64,000 nucleotides of DNA from Spirochaetales bacterium (GTDB lineage: Bacteria; Spirochaetota; Spirochaetia; DSM-2461): positions 1 through 64,000 of the forward strand of contig JAFGXR010000041.1 in assembly GCA_016936555.1 (NCBI GenBank). Reading direction: 5' to 3'. Shown here piece by piece: positions 1 through 64,000 of this stretch. Numbering within the stretch: the first letter of the stretch is position 1; each line of letters starts with the position of its first letter. The translations under genes were made by a program, and so were the position numbers. Below the pieces are notes generated by a model. It had not been told where the DNA came from and searched no databases. It saw only the letters and a program-made list of their open reading frames with translations.

Positions 1-30
1 GTTCGAAAATGGACTCTGGAAAAAACAAAA

Positions 31-67
31 TAAAAAAGCCACGAAACTCCAATAGGAATTTCGCAGC
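31..67 (-). terminator. Rho-independent terminator of the EF-G-like gene
   Basis: On the minus strand a stem of about nine base pairs (one G-U pair) with a four-base loop is followed directly by a run of six T. It lies about 45 bases past the stop codon of the EF-G-like gene, so it most likely ends that transcript. Confidence 0.75.
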
Positions 68-112
68 TTTTTCAGTGGCCTCCTAACAGCCGGGTTTTTT
101 GCTCCTGAATAG

Positions 113-2176
113 TTACTCCGCATCCACATTGGACGCGTTGATAATGTCCTGGGCGATTTTTCCGGAAACCGGGTCATAATGGCTGAACTCCACCTCAAAG
201 GCTCCCGTTCCGGAGGTGATGGAACGGAGGTCGATGGAGTAACGCATCAGTTCTCCCTGGGGAACCTGGGCTTTAATTGCCGTTATGCTGCCTCCGATGC
301 TCTCCTGGTCAGTAACTCTACCTCTTTTGGTGGAAAGATCTGAAAGAACATCGCCCATATACTGATCGTTCACAAAAACCGTGAGGTTCATAACCGGCTC
401 GAGAAGAGTAGGCTTACATTTTTCAAATGCCGTTTTCAGAGCGTACTTCCCGGCGATTTTGAACGCCATCTCCGAAGAGTCAACATCGTGTTCCTTTCCG
501 TCGAAAACCGTAACGCCCACATCGACCATGGGGTACCCCGCCAGAAATCCCTCTTCCATGGCTTCGAGAAGACCCTTTTCGATACCGGGCAGATAACCTT
601 TGCTGATCGCTCCGCCTTTGATTTCATTTTCCATAACAAAGTATTCCCCTCTCTCAAGAGGTCTGACCTTGATACAGACCCTTCCGTACTGACCGTGGCC
701 GCCCGACTGCTTTTTGTGGGTATACTCAGCTTCTGCCGACTTCGTAATCGTCTCGCGGTAGGGGACTCTCGGAACCTTTCTGTTGACGTTGATCTTGTAG
801 TTTTTCAGTACCTTATCGAGAATAATCGATATGTGCTGTTCTCCCATGCCGGAAATAACAGTCTCTTTTGTCTCTTCGTTATAGACGATTTTAAACGTAA
901 GGTCCTCTTCGGCGACCTTATGGAGAATCTGGGACAGCTTGTCTTCATCTTTCTGGTTTTCAGCCGTTATCGCCAGATGATGAACGGGATTGGGAAGCAT
1001 AAGCGGCTGAAAATGTATTATGTTATCAGGCATGCAGAGTGTGTCGTTGGTCTGGAAAGAATCCTTTTTGGTGATAATTCCGATATCTCCGGCACAGATT
1101 TCCTGTACTTCCTTCAGCTCTTTTCCCTTGGCGAGAAAAAGCTTTCCGATTCTGTCCTTTTTATCTTCCCGGACATGGTACATCTCCATATTCTGTTTCA
1201 GGCAGCCCGTGATAACTTTAACGAAAGACATTTTCCCGGAAAACTTATCAATGGATGTTTTGAAAATCATGCCTGAGAATTCAGCGTTTTCATCGATCAT
1301 AACCGCTTTCTCGCCGGTTACGCAGGGCTCTTCCACCCGGCCGGGAGCGGGAGCATCATTGACGATGAAGTTGAGCAGGGGACGGATACCTGAACTCTCT
1401 ACAGCGCTTCCGCAGAACATGGGGGTGAATCTGTTATCGAAAAGACCTTCCCTCAGACCTTTTATGGCATCGTCGAGTGAAAGCGTTCCCTCGTCGAAAT
1501 ATCTTTCGGTCAACTCGTCATCGCCTTCAGCTGCCATCTCAATCATTTTCAGGTGGTATTCTTCGGCAATTTCCTTATATTCTTCAGGTATCTCAACCGC
1601 TTCTTCCTCTTTGTTTCCGACTCCGGGCTTCAAATAGGCTTTCATCGTCAGGAGGTTGATAACTCCCTTGAAATCGAGTCCCTGGCCCATGGGTATGGTT
1701 ATGGGGATGGCTGTTCTACCGATATCTTCGATCTCTTTAACAACATTATAAAAATCAGCCCTTTCCTTTTCCATCTTGTTGACGAAAACAATACGGGGCA
1801 TATCTCTGTCATCGAGTCTTCTTCTCAGTTTTACTGTTTCAATCTGGATACCCGAACGGGCTCCGATAAGAACGACAGCGGCTTCTGAAACACGGAAGGA
1901 GGATACGACTTCTCCTACAAAGTCAGATGATCCCGGCGTGTCAAAAAAATTGATCTTCGTATCTTTCCACTCGACACTGGCCAGTGCGGAATGGATTGAA
2001 ATCTTTCTTTCGATCTCTTCATCTGTAAAATCGCTGACTGTGCGGCCCGAATCAACCGACTCGGCTTTGCCGATAGCGCCGGTGTTATAGAGAATCTGTT
2101 CGAAGAAAGTTGTCTTTCCTGTCTCTCCATGGCCGCAGATCGCAATGTTTCGGATGTCTTTGGTGGTTTGTCCCAT
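113..2176 (-). CDS. Elongation factor G-like GTPase
   Basis: A 687-residue translational GTPase with the full EF-G layout: G domain, domain II, and domains III-V at the C-terminus. The P-loop GHGETGKT is at residues 15-22 and the G3 motif DTPG at 79-82. The G4 motif reads NKME (133-136) where nearly all EF-Gs have NKxD; the Asp normally reads the guanine base, so nucleotide handling may be altered. It belongs to the EF-G-like paralogues found beside true EF-G in spirochaetes, Thermus and others, whose role is not settled. The start has a good ribosome site (GGAGG, 8 bases before ATG) and its own promoter. It lies just downstream of, and on the same strand as, the second EF-G, but the 327-base gap argues for separate transcription. 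Confidence 0.9.
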   Translation of the reverse strand: MGQTTKDIRNIAICGHGETGKTTFFEQILYNTGAIGKAESVDSGRTVSDFTDEEIERKISIHSALASVEWKDTKINFFDTPGSSDFVGEVVSSFRVSEAAVVLIGARSGIQIETVKLRRRLDDRDMPRIVFVNKMEKERADFYNVVKEIEDIGRTAIPITIPMGQGLDFKGVINLLTMKAYLKPGVGNKEEEAVEIPEEYKEIAEEYHLKMIEMAAEGDDELTERYFDEGTLSLDDAIKGLREGLFDNRFTPMFCGSAVESSGIRPLLNFIVNDAPAPGRVEEPCVTGEKAVMIDENAEFSGMIFKTSIDKFSGKMSFVKVITGCLKQNMEMYHVREDKKDRIGKLFLAKGKELKEVQEICAGDIGIITKKDSFQTNDTLCMPDNIIHFQPLMLPNPVHHLAITAENQKDEDKLSQILHKVAEEDLTFKIVYNEETKETVISGMGEQHISIILDKVLKNYKINVNRKVPRVPYRETITKSAEAEYTHKKQSGGHGQYGRVCIKVRPLERGEYFVMENEIKGGAISKGYLPGIEKGLLEAMEEGFLAGYPMVDVGVTVFDGKEHDVDSSEMAFKIAGKYALKTAFEKCKPTLLEPVMNLTVFVNDQYMGDVLSDLSTKRGRVTDQESIGGSITAIKAQVPQGELMRYSIDLRSITSGTGAFEVEFSHYDPVSGKIAQDIINASNVDAE

Positions 2177-2503
2177 CCTGTATTCCTCCCTCAGATATTG
2201 ATTTGGTAATCTTTTATCAATGGTAGACCTCTATTATTTATAGGTCAAACAAAAAAAAAGACAGGGCGGCGGTTGACAGCAGCTTGGTCTATATTGTATT
2301 ATCACCGTTTTTTGCTTATTTAAGGCTGGAAAAGGAGTTAGATCTTCCGAAGTCCGGCATGGCGGAGAAATAAAAAAGTTAAGAATTGTATGACATTTAT
2401 AGATGTCCCGATGAATTCCCGATTCGGAGGAGATAAGAAAAGGGGATGGGGGGCGCCATGGCTTTTTTTGCCAGAGCACCCCTCCGGTGGCTACTTGGTT
2501 TTT
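2177..2503. other. Intergenic region between the two EF-G genes
   Basis: Holds the promoter and leader of the EF-G-like gene on the minus strand. On the plus strand there is a TTGACA (2273-2278) with a weak TGTATT 16 bases on, but no gene follows it: the only plus-strand frame runs antisense into the EF-G gene. No clear terminator for the upstream EF-G was found. Confidence 0.5.
2220..2248 (-). promoter_or_regulatory. Promoter of the EF-G-like gene
   Basis: On the minus strand a -35 TTGACC (2243-2248) and a -10 TACCAT (2220-2225) are separated by 17 bases. The ATG at 2176 is about 44 bases downstream with a Shine-Dalgarno between. Inferred from sequence match only. Confidence 0.5.
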
Positions 2504-4534
2504 TCAACCTTCCTTCGCTGCAAAGTGGGAGAACTCCATGGCGAAGGTTCCCCGTCCCTGGGTCTGACTGCGCAGAGTCGTCGTGTAACCGAACATCTTG
2601 ACAAGCGGCGCCTGGGCTATAACCAGCTCGAAAGCGGGACGGGATTCAATGCTGCTGACAAGTCCGCCGCGCTGAGTCAGCGAACTGATAACATCTCCGA
2701 CATATTCCGCGGGGCACATAATATCCACATTCATGACCGGTTCGAGAAGGACCGGCGAAGCTTTTCTCAGGGCGTTGTCGAAACCGAGTGAAGCCGCTGA
2801 CTGGTAAGCCAGTACGCTGGCTGAAAGCTCGTTGAATTTTGCATCGGTCAACGTGACTCCGATATCGATGGTCTGGTACCCCATAAGAGTTCCCGAAGTC
2901 ATGGAAGACCGGACTCCCGTTTCGACGGCTTCCTGGAATTCCTCGGGAAGAACAGATTTCCTGATTTCGCTGGTGAATCTGTTCCCGGAACCTCTTTCCA
3001 GCGGTTCCACTTTGAAAGTGATATCCGCCGTATGCTCCTTGCCGCCCAGAACTTTGCTGAAAACCTCATTATGGGTAACGGTCTTTGTAATGGACTCTCT
3101 GTAGGAGACCTGGGGATTCCCTATATTGGCCGCCACTTTGTATTCATCCTTGATCCGGGTGACCAGAACATCGAGGTGAAGTTCCCCCATCCCTGAAATG
3201 ATCAGCTGGCCCGTCTCCTCGTTCTCTCTGGCCGTGAACGTGGGGTCTTCCATTTTCAGGTAGTCGAGAGCCGTTTTCAGTTTATCCTGATCGCTGATGG
3301 TTTTAGGCTCGATGGCTACGGAAATTACGGGATCGGGAAAGTTCATTTTTTCCAGAATAACCGGATAGCCCTCGGTTCCTATCGTATCTCCGGTCTGGGC
3401 ATTTTTCATGCCGATGATAACGGCTATATCTCCGGCATGGACCGAACTGATCTGTTCGTGATGATTGGAGTGCATCCTGAGAAGCCTGTTGACTCGCTCG
3501 CGCTTCTTTTTATCGATATTCATAACGGCGGTCCCCGATTTGAGTTCACCCGAATATACCCTGACAAAACAGAGAGGTCCCGCTTCCTTGTCCTGCTGAA
3601 TCTTGAAGATCAGGCCGGCAAGAGGTCCTTTTTCATCTCTGGGGAGCTCGATGTCTTCATCTTTCTTGCTGTGATGGCATCGAACGGGAGGAAGATCATC
3701 GGGAGCGGGCAGGTAGCTGACAACTGCATTGAGAACCGGCTGAACCCCTTTGTTCTTCAGGGATGAGCCCGTTAACACCGGCACAATCGAGCGGTTGATC
3801 GTCTCCTGCCGCAGTACTTTCTCAATCAGTTCGAGAGGCACTTCCTCTCCCTCGAGAAAGAGTTCCGTCATTTCATCGGAGTAGGCGGACAGGGTGTCGA
3901 TCATGGATTCCCGCCATTCTTCGGCCAGGGCCTGTCTTTCCGGGGCGATATCTGTCAGGGTAAACGTCTCTCCCTGATCATCGGGATTCCACCGGATTTC
4001 CTTCATTTGAAGAAGATCGATATTTCCTTCGTAATCATTTTCTTTTCCAATAGGCAGTGCCAGCGGAACCGGCGTCGCTCCCAGTTTTTCGCGGATCTCT
4101 TTGATGACCTCATAGAAATCCGCCCCGGTTCTATCCATTTTATTGATATAGGCGATTCTCGGGACCTCATAGCGGTCCGCCTGGTGCCAGACCGTTTCAG
4201 ACTGGGGCTCGACCCCTCCGACGGCGCAGAAAACAGCGACGGCTCCGTCGAGAACCCGCAGGGATCTCTCCACTTCTGCGGTAAAATCCACATGTCCCGG
4301 AGTATCGATAATGTTGATCTGATGATCATGCCAGTAACAGGTCGTCGCGGCGGACACTATGGTTATGCCGCGGTTCTGCTCCTGTTCCATCCAGTCCATG
4401 GTCGCATTGCCGTTATCCACTTCTCCGATACGGTGGCTCTTGCCTGTATAGAACAGGATCCGCTCTGTTGTGGTTGTTTTTCCCGCATCAATGTGAGCCA
4501 TGATCCCGATATTTCTCATATTTTTCTGTGACAT
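2504..4534 (-). CDS. fusA: Elongation factor G, spirochaete type 2
   Basis: A 676-residue EF-G with intact GTPase motifs: [16 protein letters not shown] switch, DTPGHVDF and NKMDR. The start at 4534 is preferred over an in-frame ATG 12 codons upstream, because AGGAG lies 7 bases before it and the extra residues are not EF-G-like. From memory, the stretch around [23 protein letters not shown] and [10 protein letters not shown] resembles EF-G2 of Borrelia. In Borrelia the two EF-Gs are reported to split the work, one for translocation and the second for ribosome recycling with RRF; by analogy this copy may be the recycling form. The main translocating EF-G would then lie outside the window. Likely cytosolic, ribosome-associated. 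Confidence 0.9.
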
Positions 4535-4723
4535 GCTGATTCTCCTGTAAACCAAGTGAGAATATAGCAAAAAAAGCGCTCTAATTCAATCTCCGGTCAA
4601 TGATTGGGCTGTAGAGGTATTCAGGTTTGAAAGACAGTGGTAATGATTATTGTTATCTGAATAGAAAAAAAGCAATACAATCCCTGAATTTCTCTTGCAA
4701 AATTATCGATATTGATTAAAATG

Positions 4724-4770
4724 GCACATTATATGGTGTACGAAATTAAAAAAGACGCTATATATGGTAT
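4724..4770 (+). promoter_or_regulatory. Tandem NrdR boxes upstream of nrdJ
   Basis: Two copies of a sequence close to the NrdR-box consensus (acaCwAtATaTwGtgt) are present: gcacattatatggtgt at 4724-4739 and acgctatatatggtat at 4755-4770. Their starts are exactly 31 bases apart, about three helical turns, which is the classic spacing of NrdR box pairs. They end 26 bases before the nrdJ ATG. NrdR is the ATP/dATP-responsive repressor of ribonucleotide reductase genes; its own gene is not in this window. Confidence 0.8.
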
Positions 4771-4795
4771 GTTTGTGTTTTAGGAGATTTAAGAT

Positions 4796-7045
4796 ATGTC
4801 AGATTACAAATGGATGCAGAAGTTAAGCGGGGAAATTTTCGAGAAAAAATACATGCTTAATAACGAAGCCGGTCCGGAAGAAGTTTTCCGCAAAATCAGC
4901 AAAGAAATTGCCTCGGCTGAATCTGAAGAGAAAAGAAAAGAGGTCGAAGAGGATTTTTTCTCAGTCCTCTCAGAGGGAAAGCTGATACCCGCCGGGAGAA
5001 TCCTCGCCAATGCCCGCCCCGAAAGCGAGATGAAGAATTACAATAACTGTTTCACCATAGATATTGAAGATTCCATGGAAGGAATATATGAATCGCTGAA
5101 GGAAGACGCCCTTATTTCCAAAATGGGCGGCGGTGTCGGTTTCGATATCTCCGGTCTCCGTCCCAAGGGCGATGCTCTTTCCGGCGGAGGAGAATCTTCC
5201 GGTATAATCTCTTTTCTGAAGATTTTCGACCAGTCGGCGAAAACCATTATGACCGGGGGGCACAGACGCTCGGCCCATATCGCTCTCCTCGATATCTCCC
5301 ATCCCGATATTGAAGAATTTATCACTGTCAAGCAGGGAGAGAAAAACGGAGAACTGACTCAGTTCAATATCTCGGTAAAAATCACTGATAAGTTCGTTAA
5401 AGCCGTTGAAAACAACGATGACTGGAATCTGGAGTTTGACGGAAAAGTCTATAAAACCGTAAAAGCCGAATACCTTTACAATCTTCTGGCCAAAAACGCC
5501 TACACACATAACGAGCCGGGTATTTTCAACAGCGACACCGTTTCCAAGTTCAATAACGGTTACTGGGCATTTAAGATGGACAGAGTCAATCCCTGCGGCG
5601 AGCTGGTAATGCCTCCCTATTCCCTTTGCTGTCTCTCTGCTATCAACCTCTCCAAATTTGTGAAGAACCCCTTTACCGATGATGCCGAGTTTGATTTTGA
5701 CGGTTACAGAAAAGTCATAGCCACGGGAATCCGGTTTCTCGACAACGTTCTCTCCACAACGGATTATCCTCTTGATAAGATCAGGGATTTCTCCCTGCAG
5801 TGGAGGCGGGTCGGACTCGGTTTCACGGGACTCGGTGATGCCATGGCCATGCTGAAGATCACCTATGGGGACGAGGAATCTATCCGCTTCGCCGGAGATA
5901 TCGCCAGAGCCCTCCGGGACGGGTCTTACGGAGCTTCTGTCGATCTGGCTATTGAGAAAGGAACTTTCCCGGCCTGCGATAAAAAGAAACTGGTCCAGGC
6001 CGAATTTATCAAAACTCTCCCCGAAGATCTTCGGAAAAAAATAGCCGAACACGGTATGAGAAATATACAGCTCAACACAGTCGCCCCGACAGGGACAACC
6101 TCTCTTTCGGTCGGCCAGAACTGCTCCTCCGGTATCGAACCGATTTTCGCGCTTCAGTACGACCGAACCGTGAGAACGGGAGTTGATGACAACACAATTT
6201 CCGAAACGGTATACGATTACGCCTGGCTCCTTTATAAAGAGGCCTTCGGAGATGATGCCCAGGTTCCGGAGTATTTTACGACGACCGTGAAAATAGACGC
6301 CTATAAAGCTATCGATGTTCAGGCGGAGGTTCAGAAGTACATCGATCACAGCATTTCCAAAACCCTCAACCTCGCGCCGGGGACCAGTTTTGAAGAGTAC
6401 AGAAACCTCTTTATGTACGCCTACAAAAAAGGTCTGAAAGGGTTCACCACATTCAACCCCGAGGGGAGCATGAAGGGAATCCTGGAATACAGCGAAAAAG
6501 CGGCCAGGGAAACCATCAACCGGAATATCGCCCCGACCAGACCGAAAGATCTCCCGGGAGACATTCACCAGATCAGAGTGAAAGGGAAGAAATATATCGT
6601 TATTGCCGGAAAGTACAACGGAAGTCTCTACGAGATTTTCGTCATTGACGATCCCGAGGATATTCTCGATCTGTCCAAATTCCCCACAGGAATTATCCGG
6701 AAAGCCGGGAAGGGGCGGTACGATCTGATCATGGAAAACGGGCCGATCGAAACAACTCTCAAAAACTTCACCAAGACTTTTGATTCGCCGACCGCCTCGC
6801 TTGCCAGGTTTATCTCCATGTCGCTCCGCCACGGAACGCCTCTCCAGTTTGTGATCGATCAGCTTAACAAGGATACGAACTTCGCCGACTGCGAGAGAAG
6901 TATCTCCCGCGTTCTGAAAAAATATCTGATCGACGGAGAGGAGGTCGTCACGGGAGACAAGCACTGCGACGAATGCGGCGGAAAGCTCGTCTTCCGCGAT
7001 GGCTGTGTCGTTTGTCAGGAATGCGGGTGGAGCAAATGTTCCTGA
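4796..7045 (+). CDS. nrdJ: Adenosylcobalamin-dependent ribonucleotide reductase (class II)
   Basis: A 749-residue vitamin-B12-dependent ribonucleotide reductase that makes deoxyribonucleotides for DNA synthesis, with or without oxygen. The radical-site motif NPCGE is at about residues 265-269 and the partner cysteine lies in the NYNNCF segment near residue 83. The C-terminus carries a cysteine-rich knuckle (CDEC...CQECGWSKC, about 724-748), typical of long NrdJ proteins and thought to help re-reduce the active site. No ATP-cone is seen at the N-terminus. AGGAG lies 9 bases before the ATG. Expression is probably repressed by NrdR through the boxes just upstream. No cobalamin riboswitch was recognised in the leader. 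Cytosolic. Confidence 0.93.
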   Translation: MSDYKWMQKLSGEIFEKKYMLNNEAGPEEVFRKISKEIASAESEEKRKEVEEDFFSVLSEGKLIPAGRILANARPESEMKNYNNCFTIDIEDSMEGIYESLKEDALISKMGGGVGFDISGLRPKGDALSGGGESSGIISFLKIFDQSAKTIMTGGHRRSAHIALLDISHPDIEEFITVKQGEKNGELTQFNISVKITDKFVKAVENNDDWNLEFDGKVYKTVKAEYLYNLLAKNAYTHNEPGIFNSDTVSKFNNGYWAFKMDRVNPCGELVMPPYSLCCLSAINLSKFVKNPFTDDAEFDFDGYRKVIATGIRFLDNVLSTTDYPLDKIRDFSLQWRRVGLGFTGLGDAMAMLKITYGDEESIRFAGDIARALRDGSYGASVDLAIEKGTFPACDKKKLVQAEFIKTLPEDLRKKIAEHGMRNIQLNTVAPTGTTSLSVGQNCSSGIEPIFALQYDRTVRTGVDDNTISETVYDYAWLLYKEAFGDDAQVPEYFTTTVKIDAYKAIDVQAEVQKYIDHSISKTLNLAPGTSFEEYRNLFMYAYKKGLKGFTTFNPEGSMKGILEYSEKAARETINRNIAPTRPKDLPGDIHQIRVKGKKYIVIAGKYNGSLYEIFVIDDPEDILDLSKFPTGIIRKAGKGRYDLIMENGPIETTLKNFTKTFDSPTASLARFISMSLRHGTPLQFVIDQLNKDTNFADCERSISRVLKKYLIDGEEVVTGDKHCDECGGKLVFRDGCVVCQECGWSKCS

Positions 7046-7123
7046 TCTGTCTTATACTTCATTGAGCCTTTTTCAAAACACTGCAGCGGAAGAGGCTCAG
7101 TCACTGTAAAATCGAGGTACCGA

Positions 7124-7468
7124 ATGGAAGAGACAATTTTTGACAAGATAATAAAGAAGGAATTTCCCGCCGATGTGGTATACGAGGATGATAGTATCCT
7201 TGCATTCAGGGATATCAATCCCCAGGCTCCCGTTCATGTCCTGGTCATTCCCAAAAAAAAGGTGGCCAGCTTCAACGATCTGAAGGAGAGACCTGTCGAT
7301 GAGACGGGAGCATTTCTCCGGGGTGTTTCCAGAGTCGCTGTCGAGCTGGGGCTGGCGGATGACGGCTACCGCATAGTCTTGAACTGCGGTTCCAACGGCC
7401 AGCAGACCGTTGAATATCTTCATGCCCATATTCTGGGTGAAAGACAGATGAGCTGGCCTCCGGGCTGA
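7124..7468 (+). CDS. HIT-family (HinT-like) nucleotide hydrolase
   Basis: A 114-residue histidine-triad protein of usual HinT length, expected to hydrolyse nucleoside phosphoramidates such as AMP-lysine. The triad region reads Y-L-H-A-H at residues 98-102, followed by the typical WPPG end (111-114). The catalytic His100 and the adjacent His102 are kept, but the first triad His is Tyr98, a divergence from the animal and E. coli HinT pattern. It lies 78 bases after nrdJ and 1 base before a CAP-domain gene, so it may be co-transcribed with either. Substrate unknown. Confidence 0.85.
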   Translation: MEETIFDKIIKKEFPADVVYEDDSILAFRDINPQAPVHVLVIPKKKVASFNDLKERPVDETGAFLRGVSRVAVELGLADDGYRIVLNCGSNGQQTVEYLHAHILGERQMSWPPG

Positions 7469-7469
7469 T

Positions 7470-8120
7470 ATGCGCCGATACGCATTACTGGTTCTATGCC
7501 TTTCTCTTTTTACCGAAGCCCTCGCAGGAGAATCCCGGCTTATTGATTCTATCAATCAGTTCCGGGCCTCCCGGGGGCTTTCTGTCCTTGTTCCGGAAAG
7601 TTCACTTGAAAAAACCGCAGAGCAATACTGCGGAGAACTTCAGGAAACGGGGCTTCTGAGTCATACTGACCGCCGGGGAAAGCGGGTTCTCGACCGCTAC
7701 AGAGAAAAGGGAGGCACCGGTGTGAAAGCGGGGGAAATCCTGGGGTCTTCCGCTGACAGGGAAACCCTGTTCCGGGCCTGGATCGACAGTCCGGCACATT
7801 TCCAAATCATGACTGATCCCGGCTGGACCCGCATCGGTGCAGCTGTCAAAGAGAGAGGGGAGCAGCTTGTCGCTGTTGTTCTGTTTTCCAATTCGCTTAT
7901 TGATAGTCTCTCGAGTGAACCCGCCGGCTCCTCCATTGAACTCATCCTGACGGTTCTTCCGGGCCGAGGAGCATCTCTGCGGGGATCCGCCCCGCCGGAG
8001 GATGATAAAATTACAATTGAACTCGATCGCGGGGAACTGCCTCTTCTGTTAATTCTGGAAGGCTTCAGCGATGGAAAAAGGTACCCTTCCGACTTTATAT
8101 ATCAGAGTGATAATTTTTAG
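7470..8120 (+). CDS. Secreted CAP-domain (SCP/PR1-like) protein
   Basis: A 216-residue protein with an N-terminal signal peptide (hydrophobic residues 4-15, cleavage probably after ALA near residue 19). The next ~120 residues match the CAP superfamily: a helix with NQFRASRGL, LSHTD with the first His, AGEI with the Glu, and SPAHFQIM with the second His. Bacterial CAP proteins are exported and of varied or unknown function; the His/Glu cluster often binds metal. The C-terminal ~70 residues are not recognised. Starts 1 base after the HIT gene stop, with only a weak ribosome site, so translation may be coupled. Confidence 0.75.
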   Translation: MRRYALLVLCLSLFTEALAGESRLIDSINQFRASRGLSVLVPESSLEKTAEQYCGELQETGLLSHTDRRGKRVLDRYREKGGTGVKAGEILGSSADRETLFRAWIDSPAHFQIMTDPGWTRIGAAVKERGEQLVAVVLFSNSLIDSLSSEPAGSSIELILTVLPGRGASLRGSAPPEDDKITIELDRGELPLLLILEGFSDGKRYPSDFIYQSDNF

Positions 8121-8172
8121 ATCAAAGTATTGACCATAAATTTATCTCATGATATATTCAGCATCGTTGAAA

Positions 8173-8245
8173 GGGCGATTAGCTCAGTTGGGAGAGCGCC
8201 TGCCTTACAAGCAGGATGTCGGGGGTTCAAGTCCCTCATCGCCCA
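8173..8245 (+). tRNA. tRNA-Val (UAC), copy 1
   Basis: A 73-nt cloverleaf. The acceptor stem gggcgat pairs with atcgccc, the anticodon stem cctgc/gcagg encloses the loop cttacaa with anticodon TAC, and the T-loop is ttcaagt. No CCA is encoded. Sequence-identical to the copy 180 bases downstream. Confidence 0.95.
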
Positions 8246-8352
8246 TATCGATGATCACTTGCTTTTGTCACTGGGAATGTGGCGCTAAAAGCAGGCCTGT
8301 TATCAAGTCCCTCTGGAAGGCAGGGACTATAAAGATCAAGCCTTCCTCACAA
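8246..8352 (+). other. Spacer between tandem tRNA-Val genes with two inverted repeats
   Basis: The 107-base spacer holds two potential hairpins: tgcttttg...ctaaaagca (7-base arms, long loop) and agtccct...agggact (perfect 7-base arms, 9-base loop). The second reuses the tRNA T-arm string aagtccct. They could be processing structures for a joint tRNA precursor or relics of tRNA duplication; neither can be shown here. Confidence 0.4.
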
Positions 8353-8425
8353 GGGCGATTAGCTCAGTTGGGAGAGCGCCTGCCTTACAAGCAGGATGTC
8401 GGGGGTTCAAGTCCCTCATCGCCCA
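8353..8425 (+). tRNA. tRNA-Val (UAC), copy 2
   Basis: Identical over all 73 nt to the first copy: same acceptor, anticodon TAC and T-arm, no encoded CCA. Followed after 10 bases by a strong terminator, so the two tRNAs probably form one transcript. Confidence 0.95.
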
Positions 8426-8435
8426 TAAAAATCCG

Positions 8436-8467
8436 AGGCATAGCATATCAGCTATGTCTTTTTTTTT
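8436..8467 (+). terminator. Terminator after the tRNA-Val pair
   Basis: A nine-base stem (aggcatagc with gctatgtct, one G-T pair), a six-base loop and a run of nine T. A typical intrinsic terminator placed right after the second tRNA. Confidence 0.85.
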
Positions 8468-8544
8468 CGAATGGGGACTTGATCCGGAGGAACGGCGCGA
8501 TCCTTTGAGCGCAAATCTCCGGGAAGGAACCGACAGGAAGTCCC

Positions 8545-10284
8545 TCATCTACTCAGAGCTATTCTGTTCCGCCCCCCCGATTTCGCCTTGTACAGACACT
8601 GATCGGCCCTGGCCATGAGTGATTCGAGAATCTCTCCTTTTTCCCGGAAAACCAGCCCTCCGCTTATAGTCTGATTCTTTTCACCCATAAGGGAGGAGAA
8701 ATCTATGAGACTGACATTCTCCCTGATTCTCTCGGCAATTGCCAGGGCAGCGGTTTTTTTTTCGAGGATGAGAAACACGGCGAATTCTTCACCGCCGATC
8801 CTCACGGCTATATCGCCGGCTCTCAGGTACTCGGAAATTGCGGTGGTCGTTTTTTTCAGAACAACATCACCGGCGGGATGCCCGAACTGGTCGTTTACCT
8901 TTTTAAAGTGATCCAGATCGAAGACGAGAAGGGCAATTTCCCCGATCAGATCGCGATCGTGGTGGGCGAAAAACCGTGGTATGGCTTCCCTCATATAGGC
9001 TCTGTTGTAAAAACCGGTCAGGCTGTCCCTGATCGACTGTTCATAATACTTCTGCTTCTCCTGATCGAGCTGTTGCTGCATGATTTCTCTTTCCAGTGCA
9101 ATGCCGAGGGGATGGGATAATTGTATCAGGGTTGTCTCTGTTTCATTGTCGATATTCACGTTATCTGAGAGATCTATAAGAGCGAAACCGATCAGTTTCC
9201 CGGATTCGCTATTTTTCAGTGGTAAGGCAAGTCTGTGAATGTCTTCAAAAAAAGTGTGTACTTCATTATTCCCCGCTTCAAAAAGTGAAGAACAGACCTG
9301 AATCAGCCAGGATTCCGAAGGAAGGTCGACATGCTGATACCGCGATGTTTCAGTCAGATATTTCCAGCTCGCCTGCTCCTGTCTGTACAGGAAAGAAATG
9401 GTCTGTGCCGGAATAATAGTCTGAATGTGCTCCAGTAATTGTTTTACGACCGTATCGAAATTTTTTACAGAAATAAGGGTTTCCAGAAAGTTGTTGAGAA
9501 ACCGGTTCAGGCGGGAAAGTTTTTCAATGTTCGTATCGTTGAGAGACATGAGAAAGAGGCCGCAATCGAAGTTCTTCATCTGCGCTATTAAAAATGGAAT
9601 CAGATCCTTTCTGATTATGGACCCGTGCTGCGGCATAATCCAGTTGAGCCGAAGCCTTCCCAATTTCTCCATTGAGTACGCGAGAATTTCCCTTGAGGGC
9701 ATATAGTGCTCATGAAAAGGCCGCATCAGTTCCAGATAGGATTCATCTTTTGCGAAAAGAGAAAACTCCTCCGTAAAGGCTCCGAAAAGATCGCTGGAAA
9801 AAAGAGATCCGGTTGTATTGTCCAGTGTGCAGAACGCTCCGGGGAAGTGGAGGTAGGGCGTAAAGATGAAGGACAGATCCAGATCATCTTCTTTCAGTTT
9901 CCAATTCATTTTTTCAACACACTGAAAGGGTAGTTTCAGATCGAGATGTTTCAGCAGAGATATGGCCCGCCAGTGACTGAGAATCACGGCGTCCTCCCGT
10001 ATCACTTTTCCGTCTATGATATCGAGAGCTCCTGCTATATCGGGATCCTGATGATGGACGATAAAATAACGGATATTCTCAAAAGGGATAATCCTTTCTA
10101 TTTTTTTCAGAGTTCCCTCAATCGTCAGTTTTGATCCGGGATCGATGAGAACGGAATTTTTGCCCGCTTTGATCAAATAGGTGTGGCACTGGAAAATATC
10201 ATCCTTCAGATATTGTCCTACCCACCAGACATGGCCCGTTATGTTTATAGGAGATTCGGTATCATATTTCCGGCTGTTCTTCAT
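8545..10284 (-). CDS. Diiron metallo-beta-lactamase-fold sensor with GGDEF diguanylate cyclase
   Basis: A 579-residue cytosolic protein. Residues ~15-240 have the flavodiiron/ODP-like metallo-beta-lactamase fold, with candidate metal ligands H78-x-D80-P-D82, H146, D165 and a later His in MPQHG. Compared with flavodiiron proteins (HxExDH) the Glu is Asp and the following His is Ile. A middle region (~255-410) looks GAF-like. The C-terminal GGDEF domain has an intact GGEEF (497-501) and an RAGD inhibitory site at 488-491, so active, feedback-controlled c-di-GMP synthesis is expected. Spirochaete ODP proteins are known oxygen/iron sensors in chemotaxis, so oxygen control of c-di-GMP is a fair inference. 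A -10-like CATAAT lies 7 bases before the ATG with no ribosome site. Confidence 0.85.
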   Translation of the reverse strand: MKNSRKYDTESPINITGHVWWVGQYLKDDIFQCHTYLIKAGKNSVLIDPGSKLTIEGTLKKIERIIPFENIRYFIVHHQDPDIAGALDIIDGKVIREDAVILSHWRAISLLKHLDLKLPFQCVEKMNWKLKEDDLDLSFIFTPYLHFPGAFCTLDNTTGSLFSSDLFGAFTEEFSLFAKDESYLELMRPFHEHYMPSREILAYSMEKLGRLRLNWIMPQHGSIIRKDLIPFLIAQMKNFDCGLFLMSLNDTNIEKLSRLNRFLNNFLETLISVKNFDTVVKQLLEHIQTIIPAQTISFLYRQEQASWKYLTETSRYQHVDLPSESWLIQVCSSLFEAGNNEVHTFFEDIHRLALPLKNSESGKLIGFALIDLSDNVNIDNETETTLIQLSHPLGIALEREIMQQQLDQEKQKYYEQSIRDSLTGFYNRAYMREAIPRFFAHHDRDLIGEIALLVFDLDHFKKVNDQFGHPAGDVVLKKTTTAISEYLRAGDIAVRIGGEEFAVFLILEKKTAALAIAERIRENVSLIDFSSLMGEKNQTISGGLVFREKGEILESLMARADQCLYKAKSGGRNRIALSR

Positions 10285-10328
10285 AGTAACAATTATGGAA
10301 GATTATGGGATTTTATTCCTTAAAATAA

Positions 10329-11432
10329 TCAGGTAAGACTTTTCAGTGAGTCCGGGTGCAGTTTCCTGAAAAATTCTTCCGGAACCAGAAAGCTTATAGA
10401 TTGGGGAAGAATATTGAACTTAAGGGTGTATAGCCCGTTAACAGCCGTTTCAACTTTTTTTAAATCTCCGTCGAGATGAAAGTGAAAAGGTTCTAGGGAA
10501 CTGATCTGGCTGCTCTTGACTTCGAAATTCTCAATAATCGGTTTTCCTTTCTGAGCAAACCTGTCATTGATCCGGTTGTGCTGTCCTGTCCAGAAATAGC
10601 GGAGGTTTTTGAGGAGAGTCCGCCTTCTCATTTTCTGATAGATATAAATATTCATGGAACCGTTATTGCATACCACATGGGGGCAGATTTTAAACAGGGC
10701 GGCGAAATAGGGCCTGTTCCCGATCTCGATGATCATGGGGTTGTACTCTTTTTCAAAATGATCGAATTTAATCTCGGCGTTAACCCTGGTTCCCTGGAAT
10801 ATATAGCGGCCGTAATACATTTCCACATTAAATGGAGTTGTTTCGCCGTGATAATCATCAAAAGCTGTTCGGAATATGGCTGAAATGTAATTCCCGAGAC
10901 CCGGCTTGATTCTCCCTTTCAGTTTTCCCACTTTTATTTTCTCGCTGTCCCGCAGTTCTAGAACTTTGGCATCAAAACCCAGACCCGCGAGCTGAGTATA
11001 GTCGATTTTCCCATCGTATTCGACTTTGATAAGGTCGACATCGATCGAGTAATCCCTTTCCATACTGTGGATATATGTCTTCAGCTGCTTGAAAATACTG
11101 GAGGGTACTTCGTAGGAATCCTGGATGCCGTTTCCTGATCCGCCCCGGAGAAATCCTATCGATCTGGCAGTTTTGTCTTCAGGATGACTGATTCTCAATT
11201 CGGTCAGGCGCTTTATGGCCGAGTGAGCGGTCCCGTCTCCGCCCCAGATCAAAATGTAGGGAGCCTGACTGTAATAATACTGATCGATGGACTCTAGAAA
11301 ATGATTGTAATCCTCTGATTCGATTACATAAAATATTGAGTATTTTTTTACGATCTTTTTTAGAATTTTCACATATTGGGGAAATCTTGTCGGGTTGATG
11401 ACAAGATAACATTTTGCCGCTTCTTCTGTCAT
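10329..11432 (-). CDS. Diacylglycerol kinase-like lipid kinase
   Basis: A 367-residue protein with the DAGK catalytic fold: INP near residue 12, nucleotide-binding GGDGT at 64-68 and GGSGNG at 97-102. The family phosphorylates lipids such as diacylglycerol, or sphingoid bases in eukaryotes. It is longer than YegS/DgkB (~300 residues) and its C-terminal half is unusual (for example a FHFHLDGD segment), so the substrate is uncertain. Lies 44 bases upstream of the ODP-GGDEF gene on the same strand and may be co-transcribed. No clear Shine-Dalgarno precedes the ATG; a TATACA lies 12 bases upstream. Confidence 0.8.
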   Translation of the reverse strand: MTEEAAKCYLVINPTRFPQYVKILKKIVKKYSIFYVIESEDYNHFLESIDQYYYSQAPYILIWGGDGTAHSAIKRLTELRISHPEDKTARSIGFLRGGSGNGIQDSYEVPSSIFKQLKTYIHSMERDYSIDVDLIKVEYDGKIDYTQLAGLGFDAKVLELRDSEKIKVGKLKGRIKPGLGNYISAIFRTAFDDYHGETTPFNVEMYYGRYIFQGTRVNAEIKFDHFEKEYNPMIIEIGNRPYFAALFKICPHVVCNNGSMNIYIYQKMRRRTLLKNLRYFWTGQHNRINDRFAQKGKPIIENFEVKSSQISSLEPFHFHLDGDLKKVETAVNGLYTLKFNILPQSISFLVPEEFFRKLHPDSLKSLT

Positions 11433-11540
11433 ATTTCAGTGCTTTGTATAAAAAATAAGCCGACCATACAAGCCGGCTTTTCGGATCAGGCAGATCTCTT
11501 TATTCAATAAAGTTTCAACACCTGGCCTCACTTTATATAA

Positions 11541-11555
11541 AGGTGTCAGACACCT
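11541..11555. repeat. Perfect palindrome around a central A (7-base arms)
   Basis: aggtgtcagacacct is perfectly palindromic about one base and is followed within 10 bases by six T. From memory, GGTGTCAGACACC-type palindromes recur in many bacterial genomes as REP-like elements, but no second copy was noticed in this window. Confidence 0.6.
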
Positions 11556-11575
11556 ACCGTTTTTTCATCAATAGC

Positions 11576-11594
11576 CTCCGTATCAGATACGGAG
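11576..11594. repeat. Perfect palindrome around a central A (9-base arms)
   Basis: ctccgtatcagatacggag is a perfect palindrome about a single base. It shares the central CAG with the palindrome 20 bases upstream. Could be a regulator site, part of a small RNA or a REP-like element. Confidence 0.6.
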
Positions 11595-11714
11595 TTTAAG
11601 GTTTTGGGCGGAATCATCAATTAAGACCTCCCTTCGTCTTTATATAATTAATATAGTTCCGCAACCGCCGTTATTCAATAAAAAAAGGGATTTTAAGGAA
11701 AACTTTTCTCTCCA

Positions 11715-11743
11715 TTGTCACAGTGTAAATCTTAGGGTATCTT
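11715..11743 (+). promoter_or_regulatory. Promoter of murG-cvpA operon
   Basis: TTGTCA (11715-11720) and TATCTT (11738-11743) with a 17-base spacer. The expected start point is about 17 bases before the murG ATG, with AGGA between. Confidence 0.55.
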
Positions 11744-11766
11744 AAAGAAAAAACATAGGACTTCCA

Positions 11767-12840
11767 ATGAAAAAGCGAATCCTCTTTACCGGCGGAGGAA
11801 CAGGCGGGCATGTCTACCCGGCACTGGCTGTCATAGAGAGAATGAATACAGATGAATGGGAAATCTCCTGGCTCGGATCTTCCGGCGGAATGGAAAAAGC
11901 CATTCTCGAAAAGACTGAAATTCCTTACTTCGGTATTCCCAGCGGGAAACTGAGACGGTATTTTTCCCTTAGGAACTTTACAGATCTTTTCAGAATATCC
12001 GCCGGATGTATCAGCTCTGTTCTCCTCCTCAAAAAATTGAAGCCGCAGATCCTTTTTTCCAAAGGGGGATTTGTTTCGGTCCCCCCCGTTTTAGCGGCTT
12101 CCCTGATGAAGATACCCGTTTTCACACACGATTCGGATATCGTACCGGGACTGGCTACGAGAATCAACGCCCGGTTCGCAGACAAAATCCTAGTATCTTC
12201 CCGGGAATCGATGAAGCATTTTTCACCCCGTTACAGGGATAAAATCGTCGTTACGGGAAATCCTGTCAGGCAGTCTCTTTTTTCGGGAGACCGGGAAATC
12301 GCTCAGCAGTTGACCGGAGCGGCTGAAGGGAAACCGGTCATTCTCATCATGGGCGGCAGTCTCGGTGCCCGGCAGCTGAATGATCTTGTTTATGAGAATC
12401 TGGAGAAATTGACTGAAAAGTATTTTGTCATTCATCAGACCGGAGCAAAAAACTTCAAATCCCTTACGGGGGAAAATTATTACGGTGTTCCCTACTTCAA
12501 TGATGAACTGGCCCATATCTTCGCCTTGAGCGATCTCGTTATCAGCCGCGCCGGAGCCGGCGCATTGTGGGAGTTCGCTGCAGCAGGACTTCCTTCGCTT
12601 CTGATTCCCCTCGAATCGGGCTCCCGGGGAGAGCAGGTGAGGAATGGTGAAGTCTTTGTCGATAAAGGCTGTTCCCTTATGCTCCGCGGAGAGATAGACG
12701 GGGAAACTTTTCTGGATAGTATTGCCGATATAGTGGATAATAAAGAAAAACTGGCGGATATGAAAAAAGCGGCCGCTGAGGCCGGGAAACTGGACGGCGC
12801 TGCCACAATTTCCGCAATGATCGAAGAGGTGGTCCGGTGA
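11767..12840 (+). CDS. murG: UDP-GlcNAc:lipid I N-acetylglucosaminyltransferase
   Basis: A 357-residue MurG, the usual length. It adds GlcNAc to lipid I on the inner face of the membrane, giving lipid II for peptidoglycan. The N-terminal glycine-rich loop GGGTGGHVYPAL (residues 9-20) contains the conserved His15. The second domain has GGSLGARQLN and the UDP-GlcNAc-binding ISRAGAGALWEFAAAGLP segment (typical SRAGA...E). The gene shares four bases (GTGA) with cvpA, implying translational coupling. It is isolated here from other mur/fts genes. Confidence 0.95.
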   Translation: MKKRILFTGGGTGGHVYPALAVIERMNTDEWEISWLGSSGGMEKAILEKTEIPYFGIPSGKLRRYFSLRNFTDLFRISAGCISSVLLLKKLKPQILFSKGGFVSVPPVLAASLMKIPVFTHDSDIVPGLATRINARFADKILVSSRESMKHFSPRYRDKIVVTGNPVRQSLFSGDREIAQQLTGAAEGKPVILIMGGSLGARQLNDLVYENLEKLTEKYFVIHQTGAKNFKSLTGENYYGVPYFNDELAHIFALSDLVISRAGAGALWEFAAAGLPSLLIPLESGSRGEQVRNGEVFVDKGCSLMLRGEIDGETFLDSIADIVDNKEKLADMKKAAAEAGKLDGAATISAMIEEVVR

Positions 12841-13331
12841 ATTTTACGACGATTGATATTATTTTTCTCATTATCATGGGTATTATGGCTGTAAGAGGTC
12901 TCTTCAGAGGGCTGATAAGTGAACTGTTTTCTTTCGGGGCTCTGGTCGTCGGCCTTCTGGTCGCGATGGCCTTTTCTGGAAAAGTCGCGGTGTTTTTTTC
13001 AGAGCAGTTCGGAGAACAGAGCTGGAACAGGGGATTGGCCTTCTTTATCGTTTTTATCCTGATTTATATAGCTCTGCAGATTATCGAGCGGATTATTGTG
13101 AAGATGATGGATGAGACAGCGGCTTTCAGTGTGGACAAAGGTCTGGGACTTCTGCTCGGCCTATTTGAAGGAATCATTATCTGTTCTCTCCTGACTTATC
13201 TGCTCGATATCCAGACGGTCTTCAATACGGATCAGCTTCTGGGGGGAAGTTTTATTGTCCCCTATCTCGTCAAGGTTTTTCCTTTCCTGGAATCGACAGG
13301 GGCGGCGCTCATGGACAATTTCCGCAAATAG
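12837..13331 (+). CDS. cvpA: CvpA-family membrane protein
   Basis: A 164-residue inner-membrane protein with four predicted membrane segments and the CvpA-family N-terminus (DIIFLIIMGIMAVRGLFRGL). It starts with GTG inside the murG stop (GTGA overlap), with GAGGTGG as ribosome site. CvpA proteins were first linked to colicin V production and are now tied to envelope stress tolerance; the molecular role is unknown. Placement after murG fits a cell-envelope function. Confidence 0.8.
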   Translation: MNFTTIDIIFLIIMGIMAVRGLFRGLISELFSFGALVVGLLVAMAFSGKVAVFFSEQFGEQSWNRGLAFFIVFILIYIALQIIERIIVKMMDETAAFSVDKGLGLLLGLFEGIIICSLLTYLLDIQTVFNTDQLLGGSFIVPYLVKVFPFLESTGAALMDNFRK

Positions 13332-13345
13332 AGGTGCTTTGAAAT

Positions 13346-14521
13346 ATGTTTGAAAACCTGCTGGAGCAGCCGGCAGTTATCTCCAGATTGACTCACGATA
13401 TCAAAACGGGAAGTCTTCCTTCATCGATACTCTTCTACGGTCCCGATTATTCGGGAAAAATGACAGCGGCTCTGGAACTGGCCAGAGCTCTGACCTGCCA
13501 GAGTGAAAATGCCCCCTGGAACTGCGGCTGCCACTCCTGTTCAAGTCATCGTCTCCTGGAGCATCCTTTTATCATCATGACCGGCGGGCGCTATTTTTAT
13601 GAGGAAATCGCCGCTTCTGCCGATCCTTTGAAAACACGGGAGGATCAGGTCTTCCGTTTCATGTTTGTCAGAAATGTCCGCAAGCTTTTAAGGCGTTTTG
13701 ATAATGTTTTATGGGAAGGCGAAACGGCTAAACTCAAGAAGATCCAGCCTCAGCTGGCATCCCTGTCGGATATGATCGATGCTTTTCTCCCGGAAAGGGA
13801 ACTGCCGCCGGAAAAAAAACGGGATAAACTTCTGAAGGACATTCTGGCTGATTGCAGGAAACTGGCTGCGGCTGTGCCGTTCTCCACACCGATTAATCAG
13901 ATAAGGAAAATTTCCTCCTGGGCGCATCGTGCCGGAGAGCGGAAAGTGGTTATTCTGGAGAATGCCGACTACATGCAGGAAGGTGCCAGGAATGCTCTGT
14001 TGAAGATCCTGGAGGAACCGCCTGCGAATCTTCACTTTATTCTGCTGACAACCAGAATGGGAGCTATCCTGCCGACGATAAAGTCACGGGTCCGCGCTTA
14101 CGGCTTTTCCGGCCGTACGGAGGAACAGAGCAGACTTGTCATCAAAAGGATTTTCCGGGTAGACGATACTCCTTATCATTCTCTCCGGGAGTTTTTTCTC
14201 TCCCATCACGATATTGATTACATCGAGTTGAAAAAGCTCGCGGAGCTCTTCATCCGCTCTTCCCGGGAGAAAAATACACCTTTCCGCGATGTGGTTCCGG
14301 GTAAATTCGATCGGGAGATGTTTATCCCTTTTCTGGAGGAATTGACTCTGGCGCTCAACCGCTATTTGAAAGATGCTCTGGGCAGAGGGCTGAACAGCGC
14401 CGTAACGACCGGAGTATCCCGATGGAGCGTCATCATTCGGGAATACGCCGCGAATTTTGAAGTGCTCAATCAGAGTCATGAGCTTCTTCTTGAAAGCTTG
14501 TATTATGAGATGAAGAGGTGA
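13346..14521 (+). CDS. holB: DNA polymerase III delta'-like clamp-loader subunit
   Basis: A 391-residue AAA+ protein of the clamp-loader family. The P-loop is GPDYSGK (32-38), the zinc-binding cysteines are C51, C60, C62 and C65, and the diagnostic motif NALLKILEEPP lies near residues 215-225. Between the zinc module and the Walker B region there is a charged, helical insertion of roughly 70-90 residues (about 95-185) not seen in E. coli delta'. The C-terminus resembles the collar domain only loosely. Could be delta' or a spirochaete-specific clamp-loader variant. It follows cvpA by 14 bases and precedes the histidine kinase by 4. Confidence 0.8.
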   Translation: MFENLLEQPAVISRLTHDIKTGSLPSSILFYGPDYSGKMTAALELARALTCQSENAPWNCGCHSCSSHRLLEHPFIIMTGGRYFYEEIAASADPLKTREDQVFRFMFVRNVRKLLRRFDNVLWEGETAKLKKIQPQLASLSDMIDAFLPERELPPEKKRDKLLKDILADCRKLAAAVPFSTPINQIRKISSWAHRAGERKVVILENADYMQEGARNALLKILEEPPANLHFILLTTRMGAILPTIKSRVRAYGFSGRTEEQSRLVIKRIFRVDDTPYHSLREFFLSHHDIDYIELKKLAELFIRSSREKNTPFRDVVPGKFDREMFIPFLEELTLALNRYLKDALGRGLNSAVTTGVSRWSVIIREYAANFEVLNQSHELLLESLYYEMKR

Positions 14522-14525
14522 ACCC

Positions 14526-15704
14526 TTGAGAAAGCTCACGGAAAGAGCCATAAAAGCGCTTCCAAGACAGAACAGCGAACAGATTCGTGCCATTGTTAAT
14601 GACCTTGTGGAGGGGAATCAGGTTCTCGAAACAGTTCTCTCTTCCCTGCCTTCGGGAATTATGGTGGCCGATATCAACAACGATCTCCAGTTCATCAATA
14701 CCCAGGCGAGACGCTTCCTGAAATTAAGCGGCAATGATTTTATGGAGCGGAAAATCTGGGAAGCTGTTCATGATATCGATATTTCGGAGTTTATTGAAAA
14801 TACACTTCTCTCCCAGGACCGTGTCGAAGGTAAGGATTTCAATATCCAGATGGCCGATAAAGTGAAGATTCTGTCTTTCAGTATTCTTCCCCTTGTCGAC
14901 AGGGGGACGATCAAGGGGAGTTTTATAACCATAGACGATGTTACAGAAAAAAGGGCTGCCGCCTTCCGTCTCCGCCGGGCTGAAAGCCTGGCCTCGCTGA
15001 CGACAATGGCGGCCGGTGTGGCCCACGAAATTAAAAATCCCCTTGGATCGATGAGCATCCATATCCAGCTTATGCAGAAGTGTCTGAATTCCGGACAGGA
15101 TCTCTGCAAAGATGATCTTCAGGATTATCTGAATGTGGTGAGTGAAGAGGTCGACCGTCTGAATCAGATCGTGGTCAACTATCTTTTTGCCGTGCGGCCT
15201 ATGGAGACGGACACCAGATGCAGCTGCATCAACGCTCTTATCAGCGAGCTTATGGAATTCATTCATTTCGAGCTGGAAGAAAATTCCATAGAGGTCGAAG
15301 TCGCTCTGGAAGAAAACCTGCCTGAACTGAAACTCGATGAAAAATTAATAAAACAGGCACTTCTCAATATTATTAAAAACGCCCAGGCCGCCATGGGGGA
15401 AGAAGGGGGGCGACTTAAAGTTTCGTCCTACCGCGTCCATGATGGGGTCGCCGTAACGATTTCCGATACGGGTCCGGGAATTCCGGAGGATATCAGAAAT
15501 AAAATCTTTGAACCCTATTTTACAACGAAAGTTTCGGGATCGGGGCTGGGGCTGACACTGGTATATAAAATCATGAAAGAGCACAATGCGGAAATCCGTC
15601 TCGACTCGGTAATGGGCCGGGGCACCGATTTTACATTTTTATTCCCCATTCCGCAGCATGAACAGAAACTGATAGAATGGGACGGAGAGACTGGTGAAGT
15701 TTAA
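14526..15704 (+). CDS. Soluble NtrB-type sensor histidine kinase
   Basis: A 392-residue kinase with no membrane segment. After an N-terminal helix comes a PAS domain (~35-150), then HisKA with the H-box GVAHEIKNPLG (His ~167), then HATPase_c with an N-box (IIKNAQAA), DTGPG and GSGLGL. The protein should autophosphorylate on His and pass the phosphate to the response regulator whose gene overlaps its 3' end by 11 bases. Start is TTG at 14526, supported by GAGGTG five bases upstream. The signal is unknown; the PAS domain has no obvious cofactor motif. Confidence 0.9.
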   Translation: MRKLTERAIKALPRQNSEQIRAIVNDLVEGNQVLETVLSSLPSGIMVADINNDLQFINTQARRFLKLSGNDFMERKIWEAVHDIDISEFIENTLLSQDRVEGKDFNIQMADKVKILSFSILPLVDRGTIKGSFITIDDVTEKRAAAFRLRRAESLASLTTMAAGVAHEIKNPLGSMSIHIQLMQKCLNSGQDLCKDDLQDYLNVVSEEVDRLNQIVVNYLFAVRPMETDTRCSCINALISELMEFIHFELEENSIEVEVALEENLPELKLDEKLIKQALLNIIKNAQAAMGEEGGRLKVSSYRVHDGVAVTISDTGPGIPEDIRNKIFEPYFTTKVSGSGLGLTLVYKIMKEHNAEIRLDSVMGRGTDFTFLFPIPQHEQKLIEWDGETGEV

Positions 15705-17067
15705 TATTCTTGTTGTTGACGACGAAATGAATATCCGGGTCGGCCTGGGAAAATCTCTGGAAATGGACGGGTATACCATCTTCCTTGCCGAAGACGGCAA
15801 TGAAGCCATGAAGGTCATGTTGAAAGCCGATATCGATCTGGTTATCTCGGACCTGAGGATGCCCGGCATGTCGGGCGAGGAGCTTCTTAAAAAAATCAGC
15901 AGTTCCTATCCCACTGTACCGGTCATAATTCTGACAGGCCACGGGACTGTGGAGAACGCGGTCAATGCCATGCGTGACGGGGCTTATGATTTTATGACCA
16001 AGCCGGTCAATCTGGACCGCCTCTCCCTTCTCGTAAAAAGAGCTCTCTCATCCAGGGAACTGGTGCTTCAACACCGGGCTCTGAAAGAGGAAGTGGAGAA
16101 ACTTGAGCGCAAGCGCAATTATTCGAACATAATCGGCAAGAGCGCCCAGATGCAGCGCATCTCCGAACTTCTCGCCCAGGTCGCTCCCTCCAAGGCATCG
16201 GTTCTCATTACGGGGGAGAGCGGCGTCGGTAAAGAACTTGTCGCCGATGCTCTTCATCAGCTCTCGGGCCGTTCGGATCATCCCTTTGTCAAAGTCCATT
16301 GTGCGGCCCTTTCCGAATCTCTACTGGAAAGCGAACTCTTCGGCCATGAAAAAGGGGCTTTTACCGGAGCCGTCGGTATGAAGAAAGGACGTTTTGAACT
16401 GGCTGATAAGGGGACCATTTTTCTCGATGAAATCGGTGAAATCAACCAGTCCGTACAGATAAAAATTCTCCGGGTCCTTCAGGAGAAATCCTTTGAGCGG
16501 GTCGGAGGGGAAAAGACAATCGATACTGACGTCCGCATCGTCGCCGCGACAAACCGGGATCTGAAAGAGGAAATAGAAAAGGGTAATTTCCGCGAAGATC
16601 TCTTTTACCGGCTCAATGTTGTAAATATACACATTCCCCCGCTCCGTGAGAGAAAAGAGGATATACAGCTCCTCACCGCATCATTCCTCAACGAATTTGC
16701 CGAAGAGAATGGTAAATCAATAGAGGGCATCGACCCCAAAGCGGCTATGGCGCTTTACAATTACAGCTGGCCCGGAAATGTTCGGGAGCTTCGCAACTGC
16801 ATCGAGAGCGCTGTGGTGCTCTGTAAAAAACATATCATTTCCCTGGAAGATCTCCCTCCCGCCCTGGCTGAAGACCCGGAAGGCAATTATATGAAAATAC
16901 AGATGGGCATCAGTCTGGCGGAAGCGGAAAAGGTCATTATCAGAAATACTCTGAATCAGGAAAAAGGCAATAAGAGCCGGGCGGCCGAGATATTGGGTAT
17001 CGGGCGGAAAACTCTGCACCGGAAGATTCATGATTACGGTCTGGAAGAAGAATTCCTCCGGCATTGA
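15694..17067 (+). CDS. NtrC-family sigma-54 response regulator
   Basis: A 457-residue regulator in three parts. The receiver domain has phospho-acceptor Asp53 (in ISDLRMPG). The sigma-54 AAA+ domain has Walker A GESGVGKE, the GAFTGA loop at about 221-226, Walker B TIFLDEIGE and WPGNVREL. The C-terminal Fis-type HTH carries KSRAAEILGIGRKTLHRK. All residues needed for sigma-54 activation are present, so the genome must encode RpoN. Starts with GTG inside the kinase gene. Closest in layout to AtoC/ZraR. No matching -24/-12 promoter was found nearby, so its targets lie elsewhere. Confidence 0.93.
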   Translation: MKFNILVVDDEMNIRVGLGKSLEMDGYTIFLAEDGNEAMKVMLKADIDLVISDLRMPGMSGEELLKKISSSYPTVPVIILTGHGTVENAVNAMRDGAYDFMTKPVNLDRLSLLVKRALSSRELVLQHRALKEEVEKLERKRNYSNIIGKSAQMQRISELLAQVAPSKASVLITGESGVGKELVADALHQLSGRSDHPFVKVHCAALSESLLESELFGHEKGAFTGAVGMKKGRFELADKGTIFLDEIGEINQSVQIKILRVLQEKSFERVGGEKTIDTDVRIVAATNRDLKEEIEKGNFREDLFYRLNVVNIHIPPLRERKEDIQLLTASFLNEFAEENGKSIEGIDPKAAMALYNYSWPGNVRELRNCIESAVVLCKKHIISLEDLPPALAEDPEGNYMKIQMGISLAEAEKVIIRNTLNQEKGNKSRAAEILGIGRKTLHRKIHDYGLEEEFLRH

Positions 17068-17076
17068 TTCGGCATA

Positions 17077-17289
17077 TTAGTAGTGGGGGGGCGGATCGTC
17101 GGCGCGGTACTGCTCTTTGCTGTCGATTCTTTCTTCGAGCTGGGATACTTTGTCCTGAAGACTTTTTATTTCTCTCTGCATACGACTGTGTTCGCGGTCC
17201 TGATCGATGACGACGCTGTTGAGGTTCTGTACGAAATCCTCCAGGTAGGAAAGCTTTATCTGCAGATCATATATATCCTGTTCATCCAT
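17077..17289 (-). CDS. slyX: SlyX-like coiled-coil protein
   Basis: A 70-residue protein that is almost all coiled coil and ends in PPPHY, the hallmark of SlyX. The function of SlyX is unknown. Convergent with the NtrC-type gene, 9 bases away. Confidence 0.75.
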   Translation of the reverse strand: MDEQDIYDLQIKLSYLEDFVQNLNSVVIDQDREHSRMQREIKSLQDKVSQLEERIDSKEQYRADDPPPHY

Positions 17290-17366
17290 GACGATGAGTA
17301 TAATCCCTGAGGCCCGATGTGGTAAAGCGGAATGCTATTGTATCTGTAAACAGAATCAGGAAGTTC

Positions 17367-17395
17367 TTGACAGATGAAAAACCCTTACCTATATT
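17367..17395 (+). promoter_or_regulatory. Strong promoter of trpR, leaderless type
   Basis: A perfect -35 TTGACA (17367-17372), a 17-base spacer and a -10 TATATT (17390-17395). Only six bases separate the -10 from the trpR ATG, so transcription should start at or next to the A of ATG. No Shine-Dalgarno is present. Confidence 0.8.
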
Positions 17396-17401
17396 AGAAA
17401 A

Positions 17402-17692
17402 ATGGAAAAAAAAGATGAAGATCAGGCTTTTCATGAGCTTGTTCTGGCTTTGTCACGCTGTGATGATAGCGAATTGATAGAGGATTTTCTCAAAAGTCTT
17501 CTGACCGATAATGAGGTGTATGAAGTGGCTTCGCGCTGGGCTCTGGTTAAACTGATAGACCAGGGTGTGACGCAGCGGCAGATTTCCAGAGATCTCGGAC
17601 TGAGTCTCTGCAAGATTACCAGAGGTTCCAGAGAATTGAAGAGAGAGGATTCCTCTTTCAGAAAAATGCTGAATCTTCTCGATAGGGTTTAA
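17402..17692 (+). CDS. trpR: Trp repressor-like DNA-binding protein
   Basis: A 96-residue all-helical protein matching TrpR. The segment LLTDNEVYEVASRW corresponds to the TrpR LTPDEREALG region, GVTQRQISRDLGL to its first HTH helix, and KITRGSRELK closely matches the recognition segment ITRGSNSLK of E. coli TrpR. TrpR binds tryptophan and represses tryptophan genes. No trp biosynthesis gene is in the window, so it is an orphan here and its ligand could differ. It shares one base with the next gene (TAATG). Probably translated from a leaderless mRNA. Confidence 0.8.
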   Translation: MEKKDEDQAFHELVLALSRCDDSELIEDFLKSLLTDNEVYEVASRWALVKLIDQGVTQRQISRDLGLSLCKITRGSRELKREDSSFRKMLNLLDRV

Positions 17693-18444
17693 TGGCAGAT
17701 AGATACTATGAGGTTCTGCTCATTGCCGAACTGATACTGGCCCCCGTTGTATTTCTTCTCCTCCTGTTTATTACTGCTCCCTACGGGCGTTTTGACAGGA
17801 AGGGGTGGGGGCCGGTTATTTCTTCCCGGGCTGCCTGGATGATTATGGAATCTCCTTCGCTGGTTCTCCCGGTTCTTTTGGCCCTGGGAGCCGGTGTAAA
17901 CCGGGTCGAACTTGTTTTTCTGCTGATCTGGCTGTGTCATTATTTTCACAGGGCCGCAGTCTATCCCTTCAGAATTTCCAGTCCCCGCAAGCCCTTTTCT
18001 GTTCTCATAATGTCCTGGGGATTTATATTCAATATCATAAACAGTTATGTGAACTTCTATTATTTGTTCTATCTGGCGCCTCACAGAGATCTTTCGTGGC
18101 TAAACGATATCCGGTTTATTGCCGGGGGGCTTTTATTCGCAGGAGGGTATCTGATCAATAAAAAATCCGATTCTCTGCTCCGGAAGCTGAGAGCCGATGG
18201 CCGTACGGGATATTTTATTCCCGAAGGCGGTTTGTACAGATGGATCAGTGCGCCCAATTATCTGGGTGAGATGATCGAGTGGGGCGGATGGGCCCTTCTG
18301 GTCTGGTCTCTTCCCGGCACCGCTTTCTTTTTATTTACGATTGCCAATCTGCTCCCCAGGGCCTTGAAGATCCACAAATGGTATGGCGAGACATTTGCCT
18401 CTTATCCCGAAGAGAGAAAAGCCATAGTTCCCTTTTTCTTTTGA
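17692..18444 (+). CDS. Steroid 5-alpha-reductase-like membrane protein
   Basis: A 250-residue polytopic membrane protein with about six hydrophobic segments. The C-terminal half matches the 3-oxo-5-alpha-steroid 4-dehydrogenase family: GGLYRWISAPNYLGEMIEW, with the conserved Asn-Tyr and Glu, and a basic end (KIHKWYGETF). The family reduces enone or polyprenoid double bonds with NADPH; bacterial members act on unknown lipids. Fused to trpR by a one-base stop/start overlap, so both are probably co-expressed, though the reason is unclear. Convergent with yqeC. Confidence 0.82.
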   Translation: MADRYYEVLLIAELILAPVVFLLLLFITAPYGRFDRKGWGPVISSRAAWMIMESPSLVLPVLLALGAGVNRVELVFLLIWLCHYFHRAAVYPFRISSPRKPFSVLIMSWGFIFNIINSYVNFYYLFYLAPHRDLSWLNDIRFIAGGLLFAGGYLINKKSDSLLRKLRADGRTGYFIPEGGLYRWISAPNYLGEMIEWGGWALLVWSLPGTAFFLFTIANLLPRALKIHKWYGETFASYPEERKAIVPFFF

Positions 18445-18445
18445 T

Positions 18446-19195
18446 CTAGAGGCTGTAGAGAACCGATTCGGATTCTCTATAGCTATTCAAAACTACCGAA
18501 GCATCAAATTCCAGATTGTCTTTTATCTCTCTGCAGAGAGCTTCTCCCACTTTGCGGCTGATAAGATCCGCTTTGTTGAGAAGTACTATTCTGCTGCTCT
18601 GATCCGGGGCGTTTTTAAAAAGACCGCGGTCGTGATTAATCAGTCTGATAAGATCTTCTCCTGTAACAGGTGCGGATCTGTCTTTGTCCCGTATCAGTTC
18701 AAAAAGTTCCGGTCTGTGCACTTTAGAATCATCGCCGGGACAGTCAAGAACATCGAGCCCGATCAGGCCTATATAGATGTCGGTGTAAGGGGATATGACC
18801 GGTTCATGATCTGCAGGAGCTTTCAGCGGGCGTCTTGCCGAGCCGTCAGCCTCCACAATGACGTAATTAAAATGTCTGATTGCTTCTTCGAGAAACGGCA
18901 GTGGAACTCCTGTCAATTTTCCCGGGTAGGAAGGGGAGCCGTATCCGAAGACGAGAGGTTTCTCCCTGTTCCGGTCGATGCGCCGCCAATCGGGCTCAAC
19001 ACCTCTTTTTTCATCGATAATATTGTAGAAAGGGGAGGGCTCCGGTTTCATTATCTTGGTGGTTGTCGTCATTAGCACAGTGTCAGCCCGCAGTAATCTG
19101 CCCAGTTCAAAGAGGGTTGCAGTTTTGCCTCCACCCCCGGCAATCGATATAAGAGCGCTTCCCTTTTCAGGTCTCACAAAAGGTAACAGGTTCAC
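18446..19195 (-). CDS. yqeC: YqeC-like selenium-dependent hydroxylase accessory protein
   Basis: A 249-residue P-loop protein. The N-terminal AGGGGKTATLFEL is a Walker A-like loop. VEADGSARRPLKAP followed by HEPV is the signature of the YqeC family, which is linked by gene context to selenium-dependent molybdenum hydroxylases. A later LLNKAD resembles the NKxD of GTPases. No molybdenum hydroxylase, selD or xdh gene is near. It lies 2 bases after the NUDIX gene on the same strand. Confidence 0.8.
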   Translation of the reverse strand: MNLLPFVRPEKGSALISIAGGGGKTATLFELGRLLRADTVLMTTTTKIMKPEPSPFYNIIDEKRGVEPDWRRIDRNREKPLVFGYGSPSYPGKLTGVPLPFLEEAIRHFNYVIVEADGSARRPLKAPADHEPVISPYTDIYIGLIGLDVLDCPGDDSKVHRPELFELIRDKDRSAPVTGEDLIRLINHDRGLFKNAPDQSSRIVLLNKADLISRKVGEALCREIKDNLEFDASVVLNSYRESESVLYSL

Positions 19196-19197
19196 GT

Positions 19198-19704
19198 TCA
19201 GATTATATCAAGCTCATAGCTTACCATATGGTCTTCGTTAAAAATAAAACGACCTGAAATTCTTTTCCCTTTTATAACGTGAGGAAGCCAGAGAAGATCG
19301 TCTTCCCACATATTGCTGTAGGGTATGTCATCAATACAGATCCAGAAGGGATCTGCTTCATCGGTCTCTATTTCCGTGCCCCTGTATTCTGAGGCTTTAA
19401 AAACAGTCCCTTCCATTTTCAGTCCGTTTGTGAACTGGAAATAGAGTTTTCCGCACTCAACCGGATCGAGAGGTGTCAGTCCGACTTCCTCTTCTGTTTC
19501 GCGGACCGCCGCTTCAACAGCCGTTTCACCTTTTTCTATATGACCTCCCGGAGCATTGACCTTGCCTGCACCGAGACCCCTTTTTTTATTGATGAGAAGA
19601 ACTTTCCCCTCTGAAAAAATATAGGTTATGACGGCAAACTTATCGGCCGACCATTTATTCCAGTCTATATCACGGACATCTGTTGCATTGCGGGTTTCTA
19701 TCAT
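19198..19704 (-). CDS. NUDIX hydrolase
   Basis: A 168-residue NUDIX enzyme. The full Nudix box (G-x5-E-x7-REUxEExGU) is present as GGHIEKGE...RETEEEVG, so it should be active. Such enzymes hydrolyse nucleoside diphosphate derivatives. The N-terminal half and the phrase GLGAGKVNAPGG resemble MutT/MTH1-type 8-oxo-dGTP hydrolases. Its ATG shares four bases with the stop of the upstream TPR gene. Confidence 0.85.
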   Translation of the reverse strand: MIETRNATDVRDIDWNKWSADKFAVITYIFSEGKVLLINKKRGLGAGKVNAPGGHIEKGETAVEAAVRETEEEVGLTPLDPVECGKLYFQFTNGLKMEGTVFKASEYRGTEIETDEADPFWICIDDIPYSNMWEDDLLWLPHVIKGKRISGRFIFNEDHMVSYELDII

Positions 19705-21008
19705 GAATTGATCCTTGTTACATTGATATAAAATTCGGGTTTTTTATCCTCCAGGCCAGAAGGCAGGGAGGTGAATACTCTGAAGATTCTGGTTCCTTCC
19801 GGTAACAGCGCCGGATTTTCTTCCTTTATTAAATCTCTATTTGTAGAAAAGAGTTCTTCGCCGAAGGTATCTCTCCATTTCAGATCCACCTGAAAACGAT
19901 TGATCGGCACTGTTCCCCGGTTATCCAGTCGGAATTTGAAATTGATGTATTCCTCTCCATATCCGTCGAATCCGCTGCTGTCCAGTTGGAAGAGTTCGAT
20001 CGAGACGCCTTCAGGGCGGGAAGCGGTCCATTCCAGGGTCAGAGGTTTCTTTTCTTCCTGCCGGGGGATTTCATCGGCAATAATCAGATTTTTAAATGAT
20101 ATTCTCACTTCATCGATTTCAGGAGGCAGATAGTGCACAAAAAAGAACTCATCAATCAGCGCCGGTTCTCCGGGCATAAGCCACTGGTCTTCGCTGACCA
20201 GGGGGAATATCCTGCTGAAAAGGGTTACACCGTCATAATTTTTCAAGGCGATTTCGAGATCTGCGGATTTTATCGCTCTGGACTCGTTTCTCAATTCTCC
20301 CTGAATCGTACAGGATATGGAGCCGTTGGTCAGATTGAGTTTCGATTGAAAGATGTCGACCCTGCAGTCTTCCGGTAAACCGTTGAGAACGGTATCCAGC
20401 TTCCTCTCTCTGAAGGTTTCTGTTTGTTTAATATAGGGCACAGTCATCTGAGTTTTATCTTTTGAAGATTCCTGTTGAAAAAAAGGAAAAGAAAAGCGGT
20501 TCTGTGTTAAAAAAGACGCGGTGATTAATACAAGAAGACCGGCAAAGGGAAGTAAAATCTTTTTGTAGGAAACAGTTCCCGATAGAGACTTTTCCTTGAT
20601 ACGGATTTCTTTGATGATATTTTCAGCTATGGGATTGGCCGATGAAATCAGTCTGGAAAATGTGGCATTTTTCATGGCCAGTTCGCGATATCTGCCGTCC
20701 TGTCCCTCTTCCCGGGCTTTTATCATATAAAGCTGGGCCATCCGGTTGCGGTACTCATCGGAGAGAGGATGGATTTCTACGGCTCTTTCCATAGACATCA
20801 GCGCTTCTTCTATACGCCGGTTCTGCAAAAGCTCTTCCGATCGCTTGATATGGCTTGCTGCTACCTTTTTCAATCTGCCCAGATCGGACTCTGTCAACTG
20901 GTAAGAATCAAAACATTTTTTCAGAGCCGTGTAATTGAACGGTTCCTTTTCCGCAATCAGCGAAATTTCATTAATATAGCTTTTTAATTTGTCAGCTTTA
21001 TCATCCAC
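19701..21008 (-). CDS. TPR-type single-pass membrane protein of unknown function
   Basis: A 435-residue protein I do not recognise. Residues ~55-120 form TPR-like helices (SEELLQNRRIEEALMSMERAVEIHP). One membrane segment lies at about 150-167, and ~260 residues of beta-rich sequence follow with repeated patterns (DLEIALKNYDG, FKFRLDNRGTVPINRFQVDLKW) that suggest two immunoglobulin-like folds outside the cytoplasm. The topology (TPR in, beta domains out) is typical of envelope sensor or assembly proteins. First gene of a three-gene minus-strand run with NUDIX and yqeC. Confidence 0.7.
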   Translation of the reverse strand: MDDKADKLKSYINEISLIAEKEPFNYTALKKCFDSYQLTESDLGRLKKVAASHIKRSEELLQNRRIEEALMSMERAVEIHPLSDEYRNRMAQLYMIKAREEGQDGRYRELAMKNATFSRLISSANPIAENIIKEIRIKEKSLSGTVSYKKILLPFAGLLVLITASFLTQNRFSFPFFQQESSKDKTQMTVPYIKQTETFRERKLDTVLNGLPEDCRVDIFQSKLNLTNGSISCTIQGELRNESRAIKSADLEIALKNYDGVTLFSRIFPLVSEDQWLMPGEPALIDEFFFVHYLPPEIDEVRISFKNLIIADEIPRQEEKKPLTLEWTASRPEGVSIELFQLDSSGFDGYGEEYINFKFRLDNRGTVPINRFQVDLKWRDTFGEELFSTNRDLIKEENPALLPEGTRIFRVFTSLPSGLEDKKPEFYINVTRINS

Positions 21009-21075
21009 AAATAGACTTTAACATGAAGTGCTAAAAAAATCCCGATGTTGAACCGATAAAGAGTAAAAGGTTTAA

Positions 21076-21972
21076 ATGAAATTAACAGTATTCTACCATA
21101 AGAACGATATAGATTTTCTCTTTCAGTTTTCTTCCGTTTCGGAAGAGTATTTCATCGAGTACGAAAGTTATGCCATCGAACCCGACTGGGAACCCGGTAC
21201 GGATAACTTTTTCCATGATAAAGTCACGGAAGCCGAAAATATGCTTGTCGTTCTCTCACCCCAATCTCTGAAAGGGAAATGGCTGCCCTATATCATCGGT
21301 TATGCCGAAGGCAAGAAAGTCAACTGCCACTTTTATCTCGCTCAGGACGAGCGACCCCGGTGGGCTGAATCCTTCAATATCAGTCAATCTATTAATGATC
21401 TGATCGAGTATTATAAATATTACAACGACAAATGGCTGGAGAAGGCAACGGTCCGCATAGCCAAAAAAACTCTGATCGACCAGCACCGTGATATCACTCT
21501 GACCGCTTTTGTGGAGGTGGTCAAAGAGGGGGATTGCATGCTGGCTGGAATTTATCTCGAGGCGGGATATAAAGCTTCGGACCGGGACAGGAATGGCGTT
21601 CCGTTGATCTGCTGGGCAGCCAGGAACAGAAAGCTGCCCATGATTAAATTGCTGATGAAGGCCGGTGCGGACCTCAATGCCGTCAGCGATGACAGGAACG
21701 GAACAGCTTTGATCGATGCCGTCTCGGAAGATGATTATGAATGCGTTGTCTTTCTGCTTCAATACGGTCCCGACCTTGAGGTGGAGAGCAAAAACGGACA
21801 GACGGCCATGACCATTGCTTCCGGGCATAATAACACAGAAATCGTAAGGGTTCTTTTTGAAGCGGGAGCCGATATGAATAAAAAAGACAAGCTGGGCATG
21901 ACCGCTATAACCTATGCGAAACTGCAGGGGAATCAGGATATTCTCAGCCTTTTTGAGAGTGATGAAGAATGA
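21076..21972 (+). CDS. TIR-like domain fused to ankyrin repeats
   Basis: A 298-residue soluble protein. Residues 1-90 look like a small TIR-type fold: an initial strand LTVFYHKND, then MLVVLSPQSLKGKW (56-69) followed by PYIIGYAEGKK, as in TIR proteins where the Ser-x-Trp segment precedes a helix. The Glu used for catalysis in TIR NADases (WxxxE) is Ile here, so enzyme activity is doubtful. From about residue 150 there are four to five ankyrin repeats (GVPLICWAARNRKLPMIKLL, LIDAVSEDDYECVVFLL, MTIASGHNNTEIVRVLF). Likely a protein-binding adaptor. AAAGG lies 5 bases before the ATG. Confidence 0.7.
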   Translation: MKLTVFYHKNDIDFLFQFSSVSEEYFIEYESYAIEPDWEPGTDNFFHDKVTEAENMLVVLSPQSLKGKWLPYIIGYAEGKKVNCHFYLAQDERPRWAESFNISQSINDLIEYYKYYNDKWLEKATVRIAKKTLIDQHRDITLTAFVEVVKEGDCMLAGIYLEAGYKASDRDRNGVPLICWAARNRKLPMIKLLMKAGADLNAVSDDRNGTALIDAVSEDDYECVVFLLQYGPDLEVESKNGQTAMTIASGHNNTEIVRVLFEAGADMNKKDKLGMTAITYAKLQGNQDILSLFESDEE

Positions 21973-21973
21973 T

Positions 21974-23224
21974 TTATTCTGCCGTCTGTTTGTCCAGCAT
22001 TTCCTGCTGAAGTTCAAAGGAATTCATCGCTGTATCGATCATTTCCCTGGCCGGAGTGAAGAGCGGGTCCAGTTCCATACAAAACTCCCATTTTTTTATG
22101 GCTTCCTGAAATTCCCCTTCTGCATAGAGTTTCAAGCCTTCCACATAAAGGGTTTCCGCCTGCTCGGCTTTCTCCTTCCGGCCGTAATCCCCCATATTCA
22201 ATCTCAGCTCCAGGCTGATTCTGTCGGGCTGGCTGAACTGGGTAGTAAGATCCAGAGTATAATTGATAACAAAATCGACTTTGGCAGTTTCTACAGCTGT
22301 CCCTATTGTGAATCGGGGCAGACCGGATTTTAGAAGCACTCCGCTTTGTAGTGAAAGGAAATTCGTCAATGTCAGATCCATGCCTACGGCAAAATAAGGC
22401 GCTTCGGCTCCGGTTCCGTCAATATTGAAGGGCAGATTAAAATCAAAAGCCACAGTTAGCGGTCTCAACGGACTGTAGGCCAGTCCGGCGCTGAATCTGG
22501 TCGGTAGAGGATCGGGATTTTCTATGAATTCGGCACCGACATTTTTCACCGAAACTCCCAGTGAAAAGTTTTTATCCCGGGAATAATATGGCTTGAGAAA
22601 ATTAAAACGGGTCATGATTCCGGCATCACCCATAATTGCAACCGCCGACTGGTTCTGTGCTATGGAAAAGGGGACATTCCGGTAAGCTGCCTTGAAGCTT
22701 CCGCCGAAACTGATACCGTCGAAATAGAAACTCTTCAAAATATTATAGGAGATATTGGCTGTTCCGACTGTCTCCCAGTAATAACCGGTCGCAAAGTCGT
22801 CGCTATAATCGTTGCTGTAACGGTCGCCCCAATCGTCAACGCCCGTAAAAGGGAGATACATCATTTTGCCGGAAAACCCCAGACCGAGATTTCCCACACG
22901 GGTTGTGAATATAAGGCTTTCGATATTCACATCGTTTATCCAGTTGTTGTGAAGAAAGGAAAGTTCTGTGATATTCAGCAGAGAACTGGCGGCGGGATTG
23001 GAATCGATAAAACCCGAATCCAGGGCAATTGCTGTGTATGCCGTCGCCATTCCTTCATGTTTTCCCCCTGAGGGAACAAGGAGAATCAGAAATGAGTTGG
23101 TTCCTGAATCAGGGTCGATTCCGAACATGGAAGACCATGAACTGTAATAGTCTTCAAAATTCTGACCGAACAGTAAAACTCCCGAGAACAATAATATTAA
23201 GAGAGCAAAGGCCTTGTATTTCAT
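21974..23224 (-). CDS. PorV/FadL-like outer-membrane beta-barrel (UPF0164-type)
   Basis: About 416 residues from the chosen ATG at 23224, which gives a clean signal peptide (MKYKAFALLILLFSGVLLFG); an in-frame GTG lies 8 codons upstream. The mature N-terminus has the phrase MATAYTAIALDSGFIDSNPAASS, typical of the UPF0164/PorV family, which in Treponema is modelled as FadL-like outer-membrane barrels for hydrophobic substrates. The rest has alternating amphipathic strands. The C-terminal ~60 residues form a TPR-like helical tail (EGLKLYAEGEFQEAIKKWEF). Converges with the TIR-ankyrin gene, 1 base apart. Confidence 0.8.
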   Translation of the reverse strand: MKYKAFALLILLFSGVLLFGQNFEDYYSSWSSMFGIDPDSGTNSFLILLVPSGGKHEGMATAYTAIALDSGFIDSNPAASSLLNITELSFLHNNWINDVNIESLIFTTRVGNLGLGFSGKMMYLPFTGVDDWGDRYSNDYSDDFATGYYWETVGTANISYNILKSFYFDGISFGGSFKAAYRNVPFSIAQNQSAVAIMGDAGIMTRFNFLKPYYSRDKNFSLGVSVKNVGAEFIENPDPLPTRFSAGLAYSPLRPLTVAFDFNLPFNIDGTGAEAPYFAVGMDLTLTNFLSLQSGVLLKSGLPRFTIGTAVETAKVDFVINYTLDLTTQFSQPDRISLELRLNMGDYGRKEKAEQAETLYVEGLKLYAEGEFQEAIKKWEFCMELDPLFTPAREMIDTAMNSFELQQEMLDKQTAE

Positions 23225-23337
23225 TTCCTGATTCCAGTATATATACACTTCCCGGTTTTATCTAGGATCTTAAAAAAAATGCCGATAATGGTATACATTG
23301 GGTATAGAGAATAAGAGGAGCGGGAAAGAGAATAACA

Positions 23338-26300
23338 GTGAAACGGGGTCTCATAAAAGCAAAAGGAATATTTCTCCTCATTTTTATACTTCTTACAGGC
23401 GTCTCTCTCTCTTCACAGGAACTGTCCAATAAGGAAATCCGGGCAAAAATGGACCAGGCTCAGGCTTTCTTTAACGAGAAAGACTATGATAGTGCCATTC
23501 AAATTCTCACGGAGATTCTCGAAAACAATCCTGAACGACTCGATCAGGCCGTCAATCTTATGGACCGCATTCTTGAAATCCGGAATCTCTACAACGAAAA
23601 ATACCGGGAGCTCATAACCGAGCTCTATGACAATGAAAATCCAGGAAAGGCTCTGGAATTGATTGAAGAGCTGGAACAACTTGAGAAAATTCCCGAAGGC
23701 GAATACCCTGTCGAGTTGAGGAATGCCCGTATAGCTGCGGAATTCGTCTACAACAAAATTGCTCTGCGGGACATGATGGATGAAGCGAAAAGCCTTCTCG
23801 ATCAGAAGGATTATGCAGGTGCTCTCAAACTCTATCAAACAGGTTTCAATCTCGGACGGCAGACTTATCTGACCGCTAATGAAACGATTGTATCGGCCAT
23901 TGATAAAAGTGCCGTGCCGCGGGCCATAAACCAGATTTATTCAGAAGCTCTTGCCATCGTCAAGGATGAAGCCGGACTTACCGATCAGATTTCCCGTTTC
24001 AATGTATCCCTCGATACCCTGCCTGCTGAAAGTGTTGCCGCTTCGCTCAGCGGGATTCTGGAAAAAATGGAGGAGTTGTCAGCTAGAAGAAAAGAATTCT
24101 TCGACCAGAGTTCAATTGTCGATCAGAGCCTGAACAGAATCATCAGCATCGATGATAGAGCGCCGGAGCGGTTCTTTCTCGATTTTTCGAAAATCCTTTT
24201 ATTCGGATGGACCGATTCCGATACTTTTGAAGGGATCATCAGCACGACCGATCTCTTCTGGGAAGATCTTTTCAGCTCTCTTGCCGGCGCAATCGACAGG
24301 AAACTGGCCGGTACTTACGGCGATGCCTCTCTTGCCTATGGTAATAACGATTTGAGAAATGCGGGAACTTCATTTTCCCATACGCTGACCTATGCCGTAG
24401 CCTCTATCAGAGTCTATAATCTCTTATATTCCAGAATTACGATCGGACCTGATTTTTCACGGGATCTCTACAGCTCGGATTTGATTGAAAAATACTACGG
24501 TTCCCTTGTCGATGCCAGAATTTATGCCCGGGTCACCGATACCTTCGGCACTATGATTTCACTCCGTGAGAGCTTCGTTAACTACTCTCTGACGGGAAAC
24601 AGATCTATTGATGACTTGTATAACATGAGGCGGACCATACTTTCCGACCTTCCCAGGATTGATGAAGAAGAGACTCTCTGGGCGACTATCGGTTCCTCTC
24701 TGAACTGGCTGGCGCCCTATAATGCTCTGCCCGAAAAATCCGAAGCGGTTTATAACAATGTAAACCGGGAGCTCGGATCACTCAGGAATGAAATGAAAGG
24801 AATCAATCTTTCCATTCTGACCAGATTGACCGATAGAGAGTACAGCCGGATTGAAACGGCTCTTTCCGGTTATGAGAAAGCATTTTCCGAAAATGAAAAT
24901 CTCGTAGAGGGCGTCCGTGATGCCGATGTTATTGCCTATACGGGCAATAGTGAAATTCTTTCCACCTTTCCCGACAGAGCTCTCCCCGGTCTGACGGCAT
25001 TAAGAGAAAACCTCGATGTTCTTCTGGGGGAAACTGAAAGTGTTCTCGAAACATTCAAGAGTGAGGAAATCCTTCAGGATGAAGGAGGCAAAATCGCCGA
25101 ATTTATCGATAAGACCGAAAGGATCATTCCCCGGATCACCGCTCTAGGCGACGATACGGATAATCTTGAAAACAGGGCAAGGGATAATATATTCAGAGCC
25201 GACGGTTTTGAAAATCAGGGGACGAAACAGCTCAGCGAAGTGAGGACTATCGTCAATAGCACCCGGGCGACTAAAGAGAGCTTTGACAGGGCCCGGGAGA
25301 GTTTGAAAGACGCCAATAATTCTTTCTATCAATCATTTTCCCTGAAGGAGAATCTGGCCCTTCGCAAAAGCGTCGACTCGGATCTGGCATCACTGCAGCA
25401 GGCTTTGATCGATGGAGAAAACAGGCTCGTCGTAGCTGATGTCCGTAATTTCATAAACCTGGGGAAGCAGTCCTATATCGACAGACAGTACAGCCGTGCC
25501 CGCGTTTATATGGAGCGGGCCCAGAACCGCTGGCTGACGACGAACTCGGAGGACCATCCGGAAATCCAGTACTGGATGGCATTGATCGATATCGCCCTCA
25601 AATTTGATCAGGGGCGTACCATCAGCCCGACGGAACCGCTTTATGATGAGATGACACAGTTCCTTAACCTGGCTTTTTCCAATTTCAATAAAGGGGTTAA
25701 TCTGCTGGCCGGAAACAAGCGCGATGAAGCCATCGAAGCATTCGGCCAGGCGCTCTCCAATCTGGAGAATGTGGAAATCTATATGCCCCGTAATGAAGAT
25801 GCCAGTCTCCTCCGACTCAGAATAGCCCAGATTATCGATCCCCAGCAGTTCCGGGCCAGTTTCGCCGAAAGGGTCGATTCGGCATGGAAAAAACTCCAGT
25901 CCAATTCCAGCACGTCTCAATCGGAAGGTTATGGAGAGCTGATTGACCTGAGCCGGCTGGAGCCGAATTATCCCGGTCTTCAGAATAAAATCGCCGTAGC
26001 GGAGTACGATATCCTGAAAACGCGGCGGCGCCCGCCTGATCCTGCGAAGCTGGCGGAAAGCGAACGCTATTATAAACTGGCTCTGGAAATAGTGGAAAGC
26101 GCGCAGCGGTCTTCCTATTATCTGGCGGAGCAGTATCTTGATCTCGCCATTTCGGCCAACCCGGAGAATTCTCTGGCAATATCTCTCAAGGACCGCATCC
26201 AGGTCGATACGGGAGGGTCCAGTACTCTGGTTCTGCCGACTGCCTTGGAAAATCGATTCCGGGAAGCTCAGGTTCTCTATGAACAGGGCAATTTTTTTGA

Positions 26301-26400
26301 AGCCCGCTTTATTGTCAATGAACTGAAAAAAGATTCCAGAGCCAGGAATTATCCGCCGTTACTGAAACTGGAGGAGAGGTTAGCATCAAAAGGATATTAA
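23338..26400 (+). CDS. Large periplasmic TPR/coiled-coil protein
   Basis: A 1020-residue exported protein with an N-terminal signal peptide (hydrophobic residues 11-25, cleavage near SLSSQ) and almost wholly helical sequence. TPR-like units are visible at ~35-70 (AQAFFNEKDYDSAIQILTEIL), ~145-170, ~715-735 (GKQSYIDRQYSRARVYMERA), ~780-810 and the C-terminus (AQVLYEQGNFFEARFIVNEL). No enzyme motif. GTG start; no convincing ribosome site. Its 3' end overlaps the probable true start of the membrane phosphatase, so the two are likely co-expressed, and this protein may be its periplasmic partner. Confidence 0.75.
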   Translation: MKRGLIKAKGIFLLIFILLTGVSLSSQELSNKEIRAKMDQAQAFFNEKDYDSAIQILTEILENNPERLDQAVNLMDRILEIRNLYNEKYRELITELYDNENPGKALELIEELEQLEKIPEGEYPVELRNARIAAEFVYNKIALRDMMDEAKSLLDQKDYAGALKLYQTGFNLGRQTYLTANETIVSAIDKSAVPRAINQIYSEALAIVKDEAGLTDQISRFNVSLDTLPAESVAASLSGILEKMEELSARRKEFFDQSSIVDQSLNRIISIDDRAPERFFLDFSKILLFGWTDSDTFEGIISTTDLFWEDLFSSLAGAIDRKLAGTYGDASLAYGNNDLRNAGTSFSHTLTYAVASIRVYNLLYSRITIGPDFSRDLYSSDLIEKYYGSLVDARIYARVTDTFGTMISLRESFVNYSLTGNRSIDDLYNMRRTILSDLPRIDEEETLWATIGSSLNWLAPYNALPEKSEAVYNNVNRELGSLRNEMKGINLSILTRLTDREYSRIETALSGYEKAFSENENLVEGVRDADVIAYTGNSEILSTFPDRALPGLTALRENLDVLLGETESVLETFKSEEILQDEGGKIAEFIDKTERIIPRITALGDDTDNLENRARDNIFRADGFENQGTKQLSEVRTIVNSTRATKESFDRARESLKDANNSFYQSFSLKENLALRKSVDSDLASLQQALIDGENRLVVADVRNFINLGKQSYIDRQYSRARVYMERAQNRWLTTNSEDHPEIQYWMALIDIALKFDQGRTISPTEPLYDEMTQFLNLAFSNFNKGVNLLAGNKRDEAIEAFGQALSNLENVEIYMPRNEDASLLRLRIAQIIDPQQFRASFAERVDSAWKKLQSNSSTSQSEGYGELIDLSRLEPNYPGLQNKIAVAEYDILKTRRRPPDPAKLAESERYYKLALEIVESAQRSSYYLAEQYLDLAISANPENSLAISLKDRIQVDTGGSSTLVLPTALENRFREAQVLYEQGNFFEARFIVNELKKDSRARNYPPLLKLEERLASKGY

Positions 26401-26417
26401 AAGCCGCATCAGTCATT

Positions 26418-29400
26418 ATGTTCCTTCTGGGAACGGCTTTCTCGCTTCAAGCTGCCGATTTTTTCTGGGAAGACCCCAAAGTTCTATCGGAAAACAGCTT
26501 TTTCCCCCAGACCAAGGGGGGAGACGGAATTATCGTCTCTGTCTGGCAGGAATATGCGGGAAAAGGGGATTCCGGCGGAACGATTTCCCTGTTCGGCGCT
26601 GTCTCTCAGAACGGAATCACATGGCAGCCGAAGGTCAATATCACAGGAGCTCTCCCTTTCAGCTGGGACCAGAAGGTATCGCTTTTCTCCCTGGCAGTCG
26701 ATCGCGAGGGGGTCATCAATATCGCATTCGCCCTCGATGAGAATACGATCTCTTTTTACCGTTCCGTAGATAAAGGCCTTACCTATTCCCTGATAAACGA
26801 AGTGAAATCGGAATACACCATCGTAGCGCCCCGTCTCTTTTTAAAAGAGGATGACAGTCTCATTCTCTTTGTCACGCAGAAAGCTGACCTGTTTATCGAA
26901 GGGATTCCCGGAACACTTTCCATCTATTATACCGAAACCGATGGAGAGGATAACTGGACGGAACTGACCAGATTTATCGAGAACGACAGTCTTCTTCAGA
27001 GCTTCCTCCCTTTTTACGCTACATGGAACGGCGATGAGTATGTCGTTTTCCAGGCTCTTCTCTCCAGCGTCAATTTTCAGCTGTTCATGAAAAAGCGCGA
27101 TAGGGAAACGGGAGAGTGGGGGAACTTTAAACTGCTGACTGATTTTATCGATCCCGCGTCGCCCGATCTTCCACCCGATGAATTTTCCAATCAGAGACCT
27201 TTTCTCGCCGGTTCGGACGATCATCTTTCTCTGGTTTGGGAGCGGAACGAATACGGCTTGAACAGCCGGATCTATTATATGCGTCTCGATAGCAGCGGCA
27301 ACAGAATTTCCGACGTCGAAGCTGTTACCGAGGATTACCGGAACTCCGCATTTCCCAGACTGGCGACGGTAAAGGGAGAAGAGATTCTTCTCTGGTTCGA
27401 TAACCGTGACGGAAACAGAATCATCATGGCCCGGAAAGTCGGATTATTCTGGGATGATGATATCGTCAGCACAATGAACGGTGATTCCACCTACGGCTAC
27501 TTTGTTCCTTTCTCAACTGCCGATAGGGAAGAAGAGCTGCTCATCGCCTGGGAAAATGTTTCGGGAAACAGAACCCGGACAGTTATACTCAGTCCCGACC
27601 AGACTGTCGATAAACCCCGGATCTCTCCTGTCAATTTCGTGAGAAACAGACGCTCTTCCCAGGAGTTCCCCTCATTCACCTGGACCGAACCGGCTGATTC
27701 TTCCTATATCAGGGGATTCAGTTATCTCTGGACCCAGGATCCCGGTGAAGTCCCGGCGCAGAAACTGGATCTCCGCAGCGATCCTCTGAAGAGAAGATTT
27801 GCTTTTCAGGCGACGGCTGAAGGACTGTGGTATCTGAAAGTGATTGCCCAGGACTACGCGGGCAACTGGTCCGATCCGGCTGAACTGACTTTCTTCTACG
27901 ATATCACACCGCCCGGAGAAGTTGTTTTTATTGAACCGCCGACAGATCCTTTCGGATATGCCCTGTCCAACTCATTTGATCTGCTGTGGGAAGATCCGCC
28001 CGATGAGGATATCGAGCGGTATTTCTACAGGATCAATTATCTCGGTTCGGATATTTTCTATTCCGATTACAACAGGCTCTCCTATGCCACGCCTTCCCGG
28101 GAAGTCCCTCTGGACCGTCGCGTAAAAATAAGCAATTACGATAACGGATACTGGGGAATTACCGTCGTGGCCGAAGATACGGCGGGAAACCGGAGCAAAC
28201 CGTCCATCCAGGTTTTCCGTCTCAATAAATATATTCCCGTTACCTTTATAAGCAATGTCACGGCGATTACCGATGATCTGTTGAGAGTGAAACTGACCAT
28301 TCGGGGTCGGGGATTCAAAACCCAGGGCGATATAACCTCGGTTATTATCGACCGCGACGGCAAGGAACCCTGGGACCTCCAGTATTTCCTTGCAAATGGT
28401 GATTACGCCGTTGTCGATGACAGAACCGTTTCGGGTCCATTAATCGACGATATAGAGGGCGGAATCTATCGTATCGCAGTCGAGCATCCCGAAAGGGGAC
28501 GGGTTTTTGCCCGGAATCAGCTGAAGTTCGAATCGACCGGTATCGTCAAATTCGGTGATTTCTCCACCGATTACAAGTCTGTCTGGAATCTCATCCCCTA
28601 TGAAATCCGGACGATACCGGGGAATCTGATTCTCACCATTGTTGTCATGGTTCTTCTGGGACTGATCATCACTGTTTCGGCTTTCCGGATGCTCCAGATA
28701 GGAAAAGAGATCCGCGATCTCGCTTTTGACAGCAAAGCTCTTTTCGAAGGGGGCCTGCTGACCGATGAATTAAGAAAGGAGAAACTGAAAAATATGAAGC
28801 GGAAAGGCCTAGGCCTCAGAATGAAATTCCTCATGGCACTGCTCGCCCTGGTTATTTCGGTTATCCTTATGCTCGCCGTTTCTCTCGGGTTGTATATGAT
28901 CAATCAGCAGAGGGAAAATCTCGGAGACAGTGTAAAGCAGAGGGCAGAAATCCTCCTGGCCACTATCGTTTCCGGAGCCGAAAACTCTCTGCAGCTGACC
29001 GGATTGGACAGAAGTCTGGGACTTTTTGCCATTCCGCGCCAGACCAATGCCCTCGATGAAGCTCTTTATGCAACCATTACCGGTACGGGATTGAATGACA
29101 GCTCGGTTTACAACTATATCTGGGCACAAAACGATCCGGAAATCATAAGTAAATTCGCTCTATCCGATTCGCTCTCGGGAACGGATATTCAGAAGTTTGC
29201 CGATGAACTGGACGAGGAGAACAGAAGCCTGTTCAACAGGGTTTACAGCCCGAGCGACAAAGGGTATCTCCTGAACGGGGATGCTTCCGCCGATGATAAA
29301 ATCGCCCTTCAGAAGCTGCTGGCTGAAACCGGACTGTCCGGAAGCTATACGATCGGTGGAGAAAAACAGATCTTCGATATGGTCTCCGAAGATCTGCTCT

Positions 29401-31160
29401 CCGTCGAAGCGACTATCAATGAACAGGGCCGGCAAATTGTCGGAGACATTCCGCTCAAGATCGAGGAGCTGCAGAGACGGGGCTCCGAATTGCTGGCTTC
29501 CGGTGGTACGAGAGAAGCACTGGCTTCTTTGAATGATGATATTCAGGCTCTCTCTGAAGACCTGAATAACAAGCTGACAAATATCGCCGATGTATCATTT
29601 ATCTATCCCCGGTTCGTTCCGGCCGAACTGAACCGCGATCAGCTGGTATACACTTTCTACAGGCCTATCGTCTATCAGGACTCCAACACCGATTCGTATT
29701 ACCGCGGGGCTGTCCGGCTGGGCATAACAATCGCACCCCTACTCGATACGATCGATGAAAACATTACAGGGCTGATCCGGATTACGATTTTTATCTCCCT
29801 GGCGGCATTGGCTCTCGGTATAGTGGGTGCTCTTATTCTGGCTTCGACCATGATCAACCCTATCAAGAAACTCGTTGCCGGGGTGGAGAGAATCCGGGAT
29901 GCCGAGGATATTACCAAACTGGAAGCCCAGAATATCATCGTCAAGTCGAAGGATGAGCTCTACGATCTGGCCGAGTCGGTCAACCAGATGACCTCCGGGC
30001 TTATCAAAGCGGCTGTTGCGAATCAGCAGCTTATGCTGGGGCAGGAAGTCCAGAAAAAGTTCGTCCGCCTCGATCCGGTCCCTTCCGGTGAGGAGAGAAA
30101 GCTGCCTTCCGGTTATACCGATGACGATTACGCCGAGTTCTATGGTTATTATGTCGGCGCCAAAGGAGTTTCGGGGGACTATTTCAATTACAAGAAGATC
30201 GATGCGGAGCATTATGCCTGCATTAAATGCGATATTTCCGGTAAAGATATCCCGGCTTCGCTGATCATGGTTGTCGTAGCGACTGTTTTCGACAGTTATT
30301 GCAAAAACCTCAATCTGAAGAGGGATGGTATCCATCTCAACAAGATGGTTGCAGATGTAAACGACCTTATCGAACAGCTGGAATTCAAAGGAAAATTCGC
30401 CGCATTTACGGTAGCCCTTATCAATATTAAAACCGGAAAAACCTGGATGAGCAACGCCGGTGACAATATGGTCCACTATTTCGATTCATCCAAACGGGCC
30501 ATGAATATGCTGACTTTGCACAAAGCTCCCGCTGCCGGACCATTTTCGACAGATCTGGTAGATATGCAGGGGGGCTTTAAGCAGGAAACTCATACATTCC
30601 AGTCCGGTGATATTTTGTTTATGTTCACTGACGGAATTGAGGAATCCCAGAGAACTCTCAGAAATACGGATTTGCAGAAAATACAATGTGAAGGCTGCGA
30701 TTTTGCCGGAGAGAAAGATGCCAAAGTAAACAAGGATACGGACACTCATCTCATTGGATCTGATTTTGAGGAACTCGGCCTCCGACGTATTGATGAGATT
30801 GCCAATGCCATCCTCAACGGGGAAAAGTACGAATTGATAAAGCACCATAATCCCTTTCCCGACGAGAAGCTCACTTTTGATTTTACCGGATGCGACGATT
30901 CCATTGAGGCCGGTGTTATGGGACTTCTGGCGGTTGAGAAAATCTTCAGGCTCTTCCCCGATCCCAATGCGGGACCGGGAGACAGGATCATGATTTATAG
31001 AAAAATAGACGATTTCCTGAAAAAACATTTTGATCAGTACAGTCAGTATTTCCGCCACCCTGTAGAACACCCCGATATGCCGGAATACATCTATTACACC
31101 CATCTTAAAGAAAACTCCCAGTACGATGACCTCACGGTTCTGGCTATCCGGAAGAAGTAG
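26418..31160 (+). CDS. Membrane PP2C (SpoIIE/RsbU) phosphatase with large extracytoplasmic sensor
   Basis: About 1580 residues. After an export signal come ~380 residues of beta-propeller-like repeats (Asp-box-like SxDxGxTY phrases), then two Ig/fibronectin-like domains with WY.KV.AQDYAGNWSDP. Two membrane segments near 740-760 and 790-815 follow, an extracytoplasmic region (~815-1110), a third membrane segment, HAMP (~1145-1200) and a SpoIIE PP2C phosphatase (metal motifs GAKGVSGDY, KCDISGKDIP, SNAGDN, FTDGIEE). It should dephosphorylate an anti-sigma antagonist or similar target. The conventional ATG at 26418 has no ribosome site and gives a signal peptide without basic residues; ATC at 26385, five bases after GAGAGG, adds IKRILKAASVI and may be the real start. 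Confidence 0.85.
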   Translation: MFLLGTAFSLQAADFFWEDPKVLSENSFFPQTKGGDGIIVSVWQEYAGKGDSGGTISLFGAVSQNGITWQPKVNITGALPFSWDQKVSLFSLAVDREGVINIAFALDENTISFYRSVDKGLTYSLINEVKSEYTIVAPRLFLKEDDSLILFVTQKADLFIEGIPGTLSIYYTETDGEDNWTELTRFIENDSLLQSFLPFYATWNGDEYVVFQALLSSVNFQLFMKKRDRETGEWGNFKLLTDFIDPASPDLPPDEFSNQRPFLAGSDDHLSLVWERNEYGLNSRIYYMRLDSSGNRISDVEAVTEDYRNSAFPRLATVKGEEILLWFDNRDGNRIIMARKVGLFWDDDIVSTMNGDSTYGYFVPFSTADREEELLIAWENVSGNRTRTVILSPDQTVDKPRISPVNFVRNRRSSQEFPSFTWTEPADSSYIRGFSYLWTQDPGEVPAQKLDLRSDPLKRRFAFQATAEGLWYLKVIAQDYAGNWSDPAELTFFYDITPPGEVVFIEPPTDPFGYALSNSFDLLWEDPPDEDIERYFYRINYLGSDIFYSDYNRLSYATPSREVPLDRRVKISNYDNGYWGITVVAEDTAGNRSKPSIQVFRLNKYIPVTFISNVTAITDDLLRVKLTIRGRGFKTQGDITSVIIDRDGKEPWDLQYFLANGDYAVVDDRTVSGPLIDDIEGGIYRIAVEHPERGRVFARNQLKFESTGIVKFGDFSTDYKSVWNLIPYEIRTIPGNLILTIVVMVLLGLIITVSAFRMLQIGKEIRDLAFDSKALFEGGLLTDELRKEKLKNMKRKGLGLRMKFLMALLALVISVILMLAVSLGLYMINQQRENLGDSVKQRAEILLATIVSGAENSLQLTGLDRSLGLFAIPRQTNALDEALYATITGTGLNDSSVYNYIWAQNDPEIISKFALSDSLSGTDIQKFADELDEENRSLFNRVYSPSDKGYLLNGDASADDKIALQKLLAETGLSGSYTIGGEKQIFDMVSEDLLSVEATINEQGRQIVGDIPLKIEELQRRGSELLASGGTREALASLNDDIQALSEDLNNKLTNIADVSFIYPRFVPAELNRDQLVYTFYRPIVYQDSNTDSYYRGAVRLGITIAPLLDTIDENITGLIRITIFISLAALALGIVGALILASTMINPIKKLVAGVERIRDAEDITKLEAQNIIVKSKDELYDLAESVNQMTSGLIKAAVANQQLMLGQEVQKKFVRLDPVPSGEERKLPSGYTDDDYAEFYGYYVGAKGVSGDYFNYKKIDAEHYACIKCDISGKDIPASLIMVVVATVFDSYCKNLNLKRDGIHLNKMVADVNDLIEQLEFKGKFAAFTVALINIKTGKTWMSNAGDNMVHYFDSSKRAMNMLTLHKAPAAGPFSTDLVDMQGGFKQETHTFQSGDILFMFTDGIEESQRTLRNTDLQKIQCEGCDFAGEKDAKVNKDTDTHLIGSDFEELGLRRIDEIANAILNGEKYELIKHHNPFPDEKLTFDFTGCDDSIEAGVMGLLAVEKIFRLFPDPNAGPGDRIMIYRKIDDFLKKHFDQYSQYFRHPVEHPDMPEYIYYTHLKENSQYDDLTVLAIRKK

Positions 31161-31165
31161 ATCCC

Positions 31166-31474
31166 ATGGCAAAATCATTTCATTGTGATTACTGCGGTGA
31201 AGCTGTCGGCCCCGAAGAGGAGCGCTGTCCCGGCTGCGGCCGTTTTTTCCGGGCTGTGAAATGTCCGGTGTGCGGATACTCCGGTAAAGGGGCGGAATTT
31301 CTAAAGGGTTGTCCCGTCTGCGGGTATCTCGCCGATGGGGGAGGACGCCTCCCTGAACCGGGAAAGAAAAAGAGCGATACTTTTTTATCCATGTCCAGAG
31401 TATTCGCCTATTCAGCTATAGCTTTTCTCTCGGCGCTTCTGATCTATCTCATCTATCTGTTTACAAAGATCTAA
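31166..31474 (+). CDS. Double zinc-ribbon membrane protein
   Basis: A 102-residue protein. Four CxxC pairs (CDYC, CPGC, CPVC, CPVC within residues 7-50) form two zinc ribbons, followed by a linker and one C-terminal membrane helix (~80-100). Tail-anchored, ribbons in the cytoplasm by inference. It starts 5 bases after the phosphatase stop and is probably co-transcribed. Function unknown. Confidence 0.7.
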   Translation: MAKSFHCDYCGEAVGPEEERCPGCGRFFRAVKCPVCGYSGKGAEFLKGCPVCGYLADGGGRLPEPGKKKSDTFLSMSRVFAYSAIAFLSALLIYLIYLFTKI

Positions 31475-31484
31475 AAAAAGTCCC

Positions 31485-33137
31485 TTACCATAAAAACCCG
31501 GCACTCATTCCTGCTGTTCCAAGAAGATCTTCACCTGAAAGATAACGGAATCCACCGAAAAGCGAGAGGGTAAAACCGGTTGTTCCCGGCGTTATTGAAA
31601 CATCCAGGCCGTAATAAATCGGCCAATCCTCCCCTCCGTGAAGGTAGGAGGGCGTCTGGAGAGCTGCCGAGAGGGCAGCGGTAAACGGACCGGCATCGAT
31701 AGCTGCAGCACCCTTGAAATAATTCCAGATATACAGTTCTCCTTCGGAAAAACCTCCCGGAGACATCATGGGGTAGGACGGGCTGATACGGAACTCCGGT
31801 GCAAAAACAAAGGAAAATATCCCGGATCCGTAACGTATCGGGACACTCAGAGACAATCCGCTAACACCGCTATAGGGGTCAAAAGGCGGAACGGCCCCGA
31901 AATCTCCGGAAATCCCGTTGTAATTGGCTGCGAGGGCAGCGGATATGGCGAACCCCCTTCCGTTTCCGTGGCCGAGAATCAGGAATTTTCCAGAGATCTG
32001 TATATCCAGAGAGCTGTTATTGATTTCCGGTGATATATACAGTGCTGTACCGGCTGTAATTTCTATCCTGTCGTTTATGGCGGTCCGGAGAGAGAGAAAG
32101 GCCGGGATATAAAGATCGTCAATGGAACGGCTTGTAAATGAGGGATTGAAACCAGTTTGAATCTGGCTGATTCCGGCTGGAAGGGTCAGCGCGTCCGGGC
32201 AGTAGAGAAAACCGGCTGACCCGGCCAAGCTGTTTCTCCAACGCGATCTACTCCCCAGGAATACAGAGAACTCCAGGGCTTTTGAATCCTCTCTGTCTCC
32301 GTCCGAGCCTGTTACTTCCAGGCGGTAATCCCCGGTCTCATCAGGGGAAATGTCCTTCAAATCTAAAGTAATGAATGTTTTTTCAGTTTCAAGGGATAAA
32401 TCCCCCTGTTGTATTATCGAGTTGTCTTTTCCTCTGATAATCCTGTATGCCCCCGTGCCCTGAGTTGTGGACCGCACTGTAAACCGGAATTTTTTCTGGG
32501 AGGGACTGTCGCCGAGCCAGATCGATCGTCTGTCGGTTTCTATGGAGGCAATACCGAATTCCCTGGGCATCAGCTGGGGGGTAAAGGTCTGTTCCGCTTC
32601 CGTCCCTATGGAAAGGATCTTAAAGAAATCCTCATATCCGAAAGCCCTGATGCGGAGCGAAATTTCTCCCGGAGACACTTCAGCGGTTATTCCTTCTATC
32701 TTCCGGTTATTGATATAGACGGTCGCTTCGGGGGGGAGTCCTGTAATATTCAGTTTGGTCAGGTATGGTCTCAGATCGACTTCCACGGAACTTCTGCTAT
32801 TGGATTTGATCGTAATGGAAAACTGATAGGGGTAGTAACCGGTTTTGCTCAGCTGTACCCTATAATCACCGGGGGGAATATTATCGAGATCAAGAGGCGT
32901 GTAGTAGGACCCCAGACCGGAAATTTCCGCTTTGACTTTATCCTGTCGGCATATCAGTTCCAACCCCTGATTATAGGACACATTCCTGTCGTAAATCTGA
33001 TCCTGAACCGCAAATAAAGAAGATCTTCTATAATCTGCTGAATTAAAAAAACTGATCGATAAACTCTGAGACGGAGCAGCTGCGTTTACGAATGTTAAAA
33101 ATGCAAGAAAAGTTATAAACAGGATTCGTTTGTTCAT
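31485..33137 (-). CDS. PEGA-domain protein with outer-membrane barrel-like C-terminus
   Basis: A 550-residue exported protein (signal peptide ~1-23). Residues ~75-190 hold two PEGA-type modules (IPPGDYRVQLSKTGYYPYQFSI and LPPEATVYINNRKIEG). An Ig-like segment (~205-290) follows, similar to FlgD/FlgD-Ig patterns. The last ~250 residues are alternating strands rich in Gly/Ser/aromatics, ending in W, consistent with an outer-membrane beta-barrel. PEGA domains are common in surface or cell-wall-bound proteins; a structural role is likely, but no specific function is known. Confidence 0.7.
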   Translation of the reverse strand: MNKRILFITFLAFLTFVNAAAPSQSLSISFFNSADYRRSSLFAVQDQIYDRNVSYNQGLELICRQDKVKAEISGLGSYYTPLDLDNIPPGDYRVQLSKTGYYPYQFSITIKSNSRSSVEVDLRPYLTKLNITGLPPEATVYINNRKIEGITAEVSPGEISLRIRAFGYEDFFKILSIGTEAEQTFTPQLMPREFGIASIETDRRSIWLGDSPSQKKFRFTVRSTTQGTGAYRIIRGKDNSIIQQGDLSLETEKTFITLDLKDISPDETGDYRLEVTGSDGDREDSKALEFSVFLGSRSRWRNSLAGSAGFLYCPDALTLPAGISQIQTGFNPSFTSRSIDDLYIPAFLSLRTAINDRIEITAGTALYISPEINNSSLDIQISGKFLILGHGNGRGFAISAALAANYNGISGDFGAVPPFDPYSGVSGLSLSVPIRYGSGIFSFVFAPEFRISPSYPMMSPGGFSEGELYIWNYFKGAAAIDAGPFTAALSAALQTPSYLHGGEDWPIYYGLDVSITPGTTGFTLSLFGGFRYLSGEDLLGTAGMSAGFLW

Positions 33138-33176
33138 ACCTCTATAATACTTCCATAGGAAAATAAATCAAAGACA

Positions 33177-33749
33177 ATGAGATTTAAGCCGATAGAAAAA
33201 TATATGGTTAGAAGAAAAGGGATGGTTCAGGTCCTTCTTATAATGATTTTTATTGTTCCCGGTATTTTTGCTCAGGATAGATATGTAGAGGTTCCCGGAG
33301 GATTTCACGATTTTCTGTTCGGGGATTCTCTGGAAATCGTAAAAGAAAAGCTTAAATACGACAGCCATTTTGCCTACAGGGGCGATCCTGATGTGAGCAT
33401 GATGCTTGAGCCCGACAGGTCGATCATCGATACGGCGGGAAGCGGATTTATCGAAAGAGCCTATTTCCTTTTCGATGAGGAAAAACTCTACCAGATATCT
33501 CTCATCATTAACCGGGATAAAATTGACTTCTATACTTTTCAGATGCAGCTATCGGAAAAGTACGGCAATCCCGACTCTCTTGATCCAACGGGGATGATAT
33601 GGGAAAATGAAAATTACCGTCTCTCCCTGGAATACCCATTGACGGTAAAATATGTCGATCTGACCGTGTTCGACAGTTTTCTCGAAGAATCGCAGAAGAG
33701 GAAATCCAACGGGGAAGTTCTTCGGGAAGATTTTCTCGATACATTCTGA
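33177..33749 (+). CDS. Exported protein of unknown function
   Basis: A 190-residue protein with a long N-region and signal peptide (hydrophobic ~16-32, ending IFAQ). The mature part (VEVPGGFHDFLFGDSLEIVKEKL...) resembles small periplasmic spirochaete proteins of unknown role. An alternative start is Met10 or Met16, which would shorten the N-region. TATAAT lies at 33143-33148 upstream. Followed by the DUF192 gene after 17 bases. Confidence 0.6.
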   Translation: MRFKPIEKYMVRRKGMVQVLLIMIFIVPGIFAQDRYVEVPGGFHDFLFGDSLEIVKEKLKYDSHFAYRGDPDVSMMLEPDRSIIDTAGSGFIERAYFLFDEEKLYQISLIINRDKIDFYTFQMQLSEKYGNPDSLDPTGMIWENENYRLSLEYPLTVKYVDLTVFDSFLEESQKRKSNGEVLREDFLDTF

Positions 33750-33766
33750 TCTCGGAAGGTTTATTT

Positions 33767-34198
33767 ATGAAAAAAAGCACTTTACTTGCAATTTTGGCAG
33801 CACTGGTATTCCAGTCCTGTGCATCGTCAGCGTCTCTTGAAACTGCGGAAATCCAGGTCGGAGATAAAACCATTACAGTTGAAATAGCCGATAACGATCA
33901 GGCAAGAGCTACAGGATTGATGAACCGCAAGTCTATGGATGAAAATCACGGCATGCTCTTTGTTTTTCAGGAAGAGAAGAAAATGTCCTTCTGGATGAAG
34001 AATACTTTGATCCCCCTGTCCATCGCCTATATTTCCAAAAGCGGAGAAATCAAAGAGATTTACGATATGTATCCCCTGGATGAGAGTTCCGTCAGATCAA
34101 CCCGGTCGGTCCTTTATGCCCTGGAAATGAATCAGGGCTGGTTCGATCGGAACGGGATTACAGCCGGAGATAAAATCACTCTTCCTGAAAATCGCTGA
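33767..34198 (+). CDS. DUF192 lipoprotein
   Basis: A 143-residue protein with a lipobox (FQSCA, Cys18). The remainder matches the DUF192 family: GLMNRKSM, HGMLFVF, SFWMKNTLIPLSIAY and a final ALEMNQGWFDRNGI. The family is widespread, small and of unknown function. Anchored to a membrane by lipid. Its 3' end overlaps the xseB stop by 23 bases on the opposite strand. Confidence 0.85.
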   Translation: MKKSTLLAILAALVFQSCASSASLETAEIQVGDKTITVEIADNDQARATGLMNRKSMDENHGMLFVFQEEKKMSFWMKNTLIPLSIAYISKSGEIKEIYDMYPLDESSVRSTRSVLYALEMNQGWFDRNGITAGDKITLPENR

Positions 34199-34400
34199 AT
34201 CGTGCTTCTTCTCCGGAACCGGAAACGAGAATTTCCACTTTTCTCTCAATGGACGAAATCTCTTTTTCCAGATCTCCCGCCAGCTTCATACCCCTTTCGA
34301 AATTGGCGACTGTTTCATCGAGGGAAAGCTCTCCGGATTTAATCCGGTTGCTGATTTCTTCCAGTTCTTTTAATCTATCTTCAAAGTTTTTTTCTTTCAT
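34176..34400 (-). CDS. xseB: Exodeoxyribonuclease VII small subunit
   Basis: A 74-residue helical protein with the family signature FEDRLKELEEISNRIKSGELSLDETVANFERGM. Several copies bind one XseA to form exonuclease VII, which degrades single-stranded DNA from both ends. Start codon overlaps the xseA stop by four bases. Confidence 0.92.
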   Translation of the reverse strand: MKEKNFEDRLKELEEISNRIKSGELSLDETVANFERGMKLAGDLEKEISSIERKVEILVSGSGEEARFSDFQEE

Positions 34401-35599
34401 TCCTTATCCTCTACAACGGCCGAGACCTTGCCCTCGGAAAATCTTATATTGATTTTATCACCGGGAAAAATCAGATCAGTGCTTCTGAGAGTCTGTCCCT
34501 CTTTATCTGTGACGATTGAATATCCCCTTTCCAGAACGGCAAGGGGGGATTGTCCTTCCAGCTCTTTTTTTATCAGGGCGATTTCATGTCTCTTTCTCTC
34601 AATAAGAATTTTCAGGTCCGATGACATCGATTCTTTCAGATCGTCTATTCTCAACATACGCGGCTCAAGAAACCGCCTGAAGTGCAGAGCTATCTCCTGT
34701 GCTGAAAAGGCTTTGAGTTTCTCTCTGTAAAGAGTCAGCCTGGATCTCAACGCTGTCAGCATCTCTCTTCTTGCTGTCTCGATAGAACCGGAAATCTCAG
34801 TTGAGCTGCTGCAGACCAGTTCCGCTGCCGCAGAGGGGGTCGGAGCTCTGAGGTCGGCGGCAAAATCCGCCAGGGCAAAATCGATTTCATGTCCGATGCC
34901 GGTAATGACAGGGAGGTAGGACGATGATACGGCTCTGACAACAGATTCTTCGGAGAAGGGGAGCAGATCTTCAATGGAGCCGCCGCCTCTGGCCAGAATA
35001 ATCAGATCGCCCAGATTCTGCCGGTTCGCAGTTTCAATCATCTTTACAATCTGGGGCGCCGCTTCGGAACCCTGAACAGCACAGGGAAGTATTCGGATGT
35101 GCAGAGAAGAATTCCTGCGCCGGGTCACCTGGAGTATGTCCCGGAGTGCAGCTCCGGTGGGAGATGTTATGACTGCGACTTTTTCCGGATAGGGCGGGAT
35201 TTCCTTTTTGTACCGGCTGTCAAAGAGTCCTTCGGCGGCAAGCCGTCTTTTTCTCTCCTCCAGCATTTCCAGAATGCTCCCCTTGCCCTGTTCCTCCAGG
35301 GAGCTGCATATAATCTGGTAATTGCCCCTCTGGGGGTAGACGGAGATCCTTCCGACCGCTTTGACTTTCATTCCGTCTTTCGGGCGGAAGGCGAGTCTGG
35401 CGGCGTCGCCGCGGAAGAGAACGGCCTGTATCATGGCTCCCGCATCCTTCAGCGTGAAATAGCAGTGTCCGGCGCTTGAAGGGCGGTAATTGGAGATTTC
35501 CCCCTCCATCAGAATCTGGGGAAACTGAGATTCGAGAAGCATTTTTATAGAAGCCGTTACTTCCGAAACGGAATAAACGTGATTTTCCAGTTCAAACAT
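34397..35599 (-). CDS. xseA: Exodeoxyribonuclease VII large subunit
   Basis: A 400-residue XseA, slightly shorter than the E. coli protein. An N-terminal OB fold (~10-105: FPQILMEGEISNYRPSSAGHCYFTLKD) precedes the catalytic domain with AVITSPTGAALRDI and ARGGGSIEDLLPFSEE (conserved GGGS-x-EDL), and ITGIGHEIDFALADFAADLRAPTPSAAAE. A coiled-coil C-terminus carries the XseB-binding region. Works in single-strand DNA trimming and repair. Forms an operon with xseB. Confidence 0.94.
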   Translation of the reverse strand: MFELENHVYSVSEVTASIKMLLESQFPQILMEGEISNYRPSSAGHCYFTLKDAGAMIQAVLFRGDAARLAFRPKDGMKVKAVGRISVYPQRGNYQIICSSLEEQGKGSILEMLEERKRRLAAEGLFDSRYKKEIPPYPEKVAVITSPTGAALRDILQVTRRRNSSLHIRILPCAVQGSEAAPQIVKMIETANRQNLGDLIILARGGGSIEDLLPFSEESVVRAVSSSYLPVITGIGHEIDFALADFAADLRAPTPSAAAELVCSSSTEISGSIETARREMLTALRSRLTLYREKLKAFSAQEIALHFRRFLEPRMLRIDDLKESMSSDLKILIERKRHEIALIKKELEGQSPLAVLERGYSIVTDKEGQTLRSTDLIFPGDKINIRFSEGKVSAVVEDKE

Positions 35600-35660
35600 G
35601 TTAAAAGGATATACAGAAAAAGAATTAATTCAAAGCTGAAAAACTGACGATGGTACGAAT

Positions 35661-37157
35661 ATGGGCAATGTTGCAATCATCAATTTAACAAGTAAAAACA
35701 AGTATTTCGATTTTCCCGTTTCTGAAGGAATCTCGGTAATGGACAGAATCCTCAGGTTTACGGAATCACTGCCGGAACGGGAGAAAACAGTCTTTCTCCT
35801 CAAAGAGCCGATGGAAGTGGACAGCTCGATAGATCAGGTCGTTAAGGAAAAATGGACCGAAGAAATTCTATTCGACATCTTCAGGGAATATGCCGTGTCA
35901 TATGATCATATTTTCTATTACTGGGGAGATTACCCTCTCCTCGATAAAGCGCTGACGGAAAGCATGTATGGCAACCATCTCAAGTACTATGCAGGATATA
36001 CCTTCGCTGACGGTTATCCCAGAGGGCTGGCGCCGGAAATACTCCGCGCGACCGAAATAGGGATGCTCTACAATCTCTCCCGTGGGGCTGGAGGAGCGAT
36101 TTCCCGAAACACGGTTTTCGAAATCCTTCAGAAAGATATTAATGCTTTTGATATTGAGACGGAGATTTCTCCTGTTGATCTCAGAATGTACAGAATCAGC
36201 CTCAGTTGTGACACAAAGCGCAACAGTCTGCAGCTTAAAGGTCTCGTTGACCGCGGAATCGTGGACCGGGATTCGCTCCTTGAAAAAATAGACAGCTGCA
36301 AAGATGTTCTGAGGACGCTTCCGGCCTATTATCAGATTCAGATCACCGATGGCTGCCCTCAGCGCTGTTCCTATTGTCCCTACGCGGCCGAGGCGAAAGA
36401 GCCCGGTGAGACCTCTTCTCTTGAAGTGGAAAAGTATGCGGGACTTCTCGACAGGATTACAGATTTCAGCGATGATGCCTATCTCGCTCTTTCCGCCTGG
36501 GGGGAGCCTTCCCTTCATAATAATATCGTTGGGATAATTGAAGAGACGATGAAACGGGATTCTCTTAGATTGATCCTCGAAACATCCGGGCTTGGCTGGA
36601 GAGAGGAAGATCTCAAATCAATCGCACTTATTAATGAGAAATCAGGCGGCAGGATCGAATGGATTGTCTCTCTCGACGCTCTTGACAGGACTTTATACAA
36701 AGAATTGAGAGGAGAGGGGTATGATGAAGCCTGGCAGAGGGCCCACAGGCTTATGGAACTCTTTCCGGGCAATTGCTGGGTTCAGGCTGTCCGCATGAAA
36801 GAAAACGAAGTAAACCTGGAGGAGTTCTTCCGGTACTGGAAAGAGAAAACCGAAAATATCATCGTCCAGAAATATGACTGGTTCTGCGGTGTCCGGGAGC
36901 AGAAAAAGATAACCGATCTTTCTCCTTTGAACAGAGACCCATGCTGGCATAACAAAAGGGATATGTTTATCCGCATCAACGGCGATGTCCCTCTTTGCCG
37001 GGAAGATTTGAAGGGAACCGTCCTGTTGGGTAATGTCTTTAAAGACGATCTTGAAAAAATCTGGTCGGAAGGTGAAAAAACATACCGGGGTCATCTTTCA
37101 GGTGAGTATTCTCCCCTGTGCAGGAAATGTGATGAGTACTATACGTTCAACTTCTAA
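35661..37157 (+). CDS. Spiro-SPASM radical SAM protein
   Basis: A 498-residue radical SAM enzyme of a type named for spirochaetes. Residues ~1-130 resemble a degenerate nucleotidyltransferase fold (YYWGDYPLLDKAL). The radical SAM core begins with C232-x3-C236-x2-C239 for the 4Fe-4S cluster that cleaves S-adenosylmethionine. The C-terminal SPASM-like region has Cys in DPCWH, PLCRED and PLCRKCDEYY, able to bind another iron-sulfur cluster. SPASM enzymes often modify peptides or sugars; the substrate here is unknown. First gene of a six-gene overlapping run. No clear Shine-Dalgarno. Confidence 0.88.
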   Translation: MGNVAIINLTSKNKYFDFPVSEGISVMDRILRFTESLPEREKTVFLLKEPMEVDSSIDQVVKEKWTEEILFDIFREYAVSYDHIFYYWGDYPLLDKALTESMYGNHLKYYAGYTFADGYPRGLAPEILRATEIGMLYNLSRGAGGAISRNTVFEILQKDINAFDIETEISPVDLRMYRISLSCDTKRNSLQLKGLVDRGIVDRDSLLEKIDSCKDVLRTLPAYYQIQITDGCPQRCSYCPYAAEAKEPGETSSLEVEKYAGLLDRITDFSDDAYLALSAWGEPSLHNNIVGIIEETMKRDSLRLILETSGLGWREEDLKSIALINEKSGGRIEWIVSLDALDRTLYKELRGEGYDEAWQRAHRLMELFPGNCWVQAVRMKENEVNLEEFFRYWKEKTENIIVQKYDWFCGVREQKKITDLSPLNRDPCWHNKRDMFIRINGDVPLCREDLKGTVLLGNVFKDDLEKIWSEGEKTYRGHLSGEYSPLCRKCDEYYTFNF

Positions 37158-38100
37158 ACCCGCTGCGGCAAGCTACACCGTTATCGGCGGTATCAGGCCT
37201 GATCGGGAGAGGAAAGAGAAAAGGGGGCTCTCGATCGTACTCCTCAACCGGGGTGGACGTCCTTTCCGGCGGGACCTCTTTGAAGAGCTGACGGCTCTCG
37301 GTGCACTTGAAGTCATATCCATTGAACCGCCTTCCGTTTCTTATGATCTGGAACTGCTGACGAGAAAACATAAAGAGCTGCGCTTTATCCTTTTACCTGA
37401 TGACGTCACGCCCGGCGAAAGGGTAAATGTGGGTATCAAGGAAGCCCTTGGGCGGTACGTCTTTATTCTCTGGAACGATATGCATATCAAAGCCGCTTCC
37501 ATTTCCTCGCGGGTCCTGCAGAAAATTGCGGAACGGGAAAACCTCTGCACTGTACCGCTTCTTCAGAACAGCCGGAATGAAACCATTCCTTCCTGTTTCG
37601 CTCCAGCTTTTACCGGTAAGGGGGGAATCGAAGTCATTCCTCTCAATGCGGTCAGGAAGGATCTGGCAGCCATATACCCCTTTGACTATTGCGGGATTTT
37701 CGATCGTGATAAATTTCTGCTGACCGGCGGCTTTGACAGCAATATTGACAACCCCTTCTGGCAGAAAATGGATTTCGGGTTCCGCAGCCATATGTGGGGA
37801 GAACAAATCGTGGCGAATACAGCTGTGAAAATCAATTATCAGAACGAAATCCCTTTCGAGGACACGACAGTCGATAAAAGCTATAAACTCTTCTTTCTGA
37901 AAAATCTCTCTGTACGCTATACCGGCGACGCGGGTTATCTTCCGCTGATGCGTTTCTTCCCTTACTGGCTGCGAACCGGATCGACACTACCCGGTGCCAT
38001 CAGAGAATACCGCTGGGCGAGACGATGGGTTCGAGCCAACCGCTACCGTTTTAAAAGCGAAGCTCTGAGCATAACGGAACTGTGGGATGGCGAGGAGTGA
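37132..38100 (+). CDS. GT2-like glycosyltransferase
   Basis: About 322 residues from ATG 37132, chosen because AGGAA lies upstream and the extra upstream reading is antisense-like sequence inside the spiro-SPASM gene (26-base overlap). The fold matches family-2 transferases: LSIVLLNRGGRPF at the start, then LPDDVTPGERVNVGIKEALGRYVFILWNDMH, where WND takes the place of the usual DxD. Sugar donor and acceptor unknown. The lack of a membrane segment suggests a cytosolic acceptor such as a protein or a nucleotide-linked sugar. Confidence 0.75.
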   Translation: MSTIRSTSKPAAASYTVIGGIRPDRERKEKRGLSIVLLNRGGRPFRRDLFEELTALGALEVISIEPPSVSYDLELLTRKHKELRFILLPDDVTPGERVNVGIKEALGRYVFILWNDMHIKAASISSRVLQKIAERENLCTVPLLQNSRNETIPSCFAPAFTGKGGIEVIPLNAVRKDLAAIYPFDYCGIFDRDKFLLTGGFDSNIDNPFWQKMDFGFRSHMWGEQIVANTAVKINYQNEIPFEDTTVDKSYKLFFLKNLSVRYTGDAGYLPLMRFFPYWLRTGSTLPGAIREYRWARRWVRANRYRFKSEALSITELWDGEE

Positions 38101-40466
38101 GTACTGCCGTCTGCCTGCAGGTCCGGCTCGATTCATCCCGTCTTCCCGGAAAAGCCCTGCTCAAGATTGAGGATCTCACTCTCGTGGAACACGCCATGAG
38201 GGCTTTAGGTTCCGTCGAATCCGATTTCCGGCTTCTCCTGACAACTGAAGAATGTCTCGAAAATCTGTCTCCTCTTGCTGGAAAGTGGAACTTTATCCCC
38301 TTTGCGGGACCGAAAGAGGATGTGCTTCTCCGCTTTGTGCTGGCCGCCAGGAAATACGGAGTCAGAACTCTGATCAGAGCAACAGGAGATAACCCCCTGG
38401 TCTCGGCAAAGCTGGCGCGACTTGTTCTGGAGGAACACGGAAAGAGCGGAGCCGATTACAGCAACTGGACCGATGCTCCTCTGGGGACGGGAATAGAGGT
38501 GGTAGAAACAGCTGCTCTCAAAAGAGCACTCTCAGAAAGTTCGGATCCCTATGACCATGAACACGTCACACCATGGATCTATAAAAACCCCGAAAAGTTT
38601 AATCTCAACATTCACCGCGTACCCCGCGAGTATTATTTCAGGATTAAAGTGTCTGTCGATACGGCTGAAGACCTTGAACGGATGAGACTTCTCTATAAAG
38701 ATCTGTATCGGCATCGTCCAGTTGAAATCGATGAGCTTATGGAATATCTCAAAGAGAGAACTCTTCTCATTCCTTCCACAATTGAAGGGAACGGAACAGG
38801 TCACATTAAGAGAATGCTCGCTCTCTCTACAGCGCTCAGAGGACCGGTCGCTATTTACATCAACCGTGAGCACCGGGATAGAGTCCTTCCGACGATTCCG
38901 GAACATTTGAGGGCATTAATCGTCTCCGCTCTCGAGGATGCCCGTTCCTACGGCCGAATCATTATCGACAGCCGCACTACCGATCAGGATTTCTATAATG
39001 AAAAACTCAGAGGCGGAAATGTTCTCGCCATTGATGAAGGCGGGCCCTTGAGACGAAAAATACCTTTTCTTATCGATATACTTCCTTTGCCGGACCGGTT
39101 CGGAAAACCGAACAGGAGTTCTCTCTCTTTTCTCAACCTTCCGGAACGTGACGGCTATGTCGACAGGGGGGGGGATATTCTTATCTCATTCGGTGGAGAG
39201 GATCCTGCCGGTCTGACCGGGGAAATCTGCCGTTTCATCGAGGAGGAATACGAGGAGCTGGTCGATAAGGTGACCGTGGTCCTGGGTCCTCAGTACCGGG
39301 GTCATGAACCGGACAGGGGTTTTCATGTGGTGCGGAATCCCGGTACCCTTTCTTTTCTGATGAAAAAGAGCTGGGCAGTAATCTGCTCCTATGGTCTGAC
39401 TGCCTATGAAGCAGCATCCCTTTCCCTGCCCGTAATGCTCATCAATCCATCAGCTTATCACGAAGAGCTGTCCGGTCTCGCGGGGTTCCCTTCGGCAGGT
39501 GTGGGGATTCAGAAGCCGGAATTTCTTAAAAAATTCCTCTTTGACCCCGCAAGCGTTCCTCAGGTAACGAGAGATTTTTCCGGTCCCCGATTCCATACTG
39601 TTATTGAATCGCTCTCTCCTTCGGGAACTGTCTGTCCGCTCTGCGGTTCCGGAGATTTTACCGCGGAAGCGCGGTTTGAAGAGAAAACTTATTGCCGCTG
39701 CGGAGCCTGCTCCATGCTTTTCATGATCAGTTTCGCATCCCGGAAGATGTCATACGGAGAAGAGTACTTCTTCGAACAGTATGAAAAACAGTACGGAAAA
39801 ACCTATATTGATGATTTCGGGCATTTGAGAGAGCTTGCCGGAAGCCGGTTGAACATAATCGAAAGGCTGGGAAAAGGCGAAAAAGGAAAACTCCTCGATT
39901 GCGGTTGTGCCTACGGTCCATTTCTCAGAGAATCGGAAGACATGGGATATGTACCTTTCGGGACTGATATTTCGCCCGATGCTGCAAATTATGTTTCCGG
40001 AACCCTGGGGTATCCTGTCTGGCAGAGTCCTTTTGAATCATTTATCATACCGCCGGAATGGAAAATCAGATCATTCGATGTTCTTACCATGTGGTATGTC
40101 ATAGAACACTTTCCCGATCTGCAGCCTGTGCTCACAAAGGTCAACCGGCTCCTGAAACCCGGAGGGATATTCGCCTTTTCAACTCCCAGCGGAAGCGGCA
40201 TCTCTTCGGTTAAGGACAGACTTGACTTTTTCAGGCGTTCTCCCGATGATCACTACACTGTCTGGGAACCGGAACTATCGGCAGGGCATCTGGAACGGTT
40301 CGGGTTCAGAATTGAAAAGATCCGGGTGACAGGACATCATCCCGAACGGTTCCCTTCGATGCTGGCAACACATAGACCGGGGCGGTTCTTTCTGAATTTA
40401 TACAGCCGTGCCGCGGGGCTGGGAGATACATTCGAAATATATGCGAGGAAAGTGAGAAGTTTATGA
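38082..40466 (+). CDS. SpsF-SpsG-methyltransferase triple fusion
   Basis: A 794-residue protein with three enzymes. (1) ~6-235: SpsF/NeuA-like cytidylyltransferase (LQVRLDSSRLPGKAL, GPKEDVLLRF, RATGDNPLV). (2) ~240-505: PseG/SpsG-like nucleotide-sugar hydrolase or transferase with GTGHIKRML (the GHIKR of PseG contains its catalytic His), FGGEDP and CSYGLTAYEA. (3) ~510-794: a zinc knuckle (CPLCGS...CRCGAC) plus SAM methyltransferase (LLDCGCAYGPFL, TDISPDAA, WYVIEHFPD). The start may be GTG 38082 or GTG 38097; the latter forms the usual GTGA overlap with the GT2 stop. It likely activates and methylates an unusual acidic or amino sugar. Confidence 0.82.
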   Translation: MGWRGVSTAVCLQVRLDSSRLPGKALLKIEDLTLVEHAMRALGSVESDFRLLLTTEECLENLSPLAGKWNFIPFAGPKEDVLLRFVLAARKYGVRTLIRATGDNPLVSAKLARLVLEEHGKSGADYSNWTDAPLGTGIEVVETAALKRALSESSDPYDHEHVTPWIYKNPEKFNLNIHRVPREYYFRIKVSVDTAEDLERMRLLYKDLYRHRPVEIDELMEYLKERTLLIPSTIEGNGTGHIKRMLALSTALRGPVAIYINREHRDRVLPTIPEHLRALIVSALEDARSYGRIIIDSRTTDQDFYNEKLRGGNVLAIDEGGPLRRKIPFLIDILPLPDRFGKPNRSSLSFLNLPERDGYVDRGGDILISFGGEDPAGLTGEICRFIEEEYEELVDKVTVVLGPQYRGHEPDRGFHVVRNPGTLSFLMKKSWAVICSYGLTAYEAASLSLPVMLINPSAYHEELSGLAGFPSAGVGIQKPEFLKKFLFDPASVPQVTRDFSGPRFHTVIESLSPSGTVCPLCGSGDFTAEARFEEKTYCRCGACSMLFMISFASRKMSYGEEYFFEQYEKQYGKTYIDDFGHLRELAGSRLNIIERLGKGEKGKLLDCGCAYGPFLRESEDMGYVPFGTDISPDAANYVSGTLGYPVWQSPFESFIIPPEWKIRSFDVLTMWYVIEHFPDLQPVLTKVNRLLKPGGIFAFSTPSGSGISSVKDRLDFFRRSPDDHYTVWEPELSAGHLERFGFRIEKIRVTGHHPERFPSMLATHRPGRFFLNLYSRAAGLGDTFEIYARKVRSL

Positions 40467-42019
40467 CCATAATGATACTGGGCGCCGGCGTTATGCAGGC
40501 GCCTGCCATAAGAATAGCCCGTGAGATGGGATGGACTGTTGTCTGCGCCGACGGGAATCCCCATGCCCCTGCCGTTTCTGATGCCGATAAATTTCTTCAT
40601 ATCGATCTTAAAGACTTGGAAGGTCTTGAGGTGGCGGCGAGAGAGTTATCCGAAAAAGAGGGGCTAGATGGCGTACTGACCGCTGGAACGGATTTTTCCG
40701 CATCTGTTGCCTGGATCGCTGAAAAGCTGGGCCTTCCGGGAATATCCTATCAGACAGGATTGAATGCCACTGACAAAATACGGATGAGGCGTTGTTTCCG
40801 GGACAGTCAGGTTCCGTCACCGCTCTTTGTCGAATTGTCTCAGGATATGGATTTTGCCAGTGAAACAGCCCGAATGCCCTATCCCCTGGTCGTGAAACCC
40901 GTTGATAATATGGGCGCCAGAGGTGTTCGAAAGCTCACTTCTTCCGACGGGCTGGATAAGGCTGTCAATGAGGCGATCGCTTTTTCCCGTACCGGCAGAG
41001 CCATTGTGGAGGAGTTTATCGCCGGGCCCGAATACTCTATCGATGCCCTTGTCGAGAACGGCGTTGTAACCATCCACGGTCTGGCGGAACGCCACATCTA
41101 TTTCCCTCCCTGTTTCATTGAAATGGGACACACCATGCCGGCGCTGATCAGCGATGAGAAAAGAAGAGAAATTGAAGAGGTTTTTAAAAAGGGTGTTGCT
41201 GCTTTGGGAATCGACTGCGGAGCTGCAAAAGGAGACATCATATACTCGAAAAACGGCCCCGTTGTCGGTGAAATCGCCGCCAGGCTTTCCGGCGGATATA
41301 TGTCGGGATGGACTTTTCCCCTTGCCAGCGGAATTGAGTCGACTAAAGGAGCTTTGAAAATAGCAGTCGGTGGAAAAGCCGATTCTTATGATGGTTCATA
41401 TAAAAAAGTCTGCGCGGAAAGGGCCTTTCTCTCTATACCGGGAACTGTAAAATCAATTGAAAATATAAATGAAGCCTATAAAACGGAATATGTAAACGAT
41501 CTCTTCCTGAGAATTGAGGAAGGCGATATCGTGGATTTTCCGGTAAACAACGTTGAAAAATGCGGAAATTTTATCAGTTCTCATGAAGAGAGGGCTCTGG
41601 CAATCGGTTCCGCAGAAAAAGCAGCCGCCCGTATACTCGTTCGCCTCGATGAAAGAGATAATCGAACCGGAGAATTCCTTTATATTGAAAAAAACTGGCC
41701 GGCCGATGCCTTTTCACTCAACAACACCTATACCGCCGCCGCTTACGAAGATTTGACTGCGGACAGAGATTTTCCCTTCGACAATGTGTCTTTTAAAGGA
41801 TTTAAACCGGTTCCCCTCTCAGATCTGGCCTATGAAACATCGAGAGACTGGCAGGGCCGGTCTCTTGAAAACGTCTTCAGGGAAATACTGGCGCTGACAG
41901 GTCTTGAGGAAGCCTCCGTTTCGGTGGACCAAACCGCCCAGGCATATTTCTGGCGGGCAGTAATTAAAGGGAGCATTCAGGGTGGCCTCTGGTTTTTCGA
42001 CAGGTTCTGTTCGAATTGA
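40463..42019 (+). CDS. ATP-grasp ligase
   Basis: A 518-residue ATP-grasp enzyme. An N-terminal Rossmann-like domain (ILGAGVMQAPAIRIAREMGW) is followed by the ATP-grasp core: PYPLVVKPVDNMGARGV for ATP binding, VEEFIAGPEYSIDALV, and the metal site GPVVGEIAARLSGG. This resembles amino-acid ligases and carbamoyl-phosphate-type enzymes, which join a carboxylate to an amine. The C-terminal ~150 residues are not recognised. Overlaps the upstream gene by ATGA. In this operon it could add an amino acid to a sugar or peptide; that is inference. Confidence 0.82.
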   Translation: MTIMILGAGVMQAPAIRIAREMGWTVVCADGNPHAPAVSDADKFLHIDLKDLEGLEVAARELSEKEGLDGVLTAGTDFSASVAWIAEKLGLPGISYQTGLNATDKIRMRRCFRDSQVPSPLFVELSQDMDFASETARMPYPLVVKPVDNMGARGVRKLTSSDGLDKAVNEAIAFSRTGRAIVEEFIAGPEYSIDALVENGVVTIHGLAERHIYFPPCFIEMGHTMPALISDEKRREIEEVFKKGVAALGIDCGAAKGDIIYSKNGPVVGEIAARLSGGYMSGWTFPLASGIESTKGALKIAVGGKADSYDGSYKKVCAERAFLSIPGTVKSIENINEAYKTEYVNDLFLRIEEGDIVDFPVNNVEKCGNFISSHEERALAIGSAEKAAARILVRLDERDNRTGEFLYIEKNWPADAFSLNNTYTAAAYEDLTADRDFPFDNVSFKGFKPVPLSDLAYETSRDWQGRSLENVFREILALTGLEEASVSVDQTAQAYFWRAVIKGSIQGGLWFFDRFCSN

Positions 42020-43031
42020 CAGAACCGTTTTCACAGTTCTGCTTCTCATTTTTTTTTCAGGTTTCCTGGTTTCCCAGTCCATGTCTGTTGATGAACTGAT
42101 AGGCCGGACCGGTGCATCTTTAAAATGGGAAGCTTATCACCGGATCGGTCTTCTTGAAAAAGGGGATAAGAGCATAAGCTTTTCCCTTGACAACACCTGG
42201 ATGATTGGAAATTATTCGACTATTCTGCCATCCGGAGCTGTTTTGAAAGAGAAGGGGGTTCTCATTTTTTCCAATGATGCGGCTCAGACTGTTTTAAAAT
42301 TTTTCGGAGAAAATGTTGCAGAAGAGAATCCCTATAATGTCAGGGTGATCCTCATAGACCCGGGGCATGGCGGAAGAGATCCGGGAACATCCTCCACTGT
42401 GACTGTAAACGGCATACCCGTGCTGGTTGAGGAAAAGAATATCAATCTCGATGTTTCTCTCCGCCTGGCGGACATGCTGCGGATTAAATTTCCCGGAAAA
42501 GAAATCCTTCTCACCAGGACTGATGATTCCTATCCGACTCTTGAGGAAAGGGTCGAACTGGCAAACGGGATTGAAGTCGGGCCTAAAGAGGGGATTATAT
42601 ACATATCCATTCATGTTAATGCCTCACTGAACCGGAAAGCCGAAGGATATGAAATCTGGCATCTGCCGGGAAATTACCGGCGCGAAGTCGTTAACCCCGA
42701 TATCTATAAAGGGGACGAAAGTCTAATACCCGTAGTAAACACAATACTCGAAGAACGTTATGCCATGGAAAGCATCCGGTTGGCTCAGAATATGCTGAAT
42801 GGACTGGATGAGCAGCTTCCCGATGTTCCCAACAGGGGATTGAAAGAGGAATCCTGGTTTGTCGTGCGGAATACCAGAATGGCGGCGGTGCTTGTTGAGC
42901 TGGGATATATCACAAATAAGGATGAAGCTCAGAGAATGATGCAGACAAGCTACTTGAAGAAGCTGACCAATGGACTCTATAATGGCATCAATCGCTTTAT
43001 CGACTATTATGAGGAAAAGGGTTTTGACTGA
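41982..43031 (+). CDS. N-acetylmuramoyl-L-alanine amidase
   Basis: A 349-residue exported Amidase_3 enzyme that cuts the bond between MurNAc and the stem peptide of peptidoglycan. Signal-anchor at ~14-32. Zinc ligands: His in IDPGHGGRDPG, Glu in VEEKNINLD and His in YISIHVNAS; catalytic Glu in VELGYITNKDEA. GTG start with AAGGGAG upstream, overlapping the ATP-grasp gene by 38 bases. Periplasmic; possible roles are cell separation or opening the wall for flagellar assembly. Confidence 0.9.
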   Translation: MASGFSTGSVRIDRTVFTVLLLIFFSGFLVSQSMSVDELIGRTGASLKWEAYHRIGLLEKGDKSISFSLDNTWMIGNYSTILPSGAVLKEKGVLIFSNDAAQTVLKFFGENVAEENPYNVRVILIDPGHGGRDPGTSSTVTVNGIPVLVEEKNINLDVSLRLADMLRIKFPGKEILLTRTDDSYPTLEERVELANGIEVGPKEGIIYISIHVNASLNRKAEGYEIWHLPGNYRREVVNPDIYKGDESLIPVVNTILEERYAMESIRLAQNMLNGLDEQLPDVPNRGLKEESWFVVRNTRMAAVLVELGYITNKDEAQRMMQTSYLKKLTNGLYNGINRFIDYYEEKGFD

Positions 43032-43524
43032 AAAAATAAATAAATGGATAGCCGGCAAAAGTTTTCTTATTCCTGTTGTGCTTCTGGGCATCGTGCTGGT
43101 AATCTCTTTCGCTTCTTTCCTTTTAGCAGGACAACAGACAGGAAAAAGAGTTCTCTTCTTTCCCGATGATATGACCCGGAAAATCAGAGGGGAAACACGT
43201 TATCTGCCTGTATATGATAGTGAAACTGAGAATATTGAACTTCTTGTGAGAGAGCTTTTACTGGGTCCGGAGTATCTTATGTATGACAGGGCTGTTCCGA
43301 AAGAGACCAGGCTCAACACTCTTATTTTTGATAAGGGAAAACTCTATCTGGATTTCTCCATGGAACTGGCCCTTTCCGATGAAAGAGGCGCTGTTCATTT
43401 TGAAGAAGCAATAAATATCATAAAAAAAACAGTTACATTTAATTTTAAGAATGTGCGTACCGTTAATATTACAGTGGACGGCCAGAATCCCGGCTCTGCT
43501 TACTATTCCGGCCGCTCAGAATAA
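43009..43524 (+). CDS. GerMN-domain membrane protein
   Basis: About 171 residues from ATG 43009; a TTG at 43024 preceded by GGAAAAGGG is an equally plausible start. One N-terminal membrane anchor (~20-40) precedes a GerMN domain (RYLPVYDSETENIELLVRELLLGP ... LYLDFSMELA). GerMN proteins localise to the envelope near wall-active enzymes in spore germination and cell-wall control. Overlaps the amidase 3' end by about 23 bases, which suggests a joint role in wall remodelling. Confidence 0.78.
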   Translation: MRKRVLTEKINKWIAGKSFLIPVVLLGIVLVISFASFLLAGQQTGKRVLFFPDDMTRKIRGETRYLPVYDSETENIELLVRELLLGPEYLMYDRAVPKETRLNTLIFDKGKLYLDFSMELALSDERGAVHFEEAINIIKKTVTFNFKNVRTVNITVDGQNPGSAYYSGRSE

Positions 43525-43554
43525 ATAATTATGGTAAAATAATTGTACAAAAAG

Positions 43555-43582
43555 TTGACAAGTCAATTTCTGTTTGTATAAT
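43555..43582 (+). promoter_or_regulatory. Promoter of flaA
   Basis: A perfect TTGACA (43555-43560) and a perfect TATAAT (43577-43582), separated by 16 bases, 55 bases before the flaA ATG. This is a housekeeping sigma-70 promoter, not a sigma-28 flagellar promoter. Confidence 0.85.
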
Positions 43583-43637
43583 TTTTTTATAGAGACCAAT
43601 AGTATTATACTTAACCGAAAGTATGAAGGAGCACTTA

Positions 43638-44630
43638 ATGAAACGGTTCTTCGCATTGATGGGAGTTGCACTCTTTCTTGTTTCATCAGTATTTGCTGAA
43701 GAATCTGTTCTTATCGACTTCGCCGAACTGGTGGACGATTATCAGGGACAGAACAAAGCGACACTGATGGATTTCAGTTCCGTTGCCGGTACGCGCTATA
43801 CGGACGAAGAAAAAGCCGCAATGCAGACTTCTCTCTACATTCCGAATTGGGAAGTCAGACTCAGTTCCTCTTCACGAACTGTCCTGAATGATAGCAAGTC
43901 CTATGTATTAGCTGTCACCACAGGTGATGAGGCTGCAAAATTTGCCGGTGAGCAGATTATGGGTGTAAGGGTTCACTTCCCCCTGGGAACTTTCAATTCA
44001 AACGCAGTTGTAAGACCTCCCTTTGAAATCCCCGCTTATGCTACCAGCACAGTTGATGAAGAAGCCAAAAGAGGCGATCAGTTCAACGGATACGGAGTTG
44101 TAAAGAACGTAGGTGTTCTCAAATCCGTAAAGGTTAACGTATTGGGAAGAAACTTCCCCATGGGTCTCTCCATATTGCTTAGAGATGACAAGGAAGAGGT
44201 TCAGACCATCTTCATGAGCTATCTCGATTTTGACGGATGGAGAGAGCTTCAGTGGAACAACCCCAATTACATCACTCAGGTAAGAAACAGAGAACTCAAC
44301 ACATTCCCGTTGTATCCCAGAAACACGCCAGCTGTAACTCTTGATGGAATCCTTTTCACCAGAGATGCGCAGCAGGAAGGGGGAGACTTCATTTCCTACA
44401 TCAAAGATATCAAAGTCGTTTATGACCTGGCTGTCAGGGAAGACATAGACAAGGATGTTGATGATGAAGCTGTTTGGAGCATTCTCGCTGACAGAGAAGA
44501 AGCCAGAAGAAACGCCGAACTGAAAAGACTCGGAAATCTTCAGGTCCTCAGATATCTGGAAGGTAAGAAAATGGACTCCAGTGCCGCAACTGCAACAACA
44601 GACGAAGCTGCGACTGTTCCAGCCGAGTAA
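43638..44630 (+). CDS. flaA: Periplasmic flagellar filament sheath protein FlaA
   Basis: A 330-residue protein from ATG 43638, chosen because AAGGAG lies 6 bases upstream and the signal peptide (MKRFFALMGVALFLVSSVFA) then starts cleanly; an ATG five codons earlier overlaps that ribosome site. It matches spirochaete FlaA1: ESVLIDFAELVDD at the mature N-terminus, YTDEEKAA, LSSSSRT and GVRVHFPLG. FlaA coats or bends the FlaB filament in the periplasm. It has its own promoter and terminator but sits upstream of cheAWXY, as in Borrelia. Ends in an Ala/Thr-rich tail. Confidence 0.95.
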   Translation: MKRFFALMGVALFLVSSVFAEESVLIDFAELVDDYQGQNKATLMDFSSVAGTRYTDEEKAAMQTSLYIPNWEVRLSSSSRTVLNDSKSYVLAVTTGDEAAKFAGEQIMGVRVHFPLGTFNSNAVVRPPFEIPAYATSTVDEEAKRGDQFNGYGVVKNVGVLKSVKVNVLGRNFPMGLSILLRDDKEEVQTIFMSYLDFDGWRELQWNNPNYITQVRNRELNTFPLYPRNTPAVTLDGILFTRDAQQEGGDFISYIKDIKVVYDLAVREDIDKDVDDEAVWSILADREEARRNAELKRLGNLQVLRYLEGKKMDSSAATATTDEAATVPAE

Positions 44631-44660
44631 AAGTAACTCCTTAAGTTACAATATAAAAAT

Positions 44661-44689
44661 GGCTGTCCGCCGTTGGGACAGCCTTTTTT
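44661..44689 (+). terminator. Terminator of flaA
   Basis: An eight-base perfect stem (ggctgtcc with ggacagcc), a seven-base loop and six T. Placed 30 bases after the flaA stop, so it should uncouple flaA from cheA. Confidence 0.9.
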
Positions 44690-44796
44690 ATGGGGATAAA
44701 TCATTTAAAAATTACGATATAAACTGAAAGCGCGGATTATATATCCTGCTGGATCTGGAGAGTCGAAAATGTGTCCATTCAGAATCTGTAAATCTA

Positions 44797-44916
44797 ATGA
44801 GTTTCAGTTTTGAACAGGAAATCCGGAATATTTTCAATCGGGAGATCCTCTCTCTGGAAGAAAAATACAGCCAGCTGTTCATAATGGCTTTCAGTTTAAT
44901 TATTTTTGAATTCTGA
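44797..44916 (+). CDS. Possible 39-residue peptide or gene remnant
   Basis: ATG to TGA, 39 residues, starting MSFSFEQEIRNIFNREI and ending in a short hydrophobic stretch. The codon usage of the first 28 residues looks coding, then the frame becomes AT-rich, as if a longer gene had been cut. No clear ribosome site. Weak. Confidence 0.25.
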   Translation: MSFSFEQEIRNIFNREILSLEEKYSQLFIMAFSLIIFEF

Positions 44917-45141
44917 TGGTAAGCCCCGTTTCGATAAATTGATGACCATATGAAGCCATTTCACAGCTTTATGTATCAAGAGAAGTGAAATCCATTTGTT
45001 CGATTTATATCCCAGAGAAATGATCAGATCATAAGGAATATTTTTTAAAAAGTCAGCTTCCGGCATAAAGTTCCATTCTATCTCTACACTAATTGCCAGG
45101 TATTCGTAAAAATCGGTCGAGAAGATTGTCGAGATTTGCAA
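44896..45141 (-). CDS. Doubtful 81-residue hypothetical protein
   Basis: An open frame of 81 residues with no recognised motif, AT-rich codons and no Shine-Dalgarno. It overlaps the small plus-strand frame. Could be chance; kept because nothing else explains the gap. Confidence 0.2.
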   Translation of the reverse strand: MQISTIFSTDFYEYLAISVEIEWNFMPEADFLKNIPYDLIISLGYKSNKWISLLLIHKAVKWLHMVINLSKRGLPSEFKNN

Positions 45142-45305
45142 AATAATAGCAACATATGCAAACCAGTCTCTGAATGTTTTATTGTATTTTCCTGTTAAAC
45201 TACCAAAATCTATTTATAAACATTACATAGCTGTACTTCCATATATCGCATATTTTATTTTTGAAACTTGACAATATGGTTATTTTATATGAAATTTAAT
45301 TTTAT

Positions 45306-47744
45306 ATGAGTGATTACCTTGATCCCAACAATGAAGAGCTTTTGAAAGATTTCTTTATCGAAGCCAACCTCCAGGTTGAAATTCTTGAGCAGAATATTTT
45401 ATCCATTGAAAATGACCCTTCTGATCATGATGCGATAGATGAGATTTTCAGAGCCGCCCACACCTTAAAAGGCGGAGCCGCTACTGTTCAGATGACAGAG
45501 CTAGCCGAGTTCACCCACATCGTGGAAGATCTTCTCGATGAGATACGGAGTGGTAATGTTGCTGTTTCCGGTGGAGTCGTCGATGGTCTCTTATCGTCTA
45601 TCGATGTTATAAAAGCCATGCTTGAGTCCCGTTCCGATGGGGATATTTTCAGCGAGGATATTTCCGATATTAAAACACAGCTTCATTCTGTTCTGGAGAA
45701 TAAAAACAGTTCTCCGGTGCTGGAGCCGGCGGGCGCGCAGAAAAATGCAGCATCAGCAGTTAATGTTCAGGCGGAACCCTCTCGGCCATCGGTCTCTCCG
45801 GTATCTTCCCGTAAAGCCAAATTGAGTGAATATGAATCTCTTGAGCTTTTTGAAGCTGCCGGGAAAGGAAATGATGTCCTCTGTGTCTCCGTCACTTTTG
45901 ACGAAGCCAACCCGATGAATTCAGTGGGAGGAATTCAGGTTTATGCCGCTTTAAAAGCCGCGGGGATAATTCTGAAAACGGTGCCGGATTTCGAAGAGTT
46001 ATATGAAGACAAATTTCATCCTGTTGTAGATTACTTTCTGACGACAGATCTCGGTGTCGATGAACTTATTTCACGCGCGACAATGTCTGATGTGACCACC
46101 GCGATTTCAGTAGATCAGGTTGAGAATCCATCCGCGACGGGAACTCCGGCTGCTGCACCTGCAGTTCAGGCCCCTCCTGTCAGACGACCTGAACCGGCTC
46201 CGGCTCCGGCAAGAGTTCCCGTTCCCGAACCGGTTGAGGAAACTGCTATCGAACAGGAGACTCAGTTCGAGAGAGATGATATACAAGCTCCCAAAGCCTT
46301 TTCCGATGCCGCCAGAAAAAATAAAGCCAAAGCGAAAACCAAGGATAAAGTTGTCGGTTCTATTTTAAGAGTCGATAGCAAAAGAATAGACAATCTTCTC
46401 AATCTGGTCAGCGAAGCTGTTATAAACAAAGCCACATTCAATCAGATCAGCAATCAGTTCACCGAATGTCTAAATACGCTGCAGTCTGTTGAAGCGGAAT
46501 ATAAAGAGAAAGTAAAGACTCTTTTTGAATCCATACCTGAATATATTGAAGAATACCGCAATGAGGAAAATCTTAAAGTTGTTAAAAAGGACGTCAATAA
46601 ACGTTTCGGTGAATTGACGACTCTTTTTGATGATTTTGACGATTCTATTAAGACAGCTGTCAACCAGTTTAAGGGAACAGCTGCCAATCTGGCCAGAAAT
46701 ACGGGAGATTTACACGAAGGCATTCTGAGGATCAGAATGGTTCAGATCAATCAGATCTTTTCCCGGTTTCCCAGACTGGTGCGGGATATGTCCAAAAAAC
46801 TGGGTAAACAAATCCAGCTGGATATAATGGGAGAGGATACGGAGCTCGATAAATCTGTTATCGAAGAACTTCTGGATCCACTGATGCATTGTGTCAGAAA
46901 CTCTCTTGATCATGGTATTGAAAGTCCTGAAGTCAGAAATAAAGCCGGGAAACCCGAAGAGGGGCGGATATTGCTTTCCGCCCGGAATGAAGGCAATCTT
47001 ATTGTAATTGAGATTACAGATGATGGAGCCGGAATTGATGTCGATAAGGTCCGGCAGAAAGCCGTATCCCGGGGGGTTATTCATCAGAGTAAAAATCTCA
47101 CTGATATGGAAGCCTACAATCTTATTTTTGAACCGGGTTTTTCAACAGCGAAAACAGTTACAGATATTTCCGGTAGGGGTGTCGGTCTCGATGTCGTAAG
47201 AAAGCAGATCGAAAAGTTAAACGGAACCGTAACAGTCTGGTCTGAAAAAGGAATGGGGACTACTTTTACGATCCGTCTTCCTCTTACTCTGGCTATAATT
47301 CAGGGGCTTCTGGTTCGGGTCGGACCGGAAGTCTATGCCATTCCCATCACTTCAGTTGCAGAATCCCATCGAGTCAAGCAGTCGAGCATTAACATGATCG
47401 ATGGTTATGAAGTCTTCAATGTCCGGGATGAAGTTATTTCTCTTATGAGACTTGGCAATATCTTCCGGATACCTTCTACTTCTGACGCGGAATACAAGTT
47501 TATTGTCATTGTCGGAAGCGGTGACAAAAAAATGGGACTTATGGTTGATTCCCTGATCGGTGAGGAAGATGTTGTTATCAAACCTCTTCTCGATAAATAC
47601 ACAAACTCCCCCGGTATCGCCGGTGCCACTATTCTGGGGGATGGTACGGTTTCTTTGATTATCGATGTTGCCCAGCTGCTGGATCTGGGTGTCAAAAAAG
47701 AACAGGCTGATCGAATGGCCCGCGCCGCAACGATAGTGCACTAA
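45306..47744 (+). CDS. cheA: Chemotaxis histidine kinase CheA
   Basis: An 812-residue CheA. The HPt (P1) domain has phospho-accepting His52 in AAHTLKGG. A P2-like region (~170-265) and a Pro/Ala-rich linker (~275-300) follow. The P3 dimerisation domain contains a long extra helical insertion (~385-460, GELTTLFDDFDDSIK). P4 carries the N-box HCVRNSLDHGIE (~525-540), DDGAGID and GRGVGLD, and the C-terminal P5 couples to CheW and receptors. It phosphorylates CheY to control rotation of periplasmic flagella. First gene of cheA-cheW/R-cheX-cheY. No ribosome site is visible before the ATG. Confidence 0.95.
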   Translation: MSDYLDPNNEELLKDFFIEANLQVEILEQNILSIENDPSDHDAIDEIFRAAHTLKGGAATVQMTELAEFTHIVEDLLDEIRSGNVAVSGGVVDGLLSSIDVIKAMLESRSDGDIFSEDISDIKTQLHSVLENKNSSPVLEPAGAQKNAASAVNVQAEPSRPSVSPVSSRKAKLSEYESLELFEAAGKGNDVLCVSVTFDEANPMNSVGGIQVYAALKAAGIILKTVPDFEELYEDKFHPVVDYFLTTDLGVDELISRATMSDVTTAISVDQVENPSATGTPAAAPAVQAPPVRRPEPAPAPARVPVPEPVEETAIEQETQFERDDIQAPKAFSDAARKNKAKAKTKDKVVGSILRVDSKRIDNLLNLVSEAVINKATFNQISNQFTECLNTLQSVEAEYKEKVKTLFESIPEYIEEYRNEENLKVVKKDVNKRFGELTTLFDDFDDSIKTAVNQFKGTAANLARNTGDLHEGILRIRMVQINQIFSRFPRLVRDMSKKLGKQIQLDIMGEDTELDKSVIEELLDPLMHCVRNSLDHGIESPEVRNKAGKPEEGRILLSARNEGNLIVIEITDDGAGIDVDKVRQKAVSRGVIHQSKNLTDMEAYNLIFEPGFSTAKTVTDISGRGVGLDVVRKQIEKLNGTVTVWSEKGMGTTFTIRLPLTLAIIQGLLVRVGPEVYAIPITSVAESHRVKQSSINMIDGYEVFNVRDEVISLMRLGNIFRIPSTSDAEYKFIVIVGSGDKKMGLMVDSLIGEEDVVIKPLLDKYTNSPGIAGATILGDGTVSLIIDVAQLLDLGVKKEQADRMARAATIVH

Positions 47745-47767
47745 CAGGATTTATTGGAGATACGTTA

Positions 47768-49105
47768 ATGGATAATGTAATTACAGACATAGAGCTTTTA
47801 CAGCAGGAAGCCAAAAAAGAGTCTTCGATAGATTTTAAAATGGTAACTTTTTCTCTGGCCGGCAAGGATTACGGTGTTGATATCATGAAGGTCAAGGAAA
47901 TTTCCAAAGCCGGGAAATTTACTTTTGTACCTAATTCTGCTCCTTATGTACGAGGGGTCTATAATCTCCGAGGTGATATTATCTCGGTCATTGATCTGAG
48001 AATCTTTTTCAATCAACCAGCAAAACAGTCCGGAGAAAATGAGCTGGAGAGTATGATCATCGTTCGGCTGGAAGATCATGTTATCGGTATAATCGTTGAC
48101 GAAATCGATAAAGTTGTCGGAATTTCCAGTGAAAGCGTTCAACCTCCTCATCCTCTTTTCGGAGATATCAACATTAAGTACATAAGCGGAGTTGCTGAAA
48201 ATAACAACAGACTTTATGTTATTTTGGATGTTGATGCCATATTCGGGACAAAGAGCGAGGAAGAAGAATCTGTTTCTTCCAGGGACAATTCTGCAAGTTC
48301 ATACGAAAGAGTTCAGGAAGAGCCTCAGACAGCCCGTCATGCTTCAGATTCGATGAATCAGTCTGATAGGGAGCTGGGATTTATTAAGGAAACGCTCATA
48401 ACTTTTAAACAGTTTTATACCTCTTCTGTGAATGATGCCTGGATTAGAAAACGTTACAGTCAATGGTTCGAAGACAGGTATAATAATAATCAGTCTATTC
48501 AGTTAACCGGTGTTGACGACGCTGATTCCTATCTCAAATCATTCTACTCACCCTATACTAATAGTCTCTGGGGCGAAGATTATATAAAAACCTTATCTTC
48601 ATATATTCCCCAGGTATCAGGCGCCAACTTTAATGTCTGGAATCCGGGATGCGGAAAAGGCTACGAAACTTATTCCATCCTCACGATGCTTAAAAAGCAC
48701 AAATCTGATCTCAATATAAAAATACATGGATCGGATAAAGATCTCATCAGTGTCGCCTCAGCACCAGGTCTTATTTTTCAGAAAAGTACTGTTCCCGCTG
48801 TGTATCATGAGTTTATGGTTGATGGGAACACGGGAATGCAGTTCCAGAATTCGATGAAAGATTTAATTATGTTTGAGTTCCGGGATCTGGAAAACCTTGA
48901 AGTTTTTTCGAGATTGGATATGGTTATAATAAGAGATGTACTATCATTTCTTAAAGTGGATCTGCAGAACAGGGTTATTCAGGTTATTCTGGATAATCTG
49001 AAGGATAATGGAGTTCTTATCCTTGGTCAGAATGAAAGGTTGCCGAACCTGAGTGGTTGGGAGGATATTTCGGCAAATGGTATCAGTGCCTACAGAAAAA
49101 AATAA
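47768..49105 (+). CDS. cheW: CheW fused to a CheR-like methyltransferase domain
   Basis: A 445-residue protein. Residues ~20-160 are a CheW coupling domain (VTFSLAGKDYGVDIMKVKEI, PYVRGVYNLRGDIISVIDLR). A Ser/Glu-rich linker (~165-205) leads to a CheR-like Rossmann domain with the SAM-loop-like VWNPGCGKGYETYSI (CheR has a CxxGxExYS pattern) and HGSDKDL. Such CheW-CheR-like fusions were reported in Treponema arrays; whether the second domain methylates anything is not clear. Its usual catalytic N-terminal helices look reduced. Starts 24 bases after cheA. Confidence 0.9.
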   Translation: MDNVITDIELLQQEAKKESSIDFKMVTFSLAGKDYGVDIMKVKEISKAGKFTFVPNSAPYVRGVYNLRGDIISVIDLRIFFNQPAKQSGENELESMIIVRLEDHVIGIIVDEIDKVVGISSESVQPPHPLFGDINIKYISGVAENNNRLYVILDVDAIFGTKSEEEESVSSRDNSASSYERVQEEPQTARHASDSMNQSDRELGFIKETLITFKQFYTSSVNDAWIRKRYSQWFEDRYNNNQSIQLTGVDDADSYLKSFYSPYTNSLWGEDYIKTLSSYIPQVSGANFNVWNPGCGKGYETYSILTMLKKHKSDLNIKIHGSDKDLISVASAPGLIFQKSTVPAVYHEFMVDGNTGMQFQNSMKDLIMFEFRDLENLEVFSRLDMVIIRDVLSFLKVDLQNRVIQVILDNLKDNGVLILGQNERLPNLSGWEDISANGISAYRKK

Positions 49106-49134
49106 TTGTTCAGTAAAATAACAGGAGTCATTGA

Positions 49135-49599
49135 ATGAGAGTTGAATATATTAACCCTTTTGTTGAATCAGCCTACAGTATTATGAAAGAGGTGTTGAAT
49201 ACCGAAGTAACGCGCGGTGATCTTTACTTGAAAAAAAGCAGCCAGCCTGTTATGGGTGTTGCCGCAATTGTCGGTCTGGCCGGAGATGTGGAAGGGCGTG
49301 TCCTTTTCGATATGGATGAGAATACAGCAATTGAGATATCATCAGTAATGAATGCCGAGAAGTTGACAGAAATTGATGATCTGGTAAAAGCTACGATTAC
49401 AGAGCTGGCTAATATGATAACAGCTCAGGCCGTTACAAAGCTCCATGATCTGGGTTTTCGTTTTGATTTAACTCCTCCGGCTATCATTACCGGACAAAAT
49501 ATGAAAGTAACCGATATGAACGTTGAGGCTCTGATTGTTCCTTTCGAAGTTCCCCAGGGAAAAGTTGAAATCAATGTTGCAATCAGGGAAAGGTCATAA
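49135..49599 (+). CDS. cheX: CheY-P phosphatase CheX
   Basis: A 154-residue CheX. The ExxN catalytic pair lies in ITELANM (E90, N93). It removes phosphate from CheY and is the standard phosphatase of spirochaete chemotaxis. The GV.AIVGLAGDVEGRVLF segment is typical of the family. Third gene of the che operon; AGGAG lies 8 bases before the ATG. Confidence 0.95.
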   Translation: MRVEYINPFVESAYSIMKEVLNTEVTRGDLYLKKSSQPVMGVAAIVGLAGDVEGRVLFDMDENTAIEISSVMNAEKLTEIDDLVKATITELANMITAQAVTKLHDLGFRFDLTPPAIITGQNMKVTDMNVEALIVPFEVPQGKVEINVAIRERS

Positions 49600-49608
49600 G
49601 GGGGATTT

Positions 49609-50043
49609 ATGAAAACTACGAGTGATTTTCCATCAATTAACGAGCGTTCACCAGATGGGGTAAACGGAACCGGTCAGGCTTATAGGGTATTGATAGTAGA
49701 TGATTCCATGTTTGTGACCAAACAGATCAGTCAGATTCTGAGTTCGGAAGGATTCGAGATCATCGGTACAGCTGCAGATGGTGTTGAAGGTGTTGAGAAA
49801 TATAAAGAGTTATATCCAAATGTTGATCTGGTCACAATGGATATAACAATGCCGAAAATGGATGGTGTTACAGCTCTCGAGCAAATTGTTGAGTTCGACA
49901 AAGACGCTAAGGTCGTTATGGTCAGTGCTCTGGGGAAACAGGATCTAGTTAAAAAAGCACTACTTGCCGGTGCAAAAAATTATATTGTAAAGCCTCTGGA
50001 CAGAAAAAAAGTTCTCGAAAGAGTCGTCAGTGTTCTTAACTGA
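49609..50043 (+). CDS. cheY: Chemotaxis response regulator CheY
   Basis: A 144-residue single receiver domain with a ~24-residue N-terminal extension not found in enteric CheY. Asp31/Asp32 bind metal, Asp78 (TMDITMP) is phosphorylated, Ser106 takes the place of the conserved Thr, and Lys128 is in place. It is phosphorylated by CheA and binds the flagellar switch. GGGGG lies upstream of the ATG; 9 bases after cheX. Confidence 0.95.
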   Translation: MKTTSDFPSINERSPDGVNGTGQAYRVLIVDDSMFVTKQISQILSSEGFEIIGTAADGVEGVEKYKELYPNVDLVTMDITMPKMDGVTALEQIVEFDKDAKVVMVSALGKQDLVKKALLAGAKNYIVKPLDRKKVLERVVSVLN

Positions 50044-50062
50044 TTGTTATAATGAGTTAGTG

Positions 50063-50090
50063 AAAGAGGTCTTCGGACCTCTTTTTTTTT
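50063..50090 (+). terminator. Terminator of the che operon
   Basis: aaagaggtc, a ttcg loop, gacctcttt and a T run: a nine-base stem with a very stable UUCG tetraloop, 20 bases after the cheY stop. Confidence 0.92.
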
Positions 50091-50107
50091 ATTCAGTGAT
50101 TAGTGGC

Positions 50108-50140
50108 AATAAAAAAAGGAATCTGTCAACAGATTCCTTT
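50108..50140 (-). terminator. Terminator of tRNA-Val (GAC)
   Basis: On the minus strand, directly after the tRNA, a perfect 11-base stem (aaaggaatctg with cagattccttt) with a four-base loop runs into seven T. Confidence 0.9.
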
Positions 50141-50143
50141 AAT

Positions 50144-50217
50144 TGGGCGACGGCGGACTCGAACCGCCGACCCCATGCGTGTCGAGCATGTACTCTAACC
50201 AGCTGAGCTAGCCGCCC
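50144..50217 (-). tRNA. tRNA-Val (GAC)
   Basis: A 74-nt cloverleaf on the minus strand. The acceptor gggcggc pairs with gtcgccc (one G-T pair), the anticodon stem catgc/gcatg encloses the loop tcgacac with anticodon GAC, and the T-loop is ttcgagt. No CCA is encoded. Position 33 is C instead of the nearly universal U. Confidence 0.88.
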
Positions 50218-50368
50218 GTTTCAAGAGTATTATACGTGTATGAAATTATTAGTCAAGTTGCTCTCTGGTTTTTTTTTAAAAAACGAAAATCCTGCATTCG
50301 GAATTTGAAAAACGCTTAACTTGAAACTATTACAGTTATCATCTATTATCTCCCGACGGAGGAAACTG

Positions 50369-50773
50369 ATGAAAAAACTGATCAATCCATTTATTTATAT
50401 ACTTGTTCTTATTTCCGGCTGTGCCACTGCTGAACTCTCTATAGAGAATACGAGATGGTATCTTGTGGAAATCGAGGGTGATTCGAGTATTTCCATATTG
50501 AACGATAAAGAACCCTTTCTGGAATTAGACATGAACTCATCCAAAGTAGGGGGGAATGCATCCTGTAATAATTTTTTCGGTGATTATATTCTGGATGGTA
50601 CAAGTCTTTCATTCGGTATGATCGCTACGACAATGATGGCATGTCAGGATGAGGGAAATCAGGAGCATCGCTTCATTCAGGCATTATCGAGAATAGATTC
50701 ATATGAAATCAGAAATAATGAGCTCTATCTATTAGAAAACGGAAAATATATTCTGAAATTCGAATCGCGTTAA
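50369..50773 (+). CDS. META/HslJ-like lipoprotein
   Basis: A 134-residue lipoprotein from ATG 50369, chosen for GGAGGAAACTG upstream and a clean signal peptide with lipobox (SGCAT). The mature part follows the META domain: NTRWYLVEI, KVGGNASCNNFFGDY and ATTMMACQD, as in HslJ, linked to heat shock and novobiocin resistance in E. coli. Four bases of its 3' end overlap the LacI-type gene on the other strand. Confidence 0.82.
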   Translation: MKKLINPFIYILVLISGCATAELSIENTRWYLVEIEGDSSISILNDKEPFLELDMNSSKVGGNASCNNFFGDYILDGTSLSFGMIATTMMACQDEGNQEHRFIQALSRIDSYEIRNNELYLLENGKYILKFESR

Positions 50774-51786
50774 GTTCTGTCCGCGACAGTCTGACCGCGT
50801 ATAAGATCCGGTTTAAAGCTTTTATTCAGATCGGATCTTCCCCCTTCAATGATTATTAAAAGCTGTTCGGCCGCCGATCTGTACAGTTTTCCGATCTTGA
50901 TATCTACCGTTGAGAGCCTTTTGGGTAACAGATTTGTAAAAGGAAGATTATCATAACCTATCAGGGATACTTCTTCGGGGACTTTTATTCCATTTTTCAA
51001 CAGCTCAAAATAGACTCCGATAGCAGTGAGGTCATTTACAACAGCAATCGACTGATATTCTCCCGATTTAAGAACATTCAGAATTTTTCTGGCGCTTGTT
51101 GCGCCTCCGTCTTTACCTGTAACTCCGTTTATCAGAAGTAGATTTTTGTCAGTATACACTTCGCGGAAGCCATCAAAACGCTCTTTATGAGCATTGAGCT
51201 GATCCAGTAATCCCGAAATATAAATGCTTTTATCGTGCCCTGTTTCCTTAAGGAACCGGGCTTGAAGATAACCTCCGTAAAAATTATCGGTATAGATCTT
51301 CTCATTGAGTAAGACGTCGCGGACATGATGGCCGAACACATAGGGGACGCCCGAATTCATAACCGGTTCCAGATCTTCAATTGTATCGATATCAAAGCAG
51401 ATGATACCGTCGAAATCTTTCAGATCCTTCAGTTCATGAGTCCGCAGATCTTCCAGATTTGAAATAACCAGTTCATACATGGTATTTCTCAAAACAGAAC
51501 GTATTTGATTCAGCAGATCTACATAAAGCCAGGAGTAATAGTAGCTGTTGCTTTTATCATATTTCAGGAGTTTATTGTTATCGAGCAGTAGAATCCTTCC
51601 ATGAATCCCTTTTGCGAGAATGGCTGCATTGACATTCGGAGAATAATTGAGTTGTTCTGCGGCTTTCTGAACGATCTCCCTTTTTTCCCGACTCACTTTT
51701 TCAGGATGATTGAACACCCTGGAGACGGTAGCTGAGCTGACTCCGGCAAGACGGGCTACTCTATCGCGATCAACTTTCTTCTTCAT
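50770..51786 (-). CDS. LacI-family transcriptional regulator (probable galactose repressor)
   Basis: A 338-residue regulator. The N-terminal HTH (VARLAGVSSATVSRVFNHPEKVS, residues ~9-31) and hinge (YSPNVNAAILAKG) precede a periplasmic-binding-protein-like sugar domain. It is divergent from galTK, so it probably represses them and responds to galactose or a galactoside; an operator-like palindrome overlaps the galT promoter. The mRNA appears leaderless: -10 TAAAAT ends 7 bases before the ATG and no Shine-Dalgarno is present. Confidence 0.88.
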   Translation of the reverse strand: MKKKVDRDRVARLAGVSSATVSRVFNHPEKVSREKREIVQKAAEQLNYSPNVNAAILAKGIHGRILLLDNNKLLKYDKSNSYYYSWLYVDLLNQIRSVLRNTMYELVISNLEDLRTHELKDLKDFDGIICFDIDTIEDLEPVMNSGVPYVFGHHVRDVLLNEKIYTDNFYGGYLQARFLKETGHDKSIYISGLLDQLNAHKERFDGFREVYTDKNLLLINGVTGKDGGATSARKILNVLKSGEYQSIAVVNDLTAIGVYFELLKNGIKVPEEVSLIGYDNLPFTNLLPKRLSTVDIKIGKLYRSAAEQLLIIIEGGRSDLNKSFKPDLIRGQTVADRT

Positions 51787-51793
51787 AAGTTAG

Positions 51794-51822
51794 ATTTTAG
51801 CTGACAACATAAATATTGCCAA
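51794..51822 (-). promoter_or_regulatory. Promoter of the LacI-type gene, leaderless type
   Basis: On the minus strand TTGGCA (51817-51822) and TAAAAT (51794-51799) are 17 bases apart, and the ATG lies only 7 bases after the -10. Confidence 0.7.
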
Positions 51823-51841
51823 TTATTCCGTGAACGGTTTC

Positions 51842-51884
51842 TTGACGTGACGAATAATCAGCGCTATCATGTACGCGTGTACAT
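51842..51884 (+). promoter_or_regulatory. galTK promoter with overlapping LacI-type operator
   Basis: TTGACG (51842-51847), 17 bases, TATCAT (51865-51870). A near-perfect 16-base palindrome with central CG, atgtacgcgtgtacat, occupies 51869-51884, covering the end of the -10 and the expected start point. LacI-family operators have this shape, so the neighbouring regulator is the natural candidate. Confidence 0.75.
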
Positions 51885-51907
51885 TGTGTTGAGAAAAGGA
51901 GAATTTT

Positions 51908-52948
51908 ATGTTTTTACAGGATAAACCGCATCGAAGATATAACATTTTAACGGGAGAGTGGATTAAAGTCTCACCCCATAGAACAAAGAGACCCTGGCAG
52001 GGCCAGAGAGAGCGTGCGGGAATTGAGGACCGCCCCCGCCACGATGCGAGCTGTTATCTCTGTCCGGGAAACAGCAGAGCGGGAGGAGTTGCGACACCGG
52101 ATTACCGGGAAACCTATTCGTTCATCAATGATTTTTCCGCGTTGCTTCCCGATACGGAGAAAGACTCCCTGAATTCTAAGTTTTTTAAAGCGGAGAGCGA
52201 AAAGGGTATATGCAAAGTAATATGTTTTTCTCCCCGTCATGACTTGACGATTCCCCGGATGGTGGAAAAAGATATCATCAAGGTTGTGGAAGTCTGGCAG
52301 AAGGAATATAAAGAGCTGGGTTCTAATGATTTCATCAATCATGTTCAGATCTTTGAAAATCACGGAGCGGCTATGGGTTGTTCAAATCCCCATCCCCACG
52401 GACAGGTCTGGGCCGATGAACATATACCCGATTTGCCGGCGAAGGAACTGGAAAACCAGAAAAAGTACTTTGAAGAAAACGGCACTCCCATGCTGATCGA
52501 TTATCTCAAGACAGAATTGGAATCCCGTGAGAGGATCGTACTTGAGAATGACAGTTTTGCCGCGCTGGTTCCTTTCTGGGCAGTCTGGCCCTATGAAACC
52601 ATGATTCTTCCCAAAAAGCAGATGCAGTCCCTAGATGATTTTTCAACCGGGGAGACAGGAGATCTGGCTTCAATTATGAAAGCTCTTGGTATCCGCTATG
52701 ACAATCTATTTCAAACAGATTTTCCTTATTCCATGGGCTTGCATCAGAAACCGACAGATGGTAAGGATCATCCCTGGGCTACCTTTCATATGCACTATTT
52801 TCCACCTCTTCTGAGAAGCGCTGATGTTAAAAAATTCATGGTGGGGTATGAAATGATGGCCATGGCGCAGCGGGATATCACAGCTGAATCGAGCGCTGCT
52901 ATTCTCAGAGATCTGCCCGCAGTTCATTACAGGGAGGAAAAAGAATGA
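51908..52948 (+). CDS. galT: Galactose-1-phosphate uridylyltransferase
   Basis: A 346-residue GalT of the Leloir pathway, swapping UMP between UDP-glucose and galactose-1-phosphate. The N-terminal RRYNILTGEWIKVSPHRTKRPWQG is typical, the zinc Cys pair is in CYLCPGN, and the active-site motif is NPHPHGQVWA with the nucleophilic His. AGGAG precedes the ATG. Four bases overlap with galK. No galE or galM gene is present here. Confidence 0.95.
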   Translation: MFLQDKPHRRYNILTGEWIKVSPHRTKRPWQGQRERAGIEDRPRHDASCYLCPGNSRAGGVATPDYRETYSFINDFSALLPDTEKDSLNSKFFKAESEKGICKVICFSPRHDLTIPRMVEKDIIKVVEVWQKEYKELGSNDFINHVQIFENHGAAMGCSNPHPHGQVWADEHIPDLPAKELENQKKYFEENGTPMLIDYLKTELESRERIVLENDSFAALVPFWAVWPYETMILPKKQMQSLDDFSTGETGDLASIMKALGIRYDNLFQTDFPYSMGLHQKPTDGKDHPWATFHMHYFPPLLRSADVKKFMVGYEMMAMAQRDITAESSAAILRDLPAVHYREEKE

Positions 52949-54222
52949 GAAAGACTGAAATGCTGTCATTACTGGAAAGCGATCACTACAAAGATATCTT
53001 GACGGAACTTTATGGTCATGAGGTCTATATCTATCAGAAGAACAGATATATCTCTCTTATTGAAAAATTTTCCTCCAGGTTCGGTGACAGGCCTATCCGT
53101 GTCATCAGTAGTCCCGGGAGAACCGAACTTGGGGGCAATCATACTGACCATAACCATGGAAAAGTTCTGGCGGCGTCTATCCAGCTCGATTCGCTGGCTG
53201 TTGTTTCCCCCAGAGAGGACGGTCTCGTTCAAACCTGGTCTGAAGGTTTTCCCGAGCCGTTTACAGCAGATGCAGCTGCTCCGGAACAGGTTCCGGAGAA
53301 TGAAAGTGCCACCAGTTCCCTCATTCGTGGAATTCTCTCTGTTTTCAGAGAAAAAGGATTTAATACAGGCGGTTTTGATGCGTATATTTCCAGTGATGTT
53401 TTAATCGGATCGGGGCTGAGTTCCTCCGCATCTATTGAGGTCCTTATAGGAAAGATCCTCGGCGTTCTCTATAATGATGATACAGTCGGACCGGTTGAAC
53501 TGGCCATTATCGGACAGAAAGCGGAAAATGAATTTCTTCATAAACCCTGTGGTTTGATGGATCAGCTTGCCTGTGCTTATGGCGGAATCGTTGCAATAGA
53601 TTTCGCCGAACCGGGAAAACCGGAAATCCAATCTCTTCACTATTCCTTTGAAGATAGAGGATATAAGCTTCTGGTTGTCGATACGGGGGGAGATCACGCC
53701 GATCTGACAGATGATTATGCCGCGATTCCGAGGGAAATGAAAAGTGTCGCAGAATCTTTCGGTAAAGAGGTTTGCCGCAATATTGACAAGAGTGATTTTT
53801 TGAAAAAAATACCGGAACTGACTGCTCAGCTCGGAGATAGAGCTGTATTGAGAGTTCTGCACTTCATTAATGAGAATTCCAGAGTTGATCAGATGGTCAA
53901 TTCCCTGAAATCAGATAATATGGCTGAATATCTCGAAAGCGTCAAAGCGTCGGGAGATTCATCATATAAATACCTGCAGAATGTTTTCACATCAAAGTTC
54001 GAAACGTCTCAGAAAATTTCTCTGGCAATAGCTTTGACTGAAATGTTCGAGGGTTTCAAAGGAGCTGTCCGCGTCCACGGAGGCGGCTTTGCCGGAACGG
54101 CACAGATTTATATTGAAAAAGAAAGATACGAGTCCTTTAAAAATTATCTCGAGCAATTCTTCGGAACTAAATCGGTGACACCGCTCAGAATCCGGCAGCA
54201 GGGTACAATTGTTGTAATCTAG
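52945..54222 (+). CDS. galK: Galactokinase
   Basis: A 425-residue GHMP kinase that phosphorylates galactose. The galactokinase signature SSPGRTELGGNHTDHNHG is at about residues 54-71, the ATP loop GSGLSSSAS near 155-163, and DTGGDHADLTDDYAAI contains the substrate-binding part. The C-terminal GGGFAGTAQIY is the third GHMP motif. Translated coupled with galT (ATGA overlap). Ends just before an intrinsic terminator. Confidence 0.95.
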   Translation: MRKTEMLSLLESDHYKDILTELYGHEVYIYQKNRYISLIEKFSSRFGDRPIRVISSPGRTELGGNHTDHNHGKVLAASIQLDSLAVVSPREDGLVQTWSEGFPEPFTADAAAPEQVPENESATSSLIRGILSVFREKGFNTGGFDAYISSDVLIGSGLSSSASIEVLIGKILGVLYNDDTVGPVELAIIGQKAENEFLHKPCGLMDQLACAYGGIVAIDFAEPGKPEIQSLHYSFEDRGYKLLVVDTGGDHADLTDDYAAIPREMKSVAESFGKEVCRNIDKSDFLKKIPELTAQLGDRAVLRVLHFINENSRVDQMVNSLKSDNMAEYLESVKASGDSSYKYLQNVFTSKFETSQKISLAIALTEMFEGFKGAVRVHGGGFAGTAQIYIEKERYESFKNYLEQFFGTKSVTPLRIRQQGTIVVI

Positions 54223-54231
54223 AAAAATACG

Positions 54232-54262
54232 CCGGAAATAGTTTATTTCCGGTCCTTTTATT
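54232..54262 (+). terminator. Terminator of galTK
   Basis: A perfect nine-base stem (ccggaaata with tatttccgg), a three-base loop, then tccttttattt. Sits 10 bases after the galK stop. Confidence 0.8.
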
Positions 54263-54281
54263 TCAGGAACACCATTCTATA

Positions 54282-54290
54282 TGCTATAAT
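54282..54290 (+). promoter_or_regulatory. Extended -10 promoter of the RelA/SpoT-TPR gene
   Basis: TGCTATAAT is a perfect extended -10. It ends six bases before the ATG at 54297; no Shine-Dalgarno and no good -35 were seen. Suggests a leaderless mRNA. Confidence 0.65.
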
Positions 54291-54296
54291 TTCTTT

Positions 54297-55556
54297 ATGA
54301 GCGACAGCGAGCTGATTTTTATTCCGGACCGGAAGGAGCTGGAAGAGCAATACACCCGATACCGCGATAAGTTCGAGCATCTCCTTTATGATTTGCAGCA
54401 TGATTTCAGAAGTGAATTAAAAAAAATATCACTCCATGTCACATTGAAAAACAGAGTAAAAGACTTTGACAGTGTCTATCTGAAAGTCCTTGCGAAAAAT
54501 ATCGATTTTGACAAAGCTTTATTTACCCTGACCGATATTATGGGTCTCAGGGTCATATGCCCTTTTATGGAAGATGTGAAAACGGTTGAGGCTTTTATCC
54601 GCAATTATTGTACTGTTATAGAAGAGGAAAGAAAGGGGGAAAACCTATCTTTTCGCGAGTTCGGTTACGAGTCCATACATTTCCTTATCGAAATTCCCGA
54701 GAAACTCAGAAGAAAATACAGTGTGGATAATAGTTTCTGCTGTGAAGTTCAGATCCGCACCATTCTGCAGGATGCCTGGGCGGAAGTTGAGCATGAGCTT
54801 GTATATAAGGCGGAATTTTCTCCCTATGATGAACCTCTTAAGAGAAAACTGGCTGCTTTGAATGCGAATCTCAGTCTTTCCGATATCATATTCCAGGAGA
54901 TCAGGGATTATCAGAGGCAGCTTCACACAGAACTGAACAAAAGGCGTTTTGCATTCAACCGGAGAGTGGAGCATGAAGCGGAAGAACTCTTCAATGAACA
55001 TTTGGATTATTCGGAAATAACACGGAGAAAATATCCCGATCTCGATAAAAACAAATTCCGTAAACAAAGCCCGATTGAGATGGGAAATATAGATAATATG
55101 CTCCTGGAAGCTTTATATGCGCATAATGAAGGGGACTTCGATCAGGCTATTTCAATTTACACTCAAATTCTGAATATGAAACCACAGGATTATGTCAAAC
55201 CGGTTATTTATGTACATCGTGGGATGGCTTATTTCGGGAAGTCTCTCTATGACCTGGCGGAAAAGGATTTCAGTGAAGCGCTGAAAAGGGAGCCGGAAAA
55301 CGATAAGACTTATTATTACAGAGGGATTGTCCATAGTATTAATGAAAATTATACAAAAGCATTGAATGATTTTAACAGAAGCCTTTCCATTAATCCTTAT
55401 CAGTCTTATGTCTTTTACAGCAGAGCCCAGGTTTACTTTCATATTGGTGATTATCCGGCGGCGATGAACGACTGCCGTTCTGCTTTATCGCTAAAACCCG
55501 ATTATCCTGAAGCAAATCATTTCAGAGAACTCATTCAGTCAAAAATGAATTTTTAG
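54297..55556 (+). CDS. RelA/SpoT-type alarmone synthetase domain with TPR tail
   Basis: A 419-residue cytosolic protein. Residues ~20-205 are a RelA/SpoT synthetase domain: KNRVKDFDSVYLK, DIMGLRVIC, GYESIH and EVQIRT...AWAEVEHELVYK. No HD hydrolase, TGS or ACT domain is present, so it is a small-alarmone-synthetase type. From ~265 there are about four TPR repeats (EALYAHNEGDFDQAISIYTQIL, YVHRGMAYFGKSLYDLAEKDF, YYYRGIVHSINENYTKALNDF). The TPRs probably bring partner control to (p)ppGpp synthesis. No partner is evident in the next gene. Confidence 0.85.
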   Translation: MSDSELIFIPDRKELEEQYTRYRDKFEHLLYDLQHDFRSELKKISLHVTLKNRVKDFDSVYLKVLAKNIDFDKALFTLTDIMGLRVICPFMEDVKTVEAFIRNYCTVIEEERKGENLSFREFGYESIHFLIEIPEKLRRKYSVDNSFCCEVQIRTILQDAWAEVEHELVYKAEFSPYDEPLKRKLAALNANLSLSDIIFQEIRDYQRQLHTELNKRRFAFNRRVEHEAEELFNEHLDYSEITRRKYPDLDKNKFRKQSPIEMGNIDNMLLEALYAHNEGDFDQAISIYTQILNMKPQDYVKPVIYVHRGMAYFGKSLYDLAEKDFSEALKREPENDKTYYYRGIVHSINENYTKALNDFNRSLSINPYQSYVFYSRAQVYFHIGDYPAAMNDCRSALSLKPDYPEANHFRELIQSKMNF

Positions 55557-55591
55557 AGGAAAGGAATTATATCTGCTATTATAATTGAAGC

Positions 55592-56332
55592 ATGACCAGA
55601 ACGATTGATGCACGGATCTTTTTTCTCCTTCCTGATATTCGGGATCATAAACGTATTGAGCAGTTGGTTCAACAGGAAATTTGTGAAGCTTTTATCCTGA
55701 ATGAGCCCGCTCTGGTGAAGAAAATACTTCTCCAGCAGGATAAAAGTATTCTGCTCATTGATTATAACACTTTTCCCGATCGTTCCGGACTTGAAGAATA
55801 TTGCCGGGAAATCATCGGGGAATGCGGAGACCACTTATTGCGGGTCTGTATTGTAGGTTCCGAGTCACAACAGGATAACCGGAATCCGAAGGTCTTGTAT
55901 CTATCGAGAGAAGAAGCGGACGACAATGAAAAACTGAAATCTGTCGTTGATGAACTTAATATCTGGGGCCTTCGGAATTATATTCGCTTCGGTAGCCACA
56001 ACAGCCGCATAGCCGTTTTCAGAATGAAGTTTTTTCAGAGCTGGAGAACCGGAGTCATACACGATATTAGCGCCTCCGGTATGTCCTGTTCCTTCGACCG
56101 GCATGATGATATAGATGTAACAGGGAATAGCACGATTATTGAAATCATCATCCACGAACAGATCTTCCGGCTTGAAGGAAATTTTCTGATACGCCGGACT
56201 TTCAAAAACTCCAATATGTTCGTATTGGTTTTTTCATCCAGAAGGGGTGGCGGGAATCTTAAAAAACTTAACAGCATAATCTTTAAACTGACGCGGCAGC
56301 AGGTTCTTGAAAAGATAGAAAAACTTGCCTGA
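55592..56332 (+). CDS. PilZ-type c-di-GMP-binding protein
   Basis: A 246-residue soluble protein. The N-terminal ~115 residues resemble a degenerate receiver-like alpha/beta domain. The PilZ module follows, with RNYIR (RxxxR) near 131-135 and DISASG (DxSxxG) near 157-162, both c-di-GMP-binding motifs intact. It should change conformation on binding c-di-GMP and act on an unknown partner, possibly motility. TATAAT at 55580-55585 ends six bases before the ATG and no ribosome site is seen, so a leaderless mRNA is likely. Confidence 0.78.
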   Translation: MTRTIDARIFFLLPDIRDHKRIEQLVQQEICEAFILNEPALVKKILLQQDKSILLIDYNTFPDRSGLEEYCREIIGECGDHLLRVCIVGSESQQDNRNPKVLYLSREEADDNEKLKSVVDELNIWGLRNYIRFGSHNSRIAVFRMKFFQSWRTGVIHDISASGMSCSFDRHDDIDVTGNSTIIEIIIHEQIFRLEGNFLIRRTFKNSNMFVLVFSSRRGGGNLKKLNSIIFKLTRQQVLEKIEKLA

Positions 56333-56373
56333 AGTTATTTCTATGATTATTTTTTAATAGACAGGGAGCAGAG

Positions 56374-56577
56374 GTGTTCGAAGATCAAGGTGTAACGCCG
56401 AAAAAAATCGGTCAGACACTCATTGAAGAAGGTTTTTTGACGGAGCAGAACGTCCATATAGTTTTGCTCAGACAGGAATTCGGAGATTCCCGCCTATTCG
56501 GACAGATAGCTGCTTCTCTCAACTACCTTTCCAGGCAGGATCTTGAAGGCATTCTCACACAAGTTCAATCGTTTTGA
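56374..56577 (+). CDS. Small protein resembling the MshEN/GspE N-terminal module
   Basis: A 67-residue protein starting at GTG, with AGGGAG 8 bases upstream. The phrase KIGQTLIEEGFLTEQNVHIVLLRQ is like the helical IGQxLIExGxIT module at the N-terminus of type II/IV ATPases, here standing alone. MshEN-type modules can bind c-di-GMP, but the key residues cannot be judged from such a short piece. It lies after the PilZ gene. Confidence 0.5.
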   Translation: MFEDQGVTPKKIGQTLIEEGFLTEQNVHIVLLRQEFGDSRLFGQIAASLNYLSRQDLEGILTQVQSF

Positions 56578-56626
56578 ATCTTCCGTTACTCTTTAACAAA
56601 TAATCGTAAAATTGTAGGATCTACCT

Positions 56627-57265
56627 ATGAAATTTCATAATGATTTGTTCGACCGTATTTCCGATGAGAAGAAAGAACGCATTCTTGATGTGGCTACCGC
56701 GGAATTTTCCAGATTGGGATATAGCGGCACCAATGTGAATGTTATAGCAGAGAAACTGGATGTCAGTGTAGGTTCACTCTATAAGTACTTCAACACAAAA
56801 GAGAATATATTTCTAACTGTTATTAATCGTTCTGTCGAGGTGCTTGAAAAGACTCTCAATGACGTCATGGGCAGTGAGTCCGGCTTTTTTAATAAAATTG
56901 AAAGGATTCTCAGGATAATACAGATCCACTCAAGGGATAATCCTCAGGTCATTAATCTCTACAATGAACTCACAACAGAAGGGAATATAGCTCTGGCCGA
57001 GAGATTATCACATCAGCTTGAAACAATTTCCGCACGATCATACCGTCAGCTTATTGACGAAGCTATCATTCTGGGGAGCATTGATACTTCCATTCATTCG
57101 GGAATTTTTGCTTTCTGTCTTGACAATTTGTTCCTGACTCTGCAGTTTTCATATGCCTCTGAATACTATCGGAACAGGATGAAAATCTATATTGGCGGCG
57201 ACTGGGACAATGATGAGCTGTTGATCATCCAGATGATGAAGTTTATACGCAAAGCCTTTTCATAG
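56627..57265 (+). CDS. TetR-family transcriptional regulator
   Basis: A 212-residue regulator. The N-terminal HTH reads ILDVATAEFSRLGYSGTNVNVIAEKLDVSVGSLYKYFNTKENIF (residues ~18-62 in total), a standard TetR DNA-binding domain. The C-terminal ligand domain is not assignable. TTAACA (56593-56598) and TAGGAT (56615-56620), 16 bases apart, could form a promoter that ends six bases before the ATG. Convergent with the CARF-like regulator, 10 bases away. Confidence 0.88.
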   Translation: MKFHNDLFDRISDEKKERILDVATAEFSRLGYSGTNVNVIAEKLDVSVGSLYKYFNTKENIFLTVINRSVEVLEKTLNDVMGSESGFFNKIERILRIIQIHSRDNPQVINLYNELTTEGNIALAERLSHQLETISARSYRQLIDEAIILGSIDTSIHSGIFAFCLDNLFLTLQFSYASEYYRNRMKIYIGGDWDNDELLIIQMMKFIRKAFS

Positions 57266-57275
57266 ACAAACGGCT

Positions 57276-58607
57276 CTATTTCCCATATTTGTTCATCCAG
57301 TTGCTTAAAGTCTGATAATTGGAAAAGCCGAGCATTTTTGCCGCTTTGGATTTTTTCCCCTCGCAGATTTCAAGGGCTTCCATAATATAGTGCATCGCAA
57401 CATCACCCAGGACATCGTTGAGATTAAAATTTTCTCCCATGGGAATGTCCCGCCATTGATTCAAACGGCTTTCCTGCCTGTCCAGTGAGTTTCTGACCAG
57501 ATCTTCCGTAATGACCGAAGAGCTTTCACCGGATACTCTGGTGACCAGAGAATTCAGTTCATTGAGATTCCCGGGCCAGTTATGACGTTCCAGATACGCC
57601 AGTGCTTTGTCGGAAAAAACCGATGCGGCGCCGTTTCTTTTAAGGATCATTTCTATAATTTGTGGAATTTCATGCTTTCTGGCCCTAAGTGGCTCAAGAA
57701 GAATCAGGTTTCTGCTGATCAAATAGTAAAAACGGCGGTTCAGTTTTTCCAGATCTGCTCTATCCCTGATATTGGCGGTTGCAATAATCTGTATACCGTT
57801 AAACTCGGCCAGCTGTTCCTGAATATAGAAAGGCAGTATTTCAATATTGAAGAAGAGAAAAATCCCCGTATCGCCTTCATTGATCAGTCTGGATATTTCA
57901 GCTGTTTTTTCCTCTATGGCAGCGGGGTTTACCGATCTGAAATTTATCGAGTGATAGGACAGGGATAGATTTTTGACGGCTTCTCTGATGAATGAGGATT
58001 TTCCTGTTCCCTCCTCACCCCAGACCAGAAGATTCCCTCCTTTTTCTATTGCCTGACTGATTCTCACGGATATGCTTTTTTCTTCCGGCAGTTTTGCGGC
58101 TTTCACTGTGAAAATTTTATTTTCCTTGATAGATTCGGGTTTTGACCGGGGAGGCATTGTCTGCCTGACTTCGGCAAAGTGATTATCCGGTTTCTGCTCA
58201 ACAGGCTCATAATCAATCATATGGGGATATATAATAATTCCCTTGTGAATGGTTTTATCGACTATTTCCCACAGGTTTATCTGAAGGGTGTTCTCTCCGG
58301 GAAGATAAAGAAATGATGCATGGCCTTCCTCGGCCAGAAGAATGTATTTGATAATGCTTTCAATTTTACCCAGAATATATTTTTCCGATCCCTTTTCAAG
58401 GGTGACGGCTTTTACGTCCCTATCGAGCTTGTCTGCAATCCAGTTTTTAAAGGAGATTGACAGTTCCCTGTCCTGATTGGTCAGAAGAAAAATCCGGTCT
58501 ACACGATTCTTTTCGGAAATCCGGGTAATATCCAGATCTTCATAATTGTCTACTTTCTGATAATCAAGATGTTCATTGCGGATAAATGAGATAAGAATAT
58601 TTTTCAT
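57276..58607 (-). CDS. CARF/RtcR-like sensor with degenerate AAA+ and Fis-type HTH
   Basis: A 443-residue regulator. Residues 1-130 form an alpha/beta domain (ILISFI...LDY, RIFLLTNQD, FLYLPGENTLQINLWEIV) resembling the CARF-like sensor of RtcR in order and motif placement. Residues ~175-375 form an AAA+ core with Walker A WGEEGTGKSS, but the Walker B aspartate is lost (FLFFNIEIL), the GAFTGA loop is absent and WPGNVREL is WPGNLNEL, so it cannot be a normal sigma-54 activator. The end has a Fis-type HTH (KKSKAAKMLGFSNYQTLSNW). The ligand may be a cyclic or linear oligonucleotide; unproven. Divergent from the phosphatase-kinase operon. TATAAT ends 8 bases before the ATG with no ribosome site. 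Confidence 0.65.
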   Translation of the reverse strand: MKNILISFIRNEHLDYQKVDNYEDLDITRISEKNRVDRIFLLTNQDRELSISFKNWIADKLDRDVKAVTLEKGSEKYILGKIESIIKYILLAEEGHASFLYLPGENTLQINLWEIVDKTIHKGIIIYPHMIDYEPVEQKPDNHFAEVRQTMPPRSKPESIKENKIFTVKAAKLPEEKSISVRISQAIEKGGNLLVWGEEGTGKSSFIREAVKNLSLSYHSINFRSVNPAAIEEKTAEISRLINEGDTGIFLFFNIEILPFYIQEQLAEFNGIQIIATANIRDRADLEKLNRRFYYLISRNLILLEPLRARKHEIPQIIEMILKRNGAASVFSDKALAYLERHNWPGNLNELNSLVTRVSGESSSVITEDLVRNSLDRQESRLNQWRDIPMGENFNLNDVLGDVAMHYIMEALEICEGKKSKAAKMLGFSNYQTLSNWMNKYGK

Positions 58608-58615
58608 ATAAAAGA

Positions 58616-58755
58616 ATTATATGCAAAATTGGGGATCTGGTACACTTCTTTTTTGCTGATGGAGTACTGTGCCGTTTGGCACCATTTCTCGGGTAGGGGA
58701 AGATTTTTCCTTCTGTTACAGATAAAGTGAATAAGTCAGGGAAATGGATTATACT
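58616..58755. promoter_or_regulatory. Divergent control region with inverted repeat
   Basis: On the minus strand TATAAT lies at 58616-58621, 8 bases before the regulator ATG. On the plus strand TATACT lies at 58750-58755, with a weak GTGAAT 17 bases earlier. Between them, at 58669-58682, is the perfect inverted repeat GTGCC-gttt-GGCAC, a candidate binding site for the divergent regulator. Confidence 0.5.
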
Positions 58756-58791
58756 GATAGAAATCCAAAGATAAACTTACAGGAGTATCCA

Positions 58792-59319
58792 ATGGCCGGA
58801 ATTTATGATTCACTGGAAAAAAATATACAGGAGCATCTGCAGATGATCCTTCAGAGCAGCGGTATGGAACAGAGCGAGACTTCTCTGGAAACCCTTGCTT
58901 CCGCCTGGAAAGAAAAGGAAAGTTCCTTTTCCAAACAGATAGACCGAATGGATATGGAGGAGACTGAGGAGATCTCCGCTGATGAAAGTTGCGGTTTTAT
59001 GGTTCTGACTTACTCGGGATCTCTTCTCGGCTCGGGACCTCTTACTGATGAAGGAAGAACTGTTCTGTATGTAAGTGTCGGTATGCGCAAAGACGTCCCG
59101 GAAAAAGCTGAAAAATCCGGCAGTAGACTGAAAGGCCCGATTCACAAAGGAGAACCGGTTGAATTTTCGGTAGGACCTATCAAGCAGAGTTCTCCGGCAT
59201 ACCGTATCGCCAGGATAACCGATAAGATTGCCATAGAAGAACAGAGCGAAAAAATCTCGGAAGCGACACTGATTATCGCCGAAGAATTTATCGATGTAAA
59301 TAAAACAATAATTCTATAG
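58792..59319 (+). CDS. Unknown protein, first gene of the phospho-signalling operon
   Basis: A 175-residue protein from ATG 58792, chosen for CAGGAG seven bases upstream; an in-frame ATG lies 16 codons earlier without a ribosome site. No motif is recognised. The N-terminal ~70 residues are helical and acidic; the rest is beta-rich (GFMVLTYSGSLLGSGPL, TVLYVSVGM, EPVEFSVGPI). It is 8 bases before the phosphatase gene, so it probably works with that system. No signal peptide or membrane segment. Confidence 0.6.
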   Translation: MAGIYDSLEKNIQEHLQMILQSSGMEQSETSLETLASAWKEKESSFSKQIDRMDMEETEEISADESCGFMVLTYSGSLLGSGPLTDEGRTVLYVSVGMRKDVPEKAEKSGSRLKGPIHKGEPVEFSVGPIKQSSPAYRIARITDKIAIEEQSEKISEATLIIAEEFIDVNKTIIL

Positions 59320-59327
59320 AAGTACTT

Positions 59328-60314
59328 ATGAAGGAACAGATTACAAAAATATTGAAGAGAACCAGTGTTCCCGATCCTCTCGAATATCTTAAAAAAGTTG
59401 AAGATTGTCTGGAGGTCCTGACATCCGAGGAAGCTCCCGTCAGGCCGCGCCGTACCGATGGCGGTCCGGGAGGAATAATCAATCTGCTAAAGGGAATTCC
59501 CACTATAATCGTACCGGATTTGCATGCACGTATGAATCTCATCGGTTCTCTCGTCAATCTGCAAAGTGAAGAGGGTGGTTTTTATGAGTTGATGGCGGAA
59601 GAGAAATTGCAGGTTCTTTGCGTAGGAGATGGTTTCCATCGCGAGCTGGATGCGAAAGAGAGATGGCAGGATGCCTTTCGAGAATATGAAAAAGGTTTTA
59701 AAAAGCATGTGGCTATGGATGAGGAAATGAGGGAAAGCCTTGGTCTTATGGAAATGATAATGGAACTGAAATGCGCTTTTCCGCGTAATTTTCATTTTCT
59801 CAAAGGAAATCATGAAAATATCGGAAACGAGGAGGGGGGAGGGAACCACCCCTTCAGGAAATTCGCTTATGAAGGGGATATGGTCAGGACCTGGGTTCTT
59901 CAGTTTATGGGAGAGGAGTTTCTCAACAAGTATTCTGTTTTTGAGAAATTACTTCCTCTTCTGGCAATCGGGGAGAATTTTCTCGTTTCTCATGCCGAAC
60001 CTCTCCGTTTTTTTTCAGAAGAGGAGGTCACAGACTATACTGGCGAAGCGGTTCACGGTCTGACATGGACAGCAAATGGAGAAGCGGAAGAGGGCGGCGT
60101 AAGACAGATGTTGGATATTTATCTTCCAGAAGATGTTTCAAAAGGGGCTCTCTACCTCGGAGGACATCGAATCATTACGGAAAAATACAGATTGAGGGCT
60201 GGAGGAGATTTTGTACAGATTCATAATCCATGGAAGTATCAGATCGTCTTTCTCAAGCCCGGCTGTCCGATAGATCTGGAAAAGGATATTATTGAAATAC
60301 CGGGGAAAAACTAA
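59328..60314 (+). CDS. PPP-type metallophosphoesterase
   Basis: A 328-residue calcineurin-like phosphatase. Metal motifs: PDLHAR (63-68, for the usual GDxHG), GDGFHRE (100-106, for GDxVDRG; the second Asp is His) and GNHEN (160-164), followed by SHAEP and GGHR with later His ligands. Such enzymes hydrolyse phospho-serine/threonine. The altered second motif may change activity or specificity. Its stop overlaps the kinase ATG by one base, so it is a natural opponent of the kinase. No membrane segment; acts in the cytosol. Confidence 0.82.
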   Translation: MKEQITKILKRTSVPDPLEYLKKVEDCLEVLTSEEAPVRPRRTDGGPGGIINLLKGIPTIIVPDLHARMNLIGSLVNLQSEEGGFYELMAEEKLQVLCVGDGFHRELDAKERWQDAFREYEKGFKKHVAMDEEMRESLGLMEMIMELKCAFPRNFHFLKGNHENIGNEEGGGNHPFRKFAYEGDMVRTWVLQFMGEEFLNKYSVFEKLLPLLAIGENFLVSHAEPLRFFSEEEVTDYTGEAVHGLTWTANGEAEEGGVRQMLDIYLPEDVSKGALYLGGHRIITEKYRLRAGGDFVQIHNPWKYQIVFLKPGCPIDLEKDIIEIPGKN

Positions 60315-62185
60315 TGGCAAAAATACCGGCAAAAATCGGAAAATACGAAATCACTAACAAAATCGCGGAAGGCGGTATGGGGGCCGTATACAAAGGCATC
60401 CATCCGACACTGAACAAAGAGGTCATTCTTAAAAAGCTGACTCTCAGCGGCGATGAACATATCAGCGAGCGCTTCAAACGGGAAGCCCGTATTATGATGG
60501 ATTTTAAAAATGACAACATAGTCGATGTATATGATCATTTCAAAGCCGGAGGATCCTATTTCATCGTTCTTGAATATGTAGACGGAATCGCCCTTGATCA
60601 ACTGATTAAGAAAGAGCGTTATCTTCCCAATGATACGGCTCTGCTGATATTTCTTGAAGCCTGTAAAGCACTGAAATATGCCCATGATAAAAATGTGATT
60701 CACCGGGATATTAAGCCGGGAAACATTCTTTTATCAAAAGAGGGCGAAGTTAAACTTGTCGACTTCGGGATCGCATCAATAGCCGATGACGACGAGACGA
60801 ACCTCACGCGAGACGGGATGACTCTGGGCACTCCTTCCTATATGGCTCCGGAGCAATTCAATAACTCGAAATCAGTTGATATCAGGGCAGATATTTACTC
60901 TATGGGAGTTATGCTCTATGAAATGGTAACCGGTAAAAAACCTTATCCCGGAAATTATTCTCCTGAAACTCTGGCAAAAATTCAGAAAGGGAAATATCTA
61001 TCTCCGAAAAAGCATAATCCGTCAATATCTCCTTTAATCGGTAAGATTATCGGTAAGTGCATGAAGGCCAGAGCGGACCGGCGGTATAAAAACCTGGGAA
61101 AAATCATTCTAACTCTGGAAAAATATTTCCGTAAAAGAAACCGCCAGAATGCCAGAAATATACTTATTGCGAAAATAACAGGAGAGACTATTGAAATCCC
61201 ACCGGTAAAAAAGCCGGTTTTAAAAAGAATTCTGATATTCCTGCTTATTCTGATTCTTGCAGGTGCTGGCGGGTATGCCCTTTACAGCAGCGGGTTTCAT
61301 TATGAAATACTGAACAGTTCTCAATACGGCGCTCTTCGTATACAGGTCAAAGTTCCCAAGTCTGGAAAGGATCCCGATGACATTTATCTGAAAGCATATC
61401 TGTTTATTGATGATGACCGGGAAATCCCTTCGGTTGATTACAATATCGGATTCTCAATGAAGGAGGAAAGCGATTCTTTCTACATATTTGAATCAAACAA
61501 AATCTATCAACCAGCTGGAGATTACAGAATCAAAATCAAATGTGAAAGCGAGTTGTTCTGGGGATCTTTCGGACTTAATTCAGTCAGCGATACAATAATC
61601 CTGACCGGAGGTTCCAAAATTAATCTTTTCTCTTTCACAAGCGGCAGTCCTCAACCGGTTCCCCTGACAATCAGATCCAGGGTTCTGGATTACTCCTCTG
61701 GAAGGGACATCTCTGAAAAGGTTCAGATACTTATAAATGAGGGGGGCAAATGGATTGAGTCGCCGCGGCTGAAAGATCCAATGATGTCCGGTCGGGTATA
61801 TAAAGTCCGTTTTGCTGCAGACAGATACGAGACAAAAGATTTCAGTATGAGAGTCGATACATATCAATCCGTACTTGATCTGACCGTCAGTCTTCTTCCG
61901 GAACCGGGAAAAGTGACTCTCAGTTCTGGGGATTCGGGACTGAAAGTGAATATTGCCGCTGAAAGTTCGAACTGGATCAGCAGGACCGTACTCCTGACAG
62001 AGGAGGGAGAGGTTCTCGAACTCTATCCGGGTAATTATACCCTCGCATTCATGGGGAAAAGTGCCGAAGAATTGTTAGTTTCCATTTCAATTGACAGGAC
62101 TTCGGATTTCAATATTAAAGCGTTCTTAAATAAAGAAGAAAAAACAATAGAAATAGAAGGATTACCCGATGAAAATAATAGGTAA
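60314..62185 (+). CDS. Membrane Hanks-type serine/threonine protein kinase
   Basis: A 623-residue kinase. The Gly loop AEGGMGAVYKG, Lys40, HRDIKPGN (His130-Arg-Asp132), DFG (150-152) and APE (178-180) are intact, so it should be active. One membrane helix lies at ~306-325, then ~295 residues of extracytoplasmic beta-rich sequence that may be a sensor; these contain repeated motifs (DYRIKIKCESELFWG, VYKVRFAADRYETKD). It lacks PASTA repeats. Translationally coupled to the phosphatase before it and overlaps the FHA-like gene by 17 bases. Confidence 0.92.
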   Translation: MAKIPAKIGKYEITNKIAEGGMGAVYKGIHPTLNKEVILKKLTLSGDEHISERFKREARIMMDFKNDNIVDVYDHFKAGGSYFIVLEYVDGIALDQLIKKERYLPNDTALLIFLEACKALKYAHDKNVIHRDIKPGNILLSKEGEVKLVDFGIASIADDDETNLTRDGMTLGTPSYMAPEQFNNSKSVDIRADIYSMGVMLYEMVTGKKPYPGNYSPETLAKIQKGKYLSPKKHNPSISPLIGKIIGKCMKARADRRYKNLGKIILTLEKYFRKRNRQNARNILIAKITGETIEIPPVKKPVLKRILIFLLILILAGAGGYALYSSGFHYEILNSSQYGALRIQVKVPKSGKDPDDIYLKAYLFIDDDREIPSVDYNIGFSMKEESDSFYIFESNKIYQPAGDYRIKIKCESELFWGSFGLNSVSDTIILTGGSKINLFSFTSGSPQPVPLTIRSRVLDYSSGRDISEKVQILINEGGKWIESPRLKDPMMSGRVYKVRFAADRYETKDFSMRVDTYQSVLDLTVSLLPEPGKVTLSSGDSGLKVNIAAESSNWISRTVLLTEEGEVLELYPGNYTLAFMGKSAEELLVSISIDRTSDFNIKAFLNKEEKTIEIEGLPDENNR

Positions 62186-63041
62186 AAACACAATTACCGG
62201 CCTTTTGGGGCTGGCTGGAGGTCTGGCCTCATGGCCTTTCCTGGAACTCGTTCTATGGAAGCAGGGGGCATTTCCTTCTTATCTTCTCTTTTTTCTGACA
62301 GCTACAGTGATCCCCGGTTTATTTATCGCCATGTTTCTTGGAGCCTCCGAGGGCGTTATCGGCAGAAACTGGAGTCGGGCTGTAAAAGGAGCTCTTATCG
62401 GATTAGTCTCGGGAACCATTGGCGGTTTGGTTGGTGGTTTGTCTGGTCAGATTCTCTTAAGCAGAATACTCGTCTGGTTTCCCGGACGGGGAGATGTCCT
62501 TGAAACAGCAGCCAGAACCTTAGCCTGGGCTCTTGTGGGAATCTTTATAGGGCTGAGCGATGGAATACGTTCTGTTTCCCTCAGAAAAATCGGAGTAGGT
62601 GCTCTCGGGGGAATGGTCGGAGGTTCACTCGGAGGATTTCTGCTTGAAATGCTCTCACGGTCATTTGCCAGTTCTATACCGCGTCTTGCAGGTCTGGTCC
62701 TTATGGGGCTCATGATAGGTGTTTTTTATTCTCTTCTGGACAGAAAATACTCATTCGGGGTTCTTCGTGTTTTAAACGGAAGCCAGGCGGGAAAAAAATA
62801 CAGGATAAACCAGAAAAAAATGGATCTGGGCAGTGGAAACAGAACTATCATTTTCAATGATTATGAAGGCGTCGATGACAAAGAAATCGAACTGAGAGTT
62901 GACCGCGGACAGATAACCGTTATTGACGATAAAATGAACAGTAAATTATTTGTCAACGATAAAGCGACAATAAAAACCACTTTAAAATACGGCGATGTCA
63001 TAAAAGCCGGAACTGTAAAAATGCTGCTGGAGGCGGAATGA
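62169..63041 (+). CDS. Polytopic membrane protein with FHA-like domain
   Basis: A 290-residue protein. Residues ~5-200 contain about five membrane segments with Gly-rich zippers (GTIGGLVGGLSG, GALGGMVGGSLGG). The C-terminal ~90 residues resemble an FHA fold (VLRVLNGSQAGKKYRINQ, then LFVNDKATIKTTLKYGDVIKAG), but the canonical GR and SRxH residues that read phospho-threonine are missing, so binding to a phosphoprotein is uncertain. Genetic coupling to the kinase (17-base overlap) and the vWA gene (ATGA overlap) suggests they form one complex. Confidence 0.65.
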   Translation: MKIIGKNTITGLLGLAGGLASWPFLELVLWKQGAFPSYLLFFLTATVIPGLFIAMFLGASEGVIGRNWSRAVKGALIGLVSGTIGGLVGGLSGQILLSRILVWFPGRGDVLETAARTLAWALVGIFIGLSDGIRSVSLRKIGVGALGGMVGGSLGGFLLEMLSRSFASSIPRLAGLVLMGLMIGVFYSLLDRKYSFGVLRVLNGSQAGKKYRINQKKMDLGSGNRTIIFNDYEGVDDKEIELRVDRGQITVIDDKMNSKLFVNDKATIKTTLKYGDVIKAGTVKMLLEAE

Positions 63042-64000
63042 AAAAACTTATCTTTATAACATCAATCTGGCTGTTGAGTTTTATTTCTGCGGCGGCCGAG
63101 CAGATTTCAATATCCGGTGTCGATACATCGGGGCTTCTCTTTAGCGGAACAGTCTCCCTCTATGTCAATATCACAGATAATCAGGGGGAAACCGTAACCG
63201 ACCTCAGACAGGAGGATCTGGCAGTTTCCGAATCTCTTAATGGCAGGGATTATACACCTGTTGAAATCGTGAATTTTTCAGAGGAAGTCAATGAAGACAA
63301 GGGGATCAGTTTTCTTCTTCTTGTGGATAATTCCGGCTCCATGTACGATCGGTTGGATGGCAAAGCCACAGATAAAGACGAAGAGAGAAGAATCAATTCA
63401 GCTGTAAAAGCGATATATGCACTTATCCAGTCCATGCAGGGTAGTGAAGATAAGACGGGAATAGCCCTCTTCAATACATTTTACAAAGAACTGGCTCCCG
63501 TAGGGTCAAACCGGAACAGTGTTATCGAAGCCATGCAGATGATAGAGAAACCGGGTAAGGATGAATCGTTTACGGAATTGAATGCAGCAGTGATAAGTGC
63601 CGCCGGTAAATTTACCAGAGAACGGGGACGTAAAATTATAATCGTTCTGTCCGACGGTGAGAATTATCCCTACAAGCCTGTTAGAGGTGAAGACAGCCCT
63701 CAGTTCGGTTCCTCACTTTATTCTACCGATGATATGATAAGAGAACTGAAAAGAAACAGCACGACTCTATACGGAATCAATTTCGGGACAACAAGAGATC
63801 GCGACCTGGAGAAAGCTGTTATCAGTTCCGGAGGATTTCTTTTTGAAGCGGGGACTAGAGAAGAGCTGGAAGCTGTGTACAAAACAATTCGGGAGCGGAT
63901 TCTAAGTGAATACCTTATTGAATACAGATCCGGAACTGAATATGCCGAACAGAAATATGTCAAGGCGGAAATCCCCGGATCGGGAGCAGCTTCCGGTCCT
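63038..64000 (+). CDS. Exported von Willebrand factor A-domain protein (partial, 3' end cut by window)
   Basis: At least 321 residues; no stop before the window end. ATG 63038 overlaps the previous stop (ATGA) and GGAGG lies 4 bases before it. A signal peptide (~1-20, ending AAA) is followed by a ~70-residue VTDLRQEDLAVSE module seen in VWFA-related proteins, then a vWA domain with an intact MIDAS (LLLVDNSGSM, then LSDGENYPY). It is placed outside the cytoplasm and is probably a metal-dependent adhesion or scaffold part of the kinase/phosphatase system. Strand and frame are unambiguous. Confidence 0.85.
   Translation, partial: MKKLIFITSIWLLSFISAAAEQISISGVDTSGLLFSGTVSLYVNITDNQGETVTDLRQEDLAVSESLNGRDYTPVEIVNFSEEVNEDKGISFLLLVDNSGSMYDRLDGKATDKDEERRINSAVKAIYALIQSMQGSEDKTGIALFNTFYKELAPVGSNRNSVIEAMQMIEKPGKDESFTELNAAVISAAGKFTRERGRKIIIVLSDGENYPYKPVRGEDSPQFGSSLYSTDDMIRELKRNSTTLYGINFGTTRDRDLEKAVISSGGFLFEAGTREELEAVYKTIRERILSEYLIEYRSGTEYAEQKYVKAEIPGSGAASGP

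Follow-up and report, generated by a model that had tools for sequence, protein, structure and literature searches.

In this work we describe a five-gene operon of the Spirochaetota, coding for a protein designated UNK, a Ser/Thr phosphatase (PPP), a Hanks-type Ser/Thr kinase (STK), a membrane FHA-like protein and a vWA protein. Together with UNK-HU, a protein found in many genera, this operon constitutes the conserved system, and the regulator gene (REG) placed divergently from it in the DNA under study is a genus-level add-on. We propose that the operon is a membrane-spanning Ser/Thr phospho-signalling cassette conserved in the phylum, with UNK-HU as its output, REG as a local switch and a mechanism as set out in the last section, a reading which we consider about equally likely to be right or wrong. 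The window, that is the whole stretch of DNA that was analysed, has 64,000 nucleotides and represents positions 1-64,000 of a contig running to 65,601 bases. The genome holding it is referred to as G000, and the other genomes of the same genus as G001, G002 and G003.

Layout and conservation of the operon

The five operon genes are all co-directional, on the forward strand. UNK, the first of them, was annotated as an ORF at 58744-59319, but most likely begins at 58792 (58792-59319, 175 aa), where ACAGGAG is followed by ATG and where UNK homologues begin too. It is followed by PPP (59328-60314), STK (60314-62185; Pkinase, 181 bits), the membrane FHA-like protein gene (62169-63041) and the vWA protein gene (63038-64426, 462 aa; VWA_2, 47.2 bits), the last of which is cut by the end of the window at 64000. 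A gap of 8 nt separates UNK from PPP, and the following junctions are overlaps of 1 nt (PPP/STK), 17 nt (STK/FHA-like) and 4 nt (FHA-like/vWA), so that the five tightly overlapping genes described in the first-pass annotation were found as stated. Sequence past 64 kb was read as well, as had been advised there, and it did contain further members: beyond the window the operon extends through the rest of the vWA gene to a PUR-like (DUF3276) gene at 64518-64970 (62.7 bits) and then to an OmpA-like gene starting at 65038. The counterpart of the latter in the sister genome G001 specifies a membrane protein that combines an OmpA domain and a long GSTT repeat.

Among 65 informative spirochaete loci (those with enough flanking DNA, most duplicate records having been taken out), 48 have all five genes in identical order, which argues against a chance assembly. 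The remaining loci contain PPP and the kinase only (13), UNK and PPP only (1) or PPP alone (3). Considering single junctions, UNK is located upstream of PPP in 60/77 loci and STK after PPP in 83/90. PPP itself is present in 24 of the 26 genomes of the family and in 96 of the 393 sampled genomes of the phylum; its carriers include Breznakiella homolactica, Brucepastera parasyntrophica, Sediminispirochaeta sp., Treponema sp. and many spirochaete MAGs, as well as three records which bear non-spirochaete names and may be mislabelled. The PPP-kinase pair alone, without the UNK, FHA-like and vWA genes, is kept in genomes that include Treponema- and Treponemataceae-labelled records, and for this reason the pair would have a role of its own. 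No account of the five-gene operon was found in the literature searched, which contained few subscription papers, and within this coverage the earlier statement that no described system has exactly this set still holds.

Proteins of the cassette and the UNK-HU paralogues

The writer and the eraser proposed at first are both there, with catalytic residues intact. In STK the catalytic Lys, HRD, DFG and APE are invariant in 95/95 sequences, and one transmembrane helix (residues 306-324) followed by an extracytoplasmic C-terminal part is predicted. A PknB/StkP-type PASTA kinase was also considered and ruled out, as Pfam gave no match to PASTA repeats in the STK ectodomain and the score against NF033483 (273.6 bits, covering residues 9-296 only) stayed under the cut-off of 450. 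The phosphatase is a divergent member of the PPP family, which in Pfam matches Metallophos only (21.7 bits, cut-off 21.5), does not classify as PP2C-type and has PP1 chains as its nearest PDB entries by sequence. It carries the motifs PDLHAR, GDGFHxE, GNHEN, HAEP and GGHR, with PDLH in place of GDxH in the first and GDGFHxE replacing GDxVDRG, and its putative metal ligands D64, H66, D101, N161, H162, H222 and H280 are invariant in all 109 sequences.

The membrane FHA-like protein is predicted to be polytopic, with at least three hydrophobic segments and a cytoplasmic FHA-like C-terminus of YscD type (Yop-YscD_cpl, 42.8 bits). Arg is present at the GR position in 7 of 67 sequences and there is no conserved Ser of SxxH; the C-terminal FHA-like domain of the vWA protein is likewise degenerate. 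Thus the FHA-like domains of the operon keep the signature of the fold and have lost the phosphothreonine contacts, which makes a role as scaffolds more plausible for them than one as readers, and the possible phospho-reader of the first-pass annotation becomes doubtful. The predicted order of parts in the vWA protein is a signal-peptide-like N-terminus, a MIDAS vWA domain, a transmembrane helix and the cytoplasmic FHA-like domain. Its N-terminus contains 17 hydrophobic residues ending in AAA-EQ, which we read as a signal peptide and the protein as exported, and the MIDAS is intact (DxSGS and D invariant in 63/63 sequences, T in 62/63), in agreement with the exported vWA part postulated before. 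Matches to TIGR03436 and to BatA-like proteins were weak.

UNK has no match in Pfam or NCBIfam and no relative in PDB detectable by sequence. In the AlphaFold2 model (pLDDT 89.9) eight strands are preceded by helices at the N-terminus and followed by a long helix at the C-terminus; the best Foldseek match of this model in PDB had an E value of 0.17 and VIA-align gave none with Z≥5, a missing match not being equal to proof of a new fold. We regard UNK, with its confident model and lack of structural matches in PDB, as a new domain family. In 28/77 loci the gene divergent from UNK codes for a second UNK domain, placed on a protein of more than 250 residues. An HU/IHF domain (PF00216, 58.8 bits, cut-off 22.4) was detected in the divergent paralogue that was tested (L117), and in the others inspected the C-terminus looks alike by eye. 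The presence of UNK-HU in the divergent slot of many genera suggests a phospho-signalling cassette with a DNA-binding output, and UNK and its fusions with HU turn out to be the most telling part of a system whose first gene had been labelled only as unknown. In the family studied here UNK-HU is unlinked to the operon. As a separate observation, small canonical FHA genes adjoin UNK-HU at further loci. G000 has three UNK proteins, namely the operon copy, UNK2 (C52) and the unlinked UNK-HU (C76). UNK2 lies divergently to a canonical FHA gene, and since this pair is found also in G001, G005 and G013, four genomes of the family in all, UNK proteins are repeatedly located beside FHA readers.

The same proteins can be read as an envelope-assembly cassette, comparable to YscD-like rings and Bat/vWA proteins, in which the vWA and membrane FHA-like proteins would construct or clamp an envelope structure whose assembly is switched by the kinase and phosphatase, the DNA-binding partners being incidental. 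The best match of the FHA-like domain to the YscD cytoplasmic domain, the phosphothreonine contacts lost from a retained FHA fold, the predicted export of the MIDAS vWA domain, its weak TIGR03436 and BatA-like matches and the OmpA-like gene that comes next in this genus would all fit such a function. However, the UNK domain common to the operon and to the divergent UNK-HU of those 28 loci ties the cassette to DNA, and in Treponema-like genomes PPP-STK is all that is kept. We consider envelope assembly unlikely, and phospho-signalling with a DNA-binding output remains our preferred reading.

The divergent regulator and its candidate operator

REG (57276-58607, reverse strand) was recognized as an ORF with matches to AAA_lid_14 and HTH_8 over the Pfam cut-offs, Sigma54_activat being under its cut-off. 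It consists of a probably CARF-like N-terminus (residues 1-132), a degenerate NtrC-type AAA+ domain and a Fis-type HTH at the C-terminus. The gene is present in 4 of the 26 genomes of the family, and these four are all the genomes of the genus among them, the other 22 being devoid of it. It is divergent from UNK and adjoins it in G000, G001 and G003, so that its synteny with the operon extends to two other species of the genus; the copy in G002 lies on a contig that stops within REG. When a profile of the REG N-terminus was run against 393 genomes of the phylum, a high score was obtained in G000 only, and three matches obtained outside the genus, at about 20 bits, were treated as chance. Of the six genes for which a search of co-occurrence in spirochaetes had been advised, the five operon genes are thus spread over the phylum, whereas REG, confined to one genus, does not belong to the conserved system in which it had been included.

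The REG N-terminus was modelled with AlphaFold2 from three sequences, and in this low-confidence model (pLDDT 50.3) the fold is CARF-like: CARF proteins occupy 14 of the top 15 VIA-align rows, the Csm6 CARF domain being matched with Z 10.2 and rmsd 2.9 over 112 residues, and non-CARF Rossmann folds score nearly as high (UGT71AP2, Z 9.4, and USP). With Foldseek, chains of Cam1, a single CARF entry, made up four of the top seven matches of the model, and altogether the CARF domains of Csm6, Can2, Cdn1 and Cam1 are its closest structural matches. Based on the model, the REG N-terminus is likely a CARF domain. A PG..T.QI..W motif is, by eye, common to REG and spirochaete RtcR-like proteins. PF06956 (RtcR) did not match REG, though it matches other spirochaete proteins, and profile-profile comparison with RtcR N-termini (hhalign) gave nothing with a REG profile that is shallow (Neff 1.3).

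The four REG proteins were aligned against two spirochaete CARF-bEBPs retaining GAFTGA (L217 and L221). Walker A is kept in all four copies, the GAFTGA segment is gone, Walker B DE is changed to LN or FN, and the second Arg finger is not conserved. The first-pass description of a CARF layout deprived of sigma-54 activation features is therefore upheld in respect of the motor, and its CARF part stands at the level of the model. RtcR is a CARF-bEBP (PMC4012209). REG is like RtcR and other CARF-bEBPs in having an NtrC-type AAA+ domain, a Fis HTH and, probably, a CARF-like N-terminus, and differs from them by the absence of GAFTGA, Walker B DE and a conserved second Arg finger, as well as of recognizable linked rtcA/rtcB. 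One could still regard REG as an active, merely diverged sigma-54 activator of RtcR type answering RNA damage, given the AAA lid and Fis HTH matches above the cut-offs, its modelled CARF-like N-terminus and the full RtcR-like CARF-bEBP (L221) encoded in the same genome; yet the GAFTGA and Walker B changes affect all four genus members, visual inspection of the intergenic region showed no conserved -24/-12 element and rtcA/rtcB-type genes were not recognized among the neighbours examined, which makes this very improbable. Sensing of cyclic oligoadenylate from type III CRISPR by the CARF-like domain, linking phage infection to the kinase cassette, would agree with the Csm6, Can2, Cdn1 and Cam1 matches but deserves hardly any credence, as a Cas10 palm search of the four genus genomes gave matches of at most 31 bits, mostly to the GGDEF-like half of a model which E. 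coli also matches.

Scanning the region between REG and UNK for promoters and terminators gave nothing above chance. A candidate operator for REG, the inverted repeat ATTTTTCATATAA-N5-TTATATGCAAAAT at 58599-58629, overlaps the start codon of REG and, 8 nt upstream of this codon, a TATAAT. The 13-bp arms are complementary at 12 of 13 positions and separated by a 5-bp spacer; a comparable dyad appeared in 4 of 3000 dinucleotide shuffles. The dyad is retained in G001 and less perfect in G003. Its perfect core, CATATAA-N5-TTATATG, is found once in G000 and once in G001 (two genomes tested), in both cases at REG, suggesting that REG regulates itself and its own locus rather than a regulon. Most likely, as judged from the repeat, REG binds this single site over its start codon, and its control is restricted to the expression of this locus.

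Proposed mechanism and known systems

In the phospho-signalling cassette as we propose it, the extracytoplasmic vWA protein and the kinase ectodomain would sense the state of the envelope or surface. STK and PPP would set the phosphorylation of UNK-domain proteins, as gene association suggests. The scaffold of the complex would come from the membrane FHA-like protein together with the vWA protein's FHA-like tail. The phosphothreonine readers would be other, canonical FHA proteins, encoded beside UNK paralogues, and UNK-HU would relay the phosphorylation state to DNA. In this genus UNK-HU is encoded elsewhere and the divergent slot has been taken by REG, which, with its CARF-like sensor, dead NtrC-type AAA+ domain and Fis HTH, may act as an ordinary ligand-switched regulator and not as a sigma-54 activator.

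In the Arn network of Sulfolobus, archaellum genes are governed by a complex of FHA and vWA proteins, Hanks kinases and PP2A which is itself controlled by phosphorylation (PMC7472852). Because these proteins form one such complex, a set of FHA, vWA, Hanks kinase and PP2A can work in the way proposed, and by analogy this network (ArnA, FHA; ArnB, vWA; ArnC and ArnD, Hanks kinases; PP2A) is the closest working analogue of the cassette. Judging from the genes alone, an FHA domain, a vWA domain, a Hanks kinase and a PPP-family phosphatase are all included in the cassette as well. The archaeal ArnA and ArnB are cytoplasmic and their FHA domain canonical, whereas the cassette comprises UNK, which is not known from the Arn network, an exported vWA, a degenerate FHA domain and membrane-bound kinase, FHA-like and vWA proteins, all in one operon.

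The relatives named in the first-pass annotation, type VI secretion Ppk/Pph/Fha control and TerY-P, do contain some of the same kinds of protein, but they are based on PP2C enzymes, and the nearest relative, Arn, had been missed. As in PpkA/PppA/Fha of type VI secretion, a kinase, a phosphatase and an FHA protein are encoded together; PppA is a PP2C enzyme, in contrast to the PPP of the cassette, in which the FHA domain is devoid of phosphothreonine contacts and vWA and UNK are extra. The TerY-P triad shares with the cassette the combination of vWA, kinase and phosphatase, but its phosphatase is PP2C and its vWA cytoplasmic, while the cassette has PPP, an exported vWA and, in addition, FHA-like and UNK proteins.

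The literature searched contains little on Hanks-kinase signalling in spirochaetes. With its kinase, phosphatase and candidate sensor, joined in many genera by a fused DNA-binding output, the conserved operon offers a direct experimental entry to the subject. REG, in turn, is a naturally occurring case on which to ask whether a CARF sensor placed on a dead AAA+ domain can act as a plain transcription factor. A more far-reaching version of our proposal, doubtful but worth stating, is a phylum-wide pathway in which the vWA sensor and the kinase/PPP pair write the envelope state onto UNK-HU nucleoid proteins, one genus having recruited a CARF-type nucleotide sensor to it. If true, the state of the envelope would be written directly onto an HU-like chromatin protein, by means of a new domain without a PDB fold.

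Start and surroundings of the regulator gene

The gene of the regulator divergent from the operon (REG) may be leaderless, judging from its sequence, since TATAAT is placed just 8 nt upstream of the ATG and no Shine-Dalgarno sequence is visible there (window 58605-58623). A RelA_SpoT synthetase domain and TPR repeats are fused in one protein encoded at window 54297-55556, and this gene is syntenic with REG in the congeneric genomes G001, G002 and G003. The source genome (G000) also encodes a complete, GAFTGA-containing RtcR-like CARF-bEBP of 518 aa (G000:C95, L221:358-1914), preceded by a gene for a 357-aa protein of coiled-coil appearance.

Relatives of the first operon gene and of the operon's phosphatase

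Apart from the operon, G000 carries a second protein with the domain of the first operon gene (UNK), of 178 aa (G000:C52, L252:8068-9271), divergent from a canonical FHA-domain gene, a pair found again in G001, G005 and G013, as well as a 276-aa UNK-HU fusion whose gene is not linked to the operon (G000:C76, L253:7059-7889). In G002, of the same genus, an UNK-PPP pair with no adjoining kinase gene was noticed (G002:C31, L065:10627-12462), its phosphatase being 47% identical to that of the window.

Gene following the PUR-like gene

At two loci (L008:8038-8601 and L029:5055-6272) the gene 3' of the PUR-like gene encodes a transmembrane protein with an OmpA domain and a long GSTT repeat, which may be variable in length.
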